The notes under the pieces: model-generated
Database searches by the model: none
The model's input: the letters and a program-made list of their open reading frames with translations, nothing else
What the model was told of the DNA's origin: nothing
In this document: positions 1 through 64,000 of the stretch, one piece after another
Layout of the letters: each line of letters begins with the position of its first letter
Position numbering within the stretch: the first letter of the stretch is position 1
Assembly (NCBI GenBank): GCA_019638595.1
Contig: JAHBTJ010000003.1
Span: 62,001 to 126,000 of the forward strand
Source of the DNA: Chitinophagaceae bacterium
Lineage (GTDB): Bacteria > Bacteroidota > Bacteroidia > Chitinophagales > Chitinophagaceae
Direction: 5' to 3'
DNA: 64,000 bases
Program-made: the position numbers and the translations under genes

Positions 1-1891
1 CCTTTAACCCGTTTTTTACTTCCTCGCCCGACACGTCAAATCGGCTAAGCATGAGTGAATTTCCATCGTCGAGCTTCAGGTACCCGCGCTCGTTTCCTTT
101 TTTGGCTACCAGCAGGTAAGGTTTTTTCTTCAGGTCAAAAACAGCAAAGCCATCCTGGTTGCTTTTAGCCGTATGCAACAGTTGCTGCTGGTAATCCAGC
201 AATTGTAACTCCACATCGGCCATGGGGGTTGTGGTAAGAATATCGGTAACCGCTATCAGCATATTGTTGTTGCCGGCCCTTTTGGCTGTTAAGCCAATAT
301 TGGAAGCAAGAATGTTCCTGCTCGCCCACCTTTCTTTATTATAGTAGGAAGGATGGCAGGGATTATCGCGCTGGTTCCAGCGGTATCCGTAAGGGTAATA
401 AGTGTTATAAACTTTCCAGAAGCCATCGTTGTCATCGGGCCCCTCGGTATCTTCTGTTTCGTAGTCATACCAGTCATTATAATAATCATCTTCATCGTCA
501 TTTCTGTTGGTTTTGTCGGATGCATGACAGGTGTACAATGAATATTCGGGACGAAAACCAATGGTTACATGATAGATTGCACCCGGCTCAGCTTTGAGAT
601 ACTTATCAATGTTGAGCGAAAATTTTTGTCTTTTGTGCAGGTCAATGGTCTTATCGTTATCGAGCCGTAAGGTTTGCTGCACTACCGGGGTGGCTACCCT
701 GCGCAGGTCCGACTCGCCGTCAAAATTGTTAACCTGCAGAAACTGGGGGATATTATGCTCGTAAACTTTAATAATGCTGATATCTACAGCGTTGAGATTA
801 ATGCTTTCAAAAGGCAATACTAATTTTCCGGCATTGGGTAGTATAACACCACGTCCCTGTATATTCACCGAGGGCAAACGGTTCTCAAAAAACACATTCG
901 CGCTAAAAGTCTTGTCAAGCTTTGCCGACCAAACATTCTGTATTCCTTCGTTCACAGATACCGTATAGTTCCCGTCGAACTGATCCGGTACAAATATTTT
1001 TACTTCGCTTCCGTCAATACTATAGCTGATATCGGCCTTATTGCTTATTGTAAGCAAGCCATTCAGTTGCTGGTTGGTTGCCAGCGCGTCAGAGAATTGT
1101 ACCAGCACATAGTTATCGGCTTCCTGCATTGCCCGTACGCCCATTACTTTAAAATCTCCTATTGCCGGCACATCCAACTGCTTTTCATTCTTTTCTTTGA
1201 TGTTCAGGGGAGCGCCATCCCAGCTCAGGTGCAGCGCCGCGGTATTAGCGCCTCTTTTTATATCTTCAACAGTAAATTTATGAATACGCGCTGTTTCATT
1301 ATGCTCCCATTTTACAGGCAATGTTTTCGATTGAAAAGATGCCGACAATACTTTTTCAATAGCTGCGGATGCTTCCATATCTGCTGTTTCAACAGCACCC
1401 TGTAAAACCATCATTTCTTTTGAGTTGCCCACCACTTTCAACCCGTATTCCTGTACTACAAACGCGGGTTTTACAGCCTGCGCGTTAAACGTAAAGGTTT
1501 TATATTCATCCGGCACAGCCGTAGCCTTGTTAAGCCTGAAATTGATGGTATACAGTTGACCGGGTGTAAGATGTTCATCCGGCTTAAATTCAATGGTTCT
1601 TGCATCCACCCAATACGCTTTACCTTTTACCGAGGGAGAAAATGAAAACAGCTCTTCTTTTACAGGTTCATTGAGGGTATGGGCGGTGGGTGCTTCCGCG
1701 GCCAGCCGTACACGTATAGCTGCTGTTTTAGAAACGACTCCCGAGGTATACGATTCTACATATTTACTGAAAGCCGGGTCAACCGTTTTTACTTTTTCTT
1801 TTTTATTACAGGAAGCATGGATGAAAATGAGCGGTAAAACCAGGAAAAGCAAATACGTTTTTATTGTAAAGCCGGTAAAAGTATTGTTCAT
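1..1891 (-). CDS. Alpha-2-macroglobulin family (MG2 domain) lipoprotein, 5' part only
   Basis: Reading leftward from an ATG at 1891, an uninterrupted frame of about 630 codons runs off the left edge. The start encodes a hydrophobic signal and a lipobox (H-A-S-C near residue 28) followed by N-K-K, so it is a predicted lipoprotein. Residues about 40-130 look like an N-terminal Ig-like (Big_5) domain, with the phrase FKPDEHLTPGQLYTINF; repeated beta-sandwich MG-type segments follow, and a carboxypeptidase-regulatory-like stretch appears at the visible end. Bacterial homologues of this layout are 1,800-1,900 residues long and act as envelope protease traps or structural envelope proteins. The thioester region, if there is one, lies outside the window. 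The 1892-2140 spacer upstream shows no gene. The family call rests on composition and domain phrases, not on a search. Confidence 0.8.
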   Translation of the reverse strand, partial: MNNTFTGFTIKTYLLFLVLPLIFIHASCNKKEKVKTVDPAFSKYVESYTSGVVSKTAAIRVRLAAEAPTAHTLNEPVKEELFSFSPSVKGKAYWVDARTIEFKPDEHLTPGQLYTINFRLNKATAVPDEYKTFTFNAQAVKPAFVVQEYGLKVVGNSKEMMVLQGAVETADMEASAAIEKVLSASFQSKTLPVKWEHNETARIHKFTVEDIKRGANTAALHLSWDGAPLNIKEKNEKQLDVPAIGDFKVMGVRAMQEADNYVLVQFSDALATNQQLNGLLTISNKADISYSIDGSEVKIFVPDQFDGNYTVSVNEGIQNVWSAKLDKTFSANVFFENRLPSVNIQGRGVILPNAGKLVLPFESINLNAVDISIIKVYEHNIPQFLQVNNFDGESDLRRVATPVVQQTLRLDNDKTIDLHKRQKFSLNIDKYLKAEPGAIYHVTIGFRPEYSLYTCHASDKTNRNDDEDDYYNDWYDYETEDTEGPDDNDGFWKVYNTYYPYGYRWNQRDNPCHPSYYNKERWASRNILASNIGLTAKRAGNNNMLIAVTDILTTTPMADVELQLLDYQQQLLHTAKSNQDGFAVFDLKKKPYLLVAKKGNERGYLKLDDGNSLMLSRFDVSGEEVKNGLK

Positions 1892-2140
1892 ATAGAAAGG
1901 CATTTATGCTGGTGTAAAGCAATAGAAATTTTATCAATAACACTATGGCAAGCATCATAGGTTTGGTTAAATGTTTTATAAATCAATATAAACGAAAAGA
2001 GATGCATTTATTGTAACCCTTTGTTTGGCGGGAAAAAGCACGTAACTACGGCTGATCCATCTTTTTTGAAGATAAGCACAAAAAACGGTAGTTATTAGTC
2101 AGGACTAAGCGGGTGCATAACAATCCTGTGCATTATTTGG

Positions 2141-2398
2141 TTAGAGTCTTTGCTTTTCGTTATCAATTTGTCTGGTAGAAACTCTGCTGTTACGGATTTC
2201 TTCAATAATTTCTTCAGCAGATTTGGGGGAATCAAATGCCCCGAAAGCTTTTTTGAAAGATGACTTTTTAGCGGTCAGATCTGTTTTTACCGAAGCTGTT
2301 AACTTCGATATAAGATCAAGTTTGTTAGTTGTACTTAAATTATCCAAAAGTTCTACATATCCGTCAATAAGTGTAGTATTTATTTCCGCTGTTCCCAT
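2141..2398 (-). CDS. Orphan antitoxin-like protein, 85 aa
   Basis: A short acidic/basic helical protein. The N-terminal half (residues 1-40) carries a pattern like that of Bacteroidota antitoxins paired with PIN-domain toxins: MGT-E-I, then a segment NLSTTNKLDLISKLTASVKTD. The C-terminal part, with SAEEIIEEIRNSR, would be the toxin-wrapping tail. In such pairs the toxin gene normally begins within a few bases after the antitoxin stop. Here the downstream 1892-2140 sequence contains no PIN start or frame of useful length, so the antitoxin appears to stand alone. The family assignment is from recognition of the pattern and is moderate. It could instead be an unrelated small regulatory protein. 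Confidence 0.5.
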   Translation of the reverse strand: MGTAEINTTLIDGYVELLDNLSTTNKLDLISKLTASVKTDLTAKKSSFKKAFGAFDSPKSAEEIIEEIRNSRVSTRQIDNEKQRL

Positions 2399-2450
2399 AC
2401 TGTCAAATTTAATGAAAAGAATTGAATATTATTAATGGAAGCCGTTACTC

Positions 2451-3092
2451 TCATGTAACGACCCACACGAGGCAAAGCCGGTCGAATAACCTGAAGGGTA
2501 AGCGGAGGTGTATGGGCGCCTGCTTTAAAAATGAAGCATCTATTATTCCTTCCCCCGATATCATCAACTGTTCGGTTTGCAAACGGATATGTTCACTGAA
2601 ATCTATTTCTCCGTTACCATACCATTTAAAAACTGCTTCCTTGGCGCTCCATAAAAGGGTCAGCTTTTTCATCCGCTCACCGGCAGCATCGTACAGACTG
2701 CTTTTTTCCACTCCTTCCCATTCTACCGCATGTAAAAATTTATGGCGCACCCTTTCAACTTTGGATGTTGGTATTTCTATATCAATGCCCACCCGGCGGC
2801 TGGTGCTTACTATAGCTGCCGCATAGTCGCCGCAATGCGATATGGAGAAATGGTACATTTCGTTGGGCAGGTAGGGCTTGCGGGTGCCGGCGATCTCTAT
2901 AAGTTCATGAGGAAAGCCGGGGAAAAGGAATTTCAGCAAATAACGTCCTGCAAGATGTTGCAGCCGTTTGTGCGGATGGGTAATTTCGCGTTGCAGGGAA
3001 ACCTGTTGCAGGAAAAAAATTTCCGGCTCTTCAATGCGCCATACTCCCAGTTTTGTGCTTTCGTTGATATTATGTTGATAAAATAAAGGCAT
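2451..3092 (-). CDS. 4'-phosphopantetheinyl transferase (Sfp-type)
   Basis: Transfers the phosphopantetheine arm of CoA to a serine of acyl- or peptidyl-carrier proteins in the cytoplasm. The 213-residue product is the size of the Sfp/AcpT superfamily. The magnesium motif is VGIDIE (D104, E106), and the second signature is WSAKEAVFKWYG with K151 and E152. An N-terminal-like half (HFSISHCGDYAA, about residue 81) precedes it. A longer frame exists from a TTG at 3155, but the ATG at 3092 gives the usual MPLFYQHNI start and is preferred. It is divergent from dcd across 3093-3237. No PKS/NRPS or ACP gene lies nearby, so its carrier protein is unknown. Confidence 0.87.
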   Translation of the reverse strand: MPLFYQHNINESTKLGVWRIEEPEIFFLQQVSLQREITHPHKRLQHLAGRYLLKFLFPGFPHELIEIAGTRKPYLPNEMYHFSISHCGDYAAAIVSTSRRVGIDIEIPTSKVERVRHKFLHAVEWEGVEKSSLYDAAGERMKKLTLLWSAKEAVFKWYGNGEIDFSEHIRLQTEQLMISGEGIIDASFLKQAPIHLRLPFRLFDRLCLVWVVT

Positions 3093-3237
3093 TCCCCGAA
3101 ACGAAATACGAAATTCGCCGCCTGGCAGCAGGTGCTGATGAAGGCAGGCAGGCAAAGGTACGGATTAATATCCCGGGCTGATCTGTGATTGAACCGGCAA
3201 ACATCAGAAATTTGAAATCAATATAAAACAACGGTGT

Positions 3238-3774
3238 ATGATATTGTCTGATAAAAGGATACTGGAAGAAATAGAAAAAGGTACCATCAAGCTTGAACCC
3301 TACGACCGGGATTGCCTGGGCAGCAATTCGTACGACGTACACCTGGGCAAATGGCTGGCTACCTATCGCGATCATATACTGGATGCCAAAAAGCACAACG
3401 AGATAGAGTATTTTGAAATACCTGACGAAGGCTTTGTGCTGTATCCACATGTTTTTTACCTGGGCGTAACGCTGGAGTATACCGAAACACATGCCCATGT
3501 GCCTTTCCTGGAGGGGAAATCGTCTACCGGCCGGCTGGGTATAGATATACACGCCACTGCCGGTAAAGGCGATGTAGGCTTTTGTGGTAACTGGACGCTG
3601 GAAATATCCGTAAAACAACCGGTGCGTATTTATAAAGGAATGCCGGTTGGGCAGTTGATCTATTTTCCGGTAGAAGGTGAAATTGAGGTAAAATACAATC
3701 AAAAGAAAAATGCCAAATACAGCGGGCAACCCGACAAGCCGATTGAAAGCATGATGTGGAAGAACAGGTTTTAA
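3238..3774 (+). CDS. dcd: dCTP deaminase
   Basis: Deaminates dCTP to dUTP for thymidylate synthesis; a cytoplasmic trimeric enzyme of the dUTPase fold. The 178-residue length is typical for Bacteroidota. Visible motifs are ILSDKRILEEI at the N-terminus, LEGKSSTGRLGIDIHATAG at residues 91-109 (triphosphate-binding loop and nucleotide pocket) and the catalytic glutamate in WTLEIS, E122. The C-terminal tail KNAKYSGQ is the flexible lid. ATG at 3238 is the only sensible start. It is convergent with the CBM9 gene; the 62-base spacer contains a diverged gctatcagctatcgg-like sequence but no clear terminator. Confidence 0.95.
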   Translation: MILSDKRILEEIEKGTIKLEPYDRDCLGSNSYDVHLGKWLATYRDHILDAKKHNEIEYFEIPDEGFVLYPHVFYLGVTLEYTETHAHVPFLEGKSSTGRLGIDIHATAGKGDVGFCGNWTLEISVKQPVRIYKGMPVGQLIYFPVEGEIEVKYNQKKNAKYSGQPDKPIESMMWKNRF

Positions 3775-3836
3775 TGTGGCTATGGGCTATCAGCTATCGG
3801 CAGTGAGCTGTGGGGCTAAAATCAGGAATCCCAAAA

Positions 3837-4946
3837 TCAAAAACCAGTAATTTTCCCATCCTGGTCTATTTGCCAGCGTTTGCCGGATTGGCTGATAGTG
3901 ATCACTGCTTTGAATTCCTTTTGGGACAGGGAATGTAGTTCCAGCGTAGCGGTTTCGCCTCCTTCGGTAACGGTTTCGGGAAGCTTTAATTCCGGCAGCC
4001 CGGTAGCATACTGCCTGTTTTGCCGGGCATACGCTTTTTGCTTATAGTATACCAGCCACAGGTACTTTTTAAATGACTCGCCTTCGGGTAATACAAAAGG
4101 TACCGGCTTTTTACCCGCTTTCCGGCCAGAGAACTGCAGGTAACCCCACCGTTCGGGAAAATGCATATTGATCACTCCCTGCGGAGACCATACCCAATTG
4201 TTTTCAGGCAGGCTTTTGCCGGTTTCAGGGTTGGTTTTTTTTACATAATCGCCGTCTTTCACTTTTGTGTGCCACTGCACGCGGGAGAAGTTGATCCGCC
4301 AGGTATCTCCATCTGCCGGCTTTTTAGCCGCATAATCTTCCAGTGTAAGCGCATCAAAAGGAATGGCGATCTCGATCGTCCATTTTTTGTCTGTATCCAG
4401 CGCGTTGTTGGTCGTGCCTTCCGTATATACAGCCGATCGTAAACCCTTTGCATTCCAGTCCATACGCAAGTGCCCCCTGTTGCGGTAAGGTTTGGATAAA
4501 TAAAGGTCAAAAACAGTATTTAAAGCATTGAATTCCAGCTCAAAGTAATGATGTGTGTCATTATCAGGATCAATAAATACTTCAAAGTCGTTATCCTGGT
4601 AAATGATCTGGTCGTGCTTTGTAAGCTTTCCCCAAATATGCGGTTCTTCCAATTCCGCTGCTATATAGAGGTGCTTTTCATCCCAAAGCATTTTGCACCT
4701 GGTTTTTAAAGCGGGAGCGGGTTGTTTGCTGCCTTCTATATCTGTATAGTATTCCGACCAGGGAGCTTTTCGCCATGCTTTTTCATTTATTTTCCCATCA
4801 ATGTTCAGCCCGGTTTTTACCTGGTATGCAGTATAATGGCGGGGCAGGGTAAACAGGTGCTCATATTCATTGAAGATATCCTGCTGGGCTATTGCCAGCC
4901 TGCCGGGCAGGCATAATAATACCAACAAAAAACCTTTATAGAACAT
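3837..4946 (-). CDS. Secreted carbohydrate-binding family 9-like protein
   Basis: An exported 369-residue protein with a signal peptide ending in LAIAQQ and one CBM9-like beta-sandwich. Diagnostic phrases are GLNIDGKINEKAWRKAPW at about residues 45-65, LYIAAELEEPHIW, QDNDFEVFIDPD, and the late sequence WRINFSRVQWH. Proteins of this type bind sugar or sit beside glycan-active enzymes, and many in Bacteroidota have no known partner. The ATG at 4946 puts the charged/hydrophobic signal directly at the N-terminus; an ATG at 4958 would add MGPT. It is a single gene between convergent dcd and rpsT, so context gives no substrate. Confidence 0.85.
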   Translation of the reverse strand: MFYKGFLLVLLCLPGRLAIAQQDIFNEYEHLFTLPRHYTAYQVKTGLNIDGKINEKAWRKAPWSEYYTDIEGSKQPAPALKTRCKMLWDEKHLYIAAELEEPHIWGKLTKHDQIIYQDNDFEVFIDPDNDTHHYFELEFNALNTVFDLYLSKPYRNRGHLRMDWNAKGLRSAVYTEGTTNNALDTDKKWTIEIAIPFDALTLEDYAAKKPADGDTWRINFSRVQWHTKVKDGDYVKKTNPETGKSLPENNWVWSPQGVINMHFPERWGYLQFSGRKAGKKPVPFVLPEGESFKKYLWLVYYKQKAYARQNRQYATGLPELKLPETVTEGGETATLELHSLSQKEFKAVITISQSGKRWQIDQDGKITGF

Positions 4947-5015
4947 GGTCGGCCCCATTTAAAAATAGTTAAATAGTAAGCTGTTACTAAAGTGTGGCTG
5001 CGTGCGGGATAAAAG

Positions 5016-5045
5016 GAAAAAAAATGCATTCCCCGCGGGAATGCA
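5016..5045 (-). terminator. Rho-independent terminator of rpsT
   Basis: On the minus strand the end of rpsT is followed by a perfect 9-bp stem (5025-5033 with 5037-5045), a 3-base loop, and a run of eight or more U residues (the A-run at 5016-5024 of the plus strand). Confidence 0.88.
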
Positions 5046-5075
5046 ATCTTACAATATTATTATGGAATGAGTATA

Positions 5076-5330
5076 TTAAGCCAGCGCGGTTACCTTTTTG
5101 GCAAGCTTGCTTTTTAAGTTCGCGGCTTTATTCTTATGAATAACCCCACGTTTAGCCAGCTTGTCAATCATGCTTTCTACAGAAGGAAGCTTTTCCAAAG
5201 CGCCTTTTTTGTCGCTTATCGCTTTCAGGTCACGGATGGCATTACGGGTAGTTTTGCCATTATAGCGATTCCTTTCCCTGCGTTTGGCAGCCTGGCGCAC
5301 ATCCTTTTTTGTAGCTTTATGATTAGCCAT
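5076..5330 (-). CDS. rpsT: 30S ribosomal protein S20
   Basis: The 84-residue, very basic protein starts MANHKATKKDVRQAAKR, followed by RERNRYNGKTTRN, the three-helix S20 signature that binds 16S rRNA early in 30S assembly. It ends with KNKAANLKSKLAKKVTAL, as in other Bacteroidota S20. A strong intrinsic terminator lies immediately downstream. It is divergent from the sucA operon over a 230-base spacer. Confidence 0.97.
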   Translation of the reverse strand: MANHKATKKDVRQAAKRRERNRYNGKTTRNAIRDLKAISDKKGALEKLPSVESMIDKLAKRGVIHKNKAANLKSKLAKKVTALA

Positions 5331-5533
5331 GTATTCAAATTTTTAGGACGGCAAAGGTAATACCCTGTTTGATCAATTCCAAATTTTATCAGCCGTTTAT
5401 TGTTTTAAATGGAAGGACGGTGAAAAATTATTATTGAAAATCTGCGTTATACAAAAGTTTTAAAGTTTTATTAATGATGCATAACTGCCTGCTTTTGATG
5501 CCGTTTTTGCAGCCTGATATCGTCAAAATCCCG

Positions 5534-5541
5534 TAGGTTTG
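5534..5541 (+). promoter_or_regulatory. Candidate Bacteroidota -7 box for sucA-odhB
   Basis: TAGGTTTG matches the TAnnTTTG -7 consensus of Bacteroidota housekeeping promoters exactly. A TTTG at 5506-5509 is a possible -33 element, but its 24-base spacing is longer than the usual 19-21. Transcription would start around 5547, leaving a short leader to the ATG at 5565. This argues against the GTG at 5541 as the start codon. Confidence 0.5.
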
Positions 5542-5564
5542 TGTCTCTTTTCAAAAATAGCTCC

Positions 5565-8372
5565 ATGAAGGATTTTTCGTATATAACCAACTCAGATCCT
5601 GCATACATTGAAAATTTGTACAAGGATTTTGTGAAAGACCCCGAAAGCGTTGACCCGGAATTTAAAAAATTTTTTGAGGGATTTGATTTCGCGGTCTCAA
5701 GTAATAAAGTTACTACTAATGGCAACGTAATAAATGGCGCTGCCGACAAAGCAGCTTCTTCTTCAGCCACCTATAAAACAACAGATGGCGTTGACTGGAA
5801 AAAAGAGTTAGGCGCTTACCGGCTTATATTGGGCTATCGTAATAAGGGGCATCTCATCGCTACTACCAATCCTATCCGTACACGGAAAGACAGGGGAGCC
5901 AACCTCAATTTGAACTTTTTTGGATTTACCGAAGAAGATATGGACAAAAACTTCTTTGCCGGTAATCTTATAGGGCTTGGCACTACTTCTTTAAAAAATA
6001 TCCTGAACCACCTCAAGGCTTGTTACGCTTCCAAAGTGGGTATTGAGTTTAAGTACATCAGCGATCAAAAAAAGGTAGACTGGCTTACCAACGAAATGGA
6101 ACGGAACTTTATACTGCCGCTGGATCTGAAGAAGAAAGAAAGGATACTGGAAAAGCTGAACCAGGGAGTAATGTTCGAAAAATTCCTGCATACCAAATAC
6201 ATCGGTCAAAAAAGGTTTTCCCTGGAAGGCGGTGAAACTACTATACCCGCGCTGGATGCTATTATTAACAAGGCTGCGGGATTTGGAGTGCAGGAAGTGG
6301 TGATAGGCATGGCGCATCGCGGCAGGCTGAATGTGCTTGCCAATATTATGGGCAAAACCTATAACCAGATATTCAGTGAGTTTGAAGGAACCGGTAAGGT
6401 AGACCAAACGATGGGCAGCGGCGATGTAAAATATCACCTGGGCTTTGGCAGCGAAGTAAAAACAGCGGATGGACAGGTAATGTACCTGAAGCTGATGCCC
6501 AACCCATCGCACCTGGAAGCCGTAGATCCTGTAGTAGTGGGTTTTGCCAGGGGCAGGGCTAATATATTGCACGAGGCGAATTATGAAAAAGTATTGCCGA
6601 TCCTCATTCACGGAGATGCGTCTATTGCGGGGCAGGGAATTGTATATGAAGTGTTGCAGATGTGTAAGCTGAAAGGATATTATACCGGCGGCACCATTCA
6701 TTTTGTGATCAATAACCAGATAGGGTTTACAACAGATTTTGATGATGCCCGCAGCTCCGATTACTGTACATCGTTAGCCGCTATGGTGCAGGCGCCTGTA
6801 ATGCATGTAAATGGCGATGATCCTGAAGCTGTGGTTAAATGCGCGGAAATTGCCGCACGTTACCGGAAAGAGTTCCAGTCGGATGTTTTTATTGATATGG
6901 TATGTTACCGGAAGCACGGGCACAACGAAGGCGATGATCCCAAGTTTACCCAGCCAACCTTATACGCACTGATTGATAAGCATCCTAACCCGCGCGAGGT
7001 ATACGTAAAATACCTGCTGGAGCATGGAGAGCCGGAAGCGCGGGAACTGGCCAAAGGAATGGAGAAAAAATTCTGGGACGACCTGCAGGACAGGCTTGAC
7101 GAGATTAAGCAAAATCCATTGCCTTATACCTACCAGCAACCCGATAAATGGTGGAGCCAGTTGCGTAAAGCCACGGATAAGGATTTTGAACAATCGCCCG
7201 GTACTGCTATCAGCAGGGAGAACTTTGATGCGGTGTTTGAAGCTATGATGAAGTGGCCGAACGACTTTACGCCGTTGAAGAAAATTGAAAAGATAATACA
7301 GGATAAAATAAAATTGTTCAACACAGAAGGAAAGCTGGATTGGGCAACGGGAGAACTGATGGCATACGGAAGCATGTTACTGGATGGAAAAGATGTGCGT
7401 ATGAGCGGGCAGGATGTGTGCCGCGGCACTTTTTCGCACAGGCATGCCGTGTTAAGCGATGAAAGGACAGATGAAGAATACAACAGGCTTAGCCGTATAC
7501 CCGGGGCAACAGGGCATTACAGGATATTTAATTCCTTTTTGAGCGAATACGGTGTTTTAGGATTTGAATACGGGTATGGATTGGCTAATCCTAACGCACT
7601 GGTTGTATGGGAGGCGCAGTTTGGTGATTTTTGTAATGTGGCCCAGCCTATGATAGACCAGTTTATTGCGGCGGGAGAAGAGAAGTGGAACAGGATGAAC
7701 GGCCTGGTAATGCTTTTACCGCATGGCTACGAAGGGCAGGGACCCGAGCATAGTTCCGGGAGAATGGAGCGCTTTTTACAAATGTGCGCTGAGTTAAATA
7801 TGGTTGTAACCAATATTACCATTGCTTCCAATTTTTTTCACGCGCTGCGCAGGCAACTGGCATGGCCGTTCCGCAAGCCCCTGATTAACTTTTCGCCTAA
7901 AGCCAACCTGCGGCACCCGGGTTCGTATTCCCCTATCGGCGAATTTACCAGTGGCGCCTTCAGGGAAATAATAGACGACCCGTATATAGATAACCCTGCT
8001 ACGGTTAAAAAAGTGTTGTTCTGTTCCGGTAAAGTATATTTCGACCTGGCAGAACAACAGCAGAAAGACAACCGGAAAGATGTTGCGCTGATACGTATTG
8101 AGCAATTATATCCTTTGCCTTACCAGCAACTGTCTGCGTTGTATAGTAAATATGGCAAAGCCATCTGGTATTGGGTACAGGAAGAGCCGCTGAATATGGG
8201 GGCGGCATCGTTCCTGCAAATGAATCTTAACAGCGGATTGCGCCAGTTAGGCCTGCCCGAAATTAATTACGGGGTCATCAGCCGTGAAAGCAGCGCCGCC
8301 CCCGCTACCGGGTTCGCTAAAATACATGGCCAGGAGCAGAAAGAAATTGTAGAAACAGCATTTTCCATTTAA
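5565..8372 (+). CDS. sucA: 2-oxoglutarate dehydrogenase E1 component
   Basis: Thiamine-diphosphate enzyme that decarboxylates 2-oxoglutarate and succinylates the E2 lipoyl arm in the TCA cycle. The 935-residue product has the short N-terminal E2-docking segment (SDPAYIENLYKDFVKDP), a catalytic E1 domain with MAHRGRLNVLANI near H251, and the ThDP motif running from GDASIAGQG (350-358) to NNQIGFTTD (N383, N384). The C-terminal transketolase-like domain contains HGYEGQGPEHSSGR. A frame from GTG 5541 adds eight residues but overlaps the predicted -7 box, so ATG 5565 is chosen. odhB follows 45 bases downstream and is surely co-transcribed. No E3 (lipoamide dehydrogenase) gene is in the window. Confidence 0.97.
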   Translation: MKDFSYITNSDPAYIENLYKDFVKDPESVDPEFKKFFEGFDFAVSSNKVTTNGNVINGAADKAASSSATYKTTDGVDWKKELGAYRLILGYRNKGHLIATTNPIRTRKDRGANLNLNFFGFTEEDMDKNFFAGNLIGLGTTSLKNILNHLKACYASKVGIEFKYISDQKKVDWLTNEMERNFILPLDLKKKERILEKLNQGVMFEKFLHTKYIGQKRFSLEGGETTIPALDAIINKAAGFGVQEVVIGMAHRGRLNVLANIMGKTYNQIFSEFEGTGKVDQTMGSGDVKYHLGFGSEVKTADGQVMYLKLMPNPSHLEAVDPVVVGFARGRANILHEANYEKVLPILIHGDASIAGQGIVYEVLQMCKLKGYYTGGTIHFVINNQIGFTTDFDDARSSDYCTSLAAMVQAPVMHVNGDDPEAVVKCAEIAARYRKEFQSDVFIDMVCYRKHGHNEGDDPKFTQPTLYALIDKHPNPREVYVKYLLEHGEPEARELAKGMEKKFWDDLQDRLDEIKQNPLPYTYQQPDKWWSQLRKATDKDFEQSPGTAISRENFDAVFEAMMKWPNDFTPLKKIEKIIQDKIKLFNTEGKLDWATGELMAYGSMLLDGKDVRMSGQDVCRGTFSHRHAVLSDERTDEEYNRLSRIPGATGHYRIFNSFLSEYGVLGFEYGYGLANPNALVVWEAQFGDFCNVAQPMIDQFIAAGEEKWNRMNGLVMLLPHGYEGQGPEHSSGRMERFLQMCAELNMVVTNITIASNFFHALRRQLAWPFRKPLINFSPKANLRHPGSYSPIGEFTSGAFREIIDDPYIDNPATVKKVLFCSGKVYFDLAEQQQKDNRKDVALIRIEQLYPLPYQQLSALYSKYGKAIWYWVQEEPLNMGAASFLQMNLNSGLRQLGLPEINYGVISRESSAAPATGFAKIHGQEQKEIVETAFSI

Positions 8373-8417
8373 TTTTATCAGGCAAGAAACATATCTGTAT
8401 AAACAACTGCAAACAAC

Positions 8418-9992
8418 ATGATTGACATAAAGGTTCCGACAGTAGGAGAATCAATTAGTGAAGTTACATTACTGAAATGGGTAAAATCTAACGGGCAATA
8501 TGTAGAAAGAGACGAAGTAATTGCGGAACTGGAAAGTGAAAAGGCGACTTTTGAAGTAAATGCTGAAAAAGCCGGCATTCTTACAACAGTGGCGAACGAG
8601 GGCGATACACTGGCTATTGGGGCAGTATTGGCCCGTATAGATGAAACGGCCGCAAAGCCACAGGAAAATACACCCGCAAAGGCACCTGCACCTGCAACAC
8701 AGCAACCCGTGCAACAACCTGCTCCTGCGCTGGCTCCCGTGCAGGAAGCCCGGGCGGTGGGAAAGGGCAGATTGGAAGTAAAAGTGCCCACTATCGGAGA
8801 ATCCATAAGCGAGGTAACGCTTTTAAAATGGGCGAAAAAAGAGGGCGACCTTGTAAAAAGGGATGAAGTGATTGCGGAGCTCGAAAGTGAGAAGGCGACT
8901 TTTGAACTGAATGCAGTTGAATCGGGGAAGCTTTCGCTAGCTGCCAAAGAAGGAGATGTAATAAAAATAGGAGATGTAGTAGCAATTATAGATACGGATG
9001 TTGCGGTGCCCGATAAGGAAACTGCCCCGGCAGCTACTGCTCCGGTAGAAGCAAAACAGGCAACCACTCCTCCCGCTGTAGCTGAAGGTAAAGCATCAGC
9101 CGATGTAAAGGCTACTCCTGTAGCGGCAGCTATTATAGCCGACAAAAAAATTGATCCTAAAGACATAACAGCCAGTGGTAGCGCGGGCCGTATAGTGAAA
9201 GAAGATGTATTGGCAGCATTGGCAAATCCGGGTAAAAAAGCGTTTAAAGGGCAGGATTTACTTTCGAGAAATGAACGCAAAGAAAAAATGACCAACCTGC
9301 GTAAAACCATCAGCAGGCGTTTAGTGGAGTCGAAAAATACCACAGCTATGCTTACCACTTTCAATGAGGTGGATATGACGGCTGTAATGGAAATACGAAA
9401 AATATACAAGGATAAATTTAAAGAGGCGCATGGTGTAGGGCTTGGGTTTATGAGCTTTTTTGCCAAAGCCTGCGCGATAGCTCTCGGTGAATGGCCCTCC
9501 GTGAATGCGTATATTGACGGTGATGAGCTGGTGTACCACAACTATGCCGATATAAGCATAGCGGTAAGTACTCCGAGAGGACTTACGGTGCCGGTTATAC
9601 GCAATGTGGAAAGCCTGGGTATGGCCGATATTGAGAAGAAAGTAATTGAGCTGGCTAATAAAGCCCGGGATAATAAGCTCACGATGGAAGAGCTGCAGGG
9701 GGGTACTTTTACCATTACCAACGGGGGGGTATTCGGATCGTTGATGAGCACACCGATTATTAACCTGCCTCAAAGCGCCATACTGGGCATGCATAAAATA
9801 CAGGACCGCCCTATGGCGGTTAACGGGCAGGTGGTGATCAAACCTATGATGTATATAGCTTTAAGTTACGACCATCGCATTATAGATGGCCGGGAGTCTG
9901 TAAGCTTTTTGGTTCGGGTGAAAGAATTGCTTGAAAACCCGGCTTTGCTGCTAATGGGTAAAGATCCTGTAAAAACCTTACTGGAGTTATAA
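8418..9992 (+). CDS. sucB: Dihydrolipoyl succinyltransferase (2-oxoglutarate dehydrogenase E2) with two lipoyl domains
   Basis: Transfers succinyl groups from E1 to CoA and forms the core of the complex. The 524-residue protein has two near-identical lipoyl domains (about 1-78 and 118-195), each with [10 protein letters not shown]; the lipoylated lysines are K42 and K159. Ala/Pro-rich linkers join these to a peripheral subunit-binding domain (about 238-270, with [15 protein letters not shown]). The catalytic domain ends with the active-site motif [11 protein letters not shown] (H486, D490). Many E2o proteins have one lipoyl domain; the second here raises the length above the usual 400 or so. 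The two domains are also highly similar in DNA, which suggests an internal duplication. Confidence 0.96.
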
Positions 9993-10034
9993 AATAGCTT
10001 CAGGTTTATTCTTCATTTTTACATTCCATGCCGT

Positions 10035-10889
10035 ATGAAGTATTATTGCAGGATCGCGCCGGTAATATGGGTAATTGTTGTAACGCTGTTTACTTCATGT
10101 CAGAAAGAGCTCAGCATTGAGGGCGCCGATATTCCCATTTCAGGATTATTGATCAGGTCTGTTGCTGTTTCCCGGGGAGACAGCCTTGTAACCATATATG
10201 CTTATGACGATAAAGGGCGCCTGGAAACGGAAACGACCGATGGCATACTTTCGGGGCAGCCTTATCACAGCTTCAGGAAATACATAAGAGATGAAAACGG
10301 CAGGCTGGCGAACCTGTTGTTTACTGAAGTGCATGCCGGAACAGTGCAGGATACCGCCAGGACAGCAATCCATTATCCCGACCCCACGAGTATGGAATTT
10401 GATTACAGCGTTACCGTGCAGGATGTATATGGCTTCCAGGTTGCTGATAGCGTTGTTTATGCCTATTCGGGAGGTAATATGGCGCAGATAGAGACATTTA
10501 CGGATATTGGAATGGGGTACGATCTGTCTGAAAGGGAAGAGCTGGTATTTAACGGGCAGGGCAATGTATCGGTCATTAATTTTTATTCGTCTGTATCTTC
10601 TCCCGATGGTTCGCTGATGCATACTTCCGTATTGGAGTATACCTATGGAACCGGGCCTGATTATATGTGGGCCAGTCCGTACGCGGCGCAGAATTACTGG
10701 TTTACAGGGTTGCCGAATGCCGAAAACATATATGTTGAGCAGTTGGAGGTAAAAGATCAGACGGGAGTAGGAACAGATGCGAAAGTACTGACCTCCCTCG
10801 ATTTGGGAAGCAACGGGAAGCCAGAAACAGGAGAGCGAACTATATTGCCTTACAACAATGTAACCAGCTATACTTTTTATTATCAGTAA
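10035..10889 (+). CDS. Lipoprotein of a tandem paralogous family, copy 1
   Basis: A 284-residue predicted lipoprotein: hydrophobic signal, lipobox F-T-S-C near residue 22, then QKELS. The body is beta-rich with repeated Tyr/Gly motifs of the YD-repeat kind: YAYDDKGRLE, DSVVYAYSGGN, LEYTYGTG. It ends VTSYTFYYQ, as do its two downstream neighbours in similar form. Function is unknown; surface or outer-membrane attachment facing the periplasm is the likely location. It lies 42 bases after sucB without an obvious terminator, and 18 bases before copy 2, so the three lipoproteins probably form one transcript. Confidence 0.8.
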   Translation: MKYYCRIAPVIWVIVVTLFTSCQKELSIEGADIPISGLLIRSVAVSRGDSLVTIYAYDDKGRLETETTDGILSGQPYHSFRKYIRDENGRLANLLFTEVHAGTVQDTARTAIHYPDPTSMEFDYSVTVQDVYGFQVADSVVYAYSGGNMAQIETFTDIGMGYDLSEREELVFNGQGNVSVINFYSSVSSPDGSLMHTSVLEYTYGTGPDYMWASPYAAQNYWFTGLPNAENIYVEQLEVKDQTGVGTDAKVLTSLDLGSNGKPETGERTILPYNNVTSYTFYYQ

Positions 10890-10907
10890 TATTTTGTTTT
10901 CCCTGCT

Positions 10908-11798
10908 ATGAAACAGTTCCTTTTTTTAATCCTTACGCTTTTGTCCCTTTTTTTTACAGCCTGTCAAAAAGAGGTTTCTACAGAACTGCCCGGAGAGCCA
11001 CAATTACCGGATGATGATATACCCGATCCCGTGCAAACCCGGTTGCCTGAAAGAATCGTTACCGTATATGGGGCAGAAGATTCTGTAGTATTGCGTTTTT
11101 TTTATGATTCCAATGGAAAGCTCGTTAAAATCACGGATGAATCTCTGGGAAATGATTTAATAAATGTGCGTTACAATAATTCGGAGTTGAGGTTATACCG
11201 GAACAGCGAGGGAATTATTGAACGCCTGGTGCCGGTATCGTTTCATTATGAGGGATTTGACCTGCAACGGACAGACAGCTCCGTTTACCATGTTTTTTAT
11301 GACCCGCTGAACAAGCAGTATACGCACAGCATTCATTATGTTATCCTGGACCCGTACTATCCATCCGGGGTTACGAGGGATAGCATTGCTTACAGTTACA
11401 ACAATAAAGGACAGCTAAACCTGCAGCAGGTGTTTCGCAAGGATCTGTCTGCAAACAATTACTTTGAAGCGGAAAGACTGGAATATACCTATAACAATGC
11501 GGATAACATTATAAAAATACGTGGCAATGAAAACTATGATAATACCGGGGACCCGTTAACGGACTATTTCATTGATGAGTATGATAATAAGCTGAATCCT
11601 TTGAACTTTGGGTATGAATGTCTTTTAATGGGAATAGACAGATACGGATGGCCATCCACCAACAATTACATAAAAACCCATGCTGAAAATTACCAGGATG
11701 AATATGTTTATACATATAACGAGTTTGATCTTCCCGAAACGATGGTTTTCTGGGAAGGTGGGGTGCAACACTATATAACCAAATTTTATTACAGGTAG
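10908..11798 (+). CDS. Lipoprotein of a tandem paralogous family, copy 2
   Basis: A 296-residue predicted lipoprotein (lipobox F-T-A-C, followed by QKEVS). It shares the layout of copy 1 and is closest to copy 3: a Tyr/Asp motif FFYDSNGKLVKI near residue 65, a DSIAYSYNNKGQL block in the middle, LEYTYNNADNI, and a C-terminal FYYR. Like copy 3 it has a late LNFGYECLLMG-type phrase that copy 1 lacks. No enzymatic motif is visible. The acidic segment after the lipobox (LPDDDIPDP) is a typical flexible tether or lipoprotein export signal region. Function is unknown. Confidence 0.8.
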   Translation: MKQFLFLILTLLSLFFTACQKEVSTELPGEPQLPDDDIPDPVQTRLPERIVTVYGAEDSVVLRFFYDSNGKLVKITDESLGNDLINVRYNNSELRLYRNSEGIIERLVPVSFHYEGFDLQRTDSSVYHVFYDPLNKQYTHSIHYVILDPYYPSGVTRDSIAYSYNNKGQLNLQQVFRKDLSANNYFEAERLEYTYNNADNIIKIRGNENYDNTGDPLTDYFIDEYDNKLNPLNFGYECLLMGIDRYGWPSTNNYIKTHAENYQDEYVYTYNEFDLPETMVFWEGGVQHYITKFYYR

Positions 11799-11878
11799 CC
11801 GCACTATGCGTTACTAATTTCTTTTTTATTCCTTATTTACTGTATACATTTGGTGTAATGCCGGCGAAATAAAATAAT

Positions 11879-12727
11879 ATGAAATCATTGTTAATCATGC
11901 TTTTGGGAACTTTGCTGTTGTTTTCCTGTTCAAAAGAGGGGTCGTTTGAGCGTGATACGGATGATCCTGTTGTGCCAGAAGGAGGGTTGCTTACTAAAAC
12001 AATTACAAAAGAAGACGGAAGTACCGACTCAATAGTAACCACTTTTTTTTATGACAGTGAAAAGCGAATAAGAAAAATAAATACCCTGCATGTCAGCACC
12101 GATGATCTGAACATAGAAGCCGAATACCGTTACTACAGGAATAGCAGCGGGTTGGTGGAACGGTATGTGGAATTTGCAAGATTCCTGGATAACGGGGTTC
12201 CTTTATATGAAGACAGTGTAATAGGCATTGTTCACAACAATGGTACGCAATATACCTATTCGATATTTAAAGGGTTGAATTTAAGCGGTGATCCGTTTAG
12301 CGACAGCGCTGTATACGCTTATAATAACAAAGGTCAGCTATCTGATTATAAATTATACGATATTGATTACGATAACAGGGAGTTTGTTTCGCATCATACC
12401 ACCTATAGCTACGATGCGAAAGACAATATCAGCATCATAAGAATGGAATTTAAAGACGACAGCCAGTCAAACGACCCTCCGCAGATCATTTCGCTTCAGT
12501 ACGATGATAAAGTTTCCGCGATGAATTTCGGTTCCGATATGTTGCTGACCGGGTTCTATTCGCTTGGGCTATGTAATCCTTCTAATGAAACCCGTTACGA
12601 AGATCCGTCTCAATCCAGTTCAATCAACATGTCTTACGAGTACAATAATATAAATAAACCCGTAAAGTCCATTCAAACAGACGTATCGGGCGGCAGGAAG
12701 GCAACCATGAATTATTATTACCAATAA
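11879..12727 (+). CDS. Lipoprotein of a tandem paralogous family, copy 3
   Basis: A 282-residue predicted lipoprotein with lipobox F-S-C (LLLFSCSKEG). It repeats the pattern of copies 1 and 2: TTFFYDSEKRIRKI, DSAVYAYNNKGQLSDY, TTYSYDAKDNISII, a MNFGSDMLLTG phrase matching copy 2, and the terminal MNYYYQ. The family probably arose by local duplication; divergence is considerable, so the event is old. The rRNA methyltransferase starts only five bases after its stop codon. Function is unknown. Confidence 0.8.
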   Translation: MKSLLIMLLGTLLLFSCSKEGSFERDTDDPVVPEGGLLTKTITKEDGSTDSIVTTFFYDSEKRIRKINTLHVSTDDLNIEAEYRYYRNSSGLVERYVEFARFLDNGVPLYEDSVIGIVHNNGTQYTYSIFKGLNLSGDPFSDSAVYAYNNKGQLSDYKLYDIDYDNREFVSHHTTYSYDAKDNISIIRMEFKDDSQSNDPPQIISLQYDDKVSAMNFGSDMLLTGFYSLGLCNPSNETRYEDPSQSSSINMSYEYNNINKPVKSIQTDVSGGRKATMNYYYQ

Positions 12728-12732
12728 TAAAA

Positions 12733-13929
12733 GTGAGCAGGCATCATTCCTGGCTGAATACAGCCACTGATATCATCAGGCAATATAAGGGAGAGCAGCC
12801 GCTTGCAGCCCATCTTAAAACCTTTTTCGCTTCCGGCAGGAAGTATGGCTCCAACGACAGGAGGCAGATCGGGCAGATGTGCTACTGTTATTACCGGCTG
12901 GGTAAATTGACCTGGAATTGCTCTTTGCCGGTACAGGATCTGATCATCGCGGGCTTATTCCTCTGCACATCGGGCGAGAGCGAGCTTTTAAGAACACTAA
13001 AGCCCGAATGGCATTCTTTTTTAAATGAAAGCGCGGATGCTAAGCTGCAGTTGATAAACCGGTGCCATAAGAACAGCAATATAGATCTTACCGCCGGCAA
13101 TATTTTTCCCTGGCACGACTTATTAAGTGAAGGAGTAGACCCTGATGCCTTTTGCCGCTCATTTCTTGTACAGCCCGATGTTTTTCTTCGTATAAGACCC
13201 GGTTTTGAAAAACCGGTCAGGCAAAAGTTACAAAATGCAGGCATTCCTTTTCGCGATACGGATAAGGGAGATTGTATTGCCTTGAACAGCCTGACCAGGA
13301 TGGAAGAAGTAATTGTGTTGAACAAAGAGGCAGTAGTGCAGGATTATAATTCACAGCGTGTATTCTATGCCGTTAGTAAAATAGCTGCTCAACAATTAAA
13401 TGTGTGGGATTGTTGCGCGGCCAGCGGCGGAAAGTCTATTCTTGCTTTCGATGTATTGGGGCGAGTGAATTTAACAGTATCCGATATTCGGCCGTCCATA
13501 CTCGCTAACTTGCGAAAAAGGCTTGCCACCGCGGGTATCAGCTTACAGCAAATGTTGCAGTTAGATCTCACGCAAAAGCAGCCGCTTTCATCACTGGCGC
13601 TTTCGCCCTTCGACCTGGTAATATGCGATGCTCCCTGCTCCGGCTCCGGCACCTGGAGCCGCACACCGGAGCCTGTTCATTTTTTTGACCGGCAGCAAGT
13701 TGAGCACTACCGGCAATTGCAGCAAAAAATTGTTACCAATGTAACGCCACATGTTAAGCCTGGCGGATACCTGCTTTATATAACCTGCTCTGCATTTAAA
13801 GCAGAAAATGAAATGATGGCGGACTACCTGTTAAAAAATGAGCCGTTCAGCCTGGTGGAAATGAAATTACTGGAAGGGTATTTTCGTAAAGCGGATACCA
13901 TGTTTACAGCCCTGTTCAGGAAAAAATAA
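12733..13929 (+). CDS. RsmB/RsmF-type RNA (cytosine-5) methyltransferase
   Basis: SAM-dependent m5C methyltransferase, likely acting on 16S rRNA. The 398-residue protein starts at a GTG five bases after the preceding lipoprotein gene. The N-terminal 150 residues are helical and NusB-like, with RKYGSNDRRQIGQM typical of RsmB. The catalytic domain has a SAM-binding motif I WDCCAASGGKS (about 225-235), the motif IV nucleophile-release cysteine in DAPCSGSG (C302) and the motif VI catalytic cysteine in YITCSAF (C352). Motif I reads AASGGK where APGGK is usual. Whether the target is C967 or C1407 cannot be read from the sequence, so no gene symbol is given. Confidence 0.88.
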   Translation: MSRHHSWLNTATDIIRQYKGEQPLAAHLKTFFASGRKYGSNDRRQIGQMCYCYYRLGKLTWNCSLPVQDLIIAGLFLCTSGESELLRTLKPEWHSFLNESADAKLQLINRCHKNSNIDLTAGNIFPWHDLLSEGVDPDAFCRSFLVQPDVFLRIRPGFEKPVRQKLQNAGIPFRDTDKGDCIALNSLTRMEEVIVLNKEAVVQDYNSQRVFYAVSKIAAQQLNVWDCCAASGGKSILAFDVLGRVNLTVSDIRPSILANLRKRLATAGISLQQMLQLDLTQKQPLSSLALSPFDLVICDAPCSGSGTWSRTPEPVHFFDRQQVEHYRQLQQKIVTNVTPHVKPGGYLLYITCSAFKAENEMMADYLLKNEPFSLVEMKLLEGYFRKADTMFTALFRKK

Positions 13930-13968
13930 TAATCGCTTCATTAAATACCGCAAGCCTGTTCGCCATAG

Positions 13969-13999
13969 GCAGATGCGTAGATCTAATCCGCGCATCTGC
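13969..13999. terminator. Hairpin between convergent genes
   Basis: Perfect 9-bp arms (13969-13977 and 13991-13999) around a 13-base loop, in the 126-base spacer between the convergent methyltransferase and small-lipoprotein genes. There is no clear T-run on either strand, so it may be a factor-assisted or bidirectional terminator. Confidence 0.4.
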
Positions 14000-14055
14000 G
14001 GCTAACGGCCCGGTAATCTTCCCTATCCGGTATATACCTGTTTCTTCAAAATGTA

Positions 14056-14238
14056 TTATTGGTTGGTATCGTTGCCTGTGTCTTTATTTAAAGTAGTATC
14101 TGCCGGCGATAAGTTAGATGTATCCTGAGTAGCAGGTGGTGAGCTGATTTCAGAATTACTATCTGTAGTTGAATCTCCGGCGTTATTGCATGATGTTATA
14201 GATAAGCCAACCAGTAAAATGCCTAATAAGAATTTCAT
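14056..14238 (-). CDS. Tiny Ser/Thr/Asp-rich lipoprotein
   Basis: A 60-residue product with a signal peptide (MKFLLGILLVGLSITSCNN), lipobox I-T-S-C, and a low-complexity tail of Ser, Thr, Asp and Asn that ends DTGNDTNQ. After processing the mature protein would be about 44 residues, acidic and disordered. A second gene of the same kind sits at 23667-23828, and the two share a conserved element 41-45 bases upstream of the ATG. Function is unknown; such peptides may be stress- or sigma-factor-controlled envelope lipoproteins. Confidence 0.65.
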   Translation of the reverse strand: MKFLLGILLVGLSITSCNNAGDSTTDSNSEISSPPATQDTSNLSPADTTLNKDTGNDTNQ

Positions 14239-14282
14239 AACAAAAGTTTTAAGTACGATAATAAGTATCGTATGGTTTTATA

Positions 14283-14299
14283 CAAGAATGTTGCCATCA
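14283..14299 (-). promoter_or_regulatory. Conserved upstream element of tiny lipoprotein genes, copy 1
   Basis: The minus-strand sequence tgatggcaacattcttg lies 45 bases before the start codon of the gene at 14056-14238. It matches 15 of 17 positions with the element at 23869-23885 before the other tiny lipoprotein gene. An ACTTAAAA run close to both ATGs is shared too. A common promoter or regulator site is inferred. Confidence 0.45.
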
Positions 14300-14517
14300 A
14301 TACCGGTTTGTATAAAAAATTAGTGAGGAATCTTTACCCCATTGCTGCCAGGTATTTCAAAACTGTTAAATTTTGCTGCAACACTGCCCGGCTAATCTGG
14401 CATAACCGGTTATTTTATTTTACATATGATAATAAATGAACAGGCTCATTGATCTGCGGGGGAATTAGCGTGATGTTATTGTATTTTTGGATCTACCCTC
14501 ACCCTAAGAATACTATA

Positions 14518-14853
14518 ATGAACAGACTTCTTATAATATTGAATACTTATAAAAGTCTGGGTGTAATTCCCGATCCTGATAATTTTGAAGCGATCGTAAG
14601 CATCCTGGAAGAGCTGAATTTCAAAAAGGATGAATCGTCGGTAACCAGGATGACAAGAAAAGAATTATCGGAATGGCTGATACAATTCATCAGGAAAAAC
14701 AGGGGTACAACTGGAACAAAACTCCCCAATACTTCTACACGGTTGCTGAAGTTGAATAATAAAGCCACCGACAAATTACTGAAGCTTCGGTTTGGAACAA
14801 ATGGCGATATCAGGAATTTTGAAGATGACTTTGATGATCTCCACAATGACTAA
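14518..14853 (+). CDS. Hypothetical protein, 111 aa
   Basis: I do not recognise this protein. It starts best at the ATG at 14518 (MNRLLIILNTYK), because the frame upstream to 14449 encodes an unlike, hydrophobic stretch. It is helical and charged, without signal peptide or membrane segment, with a central TRKELSEWLIQFIRKNRG block, a basic linker, and an acidic C-terminus (EDDFDDLHND). A cytoplasmic small regulatory or nucleic-acid-linked protein is possible. It is convergent with the PVC-type dehydrogenase gene. Confidence 0.6.
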   Translation: MNRLLIILNTYKSLGVIPDPDNFEAIVSILEELNFKKDESSVTRMTRKELSEWLIQFIRKNRGTTGTKLPNTSTRLLKLNNKATDKLLKLRFGTNGDIRNFEDDFDDLHND

Positions 14854-14859
14854 TGCACG

Positions 14860-14882
14860 GCTCAGTCCGCAAGCGGTTGAGC
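14860..14882 (+). terminator. Weak terminator after the 111-aa hypothetical gene
   Basis: Imperfect stem (14860-14870 with 14873-14882, one bulged base) just after the stop codon, followed by a T-rich stretch that runs into the end of the convergent gene. Confidence 0.4.
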
Positions 14883-14888
14883 GATTTT

Positions 14889-17759
14889 CTATTTTCTTCC
14901 CAATAAATATTCACTTACATCTGCCAGTTGCTGTTCTGTTACGCCTGCTACAGCCGGCTCGGGCATAAGACTGTTATCCTGTTTTTTCCGTGAGCTTATA
15001 TTATCAATAGCAATGGTATGCTTCTGTCCAGCAACATCTTTCACGGTGATCGTTTGTTTGTTTTCACTTACAATAAACCCAAAGAATGATCCGCCGTCTT
15101 TGGTGTTGATGAGCCAGGGCTCATACCCCAAAAGAATAGCTGCGCTTGGATGAATGATCGCATCCAGCAGCGCAGTTTTGTCGAATTTTTTACCAATATT
15201 ACTTAGCTCGGGTCCAATATCATTGCCATTGCCATTTATTTTATGGCAGGACGCGCAGTAGCTGGCAAAAACATTTTTACCATTCGCGGCATCTCCTTTC
15301 AGCGCCTCGATCTCGGTAATGGAATATTGCTTGCTTACACCAGGCTGCTTAAAATATTTACCTGCCTGCACTCTTACCGCGATATCGGGATTTTTAAAGA
15401 TCAGCTCTTCCATAGCAGGCACCAGCTCTTTGGGAAATTTATTTTCAGATGCCAGGCCCATTAGCAATTGCCCGCCCAGGGAATCCCTTGTCATTTGTTC
15501 TAACCTGCTCCTGCGTGCGTTTAATGCAAGATGTTCATCAAGCACGCCCAGCAGCCTGGCTTTCATATTGGCGAGCTTGCGCTCGTAGGCGGTATTGAGT
15601 TTAATGTTTTTCCAGTTCAGCAGTGAATACCAGTCGTTGCCCTGCCTGAACGATAGCCAGTAAGAAGCCTGTTCGGTTACATCCTGCAAAGCGCTCCTGT
15701 TCAGCTCTACCATGGCTTCGGCGGCTTTTTTATCCTTTATGAACGCAATAGCCGTAATAGCCGATCTTCTTTCTTTAGCAGGCAGCGATGCATCTGTTGC
15801 GCGTTGCATAAGATCATTTAACGCCGCAACGGGGTGAAGCTCCCATGCGAAATCAACCATTTTGGAATTCCATTGTAAAGGCGTTTCTCCGGCGGCTAAT
15901 ATGTTTTTTATTTCCGGGTAAATTTCTTCTTCATGTCCGGATAACGCGGCAGATACCGCATTCAGGTACCATTTGTCATCTCCGGGGTATTGTTTAACCA
16001 GTTCCAGCAATACTGGTTTGGATTGTTCATAAGGAATACCGGTCAATGCCAGGGCTACTTCCCGGCGTACATACGGGGAGGGATCGTTTTGTAACTGTAC
16101 GGCATAGGGCAATATATCGGCAACGGATACACGTAAAGCCCGCAGCGCAGTAGCTCTTATATTTTCATGCTCGTTTTTAAGAAGGGATACAACGACAGCT
16201 TTGCCCTGCTCGCCCAGTTGAGCCAGCAGCCAGATCGCCCTTGCCTGTATATAGGGGTTTTTGTCTTTCAGTAAAGCGCTTACCGCTTCTACCACCGCGT
16301 CACCCTGCTTTTTAAGCGCTTCAAAAGCAAGATACCGAACATTGATGGCGGGATTTTTCAATGCTTCTACCTGGCCGGCTGTATTACTAAGGTCAATTTT
16401 AGGCGCGGTTAGCTTTTTGTTTTTAGGAGATATCCGGTATATTCTTCCAAAGTTCAGGGTATCCTGCATCTGGTGACCGCCTACTACCGGGTCGTACCAG
16501 TCTGCTACATAAATAGCGCCATCCGTTCCTATAGTAACATCGCTCGGGCGAAACCATTTTTCTTTTAATTTGTTTGCAGCAGTATCGTTCCAAACATACA
16601 TGGCATTGTCCTGGCTGAGCGAGGTAATAAAGTTTGTTTTGTCTGCAGGTATCCAGCCCGATTTTTCTTGCCGGGAGTGATAACCGAAAATCACGTTCCT
16701 GCCGGCATCGGCGCTTAATACCATGCCAAGATATTTTTCTCCCAGCGCGCCACCTTCGTTTACAGTTATACCGGTAGGGGCACCGGCGCCGCTCCTGTCT
16801 CCCACGGGCATCACTCCGGGATCTTCCTGGTGCCAGTGTGCCGTAAAAATATCCTGGTCAGGGCGCTGATCAGCCTGCCAGGAGCGTGTGCCATCAGCGC
16901 TGAAAAACCCGGCATTCCCTCCTTCCGCGAGCCACGATACACGGCAAGCCGCCACCTCATCATCATTGTCATTCTGCCAGAAATTGCCATAAGAATCTAC
17001 TGTAAGCTCGTATGCATTGCGGAAGTTATGTCCTTTTACACCCAGGCCTGTTCCATCGGGATTTACTGTGAGCGCCAGTCCTCCCACCCAAACCTTACCA
17101 TCATCACTTTTCATATTGCCCTCATTTTGGGTATTGTATGGCGATCCTCCTTTATATATGCTGCCTGAACGCAATGTCCACCCGTTTTTGTCTGTAACAA
17201 TGTGGGGGCCTGCGTTACCGGTATTAAAATACCATTTACCATCGGGCCCGCCAATAACAGCGTGTAAAGAGTGATCATGATCCAGTCCCCCAAAACCGGT
17301 GAGGAAAATTTCTTTTTTATCCGGATGGTCATCGCCATCCTCATCGGTATATACAATAATATTGGGGGCACAGGAAACAATTACCTTATTGCCTATAACG
17401 GCAATGCCTACCGGCGCAAGCAAACTTGTATCCTGCACAAATACTTTGACAGAATCGGCAACGCCATCCTGGTCGGTATCTTCCAGTATTACGATACGGT
17501 CGCCCTTATCCCGGTGATGGAATTTTACGGGATCATTGTTGAAGTTCCTGTAGTTTACAGCTTCGGTTACCCACACTCTTCCTTTAGCGTCAATATCCAT
17601 GTTAGTGGGGTTATAAAGCATTGGCGAAGAAGCCCACAGGGTAACTTCCAGGTCATCGGGCACATAAATATCAATATCTGTTTTAGCTTTGGTAGAGGGT
17701 TGTTTGCACGAAGCGATAATAAGAATGATAGCCGATAAAATACTAAGCAACCGTGTCAT
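14889..17759 (-). CDS. PVC-type heme-binding dehydrogenase lipoprotein (beta-propeller, HEAT repeats, cytochrome c)
   Basis: A 956-residue lipoprotein (lipobox I-A-S-C). Residues about 25-430 form a glucose/sorbosone-dehydrogenase-like beta-propeller, with VTLWASSPMLYNPTNMDIDA and GRVWVTEAVNYR at the start. About 450-800 are HEAT-type helical repeats. The C-terminal 130 residues are a cytochrome c domain with CASCH (C835, C838, H839) and a GNDIGPELSNIG phrase. Family members, first noted in Planctomycetes and Verrucomicrobia, are thought to oxidise sugars or related substrates in the periplasm and pass electrons to the heme; the substrate is not established. The gene begins nine bases after a Tat-exported sugar isomerase gene and must share its transcript. 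Two relatives are at 36720 and 41290. Confidence 0.9.
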   Translation of the reverse strand: MTRLLSILSAIILIIASCKQPSTKAKTDIDIYVPDDLEVTLWASSPMLYNPTNMDIDAKGRVWVTEAVNYRNFNNDPVKFHHRDKGDRIVILEDTDQDGVADSVKVFVQDTSLLAPVGIAVIGNKVIVSCAPNIIVYTDEDGDDHPDKKEIFLTGFGGLDHDHSLHAVIGGPDGKWYFNTGNAGPHIVTDKNGWTLRSGSIYKGGSPYNTQNEGNMKSDDGKVWVGGLALTVNPDGTGLGVKGHNFRNAYELTVDSYGNFWQNDNDDEVAACRVSWLAEGGNAGFFSADGTRSWQADQRPDQDIFTAHWHQEDPGVMPVGDRSGAGAPTGITVNEGGALGEKYLGMVLSADAGRNVIFGYHSRQEKSGWIPADKTNFITSLSQDNAMYVWNDTAANKLKEKWFRPSDVTIGTDGAIYVADWYDPVVGGHQMQDTLNFGRIYRISPKNKKLTAPKIDLSNTAGQVEALKNPAINVRYLAFEALKKQGDAVVEAVSALLKDKNPYIQARAIWLLAQLGEQGKAVVVSLLKNEHENIRATALRALRVSVADILPYAVQLQNDPSPYVRREVALALTGIPYEQSKPVLLELVKQYPGDDKWYLNAVSAALSGHEEEIYPEIKNILAAGETPLQWNSKMVDFAWELHPVAALNDLMQRATDASLPAKERRSAITAIAFIKDKKAAEAMVELNRSALQDVTEQASYWLSFRQGNDWYSLLNWKNIKLNTAYERKLANMKARLLGVLDEHLALNARRSRLEQMTRDSLGGQLLMGLASENKFPKELVPAMEELIFKNPDIAVRVQAGKYFKQPGVSKQYSITEIEALKGDAANGKNVFASYCASCHKINGNGNDIGPELSNIGKKFDKTALLDAIIHPSAAILLGYEPWLINTKDGGSFFGFIVSENKQTITVKDVAGQKHTIAIDNISSRKKQDNSLMPEPAVAGVTEQQLADVSEYLLGRK

Positions 17760-17768
17760 CTTTATTTT

Positions 17769-18641
17769 TTATTTATTAAATAGTGTACGTAAGTATGATA
17801 AATTGTGTTTGTAGCTTTCAATGATGTCTCCCCCTTTGGGTATAGCCCCTTCAATCTGCATCCAGCCATCACCGCGGTATCCTTTTTCATAAATCGCCTC
17901 ACTTACTTTTTTCCAGTCAACACTTCCTTCATCCAGCAGGAAGCCATTTTCTTTCATATGCAGCTCGCACACCATATCCTTGTCCAGCTTTTTAAATTCG
18001 GCTACGGTATCGTGCCCCGCATCGGCGGTATTGCGAAAGTCGTAATATACTTTAAGGTTTTTAGAGCCTACCTTGTTGATTATTTCCATGTGCTCCTTAG
18101 CGTCCAGGTACGATTCTATACCCAATATTACTCCCTGCTTTTCGGCCCGCGGAGTAAGAGAGCGAAGCAGGCGAACGGCAGCGGCTTTCCGCGCGTCGTC
18201 GTTCCGCAAATCGCTGGCGTTAAAAAATGCCAGTAATAATACAGTTACACCCAGGTTTTTGGTAGCGTCTATGGATTCACTCACCCATTGTTCCGTATTG
18301 GGGTCGGAATGAAAGGGGATGCGGTTATATACACCCATTGCAAGGCTGGAAATGGCAATGCCGGTTTCCGCCGATTTTTTCAGATAGGCCTGTTGTAATT
18401 CTTTTTGCCTGATATGAAGCTTGTTCTCTACCGAACCCATATCCACCATAATACCATCGAGCCCGATCGTTTTCGCAACTTCAAAGGCTTCTATATTACT
18501 GTGCTTTCCGATAGACCAATCGCAAGCCCCGATTTTAAAAGAAGAGGCCGGTGTGGCGGCCATTAGCTTTTTGAATGCGCCTGTATGCATTAATGTGGAA
18601 AGCAGCAGCGATTGTTTCAACAGTTTTCTTCTTGTGATCAT
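17769..18641 (-). CDS. Exported sugar isomerase/epimerase (xylose isomerase-like TIM barrel)
   Basis: A 290-residue TIM-barrel protein of the AP endonuclease 2/sugar phosphate isomerase superfamily. The N-terminus MITRRKLLKQSLLLSTLM is a Tat-type signal (twin arginine), so the enzyme is probably periplasmic and acts on free rather than phosphorylated sugars. Metal ligands are visible in the expected order: E in LGIESY, D in VYYDFRN, H in ELHMKE and E in MQIEGA. It is the first gene of a two-gene operon with the PVC-type heme protein, nine bases apart. A role on the oxidised or keto form of the dehydrogenase product is an inference. Confidence 0.85.
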   Translation of the reverse strand: MITRRKLLKQSLLLSTLMHTGAFKKLMAATPASSFKIGACDWSIGKHSNIEAFEVAKTIGLDGIMVDMGSVENKLHIRQKELQQAYLKKSAETGIAISSLAMGVYNRIPFHSDPNTEQWVSESIDATKNLGVTVLLLAFFNASDLRNDDARKAAAVRLLRSLTPRAEKQGVILGIESYLDAKEHMEIINKVGSKNLKVYYDFRNTADAGHDTVAEFKKLDKDMVCELHMKENGFLLDEGSVDWKKVSEAIYEKGYRGDGWMQIEGAIPKGGDIIESYKHNLSYLRTLFNK

Positions 18642-18678
18642 ATCAGGTATTTAAGAAAAATACTAAATATATTGATTT

Positions 18679-18710
18679 TTTGCTTGTTTTGTAAACTTGT
18701 AAAAATTTTG
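18679..18710 (+). promoter_or_regulatory. Candidate promoter of the DUF2130-M90 operon
   Basis: TTTG at 18679-18682, a 20-base spacer, and AAATTTTG at 18703-18710 (one mismatch to TAnnTTTG). The ATG at 18715 is so close that the mRNA would be nearly leaderless. Confidence 0.35.
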
Positions 18711-18714
18711 TGTA

Positions 18715-19992
18715 ATGGCAACAGACATAAAATGTCCCAATTGCGGTCATAAATTCCAGATGGAGGATGCGGTTTCTGAAGAATATAAGCAACAGTTGAG
18801 AGACCAGATGAAGAAGTTTGTGCTGCAAAAAGAGGAGGAAATGCAGAAACGGCAGGAAGAGCTCCTTAAAAAAGAGCAGTTGCTGCAACAGCAGGTGCAA
18901 CAAAAAGAGCTGGAGTTTGCTAAAAAGCTGTCGGATGAAAAAGTGAAGCTGCAGCAATCTGTAGAGGAAAACCTGCGTAAAAATATTAGCGCCGATTTTG
19001 AGAACCAGTTAAAGATGTTGCAGCAATCCAATAAAGACAACGAGGAGAAGCTTAGGGAGGCTCGCGTAAAAGAGCTTGATTTTTTGCGAAGAGAGCAGGA
19101 GCTAAAGAACCGCGAGCAGGAAATGGATATACAGGTGCAGAAAAAGCTGCTGGAAGAACGGGAACGGATATCGGAAGAAGTGAGAAAAATAGAAGAACAG
19201 AAAATAGCGAACAGGGAAACGGAGCATCAGCTTAGAATGAAGGAAATGGAAAAGCAACTGGAGGATCAGAAAAAGCTGATAGACCAGATGAAACGAAAAG
19301 CGGAGCAGGGCTCGATGCAGATGCAGGGAGAAGTGCAGGAACTGCTGCTGGAAGATTTACTGCGGGGCAGCTTTCCGTTTGACCAGGTAACAGAAGTAGG
19401 TAAAGGCGCGAAAGGCGCCGATTGTATACAAACGGTGCGCAACCAGTACGGGCAGGAATGCGGTAAAATTATTTATGAGAGCAAGCGTACGCAAAACTTT
19501 ACGGCCGACTGGATTGAAAAGCTGAAAGTAGATATGCGTGGGCAGGGAGCTGATATTGCGGTTATTGTTACGCAGGCCATGCCCAGGGATATGGATCAGT
19601 TTGGAGAACGCAATGGGGTATGGATCTGTACTTTTTCGGAGGTAAGAGCATTGGCTCATATTTTGCGTGATGGGATCATTAAAGTGTATAACGCCGCCAA
19701 AAGCCAGGAGAATAAAGGGGATAAAATGCATCTTTTATATGATTATTTAACCGGCCGCGAATTTGGGGAACAATGGAAAGCCATACGGGAAGGGTTTTTA
19801 GCTATGAAAACGTCTATTCAAAAAGAGCGCGACGCTATGGAAAAACTATGGAAGGCGAGGGAAAAGAACCTGGAAAAGGTTTTGTTAAACGCGGCTCATA
19901 TCCGGGGATCTATTGAAGGAATTGCAGGCCAGGACACGATTGACCTGAATTTGCTGGAAGACGGGGACGAAGATAATTTATTAGGGGGCTGA
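18715..19992 (+). CDS. DUF2130 domain protein with coiled coil
   Basis: A 425-residue cytoplasmic protein. The N-terminus has half of a zinc ribbon (CPNCGHKF, C7 and C10). Residues about 20-220 are a long, highly charged Glu/Lys/Gln coiled coil. The DUF2130 domain follows: LLLEDLLRGSFPFDQVTEVG, KGADCIQTV, ESKRTQNFTADWIEKLK, and a C-terminal KAREKNLEKVLLNAAH. The family resembles the restriction-endonuclease-like fold of RmuC-type proteins (the GADCIQ and IIYESK-R region), which suggests a DNA-related role, but no function is established. The M90 peptidase gene follows at 35 bases. Confidence 0.88.
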   Translation: MATDIKCPNCGHKFQMEDAVSEEYKQQLRDQMKKFVLQKEEEMQKRQEELLKKEQLLQQQVQQKELEFAKKLSDEKVKLQQSVEENLRKNISADFENQLKMLQQSNKDNEEKLREARVKELDFLRREQELKNREQEMDIQVQKKLLEERERISEEVRKIEEQKIANRETEHQLRMKEMEKQLEDQKKLIDQMKRKAEQGSMQMQGEVQELLLEDLLRGSFPFDQVTEVGKGAKGADCIQTVRNQYGQECGKIIYESKRTQNFTADWIEKLKVDMRGQGADIAVIVTQAMPRDMDQFGERNGVWICTFSEVRALAHILRDGIIKVYNAAKSQENKGDKMHLLYDYLTGREFGEQWKAIREGFLAMKTSIQKERDAMEKLWKAREKNLEKVLLNAAHIRGSIEGIAGQDTIDLNLLEDGDEDNLLGG

Positions 19993-20027
19993 TACGTTAT
20001 ACACTATCCGAAGCACTTTTTTGTGTA

Positions 20028-20885
20028 ATGATAACCTGGATAGTTGTAATCATATTAGTTATTGTATTAATCTGGCATCTTACCCGGCAACGAAGACAAA
20101 CCCTGGTAGATTCTACGGATTATACCGGCCATGATAAAAAAGCCCCGGACGAAGCGCATATTACCTGCCCCCTTGTATACAATGGTAATGACCTTGAGTT
20201 TTCGGATGAAGTGCTGCAAACCGTGCTGACCAGGCACTTTCCTTACTATAATAAGCTGCTGGATATAGACCGCGAAAGATTTATCAGCAGGCTAAAAAAA
20301 TTTATTGATACCAAAATATTCATCATTCACGATAAAAAAGGGTATCGCGAAATGCCTATCCTGATCAGCGCGTCGGCAGTGCAGCTTACTTTCGGGTTAA
20401 AGAAATTCCTGCTGTCTCATTTCAATATCATCCAAATATTTCCCGAGGCGTTTGTAGGGTTAGAGCCTTTTCGCATCCTGATAGGCAATGTAACCGGCAA
20501 TACCATCAATATAGCCTGGAAACAATTCCTGGAAGGATACAAAAACAAATACGACCTGCAGAATGTTGGTTTGCATGAAATGGCGCACGCGTTGTACTAC
20601 CAGAATTTTGAAACGGAACTGAGTGTTGATAAAGATTTCAGGGATTCGTTCCGTAAGTTCAATTCCATTGGCGATAAAATTTATCATGTAGAAAAGATCC
20701 TGACCATCGGGCTTTATTCAGAATATGCTATTAAAGATTTCCAGGAATTTTGGGCGGAAAGCATTGAAATATACTTTAAAAGCCCCGACAGGCTGCAACT
20801 GCATTATCCCGAGCTTTACCAGGCGTTGTGCGATATCCTCAACCAGGATCCGTTGAATTACCCGAACCATTTGTTTCAGCAGTAA
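20028..20885 (+). CDS. MtfA-like zinc peptidase (family M90), membrane-anchored
   Basis: A 285-residue protein with one N-terminal transmembrane helix (residues 2-18) and a cytoplasmic M90 domain. The gluzincin motif is HEMAHAL (H183, E184, H187), with a downstream acidic ligand in the segment QEFWAESIEIYF. E. coli MtfA binds Mlc and has aminopeptidase activity; what the Bacteroidota form does is not known. The preceding DUF2130 gene is 35 bases upstream on the same strand, so co-transcription is likely. Convergent with the M81 gene across a palindrome-rich spacer. Confidence 0.85.
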   Translation: MITWIVVIILVIVLIWHLTRQRRQTLVDSTDYTGHDKKAPDEAHITCPLVYNGNDLEFSDEVLQTVLTRHFPYYNKLLDIDRERFISRLKKFIDTKIFIIHDKKGYREMPILISASAVQLTFGLKKFLLSHFNIIQIFPEAFVGLEPFRILIGNVTGNTINIAWKQFLEGYKNKYDLQNVGLHEMAHALYYQNFETELSVDKDFRDSFRKFNSIGDKIYHVEKILTIGLYSEYAIKDFQEFWAESIEIYFKSPDRLQLHYPELYQALCDILNQDPLNYPNHLFQQ

Positions 20886-20898
20886 TAGTTTTGTTTTA

Positions 20899-20970
20899 CC
20901 GGAGACTGAAGTCTCCGGAGAACATAGGGAGTACGAAGTCGGAGACTTCGTACAGCAGTCCGGAGACTTC
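20899..20970. repeat. Palindromic repeat cluster (cggagacttc family)
   Basis: Two back-to-back inverted repeats: 9-bp arms at 20899-20907 and 20910-20918, and perfect 10-bp arms at 20931-20940 and 20944-20953 with a 3-base loop. A third partial unit, tccggagacttc, lies at 20959-20970. All share the core ggagacttc or its complement. They may work as a bidirectional terminator between the convergent M90 and M81 genes, or represent REP-like mobile palindromes. Confidence 0.7.
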
Positions 20971-21000
20971 ATGCAGCGTAAGCAGCAATGATCATTTTAT

Positions 21001-22602
21001 TTATTCCCCAAGCTCATCTGACGAAGGTATAAACCGTGCCGACAAATCCGGGTCAGTCATTTCTTTATCAAGCGGAAACATAGGTCGTTTAATTCTTTTA
21101 TAAGGCAGCCTTTCCAGGTCCTGGTCTACGCCGCCGGGCGTAAGCGCCAGTAACCAGTCTGCCCGCATATTGTATAGCTCCGGTTCCAGGTAACCGATCT
21201 TTACCACTACAATAGCTGCCTTGCGGGGCTCGAGCTTTAACCGTGTAAAATCAATTTCCTTGTGGTATGGCTTACGCTTTTTAGTAACAATTACCGAAAC
21301 GCTCCCCATTTTAATTACTACTTCTGTCTCTGCGTTTTTATCTCCATGTTCAATAGCGGTAACGGTGCCTGCTATCTTTACCGGGGGCGCATAGCGGGCG
21401 TCAACCACGGCTCCTGCAAAGCCATCTACCTTACCGCCAACACCTGCCGCAACAGCCTGCTGTACCAGTTCCGGCCCGGGAATGGAGGCATAGATCAGCG
21501 TGGGACCATTGGGTGATTTGAACTCGGTGCGTGCCAGTATCTCCCGGAGTGTCCAGGTAACATCGCCTGCACCTCCTGCTGTCGGGTTATCTCCCGAATC
21601 GCTGATGAAAAAAGGGCGCTTATCGCTTGCGACAGCTTTATCAAGGCATTCTTTCAGCGTGCCTGTGGGCGCTACGAACGAAAAGCCTGAACGGGCATCC
21701 CAAAAATGCTGCGCCAGTTGTTCTGCGGTACGCTTCACCGTTAGCTGGTCATCGCCCGTTACCATTACCACGGCATGGTTCCTCGGCTCATCTGCCCACG
21801 CGTAGCCTACCCATATAGCCGCGTCAATAACGCCTGGTTGAGAGGCTGCGGGCGCCACTGCCTTATACAATGTTTTTGCCGGTTCAATCCTGGTGCTTGT
21901 TTTTTCGCCGGGTAATAAAATGGGCACAGGTATCCAGGCTTTATATGCCGGCTTACCCTTGCCGCTTTCAATGCGTTCAATCAATTGACGAACAGAACGC
22001 TCTTTGGTTTCCATAGCATCCTCGTGGGGCGCCATGCGATAGCAGGTGATGAGGTCGGTGTTTGCTGCCAGCCGCTCCGATACATTGCCATGCAGGTCCA
22101 TAGAAGTTGAGATGATCGTTTTAGTACCGGTCACTTGTCTTATACGCGTAATAAGATCTCCCTCCGGGTCATCCAGCCCCACTACGCTCATCGCGCCATG
22201 AATGTCAAAGAACAACCCGTCATAAGGCCCATTTTTTTTAAGAGAATCCAGTATTTTGGTTACAAGCGATTCATAGGCTTCGCGGGTAACGGCGCCGCCG
22301 GGCAACGATTTTCCTGTGAGCGCGGGTATCCATACGGCGCGTTTACGCAATGGAGAATCAACCGCAAGAAAAGGGTAATAGGCCAAAACTTCCGCTCCGT
22401 ATCTTGCATGAAAAGCTTCTTCGTTCGTTAATGCCGGAGAAAAGGTGCTGGATTCAATGCCCAGTCCTGCAATGGCAATACGCGGAGGTTGCTGTTGGTT
22501 GGCAGCAGGTCCGGTACAAGATTGCAATACAACAAAAATACATACGCTTAACAGCGCTGATCTTCTTTTTATAAAGCGGGAAAGGGATTGTATATTCAGC
22601 AT
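21001..22602 (-). CDS. M81 family metallopeptidase (MlrC-like), exported
   Basis: A 533-residue protein related to MlrC, the microcystin linear-peptide hydrolase. Motifs: RIAIAGLGIESSTFSP at the start of the mature part, DGLFFDIHGAMSV (metal-binding Asp/His region), ISTSMDLHGNVS, CYRMAPHEDAMET, and DNPTAGGAGD. The N-terminus is a hydrophobic signal ending near LQSCTG, a probable lipobox, so it is an envelope lipoprotein. ATG 22602 is chosen over a TTG at 22614. The true substrate is unknown; most members are not microcystin enzymes. It stands alone on its transcript. Confidence 0.87.
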   Translation of the reverse strand: MLNIQSLSRFIKRRSALLSVCIFVVLQSCTGPAANQQQPPRIAIAGLGIESSTFSPALTNEEAFHARYGAEVLAYYPFLAVDSPLRKRAVWIPALTGKSLPGGAVTREAYESLVTKILDSLKKNGPYDGLFFDIHGAMSVVGLDDPEGDLITRIRQVTGTKTIISTSMDLHGNVSERLAANTDLITCYRMAPHEDAMETKERSVRQLIERIESGKGKPAYKAWIPVPILLPGEKTSTRIEPAKTLYKAVAPAASQPGVIDAAIWVGYAWADEPRNHAVVMVTGDDQLTVKRTAEQLAQHFWDARSGFSFVAPTGTLKECLDKAVASDKRPFFISDSGDNPTAGGAGDVTWTLREILARTEFKSPNGPTLIYASIPGPELVQQAVAAGVGGKVDGFAGAVVDARYAPPVKIAGTVTAIEHGDKNAETEVVIKMGSVSVIVTKKRKPYHKEIDFTRLKLEPRKAAIVVVKIGYLEPELYNMRADWLLALTPGGVDQDLERLPYKRIKRPMFPLDKEMTDPDLSARFIPSSDELGE

Positions 22603-22920
22603 AAGCGGTAACAATAATAAGGATGAGCAATGGCGACGGAAGCGCGTTACAGGCTAAATTATCACAATCTCGCGATATTTCCGGTAAAGAGGGATACAGA
22701 GACGTATTTACCTTCGTGAGAAGAGTTCTCCTTCGCGTAAAAACAATTAAAGTATAGCGCTCTCGTTGATCCGGTTGAAATGATGAAACCCACGACCGTC
22801 ATTGGCAGCAGTAGTGCAGAAGATGAACATTAGTACTACTGTCATTGGCAGCCGGTGTTTTACGCACACCCGCTTTTTACCCTTGCACGGTAACTCCGCT
22901 ATTGCAATCCCGCCTGCGGT
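22603..22920. other. Intergenic spacer, no gene seen
   Basis: A 318-base spacer between two minus-strand genes. The only structure I see is a 12-base direct repeat, gtcattggcagc, at 22798-22809 and 22841-22852, and a gttgaaatgatgaaaccc stretch near 22775 that resembles a sequence near 41216. It may hold a decayed interspersed repeat. Confidence 0.4.
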
Positions 22921-23427
22921 TTACTTCCCGTAAGCTTCCCTGAACTTTGCAATGTCCAGCTTTTTCATCCGGAACATGGCTTGCGAAACGCGGCTTACTT
23001 TAACCGGGTCAGCATCCTGCAGCATATCTACTACTTCTGTGGGCACTACCTGCCACGATACCCCGAACTTATCCTTCAGCCACCCGCACGCCTGCGCCTT
23101 TGCATCACCTCCTTCGGTCAGCTTGTCCCAGTAATAATCCGTTTCTTCCTGGTTGGCAGTATTAATAATAAACGAAATGGCTTCGCTGAACTGAAAATGC
23201 GGACCACCATTTAATGCCACATATTCCTGTCCTTCAATAATAAATTCAATGGTCATTACGGTTCCTTCCGGCATCTGGTGAAATTCAAAGCCGTCCTTTG
23301 TATAGCGGGTCACCCTTCCGATCCTGGAATTTTTAAAGACGCCCATGTAAAAGTTCACCGCCTCTTCCGCATTCCTGTTGAACCAAAGATTCGTTGTTAT
23401 TTTTTGGTTGGATATTCTTGTACTCAT
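22921..23427 (-). CDS. VOC family protein (PhnB-like)
   Basis: A 168-residue protein of the vicinal-oxygen-chelate fold, of the group once annotated as 3-demethylubiquinone methyltransferase-like. Phrases: KITTNLWFNRNAEEAVNFY, YVALNGGPHFQFSEAISF, YYWDKLTEGG, CGWLKDKFGVSWQVVP. The single module would dimerise to form the metal site; the substrate is unknown. Adjacent ATGs at 23430 and 23427 are both possible; the frame to 23451 uses a non-standard-looking N-terminus. Single gene. Confidence 0.88.
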   Translation of the reverse strand: MSTRISNQKITTNLWFNRNAEEAVNFYMGVFKNSRIGRVTRYTKDGFEFHQMPEGTVMTIEFIIEGQEYVALNGGPHFQFSEAISFIINTANQEETDYYWDKLTEGGDAKAQACGWLKDKFGVSWQVVPTEVVDMLQDADPVKVSRVSQAMFRMKKLDIAKFREAYGK

Positions 23428-23593
23428 CATAAATAAGTTTTTAATGGTCATTAATTATTGAACAACAAAACTAAAAGGTTATTTTGATGGCGGCGATGGG
23501 TATAAATGCCAATAACGGGGGTAAAATGCGACAGAACAGCGGGAAAGGATTCTTTTTAAAACGAACCGGAATACAATACAGGACCGGCCCAAC

Positions 23594-23636
23594 AGGTTGT
23601 TGCTGGTGTTCCTTTTACCAAAACGTTCAACAACCT
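23594..23636 (-). terminator. Hairpin downstream of tiny lipoprotein gene
   Basis: Arms of 9 bp (23594-23602 with 23628-23636) 30 bases downstream of the stop codon of the gene at 23667-23828. It has a long loop and no good U-tract, so termination is uncertain. Confidence 0.3.
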
Positions 23637-23666
23637 TTTGATCAGTCCTGTATGAATGCAATCGTA

Positions 23667-23828
23667 TTATTGTTGCTGCGTTGTGTCTGGCTGCAGGTCG
23701 GTATTTGTATCAACCTGGTTCATGGTAGTGCTGTCGGTTGTTGACGGCTCCGTGGCTGTTGGTTCAGGCGTACTGCAACTAATGGCAATGGCGCTCAATA
23801 CGGCTATTACTGCTACAAACTTTTTCAT
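23667..23828 (-). CDS. Tiny Thr-rich lipoprotein, 53 aa
   Basis: Short reading frame starting ATG at 23828. It encodes MKKFVAVIAVLSAIAISCST as a signal with lipobox A-I-S-C, then a Thr/Pro/Asp/Gln-rich tail (TEPSTTDSTTMNQ, ending DTTQQQ). The mature part would be about 36 residues and disordered. It is of the same type as the gene at 14056-14238: same size class, same acidic Thr/Asp composition, and a shared upstream element at 23869-23885. The conserved upstream sequence supports its being a real gene. Function is unknown. Confidence 0.6.
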   Translation of the reverse strand: MKKFVAVIAVLSAIAISCSTPEPTATEPSTTDSTTMNQVDTNTDLQPDTTQQQ

Positions 23829-23868
23829 ATAATATTAATTTTAAGTGATGAGATATGTGGTATGCATG

Positions 23869-23885
23869 CAAGAATGCTACCATCA
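23869..23885 (-). promoter_or_regulatory. Conserved upstream element of tiny lipoprotein genes, copy 2
   Basis: Minus-strand tgatggtagcattcttg, 41 bases before the ATG at 23828; 15 of 17 bases match the element at 14283-14299. Both are followed by a YAT and later an ACTTAAAA run before the start codon. Confidence 0.45.
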
Positions 23886-24040
23886 TGGATTATTCCTTTA
23901 AAAAGAATGTTAAGGAAGGAGCAAGGGAGTAAAATCCTGCTGTAACAGGGAAGATATTCCCCGCATGGGAAATTCTTTCTTTATGATCTTCCTGGTATTC
24001 ATTTTTGTAAATCCTTCTCCATTTTGTATAATTTTATAAC

Positions 24041-25141
24041 ATGAAATGTTTACTGGCGCTGTGCTGTTTGCTGGTTACCTGTGCGGCTGTTTACGCCCAG
24101 GCATGGCGCGGTAGTGTAGCAGTAAACAGGGTATATGTTCCCGATTCAGCTACATACTCAGCACAGGCATTTGCCGGTTACCTGCAACATAATTACCGTT
24201 CAAAGGAAGAACGCTTAAAGGCTGCATATGCCTGGATTACCGCGAATATCAGGTACGATAAGGACAGCTCCTATTATTATAACTGGGCAGTTGATCCTGA
24301 TACTAAAGTGAATGCCACATTAAGGCGCAGGAAGGGCGTGTGTGAAAATTTCGCGTCCCTGTTCACCGATATTGCTAACCGCCTGGACATACCATCGTAT
24401 ACTGTGCATGGGTATGCGTTGGGCAGTGGTAGCGGAAGGGATGTGGCGCATAGCTGGTGTGCCGTGCAACTGGATCAGGAGTGGTACCTGTGTGATCCTA
24501 CCTGGGACGCAGGCCTGCAGAACGGCTATCAGTATTTTTTGGCCGACCCGCTGATGTTTGCTCAAACCCATGTTCCTTTTGATCCTGTTTGGCAGTTGCT
24601 GGATCACCCCCAGGGTTATACAGGGTCCCACGATAAAAACAACCTGGTGTTTAATTTTCGTGATTCCATCAAAGCGTTCCTGGCAGCCGACAGCCTGCAA
24701 CGGTTCCTTTCGATAGAAAGACGCATGAAGCAGTTGGGAAGAAATAAAGAAATGTTCAGGTTGTGGCAATCGTATAATCGTATGAATATTGCTATAATAG
24801 CAGGAGAAAACGATATGGAGCTTTACAACGGGGCTGTGGATGATCTGAATAAAGCAACAGATGTGCTGAATGAGTATATTCATTTTCGCAATAATGGCTT
24901 CATACCCTATAAAACAGATGGAGATATTGCATTGATGCTGGAACCTGTTGACGCGTATATCGGCGCTGCCAGGAAAAAAATAGGTGGCATAGGTTTGCTG
25001 ACAGAGAATTTTCAATACGATACCGAAGGGTTGAAAAAAAGGCTGGATACACTGGAGCAAAAGTGTAAAGAACAAATACTCTTTCTTAAAAAATACCTGG
25101 TTGCCGGCAATGCCGAGCGGCAACAGATGATGTACAAATAA
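24041..25141 (+). CDS. Secreted transglutaminase-like protein
   Basis: A 366-residue exported protein with a signal peptide ending in VYAQA. The transglutaminase-like cysteine-protease core lies at about residues 55-160. Catalytic triad candidates are C101 in RRKGVCENF, H137 in DVAHSWC and D152 in YLCDPTWD. The N-terminal WITANIRYD matches the family. The C-terminal 200 residues are helical and have no recognised domain. Bacterial members are mostly peptidases or cross-linkers of unknown substrate. Monocistronic, convergent with the di-heme gene. Confidence 0.88.
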   Translation: MKCLLALCCLLVTCAAVYAQAWRGSVAVNRVYVPDSATYSAQAFAGYLQHNYRSKEERLKAAYAWITANIRYDKDSSYYYNWAVDPDTKVNATLRRRKGVCENFASLFTDIANRLDIPSYTVHGYALGSGSGRDVAHSWCAVQLDQEWYLCDPTWDAGLQNGYQYFLADPLMFAQTHVPFDPVWQLLDHPQGYTGSHDKNNLVFNFRDSIKAFLAADSLQRFLSIERRMKQLGRNKEMFRLWQSYNRMNIAIIAGENDMELYNGAVDDLNKATDVLNEYIHFRNNGFIPYKTDGDIALMLEPVDAYIGAARKKIGGIGLLTENFQYDTEGLKKRLDTLEQKCKEQILFLKKYLVAGNAERQQMMYK

Positions 25142-25214
25142 AGCCTTGCCGAACAGCGGGAATGAATGTTATATAGCTTGCTGGCGCCGGCAGATGTACA
25201 GGTTTAAGGCGATA

Positions 25215-26603
25215 TTACAATGACTCCAGGAATTTAACCAGCGCTGAGCGTTCTTCCGCTGTCATGTTTTTTACTTTCTGGCGGGCGCTGTCTGCTTCTC
25301 CTCCATGCCACATAATGGCTTCCAATAAACTTCTCGCCCTGCCATCATGCAAAAAATTATTATGGCCGTTTACTTTTTGTGTTAATCCAATTCCCCATAG
25401 TGGCGCTGTTCTCCACTCGTTGCCGGTGGCAAGAAAATCGGGCCGGCTGTCTGCCAGTTCCTCTCCCATATCGTGTAACAATAAGTCTGTATAGGGGTGG
25501 ATCAGTTGGTTGCTGACCGGTGGAAATGCAACGTTAACGGCAGTACGTATATCGGGGATATGACATTTTCCACAGCCGGCATCTAAAAATAATTGTTTGC
25601 CCTTAAGTACGATGGGATCGGTTGCATTGCGCCTGCCGGGAACGGCCAGTGTCTTTACATAAAACGCTACGCTGTGAAGTATGCTGTCTGTTATTTCAGG
25701 ATCATCCGCAAGCCCATCGTATTGCGGTTGATCAAAGCTGCTTTCCCGTGGGAAAATGGAGGATGTAATGCCTATGTCCTGGTTATAAGCAGCGGCTACC
25801 TGCTGCAGCAAATCAGGTTGATTGGCCTTCCAGCCAAACCTGCCAAGCATGGTTTGTTTTTGTGCGTAATTCCAAACATAATTAGGTCTGCCGCTTATAC
25901 CGTCGCCATCAGCATCCAGTTCATCGGCACGGGATAGTATCTCGCTTTCGGCTACGGCTTCCAGTAAACCCAGTCCAAAAGCCGGCGCTGCTACGCGTGG
26001 CGACAGCATGGCATTGCCCGGGAAGCTGGTATATGTATTGGTAACAGTGTAAGTGGGGAACCTGAGTTTGTAAGTAGTGCCGTCGCCCCATTCAAATGTT
26101 TTTTCTTCGTAGGTAATAGTTACATCCGCCTCCTTTGTTTTACCCAGGTTGGCCCTGTTCTGTAACTGGTCGCCAAAACCCGGAACCGGCAAAGGTTCTC
26201 CAAAAGTGCCGGTGCCGGGCAGGCTGACCCTGAACAACATCAGTACCGTGGTCTCTCCCGCGCCGGGTACTTTTCCGCGCCCATCGCCTATATGGCAGGA
26301 GGCGCATCCAACGCTGTTAAAAATGGGCCCCAGCCCGGGATTTACCGGTGCCGGCGCCGAAACAAATGTGGCATTGAATTGTACATCCCCGATTTCGTGT
26401 ACACGTTCAAGATGTTCGGGCAAAACCGGGAACATATGTCCAAACGCTTTACTGCTCTGGTCAAACACTGTTTGCTGCCCGCCACTGCGCCATTCATCAT
26501 CGGGATTGCTGTACCCTGCATCAAACTTGTTACATGCAACCAGCACAATTATTATAACGGTTACCAGCAGCATGCAAACTTTATAGGTGGCAGGGATCTT
26601 CAT
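25215..26603 (-). CDS. Di-heme oxidoreductase (DUF1111) lipoprotein
   Basis: A 462-residue periplasmic lipoprotein (lipobox V-A-C, C24). Two c-type heme sites are visible: GCASCHIGDG (C100, C103, H104) and GCGKCHIPD (C344, C347, H348). Between them are the family phrases FGLGLLEAVAESEILSRAD, DADGDGISGRPNYVW and LGRFGWKANQPDLLQQVAAAY, and near the end NNFLHDGRARSLLEAIMWHGGE. Such proteins are distant relatives of MauG and di-heme peroxidases and are often found beside imelysins. As the last gene of a four-gene operon, it is likely a redox partner for iron handling. Confidence 0.92.
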   Translation of the reverse strand: MKIPATYKVCMLLVTVIIIVLVACNKFDAGYSNPDDEWRSGGQQTVFDQSSKAFGHMFPVLPEHLERVHEIGDVQFNATFVSAPAPVNPGLGPIFNSVGCASCHIGDGRGKVPGAGETTVLMLFRVSLPGTGTFGEPLPVPGFGDQLQNRANLGKTKEADVTITYEEKTFEWGDGTTYKLRFPTYTVTNTYTSFPGNAMLSPRVAAPAFGLGLLEAVAESEILSRADELDADGDGISGRPNYVWNYAQKQTMLGRFGWKANQPDLLQQVAAAYNQDIGITSSIFPRESSFDQPQYDGLADDPEITDSILHSVAFYVKTLAVPGRRNATDPIVLKGKQLFLDAGCGKCHIPDIRTAVNVAFPPVSNQLIHPYTDLLLHDMGEELADSRPDFLATGNEWRTAPLWGIGLTQKVNGHNNFLHDGRARSLLEAIMWHGGEADSARQKVKNMTAEERSALVKFLESL

Positions 26604-26650
26604 TTAACCGGGATTGATCTTTTAAGGTTGAGGAGCAACTGCAATAATAA

Positions 26651-26681
26651 CAGCAAAGAGCGTATGTATAACCCTTTGCTG
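26651..26681 (-). terminator. Intercistronic hairpin between imelysin and di-heme genes
   Basis: Perfect 8-bp arms (26651-26658 and 26674-26681) in the 92-base gap. It could reduce read-through into the di-heme gene or stabilise the upstream message; there is no strong U-tract. Confidence 0.4.
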
Positions 26682-26695
26682 TAGCTGAATGTATT

Positions 26696-27772
26696 TTATT
26701 GTCCGTACTGTTGTAAAAAAGGTTTCAGTTTGCTTTCCAGCGTTTCAGCCAGTTCATTAATTTTTGTCATTGCATTTTGTACTTGTGTAGGTTGATTGAT
26801 GATAGCTTCACCAAAAGGTAAAGTGATGGCTTCAAGCGAAGTGATGGCTGTAGCATGTTTCTGCTTGATTTCATTGTCGAGCGAAAGATTGTGCACCCGA
26901 ACAAGGTCTTCCAACCCTTCACCGTCCTGATTAAATTTTCCCTGGTACATATCCATTATGCCTTTAATGTTGTTGGTAAAATCAGTAATGGAGTTTTGTG
27001 CAAAGGGACTTTCTTCGAGATCGGGATCCTGCGCTTCAAAAGGGTCTTTTATTTTTCCATTTGCAACCTCATCACATATGCCGGCCATTGCATCTACTAT
27101 GGTTTCGAAGGCTACCCGCTTACTCGGGAATTCGGTATTCCCGCTATTGCCGGCTGTTTCCAAAGCAATGGCATACCCGCCAGACCAACTGGTTTTTACT
27201 TCATTGGCAAGTTTGGCCAGGTTTTGTGCCAGTGCAATAAGGTATTCTTTTTCCCTGCTTGTCAGGTCCGCTGCTTTTTTCTTACCATCAGTACCCCAGA
27301 GTAAATATTCAATCGGGTGAAAGCCTTTCAGGGCGTCATGCTCTTCATCTAACGCATCAATATATGCTTCATCCAACACATCTGCACTTGCCAAAACTGC
27401 ATTAAGGTCATTAAAGTCAACCGGCCATGTGTCAATTCTCGGATCAATTTTATCTACGTCTACCGGGCCAAACAACCATGCTTCGGAACGCTCCCAGGTT
27501 TCGCGTGAACTTTTCCAGGCAGCCCGGCATTTATTAAGATTATCATCAGTAGCTGATGTTGTTAAATCATTTACAGCATGTAATAAGTCGTTGGTTTTCG
27601 ACCATAAATCCTGGTAGCTATCAAGGCATACCCGGTTAGCTACATTTTGTAGAATTAAACTTTTTAAAGCTGTAGTGTCGGTATTGCCGTTGTTATCATT
27701 CTTTTTACAGGAAGATGCCATAATGCCTGCGAATGCAAGCAATACCAGTGCTGTGTTGGTCGTTTTTTTCAT
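26696..27772 (-). CDS. Imelysin family lipoprotein
   Basis: A 358-residue lipoprotein (lipobox A-S-S-C) of the imelysin/EfeO-like family. The conserved GxHxxE motif is GFHPIEYLLWG (G150, H152, E155), preceded by the family pattern ETWERSEAWLFGPV and DPRIDTWPVDF. Members are all-helical two-bundle proteins implicated in iron binding or uptake. Position in the operon, after porin and Rieske genes and before a di-heme protein, fits an iron-acquisition module, though metal specificity is not shown by the sequence. Confidence 0.93.
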   Translation of the reverse strand: MKKTTNTALVLLAFAGIMASSCKKNDNNGNTDTTALKSLILQNVANRVCLDSYQDLWSKTNDLLHAVNDLTTSATDDNLNKCRAAWKSSRETWERSEAWLFGPVDVDKIDPRIDTWPVDFNDLNAVLASADVLDEAYIDALDEEHDALKGFHPIEYLLWGTDGKKKAADLTSREKEYLIALAQNLAKLANEVKTSWSGGYAIALETAGNSGNTEFPSKRVAFETIVDAMAGICDEVANGKIKDPFEAQDPDLEESPFAQNSITDFTNNIKGIMDMYQGKFNQDGEGLEDLVRVHNLSLDNEIKQKHATAITSLEAITLPFGEAIINQPTQVQNAMTKINELAETLESKLKPFLQQYGQ

Positions 27773-27782
27773 GATGTGTGTT

Positions 27783-28205
27783 TTATGTTAAACTAATAAT
27801 CAGGTTATTGTCAATAACAGATGTTTTAAATTTCTTGAGAGGTTTCAATGCCGGCTCTTTCAATACATTTCCGTCAAAATCAAATACACTGCCGTGCGCG
27901 GTACAAACAATTTTTTGAGATGTTGGCGTTAATCCTACTCCTTCGTGTGTGCATTGCAGGTATATAGCATGATAGTTATCTTCTTTTTTTATTATAAGAA
28001 TATCATTTTCAAGCTGCGCGGTTCTTACCACCAGCATCGTCTTTCCTTCCGCGAAAGAAGAAAGCGGGATGCCGATTTTTTCGTCCTTTGCAGTGGCCTT
28101 AATTATTGGCATAGCGGTTCCACAGCCATGTAGTACTAAACCTGCAGTCATTAATCCTGCACAGCTCATACACCCGCTTCGTATAAATGATCTTCTTGTT
28201 ATCAT
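27783..28205 (-). CDS. Exported Rieske [2Fe-2S] protein
   Basis: A 140-residue single Rieske domain. Cluster ligands are CTH (C85, H87) and CTAH (C101, H104), in the classical C-x-H...C-x2-H order. The N-terminus MITRRSFIRSGCMSCAGLM is a twin-arginine-like signal, and a lipobox-like H-G-C follows near residue 28, so the folded protein may be exported by Tat and lipid-anchored. It lacks the disulfide cysteines of bc1-type Rieske proteins, and resembles arsenite-oxidase or soluble Rieske proteins. It lies 10 bases before imelysin and two bases after the outer-membrane protein gene. Confidence 0.92.
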   Translation of the reverse strand: MITRRSFIRSGCMSCAGLMTAGLVLHGCGTAMPIIKATAKDEKIGIPLSSFAEGKTMLVVRTAQLENDILIIKKEDNYHAIYLQCTHEGVGLTPTSQKIVCTAHGSVFDFDGNVLKEPALKPLKKFKTSVIDNNLIISLT

Positions 28206-28207
28206 CT

Positions 28208-29458
28208 TTAAAAATTATAGGCAAGCCCTATATTCACAAATCCATTGCTGGTATAATAGGGTACTATCTGCGGGAACGGAGTTACGATGAGCGCAGGGTT
28301 TGGTGTTCCGGTAACCCGTTGCATATAATCTGCTTTTACTGCAATACCGCGTATGGGCTTGTACGTGATACCTGCAATGATATAGTGCTGGTTATTGGCA
28401 TCATTCTTTACACCATTCCCCGGGATTTCTGCGCTCAGGTTCATATATTCATACCTGCCAAATACGGCAAACACTTTATCGTCTTTATGCTTGTTGTACA
28501 AAAGATTGTAAGCGCCTTCGGCATACGATCCGTAAATAGTTTGGGGAGTATTGTTGGCATATGCCTGGTTGATGTTAGCGGCGTTGGGTATTTTAATGCC
28601 GGCCGCGATCGCCTTAAAGCTCCATCCCCGGTTGTTGTACTGTCCATTGATTTCGCCCAGCATTACAGGATTGCCAAAAGGCCCCGAATTAAGATGAAGG
28701 CTGTCTGCTACTCTTTTTTCTACAGCAGTGGAGCCACCTGTATAAGCCGATACCTGGAACCGGAAATTATTGATGTAATACAGCAGCGATCCCGATACTC
28801 CCAGTCCCATACCCGTGGCTGCCGATCCTAATTGCCTCCCGCTGCGTATACCCGTACCGTTGCTGAAGCCTGCTGAATTTAAGCCGTTGGAAATTGAAAA
28901 GCTGTAGTTCAGTCCCGGTATACTGCTGATGCCGCCATATATTCCTACCCCTATTTCACGCCAGGTAGAGGGAATAATAAATTCTTCCAGGAAAGGGCGG
29001 TCAACGCCGTTAAAAGTAGTAGGCAAATGGTTTTCATTGATAATGCCCAGGCGTGGAATGAACAGCCCTGCCACCAGGTAGGTAGTGGGAGTAAAGTTGA
29101 ATTTTACAAAAGCCTGTTCCATACTGATGCCTCCTTTGCCAATGCCGGCCTCATCGCCTGCTTCGCCTATTACAAGCGCGTCTTCCAACTCCAGTTCGGT
29201 AAACAGCGATATTTTATTATTGAATTTATGCCCCACGAACAGCACGACCCTTTTTAAGGTGGCTTCCGAATTTTTTCTTTTTGTATCGAAAGAATATTTG
29301 GCTTCTCCATAGCCGGAAAGAATAGTTGCCTGCTGTCTTGAGACCAGCCCTGCATACAGGCTGTCTTCCCCTGTAAGGATCTGGGCATGAGAGATTAGTG
29401 AGGTGAGGACATAGATTGCAAGGGTAAATAGGTAAGGAACGATCTTTTTAGCATTCAT
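28208..29458 (-). CDS. Outer-membrane beta-barrel protein (porin-like)
   Basis: A 416-residue protein with a signal peptide ending in SHAQ, then alternating polar/hydrophobic strands and a C-terminal aromatic (GLAYNF), as in outer-membrane barrels. Family phrases such as FTPTTYLVAGLFIPRLGIINENHLP and LPTTFNGVDRPFLEEFIIPSTWREIGVG are seen in Bacteroidota porin-like proteins associated with iron or redox operons. It is first in the operon with Rieske, imelysin and the di-heme protein, and probably provides the outer-membrane pore for the substrate ion. Confidence 0.8.
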   Translation of the reverse strand: MNAKKIVPYLFTLAIYVLTSLISHAQILTGEDSLYAGLVSRQQATILSGYGEAKYSFDTKRKNSEATLKRVVLFVGHKFNNKISLFTELELEDALVIGEAGDEAGIGKGGISMEQAFVKFNFTPTTYLVAGLFIPRLGIINENHLPTTFNGVDRPFLEEFIIPSTWREIGVGIYGGISSIPGLNYSFSISNGLNSAGFSNGTGIRSGRQLGSAATGMGLGVSGSLLYYINNFRFQVSAYTGGSTAVEKRVADSLHLNSGPFGNPVMLGEINGQYNNRGWSFKAIAAGIKIPNAANINQAYANNTPQTIYGSYAEGAYNLLYNKHKDDKVFAVFGRYEYMNLSAEIPGNGVKNDANNQHYIIAGITYKPIRGIAVKADYMQRVTGTPNPALIVTPFPQIVPYYTSNGFVNIGLAYNF

Positions 29459-29807
29459 ACTACAATTGTTATAACAAAGTTGACTTTACAAAAGGCTTTT
29501 TATTTACGAGGAACGGAAATGTGTTTTCGAAATGCGGAAACGAAGGTGCTATAAATTTTGCTGTTATCGCTATTGTGTTATTGAGTTGTTAACGGGGTGT
29601 AATAATTTTGAATACTGCGAATACAATAGTAAGGAGTATTGCAGGGCTTAGCCGCCGTACATGCTTTGTTTCACGGTACTGCATTTATTTCTGTTTGCGC
29701 TATTGGGAAAACTACCCCGCCATAGCCGGAAAAGTAATGAGGAATAAAAAAGCAAGAGGAATGCTTATTTTGTGCCGGTAACCTTTTAAAACAAGATAAA
29801 CAGCCGT
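29459..29807. promoter_or_regulatory. Divergent intergenic region, 349 bases
   Basis: Lies between the minus-strand porin-Rieske-imelysin operon and the plus-strand gene at 29808, so it should hold both promoters. A minus-strand CAACTTTG (about 29480) is one mismatch from the -7 consensus. I do not see a Fur-like box. Nothing else stands out. Confidence 0.35.
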
Positions 29808-30671
29808 ATGAAAAAAACATTCTTTTCTATTTTTTTTGTAATGATATTTTTAAGTGCAGGCGCCCAGGAGGATCATTCGTTGGAAAATATTGCTGATTCT
29901 GTTGTGGCTGATGCAAGATTGTTGTACAGGTCGGAGATGGCATCCTGGTATGGAACGGATGTATTTATGGAACGGGCTAAAGATAAGGAACGGGCGAAAG
30001 GATATTTTTCGTATTCCATACCCGGTATGGTGCGATGTATCTTTTTTACTGCGGACGAAATACCCAAAGTGATTGCTGCAATTGATTTTGACAGCACCTA
30101 TAATGTAAATACTGCTGTAGCTGATTTTAAGGAAAGAAATTTTACCGAAACCGAGCAGGAGATATTCGCCTTTCGTTCAAAGGCGCTGGATGTAATCAAT
30201 AGCGATACGTTTTTCCTGCACTATAAAAACACTAATTATAACATTATACCGGTCATTATGAATGGAGAAAAGAGGGTATATGTGCTTACAGGCACTACAC
30301 AGAACGGTGAAGTAATTTTCGGTAACGATTACCTGCTTTGTTTTGATGCCCAAAACAATCTTACCTGCAAAAAAAGACTGCACAACAGCATCATACGAAC
30401 GAATTTTGGCAAACAGGCAGATGGGCAGGAGATAGTAGGAGGCATGCATTCGCATGTGATTGATGACTTTATTACTCCTACCGATATCTGCACCCTGATG
30501 TTATACAACCCGTTAATGAAATGGACCCAATACACGGTGATGTCTAAAAAATTCTTTTCAATATGGAATTGCCGAACCAATCAACTGGTTATACTTACAA
30601 AGGAGGTTATTGAAAGAATAAATAAGGATCAGAAGAAACGGAAAAAGAAGGACAGGAATAAGAACGATTAA
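29808..30671 (+). CDS. Secreted protein of unknown function with a JAMM-like motif
   Basis: A 287-residue exported protein (signal peptide MKKTFFSIFFVMIFLSAGAQ). The body is mixed alpha/beta. Near residue 216 it has GGMHSHVIDDFITPTD, which resembles the H-x-H-(x)n-S/T-x2-D zinc motif of JAB/MPN metalloproteins but is one residue short between the histidines and the TPTD. The C-terminus is very basic (KKRKKKDRNKND). I do not recognise a known family with confidence. It is monocistronic, with about 110 bases before the HipA-like gene. Confidence 0.65.
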   Translation: MKKTFFSIFFVMIFLSAGAQEDHSLENIADSVVADARLLYRSEMASWYGTDVFMERAKDKERAKGYFSYSIPGMVRCIFFTADEIPKVIAAIDFDSTYNVNTAVADFKERNFTETEQEIFAFRSKALDVINSDTFFLHYKNTNYNIIPVIMNGEKRVYVLTGTTQNGEVIFGNDYLLCFDAQNNLTCKKRLHNSIIRTNFGKQADGQEIVGGMHSHVIDDFITPTDICTLMLYNPLMKWTQYTVMSKKFFSIWNCRTNQLVILTKEVIERINKDQKKRKKKDRNKND

Positions 30672-30783
30672 ACGTGCCTTCCCCGTCCCGTTCGGGAAGC
30701 CAAAGTTACTATATCCTTTGTTTTTCTTCACTCTCCTTAATATTAAAACTAGTTATCTTCACCAACTGAACAAGGTGTAAAAG

Positions 30784-31578
30784 ATGAGTAATACTACAGC
30801 GCCGCTCCGCACGGTAAATGTAATGCGTTATGTAACTCCTTTGCGCGAAGGAGGTTCTTTACCTGCTATAGCCGAAGCCGACGACGGATTCATGTATGTA
30901 CTTAAATTCCGTGGTGCGGGGCAGGGGGTAAAGGCATTAATAGCAGACCTGGTAGGTGGCGAAATAGCAAGGGCGCTGGACTTAAAGGTACCTGAAATTG
31001 TATTTGCAAACCTGGATGCGGCCTTCGGCCGAACGGAGCCCGATGAAGAGATCCAGGATCTTCTTAAAGCCAGCACGGGACTTAACCTGGGGCTTCATTA
31101 TTTATCGGGGGCTATTACGTACGACCCTGCTGTTACAAAATTAAATGCGGAGCTGGCCTCGCAGATCGTTTGGCTGGACTGCCTGCTAATGAATGTTGAC
31201 CGAACGGCACGCAATACGAATATGCTGATGTGGCATAGGGAATTATGGCTGATAGACCACGGAGCATCGTTGTATTTTCACCATTCATGGACAAATTGGG
31301 AAGAACAGGCCAAACGGCCTTTTGCGCTGGTGAAGGATCATGTGCTGCTGCCCCAGGCTACTCAACTGGAGGAAGCCGACAGGAAAGGAAAGCTTATGCT
31401 TACACCCGAGCGTGTAAAGCGCATCGTAGCATTGATCCCCGACGACTGGTTGCAGGATACTAAAAATGGCACACCCGATGAGCAGCGGGAAGTATATACA
31501 CGGTTTTTACTAACAAGGATAATGCATTCGGAAATTTTTGTAAAAGAAGCGCAACATGCAGCAGCAACATCTGTTTGA
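30784..31578 (+). CDS. HipA-like kinase (HipA_2 family)
   Basis: A 264-residue protein with the HipA kinase fold, much shorter than canonical HipA (about 440). Visible kinase elements: the ATP-binding lysine in MYVLKFRG (K41), the catalytic segment NVDRTARNTN (D139, N144), and the metal-binding DHG (D158). It lacks the N-terminal HipA subdomain and has no HipB antitoxin gene beside it. The gene for a DUF3037 protein starts inside its 3' end. The pair is common in bacteria; whether it phosphorylates glutamyl-tRNA synthetase like HipA is unknown. Confidence 0.85.
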   Translation: MSNTTAPLRTVNVMRYVTPLREGGSLPAIAEADDGFMYVLKFRGAGQGVKALIADLVGGEIARALDLKVPEIVFANLDAAFGRTEPDEEIQDLLKASTGLNLGLHYLSGAITYDPAVTKLNAELASQIVWLDCLLMNVDRTARNTNMLMWHRELWLIDHGASLYFHHSWTNWEEQAKRPFALVKDHVLLPQATQLEEADRKGKLMLTPERVKRIVALIPDDWLQDTKNGTPDEQREVYTRFLLTRIMHSEIFVKEAQHAAATSV

Positions 31579-31939
31579 GTACGCAGTCATACGTTTTGTG
31601 CCGCGCGTTGAGCGGGAGGAGTTCCTGAATATAGGGCTTGTTTTGTATTGCAAACAGCAACAATTTTTAAAAACCCGCTTTACTGTTAATGAAGACAGGA
31701 TACGCTGTTTTGCACCGGATACGGATATACAGGAAATAAAGCAACACCTCGATGCTTTCCGGAAAATAGCTGATGCCGATCTCAATGGAGGACCTATTGC
31801 AAAGCTGGATATTGCATCCCGGTTCCGGTGGCTTACAGCAACCCGCAGCACTATTATTCAATCCTCTAAAGTACATACAGGCTTTTGCAGCAACCTGGAA
31901 CCGGCGCTTGAAAAGCTGCATAAACAACTGGTAGGGTGA
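31556..31939 (+). CDS. DUF3037 protein
   Basis: A 127-residue protein with the phrases EYAVIRFVPRVEREEFLNIGLVLYC and ASRFRWLTATRSTIIQSSKVHTGF, which mark DUF3037. It overlaps the HipA-like kinase gene by 23 bases, so the two are translationally coupled. It could be an adaptor, regulator or substrate of the kinase; no antitoxin DNA-binding motif is visible. The frame is confirmed by continuity of the conserved blocks from ATG 31556 to the stop at 31939. Confidence 0.87.
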   Translation: MQQQHLFEYAVIRFVPRVEREEFLNIGLVLYCKQQQFLKTRFTVNEDRIRCFAPDTDIQEIKQHLDAFRKIADADLNGGPIAKLDIASRFRWLTATRSTIIQSSKVHTGFCSNLEPALEKLHKQLVG

Positions 31940-32051
31940 AGGGGATTTGTAGTGTATAGTTTCGGGTTTATAGCTTTGGGTTTATGGTTTGAACCACAAA
32001 TCATAAACAAATTTAGCTGATACCTGATAGCTGAAAGCCTATAGCTCCTAC

Positions 32052-32082
32052 AAAAAATGGCTGCCAGCGAGTGACAGCCATT
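32052..32082 (-). terminator. Rho-independent terminator of the MFS transporter gene
   Basis: On the minus strand, an 11-bp stem with one G-U wobble, a 5-base loop and a run of six U residues lies 25 bases after the transporter stop codon. Confidence 0.85.
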
Positions 32083-32106
32083 ATATAAAACATACTGTAA
32101 ACAAGT

Positions 32107-33345
32107 TTAGTGCGCCGCTACTACTTTAGCATCCGAACGGGGCGCCGCTTTCTTCTGCCAGAAGAAAAAGATCAGGAACAATACGATCAATATTGCCGGG
32201 AAAGCCACCATTTTAGCCAGTGTAGCCTGTCCTGCCATCAGTTCCAACTGATCGCCGGTTACGCCTGTGGCCGCGGTGGCAGCTTTATCGCTGTCAATCC
32301 AGTTTCCTATAATAGGCTGCCAGATGGCGGTAGAAAACATACCTACGCCACCAATGATGGACATACCGAGCGCGCCGCTTAATGGCACTCTTTGTGCTGC
32401 AGCGCCCACCATGGTAGGCCAGAAGAAGCAAACGCCTATCGCGAAAAATATAGCTGCCAGGTAAGCCATTCCACCGGTAACCGTACTGAACATATATATG
32501 CCTATAGCTGTAAAAATAGCTCCCATCAGTAATACCCCTGTTTGACCTAATGTATGTGTAACCGGGCCACCAAAGAACCTGCCAACTGCCATTAAGCCTG
32601 TTACCAGCGCCAGTATCAGCATGGGGCTGGCGCCACTCTTGCTCATGATCAATCCTACCCATTGCTGCGGACCAAATTCAGAGATGGCTGTAAGCGCCAT
32701 GCAGATGAACAGGAAGATAAAGGTGGGCGATGCCATCGCTTTAAGATTTTCGGCAATAGAGGTAGAGCTTTGTAATTTGGGTTTGGGAAAGGCTTTTCCA
32801 AAAAACAATACAGCATAGATAATAGTTGGAACCATGGTTACCCACATTTGAGCCTGCCAGCTCATACCATTATCCGTCATGAACTTCGAGATCAAACTGC
32901 CGATTACGATACCGCCGGGGAACCACATGTGGAACCTGTTCAGCATCTTGCTCATTTTATCGCCGGAATACATATCGGCGATCATAGGATTACAGGCAGC
33001 TTCTGTACAGCCATTACCAAAGCCAATGAATAATGTGGAGATCAGCAAAGTAGTATAGTTGCTGGCGTAAATGGTGGTTAAAATACCTATAGTGTGTGTT
33101 ACAAAGGCAATTTGCATAATGAGCTTAGGTCCGATCTTGTAATACAATAATCCTCCGAGTATCATTGAAATCGGGAAACCTAAAAAAAACATCTGGTTAA
33201 TGAATCCCAGTTGTGTTGCGGTCAGTCCAAATCTTTCGCCTACCTGCGACAGGATACCTGCACGGATAGAAAAGGTAAAAGCAGTCGTGATGAGGGCAAA
33301 GCAGCTACCGTTAAAAAGGGCAGACTTGTTTACGTTTTCGTTCAT
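32107..33345 (-). CDS. MFS transporter, probable sugar uptake
   Basis: A 412-residue inner-membrane protein with about 12 hydrophobic segments, no signal peptide, and a Lys/Arg-rich C-terminus. The N-terminal half contains GFINQMFFLGFPISMILGG and the loop YYKIGPKLIM; the second half starts after the PKPKLQSSTSI loop. The pattern matches Bacteroidota MFS sugar permeases of the FucP-like group, but substrate cannot be read. It is a single gene with a strong terminator, upstream of and divergent from the Gfo/Idh operon with RlmH in between. Confidence 0.82.
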   Translation of the reverse strand: MNENVNKSALFNGSCFALITTAFTFSIRAGILSQVGERFGLTATQLGFINQMFFLGFPISMILGGLLYYKIGPKLIMQIAFVTHTIGILTTIYASNYTTLLISTLFIGFGNGCTEAACNPMIADMYSGDKMSKMLNRFHMWFPGGIVIGSLISKFMTDNGMSWQAQMWVTMVPTIIYAVLFFGKAFPKPKLQSSTSIAENLKAMASPTFIFLFICMALTAISEFGPQQWVGLIMSKSGASPMLILALVTGLMAVGRFFGGPVTHTLGQTGVLLMGAIFTAIGIYMFSTVTGGMAYLAAIFFAIGVCFFWPTMVGAAAQRVPLSGALGMSIIGGVGMFSTAIWQPIIGNWIDSDKAATAATGVTGDQLELMAGQATLAKMVAFPAILIVLFLIFFFWQKKAAPRSDAKVVAAH

Positions 33346-33511
33346 TAATATTGAGTTTAGATGTAAAAAATAAGATTTACTTTCTCAAAACAGATTGGAA
33401 ATATAATGAAAAAATTGACGGCCGCTATCCTGTTCCGTTTTTTTTACTAACATCCCTATATATAATGTCAATTGGCTGACATTTTTGAAGATCGCGCGGT
33501 GCAGTAATACC

Positions 33512-33985
33512 TTATTTATGATGGTACTTTTCGTTTTTTATGATGGTACAGGCACGATATAGTTGCTCTGCCAGCAGCAGCCGTACCAGCATATGCGGAA
33601 ATACGAGCTTCGAAAGGCTCCAGGTAAAATCCGCCCGTTTAAAGATGAGCTCATCTGCCCCGTATGCCCCGCCAATAAGGAATACCAGCCTCTTTTTGCT
33701 TTCCGTTGCTTTTTGGGCTATGAAATCAGCCAGTTCTACCGACGACAACTGTTTCCCCCTTTCATCCAGCAATACCAGGAAATCATCGGTTTGCAGCAGG
33801 GCCAGCACCAGCTTTGCCTCCTGTTTTTTCAGATCATTTTCCGGTAAGGAAGCTGCATTTTTCGGGGGAAGGATCAACTGCCATTCGCAGGGGTAGTACC
33901 TGGTAAGCCGGCGGGTGAACTCTTCCACCCCCTGCTGTATATAGGTGTCGTTTGATTTGCCAACGGAAAGAAGCAGGATTTTCAT
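33512..33985 (-). CDS. rlmH: 23S rRNA (pseudouridine-1915-N3)-methyltransferase
   Basis: A 157-residue SPOUT-family enzyme that methylates the modified base of helix 69. The start MKILLLSVGKSNDTYIQQGVEEF, the middle LLDERGKQLSSVELADFI, the glycine-rich FLIGGAYGADELIF and the C-terminal YRACTIIKNEKYHHK fit RlmH exactly. ATG 33985 is the family start; the frame extends to 34021 without support. Monocistronic. Confidence 0.96.
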   Translation of the reverse strand: MKILLLSVGKSNDTYIQQGVEEFTRRLTRYYPCEWQLILPPKNAASLPENDLKKQEAKLVLALLQTDDFLVLLDERGKQLSSVELADFIAQKATESKKRLVFLIGGAYGADELIFKRADFTWSLSKLVFPHMLVRLLLAEQLYRACTIIKNEKYHHK

Positions 33986-34160
33986 TGCGCGTATATTCCT
34001 GCAAAAATAACCGGGTAGCAATGAATATCTTTTGCGTATAAAAAATATATTTAGCTAAAAACCGGGCGGTTTTGCCGGAGTATTAATTATATTAGTTCCA
34101 TACTGGAGGGCATACATCGTTCAGCCTTATTACATTTATACATCAAAATTTTATGACAGC

Positions 34161-35231
34161 ATGAAAAATTATCATCGGCGGGATTTTATTAAAACCTCTG
34201 TTACTGCCGGTATCGGGCTATCTCTTACGGGTACGGTATCTTCGTTGTTCGCAGGCAGCCTGCCTGCTGCAGGAAAACGGGTCGGCATTATCGGACTGGA
34301 TACTTCGCACAGTGTGGAATTTACAAAAGTATTGAATTCCGAAGCGGGCGCGTCCATATATAATGGTTACAGGGTAGTGGCTGCATATCCTAAAGGCAGT
34401 CCTGATATCGAATCTTCCGTAAGCCGCGTACCGGGCTATATAGAAAAAGTGCAGGGTATGGGCGTGGAAATTGTAGAAAGTATTGACGATCTGTTAAGAA
34501 AGGTGGATGTAGTATTGCTTGAAACCAACGACGGGCGCGTTCACCTGGAACAGGCGATCCCGGTGCTTAAAGCGGGAAAAACTGTTTTTATTGACAAGCC
34601 TGTTACGGCTTCGCTGGCCGATGCCATTATTGTTTTTGAGATAGCCAAACACCTGAACGTGCCTGTTTTTTCTTCTTCTTCGCTCAGGTTCATGTCTACC
34701 GCTCAGGATGTGGCAAAAGGAAAGATCGGTAAGGTGTTGGGTGCAGATACCTACACTCCCAGCGTAATAGAAAAAACACATCCCGACTTTTTCTGGTATG
34801 GAATTCACGGCGTGGAGATGTTGTATACTGTAATGGGAACGGGATGTAAAGAAGTGGTGCGCATTCATTCAGAAGGTACCGATATTGCGGTAGGGCGATG
34901 GGCTGATGGACGGATAGGTACTTTCAGGGGCACACGCACCGGTAAGCATTTGTATGGCGGAACCGCCTATGGTGAAAACGGGAATACTGTGCTGGGGCCT
35001 TTTGACGGGTATGAAGGATTACTGAAACAGATCGTACTGTTTTTTGAAACAGGTAACCCGCCGGTGCAGGCAGAAGAAACGCTGGAGCTGATAACGTTTA
35101 TGGAAGCGGCGGACGAAAGTAAAAAAAGAAAGGGCGCTCCCGTGGCATTAGAGCAGGTGCGGCAAAAAGCGCGAAAAGATGCGATGCGCCGGTTAAAAAC
35201 AATAGCGGCCGATAATGGTATCCGGATATAG
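34161..35231 (+). CDS. Tat-exported Gfo/Idh/MocA oxidoreductase, variant nucleotide loop
   Basis: A 356-residue protein with a Tat-like signal (MKNYHRRDFIKTSVTAG). The Rossmann start is VGIIGLDTSHS, not the usual GxGxxG; the next motifs are LETNDGRVHLEQA and VFIDKPVTA, with DKP replacing the common EKP. The C-terminal alpha/beta dimerisation domain follows. This subgroup is seen in Bacteroidota and Planctomycetes beside sugar-oxidation genes. Export means the cofactor must be bound before Tat transport. First gene of a five-gene operon. Confidence 0.85.
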   Translation: MKNYHRRDFIKTSVTAGIGLSLTGTVSSLFAGSLPAAGKRVGIIGLDTSHSVEFTKVLNSEAGASIYNGYRVVAAYPKGSPDIESSVSRVPGYIEKVQGMGVEIVESIDDLLRKVDVVLLETNDGRVHLEQAIPVLKAGKTVFIDKPVTASLADAIIVFEIAKHLNVPVFSSSSLRFMSTAQDVAKGKIGKVLGADTYTPSVIEKTHPDFFWYGIHGVEMLYTVMGTGCKEVVRIHSEGTDIAVGRWADGRIGTFRGTRTGKHLYGGTAYGENGNTVLGPFDGYEGLLKQIVLFFETGNPPVQAEETLELITFMEAADESKKRKGAPVALEQVRQKARKDAMRRLKTIAADNGIRI

Positions 35232-35254
35232 TACACAAATATTAAACTCATGGT

Positions 35255-36598
35255 ATGAAAAATTCCAGAAGAAGATTTATAAAAAGATCTGTTGCTGCTT
35301 CCGCCGCTGTTAGCTTTGGTGCTGTGCTGCCGGGCTTCAGCGCTAAAAGTTATGCGAATATTATGGGAGCGAATGATCGTATTAAAGTAGGCGTAATGGG
35401 GGTGAACGCCCGGGGACTGGCACTGGCTCAAAATTTCGCGTATCAGAAAAATTGTGAAGTCATTTATATATCCGATGTAGACAGCCGCGCGATGGACAAA
35501 TGCGTGGATGCGGTAAAAAAAATACAGGATAGCGCACCCTCCGGAGTAGCCGATTTCAGGAAAGTCCTGGAAGACAAAGCGCTTGACGCGATGATCATTG
35601 CAACGCCGGATCACTGGCACGCCCCCGCAGCTATCCTTTCGTGCAAGGCAGGTAAGCATGTGTATGTGGAAAAGCCCTGCTCTCACAATCCGCACGAGGG
35701 CGAATTATTAGTAGCCGCCGCCAGGAAATATAACCGCAAGGTTCAGATGGGCTCGCAACGCCGGTCGTGGCCTAATATCATTACGGCCATACAGGAGTTA
35801 AAAGAGGGAGTGATAGGGCGCGCGTATTATGGCAAGGGCTGGTATGCCAATAACCGTCCATCCATCGGCAATGGAAAAAAAGCGGAAGTGCCCTCGTGGC
35901 TCAACTATGATCTCTGGCAGGGGCCCGCGCCCAGGGAAGCTTTCCGCGATAATATGCTTCATTATAACTGGCATTGGTTCTGGAACTGGGGTACCGGTGA
36001 AGGAGGAAACAACGGAACGCATACGGTAGATATGCTGCGCTGGGGTATGGGAGTGGAATATCCCATCAGCGTAAACTCTTCGGGTGGGCGTTACCGGTAT
36101 ACCGACGATTGGGAAACGCCCGATACCCAGGTGGTAACCTGGAACTTTTCGAATAACAGCATGATGGAGTGGGAGGGAAGAAGCTGTAATAACCGGAATA
36201 TTGAAGAGGAAGCTGTTGGCGTGGTATTTTACGGGGAAAAAGGATCGCTGGTGATCGGCGCCGGGAATACGTATAAGATATATGATCTGCAGAATAAATT
36301 AATAAAAGACGTAAAAGACACGGTTTCGGTAGACGCACGGAATACGGTAGATCCATCAAAAAATCTCGATGCCCTGCATATTCAGAATTTTTTTGATGGT
36401 ATCCGTAAAGGAGCTTCATTGAATGCCGATATAGAAATTGGCCATACAAGTACTTTGCTGACCCACCTGGGCAATATTGCGCTTCGCACGGCAAGCGTCT
36501 TGAAAATTGATGAAAGTAATGGAAGGATCATAGGCAATAAAGAAGCAAGCGCTTTTTGGAAGAGAAAATACGCCCCGGGCTGGGAGCCGGCGTTGTAG
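35255..36598 (+). CDS. Tat-exported Gfo/Idh/MocA oxidoreductase
   Basis: A 447-residue protein with a Tat signal SRRRFIKRSVAASAAVS. Nucleotide-binding loop GVMGVNARG at about residues 47-55, then VYVEKPCSHNP with the catalytic lysine K140. Later phrases HWHWFWNWGTGEGGNNGTHTVDMLRWG and the C-terminal FFDGIRKG are typical of the periplasmic glycoside or polyol dehydrogenase group in Bacteroidota. NAD(P) is presumably bound tightly. It is 23 bases after the first Gfo/Idh gene; the two may work on the same substrate or its product. Confidence 0.9.
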   Translation: MKNSRRRFIKRSVAASAAVSFGAVLPGFSAKSYANIMGANDRIKVGVMGVNARGLALAQNFAYQKNCEVIYISDVDSRAMDKCVDAVKKIQDSAPSGVADFRKVLEDKALDAMIIATPDHWHAPAAILSCKAGKHVYVEKPCSHNPHEGELLVAAARKYNRKVQMGSQRRSWPNIITAIQELKEGVIGRAYYGKGWYANNRPSIGNGKKAEVPSWLNYDLWQGPAPREAFRDNMLHYNWHWFWNWGTGEGGNNGTHTVDMLRWGMGVEYPISVNSSGGRYRYTDDWETPDTQVVTWNFSNNSMMEWEGRSCNNRNIEEEAVGVVFYGEKGSLVIGAGNTYKIYDLQNKLIKDVKDTVSVDARNTVDPSKNLDALHIQNFFDGIRKGASLNADIEIGHTSTLLTHLGNIALRTASVLKIDESNGRIIGNKEASAFWKRKYAPGWEPAL

Positions 36599-36719
36599 CA
36601 TCGTCCAGGTTGATACAGCGCGAAAATTTGAAATGCCGTATCAACCGGGTACAATTTTAGGTAGATTTGATGCCGTAAGATTATTATTAGATCTGTTCAT
36701 TTGTTTATAAGTATATAGC

Positions 36720-38852
36720 ATGATGCGAACAACCAGATACAGTCATTGCATTGTTTTGTTTTTATTGCTTTGCTCCTGTTCTGAAAAACGTTACCGGGAT
36801 GCCCTCTCGCCGGAGGAATCCATGAAAACATTTCAACTGGCGGAAGGGTTCAGTATTGAACCATTTGTTACCGAGCCCCTGGTTAAAACGCCTGTAAGTA
36901 TGCTGTTTGACGAGCAGGGCGATGTGTATGTGGTGGAAATGGAAGATTATCCTTACAATGCAGAGCCCGGGCAGGGAAAGGGGGTGATCCGGGCCCTGTT
37001 TGATATGGACGGCGATGGCAGGATAGATAGTTCGGTTGTTTTTGCCGACCGGTTGCCGAGCGCTACCAGCATGCTGCCGTGGAAAGGCGGTCTTATTGTA
37101 GCTGCCGCCCCGGATATTCTTTATTTGAAAGACACTTCGGGCGATTATCGCGCCGATATAAAAGAAGTACTGTTTACAGGCTTTTTTGCCAGCAATTCCG
37201 AAGCGCAGATCACCAGCCTTACGTTTGGGGTGGACAACTGGATTTATGCCAATAACAACGGGCAACATGGTGAAGTAAGCTTTTTGAAGAAACCCGGCGA
37301 CCCGCCGTTGAATATGAGCGGGAGTGATTTTCGTTTCCGGCTGGATCGCGGCCAGTTTGAAAAGGAATCCGGCTCCGGGCAGTTCGGGCTGGCCATGGAC
37401 GATTGGGGAAACCGGTTTTATACACAAAATACCTTGCATATCCAGCAGTCGCCTGTTCCGTGGAGATACCTGCACCGGCACGATTTTCTTCCTTCCGGGT
37501 CTACGGGCGTAAATATTTCCGACCACGATCTGCTGATGTTCCAAAAAACACCTGCGCCCTATTGGCGCGCGGAACGCAGCGCGCAACGGCAAAAAGCTTT
37601 TGATGAGGCAAAGCTGGATCGTAAAGAATATGCCGACGGGCATTTTACCGGTGCTTCCGGTGGTACTTTTTATGGTGGCGACGCATTTCCCCCGGAGTAT
37701 TATGGATCGGTGTTTACGGGTGATGTAGCCGGGAACCTGGTTCACAGGGATGTTATTGCTCCGCGTACGGATGATCTGCCTTTCGTTGCAAAACGCGGAA
37801 CCGGCGGGGAGAGCCGGGAATTTCTTGCTTCAACAGATCCGTGGTTCCGGCCGGTTAATTTTTATTCGGCGCCCGATGGAAACTTATATATAGTGGATAT
37901 GTATCGCCAGCATATTGAAACGCCTGTTTCCATTCCCGAAGAATTAAAGAAGGACATGGATTTTTCAAACGGTGATCAGATGGGCAGAATATACAGGGTA
38001 GCGTCCGCCGGGAAGAAAGTAAATACGGCTAAACCCGGTCTTAGAAATAAAACATCAGCCGCGCTTGTAGAGGTTTTATCTCAACCCAATCAATGGTGGC
38101 GATTACAGGCCCAGCGTTTATTGATAGAACGGCACGATAGTACGGTAATACCATTGCTGAAAACGTTGTTCAATACGCACCAGGATGCCCGCATACGGTT
38201 ACACGCGCTGTATACGCTGGAAGGATTGGATGCGCTGGATTTTATGGTTGTAGGGCAGGCATTGAAAGATACAGAGCCGGGCGTGCGCAAACATGCGATG
38301 ATGCTGGCTGAAAAGTATCCTCAAAGCATCGGGCAGTTGCTGCAAATGGTGAACGACCCGTCTGTACAGGTAGCGTTACAGGCAACGCTGAGCCTTGGTG
38401 AGTTTTCTTCGCCACAGGTCATGGGAGCTTTCGCCGATGTAATACAGCAACGGGGCAACAACCCATGGTTTCAAAAAGCAGTGTTAAGCTCTCATGCAGG
38501 CTCTTCACCCGCGCTGCTGAAAATACTGATAGATAAAAACATTTTCTCAGGGTCCGCGGAGGAATCCAGGCTTTCTTTTGTAAAAGATATGTGCTACGTA
38601 ATAGCCGCGCGTGGAAAAAAGGATGAAGTACAGGAGGCGCTTGAATGGCTGGCTCACCATGCATCAAAAGTGGGGAGTGCATACAGGTTGGCAGGATTGG
38701 AAGGGCTGGCAGATGGGCTTAAGCAAAGTAAGAGTAAGGAAAAAAATGATCCCGGTTTTATCAAAAAGCTAAAAGACTACCGTGAAAGCGCACCCGAAGA
38801 TGTGAAAACGGCTTTGCAAAAGATAAGTGCCGCGGCAGGCGATACGCTATAG
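36720..38852 (+). CDS. PVC-type dehydrogenase lipoprotein without a cytochrome domain
   Basis: A 710-residue lipoprotein (lipobox L-C-S-C). Residues about 30-440 are the beta-propeller of the PVC-type family: FQLAEGFSIEPFVTEPLV, ALFDMDGDGRIDSSVVF, STDPWFRPVNFYSAPDGN, and LYIVDMYRQHIETP. About 450-690 are HEAT-like repeats. Unlike the relatives at 14889 and 41290, no CxxCH motif exists anywhere, so the heme domain is missing, not degraded by a frameshift. The next gene, 15 bases on, encodes a HiPIP iron-sulfur protein. I infer that this protein supplies the electron-acceptor function in place of the cytochrome. Confidence 0.87.
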   Translation: MMRTTRYSHCIVLFLLLCSCSEKRYRDALSPEESMKTFQLAEGFSIEPFVTEPLVKTPVSMLFDEQGDVYVVEMEDYPYNAEPGQGKGVIRALFDMDGDGRIDSSVVFADRLPSATSMLPWKGGLIVAAAPDILYLKDTSGDYRADIKEVLFTGFFASNSEAQITSLTFGVDNWIYANNNGQHGEVSFLKKPGDPPLNMSGSDFRFRLDRGQFEKESGSGQFGLAMDDWGNRFYTQNTLHIQQSPVPWRYLHRHDFLPSGSTGVNISDHDLLMFQKTPAPYWRAERSAQRQKAFDEAKLDRKEYADGHFTGASGGTFYGGDAFPPEYYGSVFTGDVAGNLVHRDVIAPRTDDLPFVAKRGTGGESREFLASTDPWFRPVNFYSAPDGNLYIVDMYRQHIETPVSIPEELKKDMDFSNGDQMGRIYRVASAGKKVNTAKPGLRNKTSAALVEVLSQPNQWWRLQAQRLLIERHDSTVIPLLKTLFNTHQDARIRLHALYTLEGLDALDFMVVGQALKDTEPGVRKHAMMLAEKYPQSIGQLLQMVNDPSVQVALQATLSLGEFSSPQVMGAFADVIQQRGNNPWFQKAVLSSHAGSSPALLKILIDKNIFSGSAEESRLSFVKDMCYVIAARGKKDEVQEALEWLAHHASKVGSAYRLAGLEGLADGLKQSKSKEKNDPGFIKKLKDYRESAPEDVKTALQKISAAAGDTL

Positions 38853-38867
38853 CAATGTTTATATAAA

Positions 38868-39257
38868 ATGATCATAAGTATGGAATGGCAAGGATCAAGG
38901 CGGCTTTTTTTGAAGCGGGGCATTGTGTTTGGATTAACGTTTGCCGGAGTGGGCGCTTTAATACAAGGTTGCGGACAGTCGCCTGCGGGGGGCGATGCAC
39001 AAAAGGAAAACAAAGCTGCTTCCGCCGCCGATCCATGCAGCGATTATACCGGGCTTACGGAAGATGATATAAAGGCGAGACAGCATCTTGGGTATGTGGA
39101 GGTTTCCCCGGTTAGCGACAGGCAATGCAGCAACTGTAATTTATGGCTTCCGCCGCCAGCCGGCAACCCCTGTGGCAAATGCCAGTTGTTCAAAGGACCT
39201 GTAGAGCCGGGTGGTCATTGTACCTACTGGGCTCCGCTGGCGCAACAGGCCGGTTGA
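38868..39257 (+). CDS. High-potential iron-sulfur protein (HiPIP)
   Basis: A 129-residue exported iron-sulfur protein. A Tat-type signal (SRRLFLKRG) is followed by a possible lipobox near C35. The cubane ligands are C87, C90, C105 and C118, spaced as in HiPIPs (C-x2-C, then about 15 and 13 residues), within RQCSNCNLW, CGKCQLF and HCTYWAP. Two more cysteines (C57, C102) are present. HiPIPs carry electrons in the periplasm of phototrophs and some respiring bacteria; they are not common in Bacteroidota. Start could also be ATG 38880. The gene sits directly after the heme-less dehydrogenase. Confidence 0.9.
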   Translation: MIISMEWQGSRRLFLKRGIVFGLTFAGVGALIQGCGQSPAGGDAQKENKAASAADPCSDYTGLTEDDIKARQHLGYVEVSPVSDRQCSNCNLWLPPPAGNPCGKCQLFKGPVEPGGHCTYWAPLAQQAG

Positions 39258-39290
39258 TATTTATTCGTTTTCAACTTAATTTAATACTGG

Positions 39291-40667
39291 ATGTACACCA
39301 GGAAACAAAATTCATATTCGGCTGCACTAAATCTGTTGTGGCTGATACTGATCTTAGGCAACGTTGCTCCATTATATGCGCAGCCTGTAAAAATAGGCGT
39401 GTTTAATGTGGATGTTACGCCTCCTGTAGGAACACCGGTGGCGTATGCCGTTGCCCGGTCTGTAATGGATCCGCTCAGCGCAAGAGGCGTTGTAATACTT
39501 TCGAATGAAAAGCCGGTGGTTTTGTGTGCCGTGGATTGGATAGGGATTGCCAATGAAGGGTTGGAGATATGGCAAAAGCAACTGGCAAAAGCCGCTAACA
39601 CAACAACCGACCGGGTGTCGGTACACGCGCTCCACCAGCACGATGGGGTACACTGCGATTTTACGATGGCAAGGATCATGAGTGAATATGGTATAGCTGA
39701 TCCTCCTTTTGATACGCTCTTCCAGCTTGCTGCCATTCAGCGGGTAGCCGATGCTGTTAGTATGGCTGTCGCCGCGGCGGAGCCTGTTACGCATGTGGGT
39801 TTTGGAGAAGCCAAAGTGGAAAAAGTAGCCTCGAACCGGAGGATACAGGGAGAGGATGGCAAAGTAAAAATTATCCGGTGGAGCAGAACAACGGATCCGG
39901 AAGCCATTGCGGCGCCCGAAGGATTGATAGACCCATGGTTGAAATGTGTAAGCTTCTGGAACCGGGAAAAGCCCGTGGCGGTTATGACCTACTATGCTAC
40001 CCATCCTCAAAGCTATTATGGCAAAGGCGATGTAACCTGCGAGTTTGTTGGCATTGCACGCAACGACCGGGAATCGAAGACACAGGTGCCGCATATACAT
40101 TTTAACGGCGCCGGTGGCGATGTAACAGCGGGGAAATACAATGATGGTTCGGAAGCGATGCGCCCGGTGCTTGCCGTCCGGATGGAGCAGGCAATGGCAG
40201 AGGCATGGCGGCAAACACAAAAAACCGCGCTTGCTGAAAAAGATATTTCCTGGAAAAATATGGAGGTGCGGCTCCCGTTAGGAAAAAATATTGTGGAGCA
40301 GCAGCTCCGGGATACCCTGGCCAGTAAAACGGCTTCGCGCCCGGACCTGTTAGCCGCTTCAGAAAAGCTGGCCTGGTACCAGCGCTCTGTTGCAGGTCAA
40401 AAGGTAAATATTTCCTCCCTGCGGCTGGGAAAAGTGTGGCTGCTGAATTTGCCGGGAGAACTGTTTGTGGATTACCAGTTGACCGCGCAGAAAATGCGTA
40501 AGAACGATCATGTTTGTACGGCGGCATACGAAGAATACGGGCCAGGATATATCGGAACAAAAGAATCCTACTCCCAGGGCGGATACGAAACAAGCGGCAT
40601 TGTTTCCGGCGTTGACCCGGGTGTGGAAAAGCTGATAAAAAAGGCAATGAAGAAAGTATTGAAATGA
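39291..40667 (+). CDS. Secreted neutral/alkaline ceramidase-like protein
   Basis: A 458-residue exported protein (signal ending LYAQP). It has the N-terminal catalytic domain of neutral ceramidases (GVFNVDVTPPVGTP, VHALHQHDGVHCD with H115 and H117, MTYYATHPQ with H238), but not the C-terminal Ig-like domain. The nucleophile motif is GGDVTAGKYN: Thr279 stands where ceramidases have Ser in GDVSPN. The zinc ligands look intact. Short proteins of this kind occur beside sugar-oxidation genes in Bacteroidota and Planctomycetes and are unlikely to cut ceramide. Last gene of the Gfo/Idh-HiPIP operon, 33 bases after HiPIP. Confidence 0.82.
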   Translation: MYTRKQNSYSAALNLLWLILILGNVAPLYAQPVKIGVFNVDVTPPVGTPVAYAVARSVMDPLSARGVVILSNEKPVVLCAVDWIGIANEGLEIWQKQLAKAANTTTDRVSVHALHQHDGVHCDFTMARIMSEYGIADPPFDTLFQLAAIQRVADAVSMAVAAAEPVTHVGFGEAKVEKVASNRRIQGEDGKVKIIRWSRTTDPEAIAAPEGLIDPWLKCVSFWNREKPVAVMTYYATHPQSYYGKGDVTCEFVGIARNDRESKTQVPHIHFNGAGGDVTAGKYNDGSEAMRPVLAVRMEQAMAEAWRQTQKTALAEKDISWKNMEVRLPLGKNIVEQQLRDTLASKTASRPDLLAASEKLAWYQRSVAGQKVNISSLRLGKVWLLNLPGELFVDYQLTAQKMRKNDHVCTAAYEEYGPGYIGTKESYSQGGYETSGIVSGVDPGVEKLIKKAMKKVLK

Positions 40668-41289
40668 TCTTTCTTTCAAGCTTTCGCAAGGTTGCCAACC
40701 TTTAGTAAGATACTTTAATCTTACAGCACCCGTCTTCAGCGCATAGGCGTCAACTTAAGAAACATGAACCTCCCGTGCGGTATTCTTTATATAACCAGGG
40801 TAGCGCCTATGGCGCATAATTGAAAATTATCCTTTTTGTCTACAAACGGGTTGTGCCCATGGCACAGCAAATCTGATATGCCAACAGCATTTTATATAGT
40901 GGAGTAACTGACTACAAGTATTTCATTCACCTCTGGCTACGTACCTGCAATATGCCGCATAGCGGCCACCTGTTGGTAGGAACTCGTCCGTCATTCCGAA
41001 GGCTCCTTTTGCTGCATTGATCTAAAACGTTGCAGCATGCCTGATGAATCTGCCGGGCAGTAGTGCAAATGTTGAGCATTTGTAGCGGATAAACCTATAA
41101 GGTTTGCAGCGCTGCAATGCTACCCCGGCAAACCTTATAGGTTTTCTTAGCCCTGTCCAACAGATTTCTCACCCGCTGCGACATGCCTTTAATCCAATAC
41201 AACTTGTGGGCGGGATCGAAATGACGAAACCCTGCTCCCCGCAAAAATGCTCAATGATTTTCAGGTCAATCCCTGCCGGAAGTACCTGT
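40668..41289. repeat. Repeat-rich 622-base spacer between convergent genes
   Basis: No gene is seen. It contains: a hairpin at 40705-40724; gggtagcgcctatggcgcat at 40798-40817; a related unit acaaacgggttgtgcccatg at 40842-40861; a perfect 17-bp inverted repeat (41091-41107 with 41128-41144) built on aaacctataaggttt; and, at about 41158-41226, an agatttctc ... gatcgaaatgacg segment like a common Bacteroidota intergenic repeat. The first two match units in the 61501-62007 spacer. Confidence 0.65.
41091..41144. repeat. Perfect 17-bp inverted repeat
   Basis: aaacctataaggtttgc at 41091-41107 pairs base for base with its complement at 41128-41144 around a 20-base loop. It may be a bidirectional terminator for the ceramidase-like and cytochrome-bearing dehydrogenase genes, or a REP-type element; the plus strand continues with a short T-rich run. 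Confidence 0.65.
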
Positions 41290-44200
41290 TTAATTTTGCA
41301 CAGTAAGCAGGTAAGCCATTAAAGCGTTATAATCTTCCTGCGACAAAATAGTACCGAACTGGTCGGGCATCAAAGTATATTTCGATGCTTTGCGTTCTGC
41401 CACATCGCTTTTAGCTACAGAAAATTCTTTGCCGGAGGCGTCTGCATAAATAGTGGCAGCTCCTTCCTCGCGCCTGAAGAGCCCTGTCATTACCTTGCCG
41501 TCTTTTAATTTAATGGTATAGCTGCGGAACGACTCGGAAATATTCCGGTTGGGATCCAGTATCTTTTCCGATAATGACTGTACGCCCCATTTACCTACGC
41601 TGTTTAATTGAGGTCCGATCATGCCACCCCCATCATCGCCAATACTATGACAAGGGGAGCAGTTGCGGGTAAATACCGAACGCCCTTCGGATGGCGAAGG
41701 AGCAGGCTTGGCTGCATGAAAAGCGGATACTCTTTCGTTGATCAGCGCCTGCCTTTCCTTGCTAACATCTTCAAGGTTGGCGGTCAGCGCCTTCAATACT
41801 GCCTGTTGTTTGGGTGAAATATTCAATGTAAGCCGTTCTTCCACTTTAGGTTGTATCAGCACCCTCGCAAACATTTCCCCTTTTTTTACCTTGTCAAATA
41901 TAATGTCTTTGCCCGCGCTGGTGCTGGCCAAAGCGATCGCTATGGTTTGCTGTAAGTCGGGTTCCGCATTTTTAATGCCGGCAAGTATCTTGGTAGTGGT
42001 TCCGCCGGGGAATTCTCCCAATGCCGAAACAATATCCCTCTTAAAATCGCCTGTTGCTTTTGGATCCAGTAACAGCTCCCCCGCAAGGGCCGCGTTCTTA
42101 TTCATATCCAGCTTCAGCAATGTTCTCAGCGCTGTTGTCCTTACATCGCGCCCGTTGGCGGTATCTCTTGCAATGTCCAGTATTTTTGGGGCAACAGAAG
42201 CTACTTTATACCTGCCTGCTATATCCATCGCGAACTTTTGTTTGTCAATGTTTTTTTGATCACCTTCAATTTTGCTACCCTTATTAGCATCTATTACATC
42301 CATCGCCAGCTTTTTGCCCCAATCCTGGAACTGAGGTGTTTCTTTTCCTCCTCTCCTCACAATACCGTCCTGTATACTTTTAAAAATAGTATAGTCGAGA
42401 TCCGCATCTTTGCTGCCTTTTTCCATCCCGGTTGTAATTACCCCGCTCAACTGCGCATCCGGAATGAACCGGGCAATGTGCATAAATACTTTGGGAAACT
42501 CTTCTTTTGAAACATCATTCGTTTTGAGATAATTGTACAGGAAAGTTGCCGACGCCGGCGTTTGAACGCCCACTAATACCGTAGCCAGTACGGCGGCATC
42601 TTCATTCTTCCATTGTTTACCCGCGATTTCATTCATTAAAAATTCATGGCGCAGCATATTACGCAGGGTCAAACGGATGGTATAGATCATATGGGTATCA
42701 AAATCCTCTACTTGTTTCCTGAATGCGATCAGCTTATTCACCGCGTTGGAGTTTACATACCTGCCCATCAGCTCTACAGCGGCTCTTCTTACATGCACGT
42801 CTTTATCGTTGAGCGCTGCCGCAGCGAGGGCGTACACCGCATCAGAAGTATCCTTTTGCTCACTCAGCACACGCATGGTATGCAGGCGTATTACAGGATC
42901 TGCGTGAGTAGCCGAAGCTTTTATAATATCATCCGTAAGTGCATTCAGGCGATGCAGCACCCATAAGCTATGAATATATTCGCGGGAGCCGGCGTCTTTT
43001 TTCAGCAATACCGCTTTAGCAGGTTCCGCAGCGGCATTCCCGATCCTGTTCACCAGTTGGTTGGCTGCTTCCATCCGTATTTTAATGTTATCGGCGTTCA
43101 ATGCAGCAACCAGCTCCTGCACGGCAGCCGCGCTCAGGTCCTGCTTTTTGTTTGATTGGCCTTTATATGTAATACGCCAAATCCTGCCGCTTACCCTGTC
43201 GCGTTTGGGATGATCTAACGGTACTTCGTAGTGCCCGATAATGCTGTTATAAAAATCGGCAATATAAATAGCCCCGTCGGGTCCCAGCTTCACATCCACC
43301 GGTCTGAACCAGGGATCTTCGCTCAGCACAAAATCCGCTTCCCTTTTTCCTACAGGCGTAGAACCCTTAAAGGAAAAAGAGTTCCTGTATACTCTCGAGG
43401 CAACCACATCGCCGATGAATAAATTTTTCTGGTAGGCTTCCGGGTATTTAACATCCGCGTAATAGGCAAGTCCTGCCAGGGCGGTCGCTTCATTTTCAAA
43501 AGGTTTCATGTCCGGCGCAAACCCCATGCCTTCTTCCTTACCCCACTGTGAATAGTCGCCACCTTTTATTAACTGGTACAGGGGAGAGGTATGGCAGTCT
43601 GTAGAATACAGGTACCCCATCTCGTCGAACGCCAGCCCAAACGGGTTGATTCGTCCGGCGGTATGATGCTCGATGCGGCTGCCGTCTTCCCTGAAGCGGA
43701 TCGTGTTCCCGGAGATCAGGTGAATACTGTCTCCGTCCGCTCCCGCAATATTCGAACGGTTGGTAAAACCATGACAACCGTAGATCCACCCGTCATATCC
43801 ATCCGTAAAGTTATTTACCATGCCGTGCGTATCCTTGTATTCAAAAGGGCCATACAGCCGTTGCTGGCTTTCGGGCGTACCATCGCCATCGGCATCGGTA
43901 AAGTGCATTACATTGGGAATGGAAAAGGCAACAGCGCCGTCTTTTACAGGTAAGATGCCGATCGGGATATTTAAAGTATCGTCGAAGTGTATAAACTTAT
44001 CAGCCTTGCCATCGCCATCGGTATCTTCCAGTATGCTTAACCGGTCTTTACCCTTTCCGGGAGAAGCGGCAAAAGGATATTCAAAAGATTGAGTGACCCA
44101 TATACGCCCTTTCGCGTCAAAAGCAATATTGATGGGTTTGCCGATATCCGGTTCGGAAGCGTACAATTCTATCTCAAATCCTTCCGGCAGCTTAAACCCT

Positions 44201-44373
44201 TTCCGCTCCTCTTCGGGCGTGCGCGCTGAAGTGGAGCGAATATGCTCGTTGAACTTAGCGCCGCTGTATAAAGTATCTGATTGATTGTTCGCGTTTTCTT
44301 TTTCGCTGTTATTACAAGCTGTATGCAGCAACAGGCATGTTATGGCTGCTGCGATTATTCTTTTCATATTCAT
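41290..44373 (-). CDS. PVC-type heme-binding dehydrogenase lipoprotein (beta-propeller, HEAT repeats, cytochrome c)
   Basis: A 1,027-residue lipoprotein (lipobox H-T-A-C). The beta-propeller starts with LPEGFEIELYASEPDIGKP and GRIWVTQSFEYP; LSEDPWFRPVDVKLGPDGAI marks its end at about residue 370. HEAT repeats fill about 400-830. The cytochrome c domain has CSPCHSIGDDGGGMIGPQL with C905, C908 and H909, and ends in SQEDYNALMAYL. ATG 44373 is chosen over TTG 44400. It is preceded, 267 bases away, by a GH78 gene on the same strand, which suggests the released sugar could be its substrate. Confidence 0.92.
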   Translation of the reverse strand: MNMKRIIAAAITCLLLHTACNNSEKENANNQSDTLYSGAKFNEHIRSTSARTPEEERKGFKLPEGFEIELYASEPDIGKPINIAFDAKGRIWVTQSFEYPFAASPGKGKDRLSILEDTDGDGKADKFIHFDDTLNIPIGILPVKDGAVAFSIPNVMHFTDADGDGTPESQQRLYGPFEYKDTHGMVNNFTDGYDGWIYGCHGFTNRSNIAGADGDSIHLISGNTIRFREDGSRIEHHTAGRINPFGLAFDEMGYLYSTDCHTSPLYQLIKGGDYSQWGKEEGMGFAPDMKPFENEATALAGLAYYADVKYPEAYQKNLFIGDVVASRVYRNSFSFKGSTPVGKREADFVLSEDPWFRPVDVKLGPDGAIYIADFYNSIIGHYEVPLDHPKRDRVSGRIWRITYKGQSNKKQDLSAAAVQELVAALNADNIKIRMEAANQLVNRIGNAAAEPAKAVLLKKDAGSREYIHSLWVLHRLNALTDDIIKASATHADPVIRLHTMRVLSEQKDTSDAVYALAAAALNDKDVHVRRAAVELMGRYVNSNAVNKLIAFRKQVEDFDTHMIYTIRLTLRNMLRHEFLMNEIAGKQWKNEDAAVLATVLVGVQTPASATFLYNYLKTNDVSKEEFPKVFMHIARFIPDAQLSGVITTGMEKGSKDADLDYTIFKSIQDGIVRRGGKETPQFQDWGKKLAMDVIDANKGSKIEGDQKNIDKQKFAMDIAGRYKVASVAPKILDIARDTANGRDVRTTALRTLLKLDMNKNAALAGELLLDPKATGDFKRDIVSALGEFPGGTTTKILAGIKNAEPDLQQTIAIALASTSAGKDIIFDKVKKGEMFARVLIQPKVEERLTLNISPKQQAVLKALTANLEDVSKERQALINERVSAFHAAKPAPSPSEGRSVFTRNCSPCHSIGDDGGGMIGPQLNSVGKWGVQSLSEKILDPNRNISESFRSYTIKLKDGKVMTGLFRREEGAATIYADASGKEFSVAKSDVAERKASKYTLMPDQFGTILSQEDYNALMAYLLTVQN

Positions 44374-44640
44374 GGTAGATAAAATCCCTGCTTTTAGCAA
44401 TCATTAGTGAATAAGCGCTGAATTTAAATGAAAAAAAGTAAGGACAAAATAATTGCAGGCCCAATCCATAAAAAAAGTAAAACAATAAACGGTCAGCCAG
44501 GCTTGCTTTTTACGGTTTTAATGGATCCCGACGGCTGAATGCTGCTATTGGCGCTGCTTTCAGGGCGATGGTACACTTTTACCGGTTGTTAACAAAACCA
44601 ATAGCAAACCAGTACACTACGGGATGGTTTATGGCAGACT

Positions 44641-47427
44641 TTATTCAATACCTGCTGTAAACAAATACCTGCCCGAACCTGTTTCGATGACGGCATAGCC
44701 ATTTTCGTTACGGAGCAACCGCATACCCGGTATATCTTTTATGGATCTGCCGTTCTCGGTCACGTCTTTTCCCTGCTGAACGGGCAGCCGGATCTCTGCG
44801 GTAGTGTTAGCCGGAATATCAACTTCGAGCTGTAGTAAATTATTTTCGATCTTCCATTTGCTGGTAATTTTTCCACGTACGCTTTCAAAGCTGCCGCCGG
44901 CAGCAGTAAGGTCTCCGGCCGGCTGCGGCTGTATGATGATCTTTTCAAACCCGGGAGCTGCTGCGTTTATACCTAACAGTGAGCGGTAAAACCATTCGTT
45001 GATAGAACCGAACATAGGATGATTCTGCGAATACACATTATCAGAGTAGGCCCATGTTTCCCACACGGTAGTGGCGCCTTTGCCGATCATGTATGCCCAG
45101 CCCGGAAAGCTTTTTTGACTGGCAATACGGTAGGCTATATCGTTCCGGTTTTCATTGCGCAATACATCAAACATCATTTTCGTGGAAAATATACCGGTGG
45201 CCACGTGCCAGTCTTTACGTTCAAATTCTTTCATGAGCCAGTCCAGGGCATTTTTCTTTTCTTTTTCATCAGCTATTTCATACCACAAGGCAAAGATCTG
45301 TGCCGATTGCGTGGCGTTGTCGAACCTCCCGGTGCCCCGCACTAAAAACTTATTCACGATATTAGCTTTGACCCCATTAGCCAGCTTTGTATATTTCATT
45401 GCATCTTCATTTTTATGTAAGATGCCTGCAAATTCAGCGATCAGCCTGGCATGATGATAATAAAACAAAGCGGCTGTAAAAGCTTCGGGTTTGGTATCCA
45501 GCGCTTCATGGTCGCTGATGTCAATATGGTGCAGCCCTTCTGTTGCAGTAGCCTGCAGGAAATCCATCTGCCTTACAAAAGCGTCATATTGCTGCTCTAT
45601 GATTTGTTTGTCGCCGTAAAACTCATAGAGCTGTTTCACCAGGTATGGAAATGCCAGTTGCCAGCCCAAAGGCCCGGAGCCATCTCCGGGGCCACGATCG
45701 GCTATGCCGGCGAATGGAGCGGTTTCGGTTATGCCACCCCGGGGACGTTGATCGTTGGCAAAATCCTGTACGGCTTTCCGGTAAAACTGCGCCATATCAT
45801 AATTGTACAGGAACGATTCGGCAGTACCTACTATATCGCCGCCGTATCCTAATTTTTCACGTGCCGGACAGTCGCTCTGTACGCTGAAAATATTGCTCAG
45901 GAATGTCCGGTGTATATTTTCATAAAGCTGGTTAAACATACTGTTGGAACTGGTAAAGCTTCCCGTTACCGGAACATCGGTGTTCATCCGTAATCCTTCT
46001 ATATCCTGTAACGTGGGTTTGCCGGGCCAGCCTTTTACTTCCACATACCTGAAGCCATGAAAAGTAAAACGGGGCGACCATATTTCTGTACCTTTCCCTT
46101 TTAGTATATAACCGTCTTCCTGCCACGCAATTGTAGGAGCGCCCGGGCCTCCGTTGCCGTTTTTAATTTGTCCTGCTACAGAGGTCATTACATTTACCGA
46201 TCCGTCCTGCAGCTTATCTTCCCCATAACGGAGCACAATATGCGTTCCCGCGGTACCCTGTACTTTAATGCGCGCTACGCCTGCAAAGTTTTGCCCCATA
46301 TCAAATACAAATATTCCGGGAGCTGTTTCGGTTACGCTTATCGGTTGTATCACTTTGGTAACCCGTATGGGCGGCAGCATTTGTGGCTCCAGCCTGCCGG
46401 ATGGGCCGCCGGTTTCAACGGCCGCCTTCCATGCCGCAGAACGGTAACCTGTTGTTGACCACCCTTCTTGTTCCCTGCCGGCGTCGTAATGTTCGCCCAG
46501 GTAAATATTGTTCCGCACAATGGGGCCGGGGGCGGTTTGCCAGCTTTTATCCGTTACAATGGTTTCGGCGCTGCCGTCTGCATATTGCAAACGTATTTGC
46601 GCTTTTACGCAGGGGCGGCCGGTTTCCTGCACATCGCGCAGTACAAACCGCCCGAACAGCCTTAGCGGAGCGGCATTGTACCAGCCATTGCCCAGCATAA
46701 TGCCTACCGCGTTAGCGCCGTTGCGCATATGCTTCGTTATATCATATACTGCGTACAGGCACTGCTTGCTGTAATTTGTCCAACCCGGATCTAATACATG
46801 ATCACCTGCTTTTTGCCCGTTGATATATGCTTCATAGTAACCCAGCCCGGAGATATAAAGCCTTGCGCTAACAATTTTCTTTTTGGTGGTGAACGATCTC
46901 CTGAAAAGAGGCATCGGGTCTTCTTTGAAAAAATCTTCGCTGTTGCTGAACTGTTTGCTGCCATCGCCTATCCAGCTTGCCAGCCAGTCGCCGGGAGCAA
47001 GCATGGCAGTTTCAAACCATGCGGGTTTGCTCCATTCAGAAACTGCACCTTCCTGGTTATATACACGTACCCGCCAGTAATACCGGGTAAATGATTGCAG
47101 GGGCGATCCGGCATAGCTTATATTCAGGGATTGCGGGGATGTTATCTTCCCCGTTGCCCATATAGTTCCTTTTGCTGCCTGTATATCTTTGATATTATCG
47201 CTCACTACCAGCTCGTACGCGCTTTGCCGCTGGTTGCGGAGATCAGATACCAGTGTCCAGCTCAACCGTGGTTCCCGGATGCCTATGCCCAGCGGGTTCT
47301 CAATATATTCGCAGGTAAGCTTGCCGGGGTTTATCGGCGCTCCGCTGGAAACGACCGGTGCCAGGAAGATGAGCAGGCATAACAATTGCCGGGCTGCGCT
47401 GTTGAGCGGGTAGTAAATGATTCGCAT
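44641..47427 (-). CDS. Alpha-L-rhamnosidase (GH78), copy 1
   Basis: A 928-residue exported glycosidase (signal ending APVVSSGAP). GH78 layout: N-terminal Ig-like domain (LTCEYIENPLGIGIREPRLSW), rhamnosidase N domain (ARLYISGLGYYEAYINGQKAG), CBM-like middle and (alpha/alpha)6 barrel. The acid motif is SDCPAREKLGYGGD, and the base region is KGATTVWETWAYSDN. It cleaves alpha-L-rhamnose from glycans or glycosides by inversion. ATG 47427 is chosen over a TTG at 47448. It lies between the GH43-like gene (51 bases upstream) and the PVC-type gene. Confidence 0.93.
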   Translation of the reverse strand: MRIIYYPLNSAARQLLCLLIFLAPVVSSGAPINPGKLTCEYIENPLGIGIREPRLSWTLVSDLRNQRQSAYELVVSDNIKDIQAAKGTIWATGKITSPQSLNISYAGSPLQSFTRYYWRVRVYNQEGAVSEWSKPAWFETAMLAPGDWLASWIGDGSKQFSNSEDFFKEDPMPLFRRSFTTKKKIVSARLYISGLGYYEAYINGQKAGDHVLDPGWTNYSKQCLYAVYDITKHMRNGANAVGIMLGNGWYNAAPLRLFGRFVLRDVQETGRPCVKAQIRLQYADGSAETIVTDKSWQTAPGPIVRNNIYLGEHYDAGREQEGWSTTGYRSAAWKAAVETGGPSGRLEPQMLPPIRVTKVIQPISVTETAPGIFVFDMGQNFAGVARIKVQGTAGTHIVLRYGEDKLQDGSVNVMTSVAGQIKNGNGGPGAPTIAWQEDGYILKGKGTEIWSPRFTFHGFRYVEVKGWPGKPTLQDIEGLRMNTDVPVTGSFTSSNSMFNQLYENIHRTFLSNIFSVQSDCPAREKLGYGGDIVGTAESFLYNYDMAQFYRKAVQDFANDQRPRGGITETAPFAGIADRGPGDGSGPLGWQLAFPYLVKQLYEFYGDKQIIEQQYDAFVRQMDFLQATATEGLHHIDISDHEALDTKPEAFTAALFYYHHARLIAEFAGILHKNEDAMKYTKLANGVKANIVNKFLVRGTGRFDNATQSAQIFALWYEIADEKEKKNALDWLMKEFERKDWHVATGIFSTKMMFDVLRNENRNDIAYRIASQKSFPGWAYMIGKGATTVWETWAYSDNVYSQNHPMFGSINEWFYRSLLGINAAAPGFEKIIIQPQPAGDLTAAGGSFESVRGKITSKWKIENNLLQLEVDIPANTTAEIRLPVQQGKDVTENGRSIKDIPGMRLLRNENGYAVIETGSGRYLFTAGIE

Positions 47428-47478
47428 ACAAAAGAATAAGTAATTCAAAAAACAAAGATCAGAACAGGTATTTTATTT

Positions 47479-48546
47479 TCAGCGATTTTTCAGGTCTTTG
47501 GAAGTAGCAAGGGCGATCACTCTTCCCTGGCTGCCCACGGCATTGTAAAAATGGTATACCACTCCATTCCATTTTATCATGCAGGGTTTGTGCGCGTATT
47601 GCTGATCGTAAGGCTCTGTTGGTTCAACCAGGTTCGGGCCTTCCCAGTCTGTCCAGTTTTTAAGATCGTACGAACAGGCGAACCTGTCGAATGCGCCGGT
47701 ATATCCATCCTCCCAGTTGTATCCAAAATAAAACAGTACATAGAGGTCGTTCATCTTAACGATTTGCGCATCGCCGCAAATGCCTCTCCCTCTCGAAAGA
47801 ACAGGCTTGTCGCCAAAACGTGTCCAGTGTTTCATGTCGTCAGACACTGCCATGGCTATACTTTCAAACTGGCGCCCTTTTTCATCGCCTTTTTTGCCTG
47901 CGGCATTGTAAAACATTACAAACGGGTACCCGGTATGTTTTTCGGAGTCGGTTATTACCGAGCTTTTGTAAATGGTTTTATTGTCGTACCATTTTGCCGT
48001 ACTGTCATTGGCCGACAATACCGGATCCTTTAACCGTTCTGCTTCCACGGGCCTGGTTAAATCGCTGCTGTACGACATGCCCACGCCCAGCCTTCCTGCT
48101 TCATAGCCTTTATCGGCTCCGCCCAGGTACGACATCCAGTAGTATCCATCGTATTTCACAGGCTCGTAACTGCCTCCCCATGCAATGTCTATCAGCGAAA
48201 CATACCCTGCTTTCTGGCTGGCATCCCAGGTATTTTCAGTGAACGACATCAGCCTGCCGGTCGTTGTCCATTGCAGGAGGTCGTCGCTTTCCGCCAGCCA
48301 TGTTTCATAACCCCTTCCATCAAAAATTATATAGGTCATATACCATTTACCATTTAAACGGAAAATGCTTGGGCTGTCGGCCATTTTGGTAGAATCGGGT
48401 GCAGTAAGCACCACCCCATATTTATAAGGAGTTTTCACTTCCTCATATACTTCCTTCATTTTTTGTGGTGTAACAACAGCGGGAACATTGCTTTTACAGG
48501 AAAAAAAGAGGATCGCCGTAAAAAAAAGAAAAAACCGGATAGGCAT
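47479..48546 (-). CDS. GH43/GH130-like five-bladed propeller glycosidase, lipoprotein
   Basis: A 355-residue exported protein (lipobox F-F-S-C). It has the repeating propeller motif of GH43/32/130-like enzymes: DSPSIFRLNGKWYMTYI, SYEPVKYDGYYWMSYLGG, IAMAVSDDMKHWTRFG, GDAQIVKMNDLYVLFYFG and HKPCMIKWNGVVYHFYNAVG. Conserved Asp/Glu positions in the blades fit an active glycosidase, but the family number and substrate cannot be fixed by eye. ATGs at 48546 and 48564 are both possible. It heads the minus-strand group with GH78 copy 1. Confidence 0.75.
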   Translation of the reverse strand: MPIRFFLFFTAILFFSCKSNVPAVVTPQKMKEVYEEVKTPYKYGVVLTAPDSTKMADSPSIFRLNGKWYMTYIIFDGRGYETWLAESDDLLQWTTTGRLMSFTENTWDASQKAGYVSLIDIAWGGSYEPVKYDGYYWMSYLGGADKGYEAGRLGVGMSYSSDLTRPVEAERLKDPVLSANDSTAKWYDNKTIYKSSVITDSEKHTGYPFVMFYNAAGKKGDEKGRQFESIAMAVSDDMKHWTRFGDKPVLSRGRGICGDAQIVKMNDLYVLFYFGYNWEDGYTGAFDRFACSYDLKNWTDWEGPNLVEPTEPYDQQYAHKPCMIKWNGVVYHFYNAVGSQGRVIALATSKDLKNR

Positions 48547-48650
48547 AATTGATATTGTAAGCATTTAGACACGTATTTTATCTTCAGTGAAAAAGTTCCA
48601 ATCTTCGCTCCGCATTTAGTTGCCCTCACCCCGAAGATACACGCGCCCGG

Positions 48651-49160
48651 TTACAGTCCGTATTTTTCTTTCAGTATTTTTTCGTGATGCAGCCAGTGCC
48701 CCACGATCATATAGGCATAGCTCAATACAGTTACAGGATGATTGCTTGCAATTCCTTTTTTTGCTAGATCGCTATCGTGGAGGTTCTCAAAAAAGATAAG
48801 CGATAATTTCCTGGTCAGCAGCATCTCTTCTTTCAATCCTTCCAGTGTTCTGCGGCTTACATCAACATTGGCCGCGTACCCATCCTGGTCGAACCCGGGC
48901 AGCGGCTGTTGTTCTCCCCTTGCAAAACACATGGCCCTGTACGCGAATACTTTTTCCGTATCAATGGCATGTTGCAATACTTCCTTCACCGTCCATTTGC
49001 CGGGGGCGTAGGTATGATCAGCCCTGTCTGCCGGTATACTGTCCAAAAAGTTCTTTAGCTGTATATATGAGTCGGGGAGGGCAGATCGTATATCATCTGA
49101 TCCCACCAGTGAAATATAGGTTTCAGAAGAAGGAGCGTAATCTGAAGGAAGCGGTCGCAT
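48651..49160 (-). CDS. DinB family protein
   Basis: A 169-residue four-helix DinB/YfiT-like protein. The metal-binding His pattern is visible as KEVLQHAIDTEKVFAYRA in the middle and GHWLHHEKI near the end. Members are putative metal-dependent hydrolases or thiol transferases, and most have no assigned function. Upstream on the same strand are metZ and osmC genes; the 116-base gap leaves co-transcription open. Confidence 0.87.
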   Translation of the reverse strand: MRPLPSDYAPSSETYISLVGSDDIRSALPDSYIQLKNFLDSIPADRADHTYAPGKWTVKEVLQHAIDTEKVFAYRAMCFARGEQQPLPGFDQDGYAANVDVSRRTLEGLKEEMLLTRKLSLIFFENLHDSDLAKKGIASNHPVTVLSYAYMIVGHWLHHEKILKEKYGL

Positions 49161-49276
49161 AAATAAAATATTTTACTGTAAAGCTACAGTAAAACCGGGT
49201 TGGTGATACTACCGGTAACAGATAAGCGATGAACAAGGTGCTCACTATACCGTACATCGTATTCCTGCGGCAATGA

Positions 49277-50446
49277 TCAACACTGCTCCAGCGCCTGCAA
49301 GATATCATTGATGATATCCCCGGAGTATTCCAATCCCACGGAAATGCGGATAAGGCCGGGAGTAATGCCTACTTCCAGTTGTTCCGGGCCGGTAAGCTTG
49401 GAGTGCGTTGTAGAGGCGGGATGCGACGCGATGCTTCTGCTGTCGCCAAGATTAGAGGTAAGCGACAACATTTTTAACGCGTCCATAAATTTCTTACCGC
49501 TTTCCACTCCGCCTTTCAGGTCGAAAGTAACAAGTCCGCCGCCTCTTGTCATTTGTTTTTGCGCAATAGCGTACATGGGATGCGAAGGGTGAAAAGGATA
49601 TCTTATCCAGTTTAATTTCGGATGTCCTTCTAATGCCTGAACAAGCGCTTCGGCATTGTCGCAATGCCTTTGTATGCGAACATCCAGCGTTTCCAGGCTT
49701 TTACTTAATACCCAGGCGTTAAAAGGAGAAAGAGATGGTCCCGTATTGCGGCAGAATAAATACAATTCGCGGATGAGCTTTTCTTTGCCTACTACAATAC
49801 CGCCTAGCACCCGTCCCTGGCCATCGAGCCACTTGGTGGCGGAGTGTAATACCAGGTCAGCCCCATACTGAACAGGCTTTTGCAGCACCGGTGTTGCAAA
49901 GCAATTATCAACCACCAGTATGATATTATGTTTTTTAGACAGTTGCCCCAGCCATTCCATATCCACAATATCCAAACCGGGATTGGTAGGCGTTTCCACA
50001 TATATCATTTTGGTGCTGGACCGGATGAGGGCCTCCCAGGTTTCAGGTTTCCTGATATCAGCATAGCTGTATTCAATATTCCAGCGTTTGAAATATTTGG
50101 TAATGATGGTATGGGTTGATCCGAAAACTGAGCTGCAGCTTAACAGGTGATCTCCGCTGTTTAAAAAAGCCATGAACGTGCCAAAAATGGCGCTCATGCC
50201 CGATGCGGTGGCAAACCCTGCTTCCGCTCCTTCCAGGGCGCACATTTTATCAATAAATTCCTGCACGGTGGGGTTGCTGAAACGGCTATAGATATTATTG
50301 TCGTTTTCTTCCGCAAATGCCGCACGCATTTCCTCAGCGTCGTTAAAACAAAAGCTTGAGGTAAGAAATAAGGGAGTGCTATGTTCTTTTTCGTTTGTTC
50401 GCTCCGTTTGAATACGCACAGCCTGCGTATTAGGGTGTACACTCAT
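49277..50446 (-). CDS. metZ: O-succinylhomoserine sulfhydrylase / trans-sulfuration enzyme
   Basis: PLP enzyme of the Cys/Met metabolism family; the 389-residue length and the sequence fit MetZ, which makes homocysteine from O-acylhomoserine and sulfide. Motifs: STPLFLTSSF, YSRFSNPTVQEF, ASGMSAIFGTF, the active-site lysine in LHSATKWLDGQGRVLGG, and NLGDSRSIASHPASTTHS near the end. ATG 50446 gives the standard MSVHPNTQAVRIQ start; the frame to 50452 uses GTG. No SAM riboswitch is visible upstream. Confidence 0.87.
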   Translation of the reverse strand: MSVHPNTQAVRIQTERTNEKEHSTPLFLTSSFCFNDAEEMRAAFAEENDNNIYSRFSNPTVQEFIDKMCALEGAEAGFATASGMSAIFGTFMAFLNSGDHLLSCSSVFGSTHTIITKYFKRWNIEYSYADIRKPETWEALIRSSTKMIYVETPTNPGLDIVDMEWLGQLSKKHNIILVVDNCFATPVLQKPVQYGADLVLHSATKWLDGQGRVLGGIVVGKEKLIRELYLFCRNTGPSLSPFNAWVLSKSLETLDVRIQRHCDNAEALVQALEGHPKLNWIRYPFHPSHPMYAIAQKQMTRGGGLVTFDLKGGVESGKKFMDALKMLSLTSNLGDSRSIASHPASTTHSKLTGPEQLEVGITPGLIRISVGLEYSGDIINDILQALEQC

Positions 50447-50461
50447 CTGCACAATGTATTT

Positions 50462-50492
50462 AATAAGCGCCCGGCTATCGCTGAGCGCTTAT
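50462..50492 (-). terminator. Hairpin between osmC and metZ genes
   Basis: Perfect 9-bp arms (aataagcgc at 50462-50470 and its complement at 50484-50492), only 16 bases before the metZ start. It is flanked by A/T on both sides. Possible attenuating terminator or 5' stabiliser of metZ. Confidence 0.5.
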
Positions 50493-50524
50493 TTTTATAG
50501 AAAATATTTTTGATTACCGGGTGG

Positions 50525-50962
50525 TTACAGCTTTACTTCCGCCCCGTTCACTACAACTTTCCAGGTAAGCTCGGCGCCCGCCCGGCGAAGGGTTTCCGCA
50601 ACTGAGCAATACTTGTTCATGGACAGTTCAACCGCCCTGTGGGCTTTAGCCGGGTCAATTTCGCCCGATAAATGGAACTCAATCTGGGCGTTTTGCCAAA
50701 TGGAGGGCTCTTTTCCGGGTTCTCTCTCCCCATTAACGTCAATGGAAAAATCCTTTATATCCTGCTTCTGCTTTTTTAAAATGCTTACAATATCTACAGC
50801 GCTACAGCCACCTAAGCCGGCCAATAACAATTGCATCGGGCGAAAGCCTTCTCCGTTACCACCCTGTTCGGCGGGTATATCAATAGAGAGCGTATGCCCG
50901 CCTGAATCTGTAGCGGTAAATCCATAATCATTATGCGAGCGGTGTAAATGCATCAGGGACAT
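50525..50962 (-). CDS. OsmC family peroxide/thiol protein
   Basis: A 145-residue OsmC/Ohr-fold protein. The two redox cysteines are in LAGLGGCSAVDIVSILKK and NKYCSVAETLRRAG, as in YhfA-type OsmC proteins. ATG 50962 or 50953 are both plausible; the frame to 50983 begins with TTG. It is upstream of metZ on the same strand. The association with sulfur metabolism is suggestive only. Confidence 0.9.
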   Translation of the reverse strand: MSLMHLHRSHNDYGFTATDSGGHTLSIDIPAEQGGNGEGFRPMQLLLAGLGGCSAVDIVSILKKQKQDIKDFSIDVNGEREPGKEPSIWQNAQIEFHLSGEIDPAKAHRAVELSMNKYCSVAETLRRAGAELTWKVVVNGAEVKL

Positions 50963-51143
50963 CTGCAAAAATTTTGGGGGCAAAGATACGAAGCAATTGG
51001 CAAGATTGCGGAAGTGGTTTAAAATTTGAGAATAACCGCCTTCCGGGCGCCGCCATCTTCTTTAAATGGCGAAACCATAGAAAAATGGTATAAAAACATT
51101 TGAAATAAACAGCCGGGTTAATGATCTTGTATAAAATGCCATT

Positions 51144-53906
51144 ATGAAATACCGGGTACTTTTTGCGAGGTTTTTTCCTGCTGTAATAGTAGCGATGATC
51201 TCATGCGCGGGTTACGCGCAACTGGATGTTGCGGCGGCTTTGTGCGACAACAGGGAGAATCCAACCGGCATACATGTACGGGATCTTTTCTTTTCCTGGG
51301 AACTTACCTCTTCTCAGAACGGTCAGCGCCAAACGGCTTACCAGGTAGTGCTGGCATCTTCAGAAAAGCTGTTGGCTGCACAGCAGTACGATGTATACAA
51401 TTCGGGGCAGGTACGGGGTAGTGAAAGTATACAGGTATTATATAAAGGTAAAACGCTTTTGCCCGCACGAACTTATTACTGGCAGGTAAGGGTGTGGGAT
51501 GCATATGGTAAGGCCTCCGCCTGGAGCAGGCCGCAACGGTTTATTACCGGCATATTTACTGCTGCAGAATGGAAGCAGGCGCGCTGGATAGGAATGGAGG
51601 ATGCGCCGGCTTCGGCCAGGATAGTACCTTTTGTACACGGAAAGTTGAAAGAGAATGACCGGAGAATGCTACGCAACCCGGTTGCGCCCTTGCTTCGAAA
51701 GTCGTTTCCCGTTTCAAAAAAAATAACATCGGCCCTGTTGTTTATAACCGGGCTGGGTCACTATGAGGCAAGTTTGAATGGTGAAAAAGTGGGTAACGCG
51801 TTCCTGGCCCCCGGCTGGACGGATTACGACCAAACCGTATTGTACAATACGTATGATATAACAGGAAAAATAAAAACGGGTGAGAATGTTATAGGCGTAT
51901 TGCTGGGGAATGGATTTTATCATGTTTCGCAGGAGCGTTATGTGAAAGGTACCGGTTCCTTTGGCTTGCCTAAAATGATAGCGCAGTTAAGAATAGCGTA
52001 TGAAGATGGAAGCGAGGAATACATAGTGAGCGATCCAACCTGGAAAACAAAAGCGTCTCCCGTTGTTTTTAATAATATTTACGGGGGCGAAGATTTTGAT
52101 GCCAGGCTTATTCAACAAGGCTGGAACAAGCCTGGTTATAATGATGCGGACTGGAAACCGGTGCTCCTTACTGCTATACCCAGGGGTAAATTATTGCCGG
52201 AGATAGATTACCCGGTGACGATCGCGGATTCGCTTAGCGTTAAAAGCGTTAAAAAGCCGGACAACAATATACTGGTATACGATTTTGGACAGAATGTTTC
52301 GGGCATACCTAAAATAAAGCTAAAGGGCAGGCCGGGGCAAACTGTAAAGCTGATCCCCGCAGAGCTGGTATTTACCGATGGAAAAGTAAACCAGGCAGAC
52401 GGGGTAAGTCCTCATTATTATCAATATACCATCGGTAGTTACCAGGAAGAAACCTGGCAGCCTTCTTTTACTTACTTTGCTGCGCGGTATGTGCAGGTAG
52501 AAGGCGCAGTGCAGGCGGATGATACAAAGAATGTGGCTAACAAACCGGTTATTACAGGAATCAAACTGATGCACAACAGGAACAGCGCTCCATCTAACGG
52601 ATCGTTTGTGTGCTCAGACAGCTTATTCAACCGCATTTATACCCTGATAGACCGGGCGGTGAAAAGTAATATCCAGAGCTATATAACCGATAACCCTCAA
52701 CGTGAAAAGCTCAGTTGGCAGGGTGAACAGAATTTTATGCGTACTGCCATCAATTACAACTATAACATGTATGGCATGTACCGCAGCCTGGTTCAAAATA
52801 TGATGGACGCGCAGCATGCCAATGGTTTAGTACCGGATATAGCGCCGGAATATATGCAGTTTGAAGGTCCGTTCGTTGATTCCCCCGAATGGGGCACCAC
52901 GGCAATTCTTGACATGTGGTTCCTGTATACATTTTATGGCGACACAATGATAATCCGGAAGGCATACCCTATGATGAAGCGGTATGCGCAGTACCTGGAA
53001 AGCAGGTCGCAGGATCATTTGCTGCTGTACGGATTGGGCGATTGGCTGGATATTGGCAATGTAACGCCCAAAGGAATTACGGCCACCGCTTATTATTTTA
53101 AAGCGATTACCGCATTATCACAAATGGCAGCATTAACAGGTAAGCAGGCAGATGCGGAATACTATAAAAAATTATCGGTGGATATCAGGCAGGCCTTCAA
53201 CAAAAAATATTTTAACGATGAAAGAAAAGTATACGCTACGGGCAGCCAAACGGCTATGGCAATGCCTTTAAGCCTGGGCATGGTAGATGAAAAAAATAAA
53301 GAAGCCGTATTGACGAACCTGGTGCATCAAATAAAAAATGTGGATTCAAACCGGCTTACTGCAGGAGATGTAGGGCATAAATTTTTAGTAAGGGCTTTAT
53401 ATGAAAACGGTCATTCCCGGGTATTATATGATATTACCAGGCGGGCGGATGCTCCCGGTTACGCGTACCAGTTAAACCTGGGCGCTACTGCCCTGATAGA
53501 GACCTGGGATGGTAAGGCATCGCAAAACCAACTGGCAATGGGCCATATACTGGAATGGTTTCACGAAGGCATAGCGGGCATCCGGCAGGATAGTAATTCA
53601 GTCGCGTTCAAAAATATTGTGATCCGGCCCCAGGTGGTGGGCGATATGCATGCTGCAGGCGGCAGCTTTCACTCCCCGTACGGATGGATTAAAAGTAACT
53701 GGAAGCTGGAGCGGCAAGGATTTACAATAGATATAGAAATACCGGTAAATACCAGGGCAAAAGTGATACTACCCGCCGCGAACGGCGCCAGGGTACTTCA
53801 AAATGGGAAACCTGTTAAAGATATTATGTATCAAAACAATACAGCCATTATGCATGTTCAACCAGGCACATATAGCATAACCGTTGCCGCCGGCGCTTAC
53901 AGGTAA
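51144..53906 (+). CDS. Alpha-L-rhamnosidase (GH78), copy 2, variant motif
   Basis: A 920-residue exported GH78 enzyme (signal ending CAGYAQ). N-terminal domain: ALCDNRENPTGIHVRDLFFSW; rhamnosidase N domain: SALLFITGLGHYEASLNGEKVG and LAPGWTDYDQTVLYNTYDIT. The acid motif reads TDNPQREKLSWQGE (E521), with Asn in place of the usual Cys of DCP. The base region is LGATALIETWDGKAS. C-terminal beta domain with IPVNTRAKVILP. It lies alone on the plus strand between the osmC gene and the GH78-SDR operon. Confidence 0.92.
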   Translation: MKYRVLFARFFPAVIVAMISCAGYAQLDVAAALCDNRENPTGIHVRDLFFSWELTSSQNGQRQTAYQVVLASSEKLLAAQQYDVYNSGQVRGSESIQVLYKGKTLLPARTYYWQVRVWDAYGKASAWSRPQRFITGIFTAAEWKQARWIGMEDAPASARIVPFVHGKLKENDRRMLRNPVAPLLRKSFPVSKKITSALLFITGLGHYEASLNGEKVGNAFLAPGWTDYDQTVLYNTYDITGKIKTGENVIGVLLGNGFYHVSQERYVKGTGSFGLPKMIAQLRIAYEDGSEEYIVSDPTWKTKASPVVFNNIYGGEDFDARLIQQGWNKPGYNDADWKPVLLTAIPRGKLLPEIDYPVTIADSLSVKSVKKPDNNILVYDFGQNVSGIPKIKLKGRPGQTVKLIPAELVFTDGKVNQADGVSPHYYQYTIGSYQEETWQPSFTYFAARYVQVEGAVQADDTKNVANKPVITGIKLMHNRNSAPSNGSFVCSDSLFNRIYTLIDRAVKSNIQSYITDNPQREKLSWQGEQNFMRTAINYNYNMYGMYRSLVQNMMDAQHANGLVPDIAPEYMQFEGPFVDSPEWGTTAILDMWFLYTFYGDTMIIRKAYPMMKRYAQYLESRSQDHLLLYGLGDWLDIGNVTPKGITATAYYFKAITALSQMAALTGKQADAEYYKKLSVDIRQAFNKKYFNDERKVYATGSQTAMAMPLSLGMVDEKNKEAVLTNLVHQIKNVDSNRLTAGDVGHKFLVRALYENGHSRVLYDITRRADAPGYAYQLNLGATALIETWDGKASQNQLAMGHILEWFHEGIAGIRQDSNSVAFKNIVIRPQVVGDMHAAGGSFHSPYGWIKSNWKLERQGFTIDIEIPVNTRAKVILPAANGARVLQNGKPVKDIMYQNNTAIMHVQPGTYSITVAAGAYR

Positions 53907-53971
53907 CTGTAGCAGGTACGCTCCATCAGGCAGCAATGTTATAAAATCATATTTTTTGGGTATCTAACTAT

Positions 53972-54133
53972 ATGTTTAAGCGGAAGATACAGGCTAATTT
54001 CACTTTTATAAGCATATTGTATTTCCAGGATATCATGCTTACGGTTCCTGACGATTGTTTTGATCAGTCTGCTTTCGAAAAATACAATATTACATTGGAA
54101 GTAGAGGCTAAATGGTATAAGTTAGCGGTTTGA
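53972..54133 (+). CDS. Possible 53-aa ORF, weak
   Basis: An open frame from ATG 53972 encodes 53 residues, MFKRKIQANFTFISILYFQD at the start and EVEAKWYKLAV at the end. It fills most of the 266-base gap between two GH78 genes. No ribosome-binding site or relative is evident; it could be a gene remnant. Confidence 0.2.
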   Translation: MFKRKIQANFTFISILYFQDIMLTVPDDCFDQSAFEKYNITLEVEAKWYKLAV

Positions 54134-54172
54134 ATTGTTTATATTGTACGTATCGATTGTTAAACTAATGCT

Positions 54173-56962
54173 ATGATGAAATTTTTAAAGCAAACATTTT
54201 CTGCAGTATTTTTTTTGATTGCAAGCCTTGTTTTTCTTTCTTTCAGGCATTCCGATCCCCCGGCCTCTTTTCAAATCGTTAACCTTCGTTGTGAGTATCT
54301 TGTAAACCCGTTAGGAATAGATGTGCTGAATCCCCGCTTCAGTTGGGAGATGGTTTCGGCAGAAAGGGGCAAAAGCCAGAAAGCGTACCAGGTAATTGTG
54401 GCCGACAATGAAGAAATGATCGGCAAAAACGAAGGAAATACCTGGAACTCCGGTAAAGTAGCTTCCGGTGAAAGCTTTCACATCAGGTTTGATGGGAAGA
54501 CTTTGCTATCGGGTAAAGACTATTACTGGAAAATAAAAATATGGGATGAGCAAAACGTAAAATCGGAGTGGAGCGAAGCGCAGCGTTTTTCAATGGGAAT
54601 GCTGGATAAAAAAGACTGGAAAGCTAAATGGATAGGCGCTCCTTCGGTACAACCTGTAACCGTGCAGGATGAAAATATAATACCTCCTTCACCGCTGTTG
54701 CGCAAAGAGTTTGCGGTAAAAAAGCGGGTTAAAAAGGCAAAGCTGTATGCTACTGCCCTGGGAGTATATGAAATGTACCTGAACAACAAAAAAGTGGGCG
54801 ACAGGATACTGGCCCCGGAATGGACGGACTATTTTACACGTGTGCAATACCAAACGTATGATGTAACCGATATGCTGCTGAACGGAGATAATGTGATAGG
54901 AGGAATGCTGGCGGATGGCTGGTATGCGGGTGTATTGTTTACGCATGGCAAACCGCAAAGGGGCAATTATGGTTTTGACAGGAGATTGCTGGCTCAATTG
55001 GAAATTGAATTTACGGACGGAACAAAAGATGTGGTAGTGACGGATGAGAGCTGGAAAATATTGTTGGACGGACCGATGAAGGAAGCTTCCATATTTGACG
55101 GGGAAGTTTTTGATGCAAGATATATTCCTGCCAACTGGCAAAAGCCGGGGTTAGACATACAGCGTTGGGATGATGTGGCAGTAGACAATACGGTAAAGCT
55201 TACGGTGAACGCGCAGATCAACGAGCCCATCAGGGTGGTGAAAGAGATCAGGCCCGTCCATGTTTTCAGGGCGCCCAACGGTAACTATATTTTTGATATG
55301 GGGCAAAATATGGCAGGATGGGTGCACATTAAATTGCCATACAATCCCGGCAAAAAGATCATAATGCGGCATGCGGAAATACTGATGGAAGACAGTACCC
55401 TGTATACGCAAAACCTGCGTACGGCCAAACAAACCGATATTTATATTCCCGCCCGCGAAACAACCATAGACTATGAGCCGCGGTTTACCTATCACGGCTT
55501 CAGGTTTGTGGAAGTGGCAGGACTCACGGAGCCGCCTACCCTTGATAATATTACCGGTAAGGTAGTGGCATCGGCTGCTTCGCTGGTATCCGGCTTTAAT
55601 TCCTCGCATAAAGATGTTAACCAGCTATGGAAGAATATTATGTGGACGCAACTGAGCAATTTACACAGTATACCCGAAGATTGTCCGCAACGTGATGAAC
55701 GGTGCGGATGGATGGGAGACGCGCAGATATTTTGCCAGACCGCTATTTATAATATGGACCTGGGCGCATTTTATACCAAGTGGTTCAAAGATATAAGAGA
55801 CCGGCAGACGCCCGAAGGCAGGTATCCCAACTATGCGCCGCAGGTAGGAATGGTATTTTACGACGCTCCCGGCTGGACAGATGCCGGAATTATTATTCCC
55901 TGGAGGGCGTATTTGAATTATGGCGACAAAAGAATGATCGAACAGCATTACGGATCAATGAAAAGCTTTATTGATCATGTGCATAAGGAAAATCCTAACC
56001 TTATACGGGTAAACGCTGCAGGGCAGAATTATGGCGACTGGGTGAATGGTAATACCATCAAAGCGGAGGGCTACCCCACTGATAAAGGAGATGTAGCCAG
56101 GGACTTGTTCAATACGGCTTTTTTTGCGTATTCCACGCAAATACTGGCAGATGCGTCAAGAGTAATAGGAAAAAAGAAGGAATACGCTTACTATAGCGAT
56201 CTCGCAAAAAAGATCAGGGAGGTTTTTGTAAAAGAGTTTGTAGGAAAGAACGGGGAGATAAAAGGAGGAACGCAGGCCGGGTATGCATTGGCGTTAGAAT
56301 TTAACCTGGTACCTGAGCACCTGAGAGCGAAATCCGCTAAATTAATGGTAGATGCTATAGCGGAATATGACTACCGGGTATCCACCGGCATTCAAACCAT
56401 TACCCGGATGATGAACCAGTTGAGCCGCAATGGTTATACCGAAGTGGCTTATCAGCTCCTGGAAAGCAGGAGGTTCCCATCCTGGATTTATTCTATTGAC
56501 CAGGGCGCTACTACCATTTGGGAACGTTGGGATGGCTATGTAAAAGGCAGGGGATTCCAGCGCTGGCAAATGAATTCATTCAACCAGTATGCCATCGGCT
56601 CGGTAGGAGAATGGATGCATAATACCATTATCGGTATTAATTGCGATGAAACACAACCCGGCTACAGGCATTTCATGTTAAAGCCTACTCCCGGCGGGTC
56701 GCTCACATGGGCAACAGGAAGCTATAAAGCCATCACAGGCAGGGTGGAAGTATCCTGGAAAAAACAGGACGGGGAGCTGACCGTTGAGGTGGATATTCCG
56801 GCTAATACTACGGCAACGCTTGTACTGCCTTCAGGGAAAAATATTACGGAAAATGGCCGTCCGGTACCGGGCGATCAGCATATTAAAATATTGAAAAACC
56901 AAACCGAACAAACAACATTGAAGCTGGCATCGGGAAAGTACCGTTTTTCGATGCCCGGGTAA
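54173..56962 (+). CDS. Alpha-L-rhamnosidase (GH78), copy 3, canonical motifs
   Basis: A 929-residue exported GH78 enzyme. The signal peptide is FLKQTFSAVFFLIASLVFLS. N-terminal Ig-like domain LRCEYLVNPLGIDVLNPRFS, then ALGVYEMYLNNKKVG and ILAPEWTDYFTRVQYQTYDV. The acid site is EDCPQRDERCGWMGD (E509), and the general base lies in GATTIWERWDGY (E784). This is the classic RhaB-type subgroup, unlike the two other copies. It is the first gene of an operon running to the transporter at 61500. Confidence 0.95.
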   Translation: MMKFLKQTFSAVFFLIASLVFLSFRHSDPPASFQIVNLRCEYLVNPLGIDVLNPRFSWEMVSAERGKSQKAYQVIVADNEEMIGKNEGNTWNSGKVASGESFHIRFDGKTLLSGKDYYWKIKIWDEQNVKSEWSEAQRFSMGMLDKKDWKAKWIGAPSVQPVTVQDENIIPPSPLLRKEFAVKKRVKKAKLYATALGVYEMYLNNKKVGDRILAPEWTDYFTRVQYQTYDVTDMLLNGDNVIGGMLADGWYAGVLFTHGKPQRGNYGFDRRLLAQLEIEFTDGTKDVVVTDESWKILLDGPMKEASIFDGEVFDARYIPANWQKPGLDIQRWDDVAVDNTVKLTVNAQINEPIRVVKEIRPVHVFRAPNGNYIFDMGQNMAGWVHIKLPYNPGKKIIMRHAEILMEDSTLYTQNLRTAKQTDIYIPARETTIDYEPRFTYHGFRFVEVAGLTEPPTLDNITGKVVASAASLVSGFNSSHKDVNQLWKNIMWTQLSNLHSIPEDCPQRDERCGWMGDAQIFCQTAIYNMDLGAFYTKWFKDIRDRQTPEGRYPNYAPQVGMVFYDAPGWTDAGIIIPWRAYLNYGDKRMIEQHYGSMKSFIDHVHKENPNLIRVNAAGQNYGDWVNGNTIKAEGYPTDKGDVARDLFNTAFFAYSTQILADASRVIGKKKEYAYYSDLAKKIREVFVKEFVGKNGEIKGGTQAGYALALEFNLVPEHLRAKSAKLMVDAIAEYDYRVSTGIQTITRMMNQLSRNGYTEVAYQLLESRRFPSWIYSIDQGATTIWERWDGYVKGRGFQRWQMNSFNQYAIGSVGEWMHNTIIGINCDETQPGYRHFMLKPTPGGSLTWATGSYKAITGRVEVSWKKQDGELTVEVDIPANTTATLVLPSGKNITENGRPVPGDQHIKILKNQTEQTTLKLASGKYRFSMPG

Positions 56963-56978
56963 AACAACTGTATTTTTT

Positions 56979-57725
56979 ATGAGAGGATTATTTGGAAAAA
57001 TAGCGGTGGTAACCGGGGGGCTTGGCGATCTTGGCTATGCTACTGCGCAGCGGTTGCGCGAAGAAGGGTGTAAGGTTATACTGGTAGATGTTCAGCCTGA
57101 TACGGAGGGAAAAGCAACATTGATCAATGCTTTTTTTGTGCAGGTGGATATCGGCAACGAAGCGGAAGTAAAAAAAGCTTGCGAAGGAATAGCCGCGCAG
57201 GTGGGGGATGCGCACATACTGGTAAATACCGCCGCCTGCTTTATATTTAAAGGAGTAGATGCTACTGAAGCCGATTGGGCTAAGATAAACGCGGTGAATA
57301 TTGGCGGCACTTCGCTGGTGGCGAAATATATAGTGCCGCAAATGCGGAAAAATGGCGGCGGCAGCATCATCAATTTTTCGTCGGTAAGCGGTTTTGTAGG
57401 GCAGTCGAATTTTGCAACTTACAACGCCACCAAATTTGCTATACGGGGACTAACCAAATGCTGGGCGCAGGATCTGGCTCCCGATGGGATCAGGGTGAAT
57501 ACGTTGTGCCCCGGGTATATCTATACAAAAGCGTTTATTAACTCCTGCGAAAAGTTAGGACTTGATATAGAGGAAGAAAACAAAAGAGCTTCCGCTATGC
57601 ATTTGCTGAACCGGCAGGGAACGGTGGAGGAGGTTGCTGCGGCTGCGGCTTTCCTTGCAAGCGACGATGCTTCTTTTATTACCGGCAGCGATTTACTGGT
57701 AGACGGTGGCTACCTGGCAAAATAA
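56979..57725 (+). CDS. SDR family NAD(P)-dependent sugar/polyol dehydrogenase
   Basis: A 248-residue classical short-chain dehydrogenase. Cofactor motif VTGGLGDLGYA (about 11-21), NAG-equivalent LVNTAA, catalytic Ser in NFSSVSGF (about 134-139), and YNATK with Y148 and K152. Position 16 bases after GH78 copy 3 suggests oxidation of the released sugar, for example an L-rhamnose 1-dehydrogenase or a later step, but no L-rhamnonate dehydratase or aldolase gene is in the window. The exact substrate cannot be read. Confidence 0.88.
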   Translation: MRGLFGKIAVVTGGLGDLGYATAQRLREEGCKVILVDVQPDTEGKATLINAFFVQVDIGNEAEVKKACEGIAAQVGDAHILVNTAACFIFKGVDATEADWAKINAVNIGGTSLVAKYIVPQMRKNGGGSIINFSSVSGFVGQSNFATYNATKFAIRGLTKCWAQDLAPDGIRVNTLCPGYIYTKAFINSCEKLGLDIEEENKRASAMHLLNRQGTVEEVAAAAAFLASDDASFITGSDLLVDGGYLAK

Positions 57726-57736
57726 AAATTTACTGT

Positions 57737-58366
57737 ATGCAACTCATTGATCTATCTCATCCGCTCGAACACGGACAACAAACTTTCCCAAGCGATCCTA
57801 AGCTGAGCATTATTCCTCACGGCAACACCAAAACGCTGAGGTATAATATCACCCAGATATCCATTGGGTCTCACCAGGGCACGCATCTTGATGCAATGTA
57901 TCATTTCCTGGACGATGGAAAAACCCTTGATCAGATGCCATTGCATTGGTTTTACGGTGTAACCCATTTGCTGAGGATACCCAAGAAGGCAAATGAGGAA
58001 ATAACGGTAGAAGATTTTCTTCCCTATGAAAGCCTGTTACAGCCCGAAGCTAAAATTATTTTTGAAACAGGCTGGCACCGGCATTTTGGAAAAGAAGATT
58101 TCTTTTCTGATTTTCCATCGCTCACTCAGGATGCCGCGAGGTTCCTGGCAGGCAAAAAGATCCGGCTATTGGGTATGGATATGCCAACGCCGGGTAAGGA
58201 TTGGTATGAGCTGCATCATATTTTATTGCCGGCAGAAATTGTGGTGGTGGAAAGTTTGGCCAATTTAAATAATGTACCCGATCAGTTTACATTCATGGGA
58301 TTTCCATTAAACTTTAAAGGACGGGATGGTTCACCTATCCGAGCTGTAGCAATGATTGATAACTAA
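57737..58366 (+). CDS. Cyclase family hydrolase (kynurenine formamidase-like)
   Basis: A 209-residue metal hydrolase. The signature is SHQGTHLDAMYHFLDDG: H46, H50, D52 and H56 form the zinc/manganese site. A second part, LLGMDMPTPGKDWYELHHILL, matches the family C-terminus. Members hydrolyse amides or ring-open intermediates. In this operon, a lactonase-like or related ring-opening role on an oxidised sugar is an inference. 11 bases after the SDR gene. Confidence 0.87.
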   Translation: MQLIDLSHPLEHGQQTFPSDPKLSIIPHGNTKTLRYNITQISIGSHQGTHLDAMYHFLDDGKTLDQMPLHWFYGVTHLLRIPKKANEEITVEDFLPYESLLQPEAKIIFETGWHRHFGKEDFFSDFPSLTQDAARFLAGKKIRLLGMDMPTPGKDWYELHHILLPAEIVVVESLANLNNVPDQFTFMGFPLNFKGRDGSPIRAVAMIDN

Positions 58367-58492
58367 CTAAACAGATGCCGGCTATAAAGTAAACTGCGTG
58401 AACTTTTAATGTAGAACAATACCGGTTTCTCTTTGTGTATAAAAGAGAGCAGGTATTTTATGTGCTGCCTGCAAAAAATGATCGTATAAAAA

Positions 58493-59518
58493 ATGAAAAT
58501 GAAAGCTTTATATTATCCCGCCAATGATGAGCTTTTGCTAACGGAACTACCAGTGCCTGTATGCCAGCCGAACGAGGTTTTAATAGAAGTAAAAGCCTGC
58601 GGTATTTGCGGCAGTGAGCTTGAAACCTTTAAAACGAGGAGCTTGCGAAGAATTCCTCCTTTGATCATGGGACATGAATTTTGCGGTGTAATTGATAGAA
58701 CGGGCGCTGATGTAAAGGGATGGAAACAAGGCGATGCGGTTGTAAGCAATTCTGTTGTGTTTTGCGGGGAGTGCAATAGTTGTAAAGAAGGCAAAACCAA
58801 TTTGTGCAGCCGGCGGCAGGTATTTGGCATGCACCGTAACGGGGCGTTTGGCGCCTATGTTAATGTGCCTGCGTCTTCATTGATCGCTATGCCTTCCGGG
58901 GCAAGCTTCCGGGCTGCCTGCCTTACCGAGCCGATGGCCAACGGCGTTCACCTGGTAAAGCTTACAAAACATCTTTCCATTAAAAATACACTGGTAATTG
59001 GAGCGGGCCCTATAGGACTGGCAGCACAGCAGGCATTCAGCGCCATGCGTAATGTAGTTACCGTTGTTTCCGATATAAGGCCAGACAGGCTGGAAGTGGC
59101 TGAACGTATTGGCGCTACCGCTGTAATAAATCCTTTAAAGGAAGATGTTTTTGAATCAGTTAAAAGCATTACGCAGGGAGCTCCCCTCGACCTGGTAGTG
59201 GATGCAGTAGGCTCTGCGGAAACCAATAAGCTGGCGCTGGATATTGTAAAGCCCGGCGGAACGGTTCTGATGATCGGCTTATACAATAACAGCAAATCGT
59301 TGCTGAGCTACGATATCGTGCTTTCCGAAAAAACAGTGATGGGGAGCTATGCCGCTACCCAGCAGGATATGGAGGAGGCCCTCGCATTGATCACTGATGG
59401 AAAAGTAGATGTGACATCATGGATTCATTATTATACGCTTGAAAATGGAAGGCAGGCTTTTTTTGATATGATGGAGGCGAAGGATCATCATATCAAATCG
59501 GTGATCGTGTTTGAATAA
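58493..59518 (+). CDS. Zinc-dependent medium-chain dehydrogenase
   Basis: A 341-residue MDR enzyme. Catalytic zinc ligands are in KACGICGSE (C39), GHEFCG (H61, E62); structural zinc at CGECNSCKEGKTNLC (C91, C94, C97, C105). The Rossmann motif is VIGAGPIGLAAQ near residue 166. Such enzymes oxidise sugar alcohols, threonine-like or keto-sugar substrates. The 126-base gap before it may hold an internal promoter; otherwise it belongs to the GH78-transporter operon. Start MKMKALYY; the second Met is equally possible. Confidence 0.9.
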   Translation: MKMKALYYPANDELLLTELPVPVCQPNEVLIEVKACGICGSELETFKTRSLRRIPPLIMGHEFCGVIDRTGADVKGWKQGDAVVSNSVVFCGECNSCKEGKTNLCSRRQVFGMHRNGAFGAYVNVPASSLIAMPSGASFRAACLTEPMANGVHLVKLTKHLSIKNTLVIGAGPIGLAAQQAFSAMRNVVTVVSDIRPDRLEVAERIGATAVINPLKEDVFESVKSITQGAPLDLVVDAVGSAETNKLALDIVKPGGTVLMIGLYNNSKSLLSYDIVLSEKTVMGSYAATQQDMEEALALITDGKVDVTSWIHYYTLENGRQAFFDMMEAKDHHIKSVIVFE

Positions 59519-59528
59519 AATGTTGATT

Positions 59529-60479
59529 ATGGAAAAAGTTTTGATTACAGACTATGGATTTAAAAATGTTGACCAGGAAGAAAAGATCATAACCGCCGCA
59601 GGGTTTCTATTACAAACCGCTCAATGCAAAACAGAAGAAGAAGTGCTGAAGCACGGAAGGGATGCGGTGGCTTTGCTGGTACAATGGGCGCCTGTTACCG
59701 CGGCAGTAATAGATGGTTTGGAAAACTGCCGCCTGATCGTACGTTATGGAATTGGGATAGACAATCTTGACCTGGAAGCCGCGAAAAAGAAAGGGATTGT
59801 AGTTTGCAATGTTCCTGATTACTGCATTGCCGAAGTGGCCGATCATGCCTTGGCATTGGCGCTGGCGCTGGCGCGGCAGCTTGCTACTACCGATAGCCGT
59901 ACCCGCAAGGGAGAGTGGAAAATTGTTCCCCCTCAGCCGGCTTTGCCTTTTTATGAAATGAATTTTGCCACCATAGGTTTTGGAAGAATTGCGACAGAAG
60001 TATTAAGGCGGGCGGAACCATTTGGTTTCAGGCGGATGGCGTATGATCCGTATGTAACTGCCGCACAAATGGCAGCACAGGGTGTTGATTATGCAGATTT
60101 TGAAACGGTAATAAGGGAGGCGGATATTATTTCTTTGCACCTGCCGCTTACGGCGCACACGCATCATATTATACATGCAGGCGTTTTGAATGTTATGAAA
60201 AAAGGCGCTATACTTATAAACACTTCCCGGGGAGGATTGATTGATACGGAAGCGTTGGCGGTAAAGCTGAATGAAGGGACTGTGGCTGCAGGGCTGGACG
60301 TATTTGAAAAAGAACCATTGCCAACAGATCATCCTTTGATGCGTTGTGGTGGCAATGTGATTCTTACTTCGCACACGGCATGGTATAGCGAGAGGAGCGT
60401 GCCTACCCTGCAACGTATGGCGGCAGAGGAACTGGTAAGAGGGCTGACCGCCGGCAGGCTGAATAACAGGATTATTTAA
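59529..60479 (+). CDS. D-isomer 2-hydroxyacid dehydrogenase (CtBP-like)
   Basis: A 316-residue NAD-dependent dehydrogenase. NAD motif GFGRIA at about 150-155, catalytic R234 (in NTSRGGLID), E262 (DVFEKEP) and H282 (TSHTAWYS). The segment RYGIGIDNLDLEAAKKKGI and the early DYGF put it in the CtBP-like subfamily. ATG 59529 follows the previous stop codon by 10 bases; TTG and ATG codons at 59511 and 59520 are less likely. It may reduce a 2-keto acid made in the sugar-oxidation path. Confidence 0.92.
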   Translation: MEKVLITDYGFKNVDQEEKIITAAGFLLQTAQCKTEEEVLKHGRDAVALLVQWAPVTAAVIDGLENCRLIVRYGIGIDNLDLEAAKKKGIVVCNVPDYCIAEVADHALALALALARQLATTDSRTRKGEWKIVPPQPALPFYEMNFATIGFGRIATEVLRRAEPFGFRRMAYDPYVTAAQMAAQGVDYADFETVIREADIISLHLPLTAHTHHIIHAGVLNVMKKGAILINTSRGGLIDTEALAVKLNEGTVAAGLDVFEKEPLPTDHPLMRCGGNVILTSHTAWYSERSVPTLQRMAAEELVRGLTAGRLNNRII

Positions 60480-60501
60480 TTTTTCCACTAAAACCCCGGT
60501 C

Positions 60502-61500
60502 ATGTTTACAGTAGAAACCTATTTTCTCGCGGTTGTTTTATCGGTCATAACAATGATTTGCTGGGGTAGCTGGCCCAATATGCAAAAGCTGGTCAGCACC
60601 CGGTGGCGGTTTGAGCTTTTTTACTGGGATTATGTGCTGGGTATTGTTTTGGTAACGCTGTTGTTTGCCATAAGCCTGGGTTCGTTTGGGGCAACGGGTT
60701 GGTCATTCATGCACGACTTATCGCAGGCAGACACCGGTAATATCGTATCTGCCATAACAGGGGGAATAATATTTAACGCCGCCAATATTTTGTTTGTAGC
60801 GGCCATAGCGGTGGCGGGTATGTCCGTGGCATTTCCGGTAGGAGCGGGGTTTGGACTGGTGTTGGGGGTGGTAACAAATTATATTGCCCTTCCGCAGGGC
60901 AACCAAACGTATTTGTTCACCGGTGTGCTGATGGTGGCAGTAGCTATTATTTTGTCGGCAGTAGCATATAAAAGATTGTCTGATACAAAAAAAGAAATTT
61001 CCGTAAAAGGGATTTTGCTTTCTCTCCTTGCAGGTGTTCTATTCGGATTTTTCTACCGTTTTATTGCCGCTGCCATGTATCCTGATTTTGCAGCTCCCCA
61101 GCCGGGCAAAGTGGGGCCGTATACCGCCACCGTATTATTTGCTATAGGGGTATTATTAAGCAATTTTGTTTTTAACAGCATTTTAATGAAGCGTCCTGTA
61201 AAGGGATTGCCGGTGGGATATGCAGATTATTTCAAAGGAACTGCAAGGGATCATGCTATGGGAGTGCTGGGAGGAATGATATGGGGCGCCGGTTTGGTAT
61301 TAAGTATTCTTTCCGCCGGGCAGGCGGGGTTTGCTATTTCTTTCGGGTTAGGACAGGGTAACGCAATGGTAGCCGCCGTGTGGGGCGTATTTGTGTGGAA
61401 AGAGTTTAAAGCGGCCCCGGCAGGAACCAACAGGTTGCTGTATGCCATGTTTTTATTCTATATCATCGGGCTTGCATTGGTCGTGTATGCCAGGATGTAA
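60502..61500 (+). CDS. GRP/DMT-type sugar transporter
   Basis: A 332-residue inner-membrane protein with about ten hydrophobic helices. Family phrases: ICWGSWPNMQKLVSTRWRFE, GGIIFNAANILFVAAIAVAG, AFPVGAGFGLVLGVVTNYIA, and GGMIWGAGLVLSILSAGQAG. It resembles the glucose/ribose porter group and is a distant relative of RhaT. Its place after GH78 and dehydrogenase genes favours import of the released monosaccharide or its oxidised product. Last gene of the operon; the repeat hairpin at 61599 probably ends transcription. Confidence 0.85.
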   Translation: MFTVETYFLAVVLSVITMICWGSWPNMQKLVSTRWRFELFYWDYVLGIVLVTLLFAISLGSFGATGWSFMHDLSQADTGNIVSAITGGIIFNAANILFVAAIAVAGMSVAFPVGAGFGLVLGVVTNYIALPQGNQTYLFTGVLMVAVAIILSAVAYKRLSDTKKEISVKGILLSLLAGVLFGFFYRFIAAAMYPDFAAPQPGKVGPYTATVLFAIGVLLSNFVFNSILMKRPVKGLPVGYADYFKGTARDHAMGVLGGMIWGAGLVLSILSAGQAGFAISFGLGQGNAMVAAVWGVFVWKEFKAAPAGTNRLLYAMFLFYIIGLALVVYARM

Positions 61501-61598
61501 AGTATTAGCTGTACGATCGTTTTGTATCATTCAATGAAATTGCTTCGGGGGCTGCACCTACGGCGCAGAGAGAGGTAAAGGGCTGGTGGTTACAAACG

Positions 61599-61698
61599 GG
61601 TAGCACCTGCGGTGCAAAAAGCAAGCTGCTATAGAGGCTGCCCGTTTGTAGAAATAATAGCAATAAGGTCTTATGCGCCGTAGGTGCTACCTTTTTTT
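61599..61698 (+). terminator. Terminator-like repeat hairpin after the transporter operon
   Basis: Arms at 61599-61616 and 61674-61691 match in 16 of 18 positions, followed directly by seven T residues (61692-61698). The loop carries a second inverted pair (61592-61604 with 61637-61649). Confidence 0.6.
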
Positions 61699-61792
61699 GA
61701 TGAAAAATTCAAACCTGGTTGCTGCAGGAGAATGCATTTGCCGGCACTGGGTGCATTCCAAATTGTAGCACGAAATAAATATACTTGTTGAA

Positions 61793-61860
61793 CGTCATAC
61801 CGAGCAAAGCGAGGGATCTCCTGCTATATTCAGGAGATACCTCTTACAGTCAGCATGACG
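61793..61860. repeat. Interspersed repeat, cgtcataccgagc type
   Basis: A 68-base segment with outer ends cgtcat/atgacg and an inner stem (gatctcctg against caggagat). It resembles a repeat widely scattered in intergenic regions of Bacteroidota genomes; copy number here cannot be counted. Confidence 0.65.
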
Positions 61861-62007
61861 ACCGCGACAGTTTGGAGTGCACCCCGGCGCTTTATTGCGG
61901 CAGTTGTTTTCATTAAATTTGTTAATGTTTCGGGGAGCTGTATACCTTAAGTATGGATTTTTCTTTACATTGATTTATTGGTTTATATTGAAGCCGATAT
62001 TAGTATT

Positions 62008-62868
62008 ATGCAGCCGCTTCTTATAAAAGTAAACGTTCCTCAAAAATCGTCATTCAGCATCAATCGTTATTCGTACAAGGATCACTTTCCGGGTATATGG
62101 CATTTTCACGAAGAATATGAGCTGACGCTTATTGAAAAAAGCTGTGGCAGCCGTATGGTAGGCGATCATATTGAGCGGTTTAAAGTAGGCGATCTCATTT
62201 TTATAGGAAAGAATATGCCTCATACCTGGCGGAATGACGAAGACGGCGCTGAAGGTGTTTCTGAAGCATTGGTGATCCATTTTTTAGAAGACTTCCTGGG
62301 AGACACTTTTTTTGGACTTCCTGAAATGTATAAGATCAGGCGTTTGCTGGAAAGAGCCAGAAGGGGACTGAAGATACCCGAACCGGTTTCCAGGAAAATA
62401 GCCGGCTTAATGAAAAAGGTGGAAGCTGCCGACGGGGCTCAAAAAGTATTGCTGTTGCTGGATGTCCTGCTATTGCTTTCAGAATCGGAACAACTGGAAG
62501 AATTAAGCTCCGAGGGGTTTACAAATTCAATGAACTACAACGATTCGGACCGGTTGAAACGTGTGTATGAATATATCATGAATAATTTCCAGGAAGATGT
62601 AAGTCTTTCGAAAGCCGCGTCGGTAGCCCACATGAGCCCTACCGCGTTCAGCCGTTATTTTAAGAGCAGAACCCGCAAGTCGTATACACAGTTTGTAATT
62701 GAAATGAAAATAGGGTATGCGTGCAAACTGCTGATCAATGAAAAAATGTCGGTGGCTGAAGTGTGCTATAAAAGCGGCTTTCAGAACCTGTCGAATTTTA
62801 ACCAGCAGTTTAAATCCATTACCGGCCTTACCCCCAAAAAATATCAAACACTGCATGCTGTCAAGTAA
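62008..62868 (+). CDS. AraC family transcriptional regulator
   Basis: A 286-residue regulator. The N-terminal 120 residues form a cupin-like sensor (IWHFHEEYELTLIEKSCGSR, GDHIERFKVGDLIFIGKNMPH). The C-terminal 100 residues hold the two helix-turn-helix motifs: LSKAASVAHMSPTAFSRYFK and SVAEVCYKSGFQNLSNFNQQ, ending with TGLTPKKYQ. ATG 62008 replaces a TTG at 61978. It lies directly downstream of the GH78-transporter operon on the same strand and is its likely sugar-responsive activator. Confidence 0.93.
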   Translation: MQPLLIKVNVPQKSSFSINRYSYKDHFPGIWHFHEEYELTLIEKSCGSRMVGDHIERFKVGDLIFIGKNMPHTWRNDEDGAEGVSEALVIHFLEDFLGDTFFGLPEMYKIRRLLERARRGLKIPEPVSRKIAGLMKKVEAADGAQKVLLLLDVLLLLSESEQLEELSSEGFTNSMNYNDSDRLKRVYEYIMNNFQEDVSLSKAASVAHMSPTAFSRYFKSRTRKSYTQFVIEMKIGYACKLLINEKMSVAEVCYKSGFQNLSNFNQQFKSITGLTPKKYQTLHAVK

Positions 62869-62895
62869 GGATAGCTGGCGTACACGGAAGGATCG

Positions 62896-63876
62896 TTACG
62901 ATTGCATATATACTTCAGGGTTTACAACCTGTGGCAAACGCTGCCCTTTCAGCCCTGCAACAATATTTTCCGCCGCCACCCGCGCCATTCCTTCGCGTGC
63001 TTCTTTTGTAGCGGAGCCTATATGAGGCAGCACAGCAACCGTTGGCATGTTAAGTAAAGGATTATCAGGGCGCATCGGCTCAGGATTGGTGACATCTAAT
63101 CCTGCACCCCATATTTTACCCGATCGTAAGGCTTCCATCAGGTCATCTTCATTATGAACTGCCCCGCGGGATGTATTGATAAAGATAGCGCCGGCTTTCA
63201 TTTTGTTGAAAGCGTCCGCGTTAAAAAGATTCCTGGTTTCGTTGCTAAGCTGCGAATGAACGGAAAGGATATCGCTCTGCTCCAGCAATTCAGTAAAAGA
63301 AACTTTGCGGGCGCCCAATTCTTTTTCTGCGGTGCTATTGTTTCCCCGGTTGTGATAAATTATGTTCATATCATACGCGCCTTTGCACCTGCGTGCCAGC
63401 TCCAGTCCAATGCTGCCGAGTCCAAATATACCCAGGGTTTTATGCTTAAGCTCAATGCCCAATCCAACTGAAGGATCAGGTAACTTCCATTGACCTTTTG
63501 CAATCGAATTATGAAGAAAAAAAGCTTTTCTTGCTACTGCCAGGATCAGCAGGAACGCTATATCAGCGGTAGCGTTGCTAAGTACGCCGGGCGTATTCCC
63601 GATGGGGATCTTTAATTCATTGGCAGCAGCCACATCCACCCTGTCGTAGCCGGCAGAATACAGCGCGATCACTTTCAGGTGCCGGCATTGCTGTAAAAAA
63701 GCAGCGTCAATTTTGTCGCTTACACCGGTCAGCAACGCGTCGTGCTGTTTACAGGCGGCTACCAGCTCATTAGCAGGCATTACAGTACGCACTGGCACAG
63801 ACGTTGCCTCAAACCCATTTTTCAGGATGATTTGTGTAGCTATCGCAGGCACTTCTCCGGTAATCAAAACCTTCAT
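62896..63876 (-). CDS. D-2-hydroxyacid dehydrogenase (glyoxylate/hydroxypyruvate reductase type)
   Basis: A 326-residue NAD(P)H-dependent dehydrogenase. Motifs: SAGYDRVDVAAANEL, GIFGLGSIGLELARR (G152-G157), R237 in NTSRGAVH, E266 in NPEPM, and H285 in LPHIGSAT. It is of a different subfamily from the CtBP-like enzyme at 59529. ATG 63876 gives the family start MKVLITGEV; ATG 63903 would overlap the stop codon of the next upstream gene as ATGA, which could mean translational coupling. Convergent with the AraC gene. Confidence 0.92.
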   Translation of the reverse strand: MKVLITGEVPAIATQIILKNGFEATSVPVRTVMPANELVAACKQHDALLTGVSDKIDAAFLQQCRHLKVIALYSAGYDRVDVAAANELKIPIGNTPGVLSNATADIAFLLILAVARKAFFLHNSIAKGQWKLPDPSVGLGIELKHKTLGIFGLGSIGLELARRCKGAYDMNIIYHNRGNNSTAEKELGARKVSFTELLEQSDILSVHSQLSNETRNLFNADAFNKMKAGAIFINTSRGAVHNEDDLMEALRSGKIWGAGLDVTNPEPMRPDNPLLNMPTVAVLPHIGSATKEAREGMARVAAENIVAGLKGQRLPQVVNPEVYMQS

Positions 63877-63899
63877 CGCGTAGTGGTTTACTTGTAAAT

Positions 63900-64000
63900 T
63901 CATTTCTGCTGAAGCAGCATTTTTTCTGCTTCCTCATCTTCATACAGCCTTGTTAGTTCCAGTAATTGTTTTTTTAGGGCGGCTGTTGTTTTTTTATAGC
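63900..64000 (-). CDS. C-terminal end of an upstream gene, possibly a sulfatase
   Basis: Only the last 33 codons are visible before the edge, minus strand, ending TGA at 63902-63900. The charged helical tail, with AALKKQLLELTRLYEDEE, resembles the C-terminal helix of Bacteroidota sulfatases, but the stretch is too short to be sure. Its stop overlaps the first ATG of the hydroxyacid dehydrogenase frame. Confidence 0.35.
   Translation of the reverse strand, partial: YKKTTAALKKQLLELTRLYEDEEAEKMLLQQK

Follow-up and report, generated by a model that had tools for sequence, protein, structure and literature searches.

A heme-less DUF7133 propeller protein encoded beside a HiPIP in a Chitinophagaceae genome

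Genes at the locus

Five genes in one direction lie between positions 34161 and 40667 of the window, i.e., the whole stretch of 64,000 nucleotides that was analysed. The first two encode Tat-signal Gfo/Idh/MocA oxidoreductases, GfoA (34161..35231, + strand; 356 aa; PF01408, E 2.1e-11) and GfoB (35255..36598, +; 447 aa; PF01408, PF19051, PF02894, PF22725). They are followed by a heme-less PVC-type protein of 710 aa (36720..38852, +; DUF7133, E 5.5e-113; TIGR02604, 244.5 bits against a cut-off of 122.2; HEAT), a HiPIP with Tat signal and four cluster cysteines (38868..39257, +; PF01355, 23.2 against a gathering score of 22.0) and a ceramidase-like hydrolase of the neutral/alkaline ceramidase N-terminal type (39291..40667, +; 458 aa; PF04734 below cut-off). 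Domains of the window proteins were called with Pfam and NCBIfam profiles. The open reading frame coordinates agree with the preliminary description of five same-direction genes with gaps of 23, 121, 15 and 33 bases, and the domain calls agree with its statement that the PVC-type relatives at 14889 and 41290 carry a cytochrome c. The latter gene (41290..44400, −), a DUF7133 relative over the cut-offs of both TIGR02604 and TIGR02603 with CxxCH at residue 914, is convergent with the operon, stands outside the PVC-HiPIP pair and provides a heme-bearing contrast within the window.

The 710-aa protein starts with a signal peptide and a lipobox-like Cys, followed by a DUF7133 beta-propeller (residues ~39–430) and a HEAT solenoid (~440–705), as expected from its earlier description as a beta-propeller/HEAT lipoprotein without CxxCH. 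No heme motif, no cytochrome domain (Pfam/NCBIfam) and no cupredoxin domain was found in it. Of what defines TIGR02604/TIGR02603, it has the propeller and lacks the C-terminal CxxCH. The NCBIfam name “PVC-type heme-binding” is wrong for the heme-less clade, because its members lack the C-terminal cytochrome and probably rely on a HiPIP with a gene of its own. The protein carries an Arg-rich insertion (W282, R283, R286, R290), and some polar residues are invariant in all 29 HiPIP-linked PVC proteins.

The closest HiPIP with a structure is PDB 3h31 (E 1.8e-19), which we take to be that of Rhodothermus marinus. Together with the PF01355 score and the cluster cysteines C87, C90, C105 and C118, invariant across 14 aligned HiPIPs, this match upholds the identification as a Tat-type HiPIP; the pattern CxxC-x(n)-C-x(n)-C recurs in 29 of 29 linked HiPIPs. 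The Tat signal has RR at residues 11–12. Cys35, right behind its hydrophobic stretch, is invariant in the same alignment as well, and the protein is therefore probably a Tat-exported lipoprotein, with the lipobox assessed by eye. Another HiPIP, L222, has no Cys within its first 50 residues.

Relatives of GfoA with 58–71% identity occur in the same operon type in Runella, G389, G870 and others. GfoB is related to, and not a member of, the NCBIfam BT_2158 glycoside 3-dehydrogenase family (143.7 bits, cut-off 750), and its nearest solved relatives (8tdf/8tdh) are labelled “dehydrogenase”. The hydrolase proposed earlier can be called ceramidase-like only, because its relation to Ceramidase_alk (PF04734) scores 21.3 against a cut-off of 32.1; relatives with 45–62% identity lie beside some other PVC-HiPIP pairs. 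The 3-keto-disaccharide hydrolase domain PF06439 was absent from the five window genes and was found beside L113, a PVC copy unlinked to a HiPIP.

At an identity of at least 40%, 29 pair loci including the window contain a GfoA relative in 5, a GfoB relative in 4 and a ceramidase-like relative in 5 cases. A full-length GfoA/GfoB relative is absent from the fetched stretch at 19 of the 29 loci, and none at 40% identity is present at 24, which argues against the HiPIP as a general partner of Gfo/Idh genes. Thus, of the oxidation operon of five genes originally proposed, the PVC-HiPIP pair is the conserved unit, and the Gfo/Idh and ceramidase-like genes accompany it at a minority of loci.

Linkage of the pair across genomes

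HiPIPs had been called rare in Bacteroidota, which is only partly right: positive genomes numbered 8 of 147 in the window's family and 43 of 395 across the phylum (E ≤ 1e-3), and 41 of 200 in a second bacterial family (E < 1e-20). The profile searches scored up to 11 or 22 candidates per genome; weak matches with E from 6.9e-8 to 1e-3 (G284, G286, G301, G361, G369, G463, G510, G986, G1112 and the second of G464) were left uncounted.

In PVC searches of the two families, 58 of 62 heme-less PVC genes had a HiPIP gene within 2.2 kb (one further gene was cut off), as opposed to 0 of 48 heme-bearing relatives in the tree with a HiPIP of their own; since the heme-less genes form one clade, these counts are not independent events. 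The predicted enrichment of HiPIP genes beside heme-less PVC genes thus holds. A separate cytochrome gene adjoining a heme-less gene was seen in one case, in Ketogulonicigenium vulgare. The PVC searches scored the best three or best five candidates per genome, so that further copies may be missed, and four cytochrome-sized entries (G870:C6, G842:C81:16218, G887:C433, G881) were left out of the 46 rows of one such search. HiPIP and PVC searches in the second family had identical settings and presumably covered the same 200 genomes, with result tables that name some of the negative genomes; adjacency there was taken from table coordinates, and nine places were read, including L219, where the PVC gene lies in two frames. 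A mixed set, in which PVC- and HiPIP-found loci stand together, gave 29 HiPIP-linked genes among 30 uncut heme-less ones. It was not added to the 62, because it has entries in common with the second family (G389; L016 and L011 recur as L220 and L221). One set of 20 loci was chosen non-randomly from the best rows of a longer list, and L120 and L121 are incomplete at contig ends.

Within the pair loci the gene neighbourhood varies and the pair stays constant, with a spacing of at most 64 bases in 23 of 29, and the distances among PVC and among HiPIP partners are correlated (r=0.75). Nearly all HiPIPs found in the window's class adjoin a heme-less DUF7133 gene. Outside this class, 33 of 34 strong HiPIPs have no such neighbour and form a separate branch. 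These solo HiPIPs of the phylum share the four cysteines and in many cases, by eye, a Tat signal and lipobox-like Cys. They have no DUF7133 neighbour, and any one Pfam family occurred in at most 5 of 108 of their neighbours; this and the separate branch argue against the linked HiPIP being an ordinary respiratory carrier placed there by chance.

The four heme-less genes lacking a nearby HiPIP are two second copies (L113, L218) and those of G1039 and G1069, where gene order and both Gfo genes are preserved and the HiPIP is absent; both genomes lie outside the HiPIP-positive ones of the second-family search. In G1066 the HiPIP is present in a persisting GfoA-HiPIP-GfoB order and the PVC gene is gone, and in G1073 the HiPIP has an internal stop and the PVC gene is absent. 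Two Dyadobacter DUF7133 proteins of ~900 aa (L193, L194) have neither a carrier domain nor a HiPIP nearby; together with a GSDH-like protein of 448 aa from the window's genome, likewise devoid of a carrier domain, they indicate that a missing carrier does not always imply a HiPIP. No fused PVC-HiPIP protein occurred among the loci read, and the long HiPIP frames L066, L074 and L078 had no PVC-profile match. Charge complementarity gave no clear pattern either (mean +0.6 for the HiPIP core, −13 for the PVC protein).

Carriers, fold and active site of the clade

In a quick, unrooted tree with long-branch warnings, built from non-identical domains with matched spans of at least 330 residues, the heme-less DUF7133/TIGR02604 proteins form one clade nested among cytochrome-bearing relatives. 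The window's genome encodes 22 TIGR02604-type proteins (three below the cut-off). CxxCH is present in 18 of them and a copper domain in 3, and the last is the heme-less 710-aa protein, so that all 21 other large ones have a carrier motif or domain. This count excludes four more distant matches, namely 3 with a copper domain and the 448-aa protein. Plastocyanin/azurin-type domains were seen in the DUF7133/GSDH-type proteins L172 (weak), L176 (ligand pattern only), L178 and L187–L189 of the same genome. L190 precedes a gene with CxxCH and could have been interrupted or split. The plasmid-borne DUF7133 “dehydrogenase” L223 of K. vulgare is heme-less, with a separate c-type cytochrome gene upstream. 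Because CxxCH, a copper domain, a HiPIP or a separate cytochrome accompanies different homologues, the electron carrier of DUF7133 proteins appears, from the sequences, to be an interchangeable part.

The predicted fold of the 710-aa protein is that of PQQ sugar dehydrogenases, including the GSDH propeller. The best structural matches belong to the GSDH family (3a9g, 7cdy, 2g8s) and AA12 (6i1q), with a weak sequence link. The fold is also common to non-dehydrogenases, such as DFPase and HHIP (3 of the first 13 rows); Foldseek alone put a luciferin-regenerating enzyme at rank one and 3a9g at rank six, and its matches included many alpha solenoids. At the positions of the catalytic His and Arg-Asn motif, which we take to be those of soluble glucose dehydrogenase, the clade has SEAQIT and GQF, respectively (one GSDH row, alignment-dependent). 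The Arg-Asn motif is unconserved in the sister cytochrome clade, too. Searches for PQQ synthesis genes returned no pqqC or pqqE over the cut-off, the pqqC control being likewise silent everywhere; PQQ can be taken up by cells. Since neither catalytic motif is conserved, the identity of the clade as PQQ enzymes appears doubtful.

Electron transfer, alternatives and known systems

We consider it probable (roughly 0.72) that a heme-less periplasmic DUF7133 oxidoreductase lost its cytochrome c and passes electrons to the adjacent HiPIP. The 710-aa protein would be membrane-anchored, with a sugar-dehydrogenase-type propeller on a HEAT solenoid. Its ancestor probably had a C-terminal cytochrome c, subsequently lost in the clade, a direction that we infer, as the tree is unrooted; the one-electron acceptor role would have passed to the separate HiPIP encoded next to it. 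Electrons from a substrate in the propeller pocket would reach a propeller cofactor, then the [4Fe-4S] cluster of the lipid-anchored HiPIP and finally a heme-copper oxidase; the window's genome has four COX1 genes. The linkage supports the original suggestion that the HiPIP replaces the heme domain, and a working dehydrogenase with catalysis on an oxidised substrate, direct transfer to the HiPIP and the terminal acceptor are parts of the model that we infer. In many Bacteroidota, the HiPIP thus probably carries electrons away from a heme-less propeller protein. More tentatively, DUF7133 enzymes could form a modular platform for oxidation, in which cytochrome c, blue copper and, within a single clade, a HiPIP acting in trans from a lipid anchor take turns as the electron exit. 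That clade might have a rebuilt non-PQQ active site and use the Arg-rich insertion to dock or feed the HiPIP, which would be dedicated to one catabolic periplasmic dehydrogenase, in Runella-type operons probably for amino-sugar compounds.

Gfo/Idh sugar oxidoreductases whose NAD stays bound have to be re-oxidised, and the HiPIP might instead serve the Tat-exported Gfo/Idh enzymes by re-oxidising tightly bound NADH, the PVC protein being a mere neighbour. In favour of this, the window and the Runella-type operons have Gfo genes flanking the HiPIP or the pair, and G1066 retains GfoA-HiPIP-GfoB. However, PVC and HiPIP are kept at the many pair loci that lack Gfo relatives, and G1039 and G1069 retain both Gfo genes without a HiPIP, so we regard this as unlikely. 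Quite unlikely, too, is that the clade's PVC protein is a non-enzymatic binding or scaffold protein, comparable to hedgehog-interacting protein, with a general respiratory HiPIP hitch-hiking beside it. Unconserved GSDH-type catalytic residues and HHIP among the best fold matches point that way, as does the reduction of the R. marinus HiPIP by alternative complex III, according to PMC5928083 and PMC8552683. Such a scaffold is hard to reconcile with the near-exclusive linkage in two families, the correlated divergence, the separation of linked from solo HiPIPs, the invariant polar residues of the 29 linked proteins and the carriers of the 21 other large TIGR02604-type proteins. Plain inheritance of an operon, fixed once by chance within a common catabolic programme, would require no contact and send PVC electrons to a carrier encoded elsewhere. 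It agrees with a single clade and with G1039 and G1069 apparently coping without a HiPIP, and we judge it very improbable given that the surrounding genes change from locus to locus and the pair itself is kept, mostly at the close spacing noted above.

If electron transfer to the HiPIP holds, service to a single catabolic enzyme would be a novel role for a HiPIP, and no paper on such a role was found. In the titles and abstract starts of the open-access literature, no link between HiPIP and DUF7133/TIGR02604 was found, and only PMC5342196 named any of the four family names; it reports lactose hydrolysis by a cytochrome-bearing member in Verrucomicrobia. DUF7133, an almost unstudied family with more than 20 copies in the window's genome, gains a testable working model of a propeller resembling sugar dehydrogenases, from which electrons leave through an exchangeable carrier. 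The heme-less clade lends itself to bench work, since its enzyme and carrier come as two proteins and transfer could be measured directly on the HiPIP.

The nearest known systems are the PVC-type heme-binding CxxCH proteins (TIGR02604 and TIGR02603; DUF7133), sister clades in the same genome with the same propeller and HEAT solenoid, from which the heme-less clade differs by lacking the C-terminal cytochrome and, probably, by using a separate HiPIP. Cupredoxin-bearing DUF7133/GSDH-type proteins likewise have no CxxCH and a one-electron carrier, but their copper domain is fused in cis, whereas the HiPIP would act in trans. L223 of K. vulgare shares a heme-less propeller with an adjoining carrier gene, yet its carrier is an upstream cytochrome c and its host an alphaproteobacterium. 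The PQQ-dependent sugar dehydrogenases (GSDH) resemble the 710-aa protein in structure and, unlike it, have the catalytic His and Arg-Asn. Photosynthesis, iron oxidation and respiration employ HiPIPs as electron carriers, according to PMC5928083 and PMC10715153, the former naming alternative complex III as partner in R. marinus. HiPIP 3h31 and the solo HiPIPs have the same four cysteines as the linked ones, but the solo HiPIPs form their own branch and have neither a DUF7133 neighbour nor a widely shared one.

The operon and its heme-less propeller protein

Reading frames in the window confirmed the five ORFs, their common forward direction and the gaps between them, and domain matches bore out the preliminary description of one operon with a heme-less PVC-type protein, a HiPIP, two Gfo/Idh proteins and a ceramidase-like protein. 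The first two genes (GfoA, 34161-35231; GfoB, 35255-36598) encode Gfo/Idh/MocA proteins according to Pfam and NCBIfam, which also identify the third product (36720-38852; 710 aa) as a DUF7133/TIGR02604 propeller with HEAT repeats; a motif search found no CxxCH in it. Although heme-less, 36720-38852 scores above the cut-off for the NCBI model “PVC-type heme-binding CxxCH protein”, because TIGR02604 spans the N-terminal propeller only. The fifth gene (39291-40667) encodes a distant ceramidase-like protein with a Pfam score under the cut-off. The fourth (38868-39257) is the only HiPIP gene of the 7.06 Mb genome (52 contigs), and its best match among solved structures is the HiPIP 3h31. All 14 aligned HiPIPs share the Tat-type Arg-Arg, Cys35 and the four cluster cysteines without exception; Cys35 follows a hydrophobic stretch, which suggests that the protein may be lipid-anchored.

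Linkage between PVC-type and HiPIP genes

A search from the PVC side is the fair test of linkage. At E<=1e-80, the window protein matched 46 places in 294 genomes of its family, which split into 20 at 526-1638 bits and 26 at <=405 bits. One of the 20 high-scoring genes was cut by a contig end; a HiPIP gene lay within 2.2 kb of 18 of the remaining 19. A second family (that of G389; 200 genomes) contained 43 heme-less PVC genes, 40 of them with a HiPIP gene on the same strand less than 1 kb away; 41 of its genomes had a PVC gene, 41 a HiPIP and 39 both. A lack of conserved linkage had been set beforehand as the outcome that would refute the proposal that the HiPIP takes electrons from the heme-less dehydrogenase. 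With 58 of 62 genes linked in the pooled families, counts that are not independent events given related genomes and a single clade of heme-less proteins, the proposed transfer survived. By comparison, for 45 of 48 cytochrome-bearing DUF7133 proteins in our tree the fetched sequence, short in some cases, held no HiPIP gene; the remaining three (window 41290, window 14889 and L111) are 2 to 21 kb away from a heme-less gene paired with a HiPIP.

Seen from the HiPIP side, the gene occurs in 8 of 147 genomes of the window's family (9 places), and a scan of GTDB contigs added 8 loci in Larkinella, Dyadobacter, Runella and Flavilitoribacter; at all 17 places a heme-less PVC gene adjoins it or lies one gene's length away. 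Across 395 genomes of the phylum, 37 HiPIP places were found at E<1e-20, four of them with a PVC partner (the window, G302, G389 and, from outside the class, G311). The other 33, all outside the class and several on stretches short on one side, had none; these HiPIPs share with 3h31 a branch separate from the PVC-linked ones, and no Pfam family occurred in more than 5 of the 108 neighbours scanned (126 listed). One genome outside the class (G371) carries two solo HiPIP genes (L075, L081) with no DUF7133 neighbours.

The bond is strong but, given several exceptions, not absolute. The unlinked PVC genes L113 (G910) and L218 (G1031) are each the second copy in a genome whose other copy is linked. 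G1039 and G1069 retain GfoA, PVC and GfoB (and, in G1039, an amidohydrolase), but the HiPIP is absent from the interval that separates PVC and GfoB and from the profile matches listed for these two genomes. G1073 lacks PVC, and its HiPIP is interrupted by an internal stop; G1066 keeps GfoA-HiPIP-GfoB with the PVC gene gone. This last arrangement leaves some room for a less likely alternative, that the HiPIP serves the Gfo/Idh enzymes instead of the PVC protein. The operon variants L214, L215, L216 and L217, in which the HiPIP or the PVC gene has disappeared or the HiPIP frame is broken by a stop, could serve as useful natural experiments.

A constant pair in changing surroundings

The two genes lie within 64 bases of each other in 23 of 29 pairs and on the same strand in 28. 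The genes around them vary: a scan of 75 of the 90 same-strand neighbours listed for 23 loci, plus three window genes, showed ceramidase-like, amidohydrolase, Gfo/Idh, alpha/beta-hydrolase, aminotransferase and sulfatase genes present at some loci and absent from others. This persistence amid change speaks for a functional tie between the PVC protein and the HiPIP. The five-gene unit of the preliminary description is present as described, but what is conserved is the smaller pair.

Runella-type operons run GfoA, accessory genes, PVC, HiPIP, GfoB, a NagP-like transporter (378.8 bits, below the cut-off of 625), NagA (277.7 bits, above 225.65) and a NagB-like protein (127.6 bits, below 236.9); these Nag-type genes point to amino sugars as a possible substrate there. 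The window operon has GfoA and GfoB and no Nag genes among its five. In G870, of the same genus, one stretch (L118) holds PVC, HiPIP, ceramidase-like, GfoB and GfoA. Most other pairs lack these accompanying genes, so the substrate probably varies from locus to locus.

Probably exchangeable electron carriers

A quick, unrooted tree of 92 DUF7133 domains unites the HiPIP-linked proteins in a single clade with an SH-aLRT support of 100, which is nested within a set of groups that carry cytochromes; one heme loss with one HiPIP gain would be the simplest reading of this unrooted tree. Copper domains occur elsewhere in it, C-terminal at two places and N-terminal at a third. Distances among 29 HiPIPs and their 29 PVC partners correlate (r=0.75; none of 5000 permutations as high), to which shared species history contributes.

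The window's genome encodes 22 large TIGR02604-type proteins (19 above cut-off): 18 with CxxCH, three with a plastocyanin/azurin-type domain, and the carrier-less window PVC protein, which adjoins the only HiPIP. The three copper-type proteins, all with DUF7133 (L172:4734-7631, L176:5019-8513 and L178:5485-8799), carry this cupredoxin-type domain in place of CxxCH, at the N terminus of one and the C terminus of the other two; a ThuA domain is also present in L176 and a GDSL domain in L178. The Pfam match to the copper domain is clear for L178 and weak for L172 (E 0.006); Pfam gives none for L176, in which the domain was assigned by eye from the His, Cys, His, Met pattern. L176 and L178 themselves supplied the seed sequences of our copper-domain profile. 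More distant GSDH/DUF7133-like propellers of the genome (L187:6910-8967, L188:6513-8597, L189:4981-7050) have a C-terminal plastocyanin/azurin-type domain, and a 448-aa GSDH/DUF7133-like protein has no carrier domain. A ThuA-DUF7133-cupredoxin gene (L191:5070-8652) is spread over two overlapping frames, probably a frameshift. In Dyadobacter genomes, two DUF7133 proteins of ~900 aa, encoded directly after a cytochrome-bearing paralogue (L193:7694-10396, L194:7866-10565), have no CxxCH, no copper domain and no HiPIP nearby.

The window PVC protein is best read as a putative oxidoreductase. Because the carrier varies among fused heme, fused copper, separate cytochrome and separate HiPIP, the DUF7133 propeller is best read, from sequence, as one putative redox enzyme whose exit for electrons can be exchanged. 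The separate cytochrome is found on a Ketogulonicigenium vulgare plasmid (L223, NZ_CP103998.1:127325-134223), where a 137-aa c-type cytochrome gene lies 24 bases upstream of a DUF7133 “dehydrogenase” (770 aa) without CxxCH; there, too, the carrier is in trans, but the phylum is another and the carrier a c-type cytochrome.
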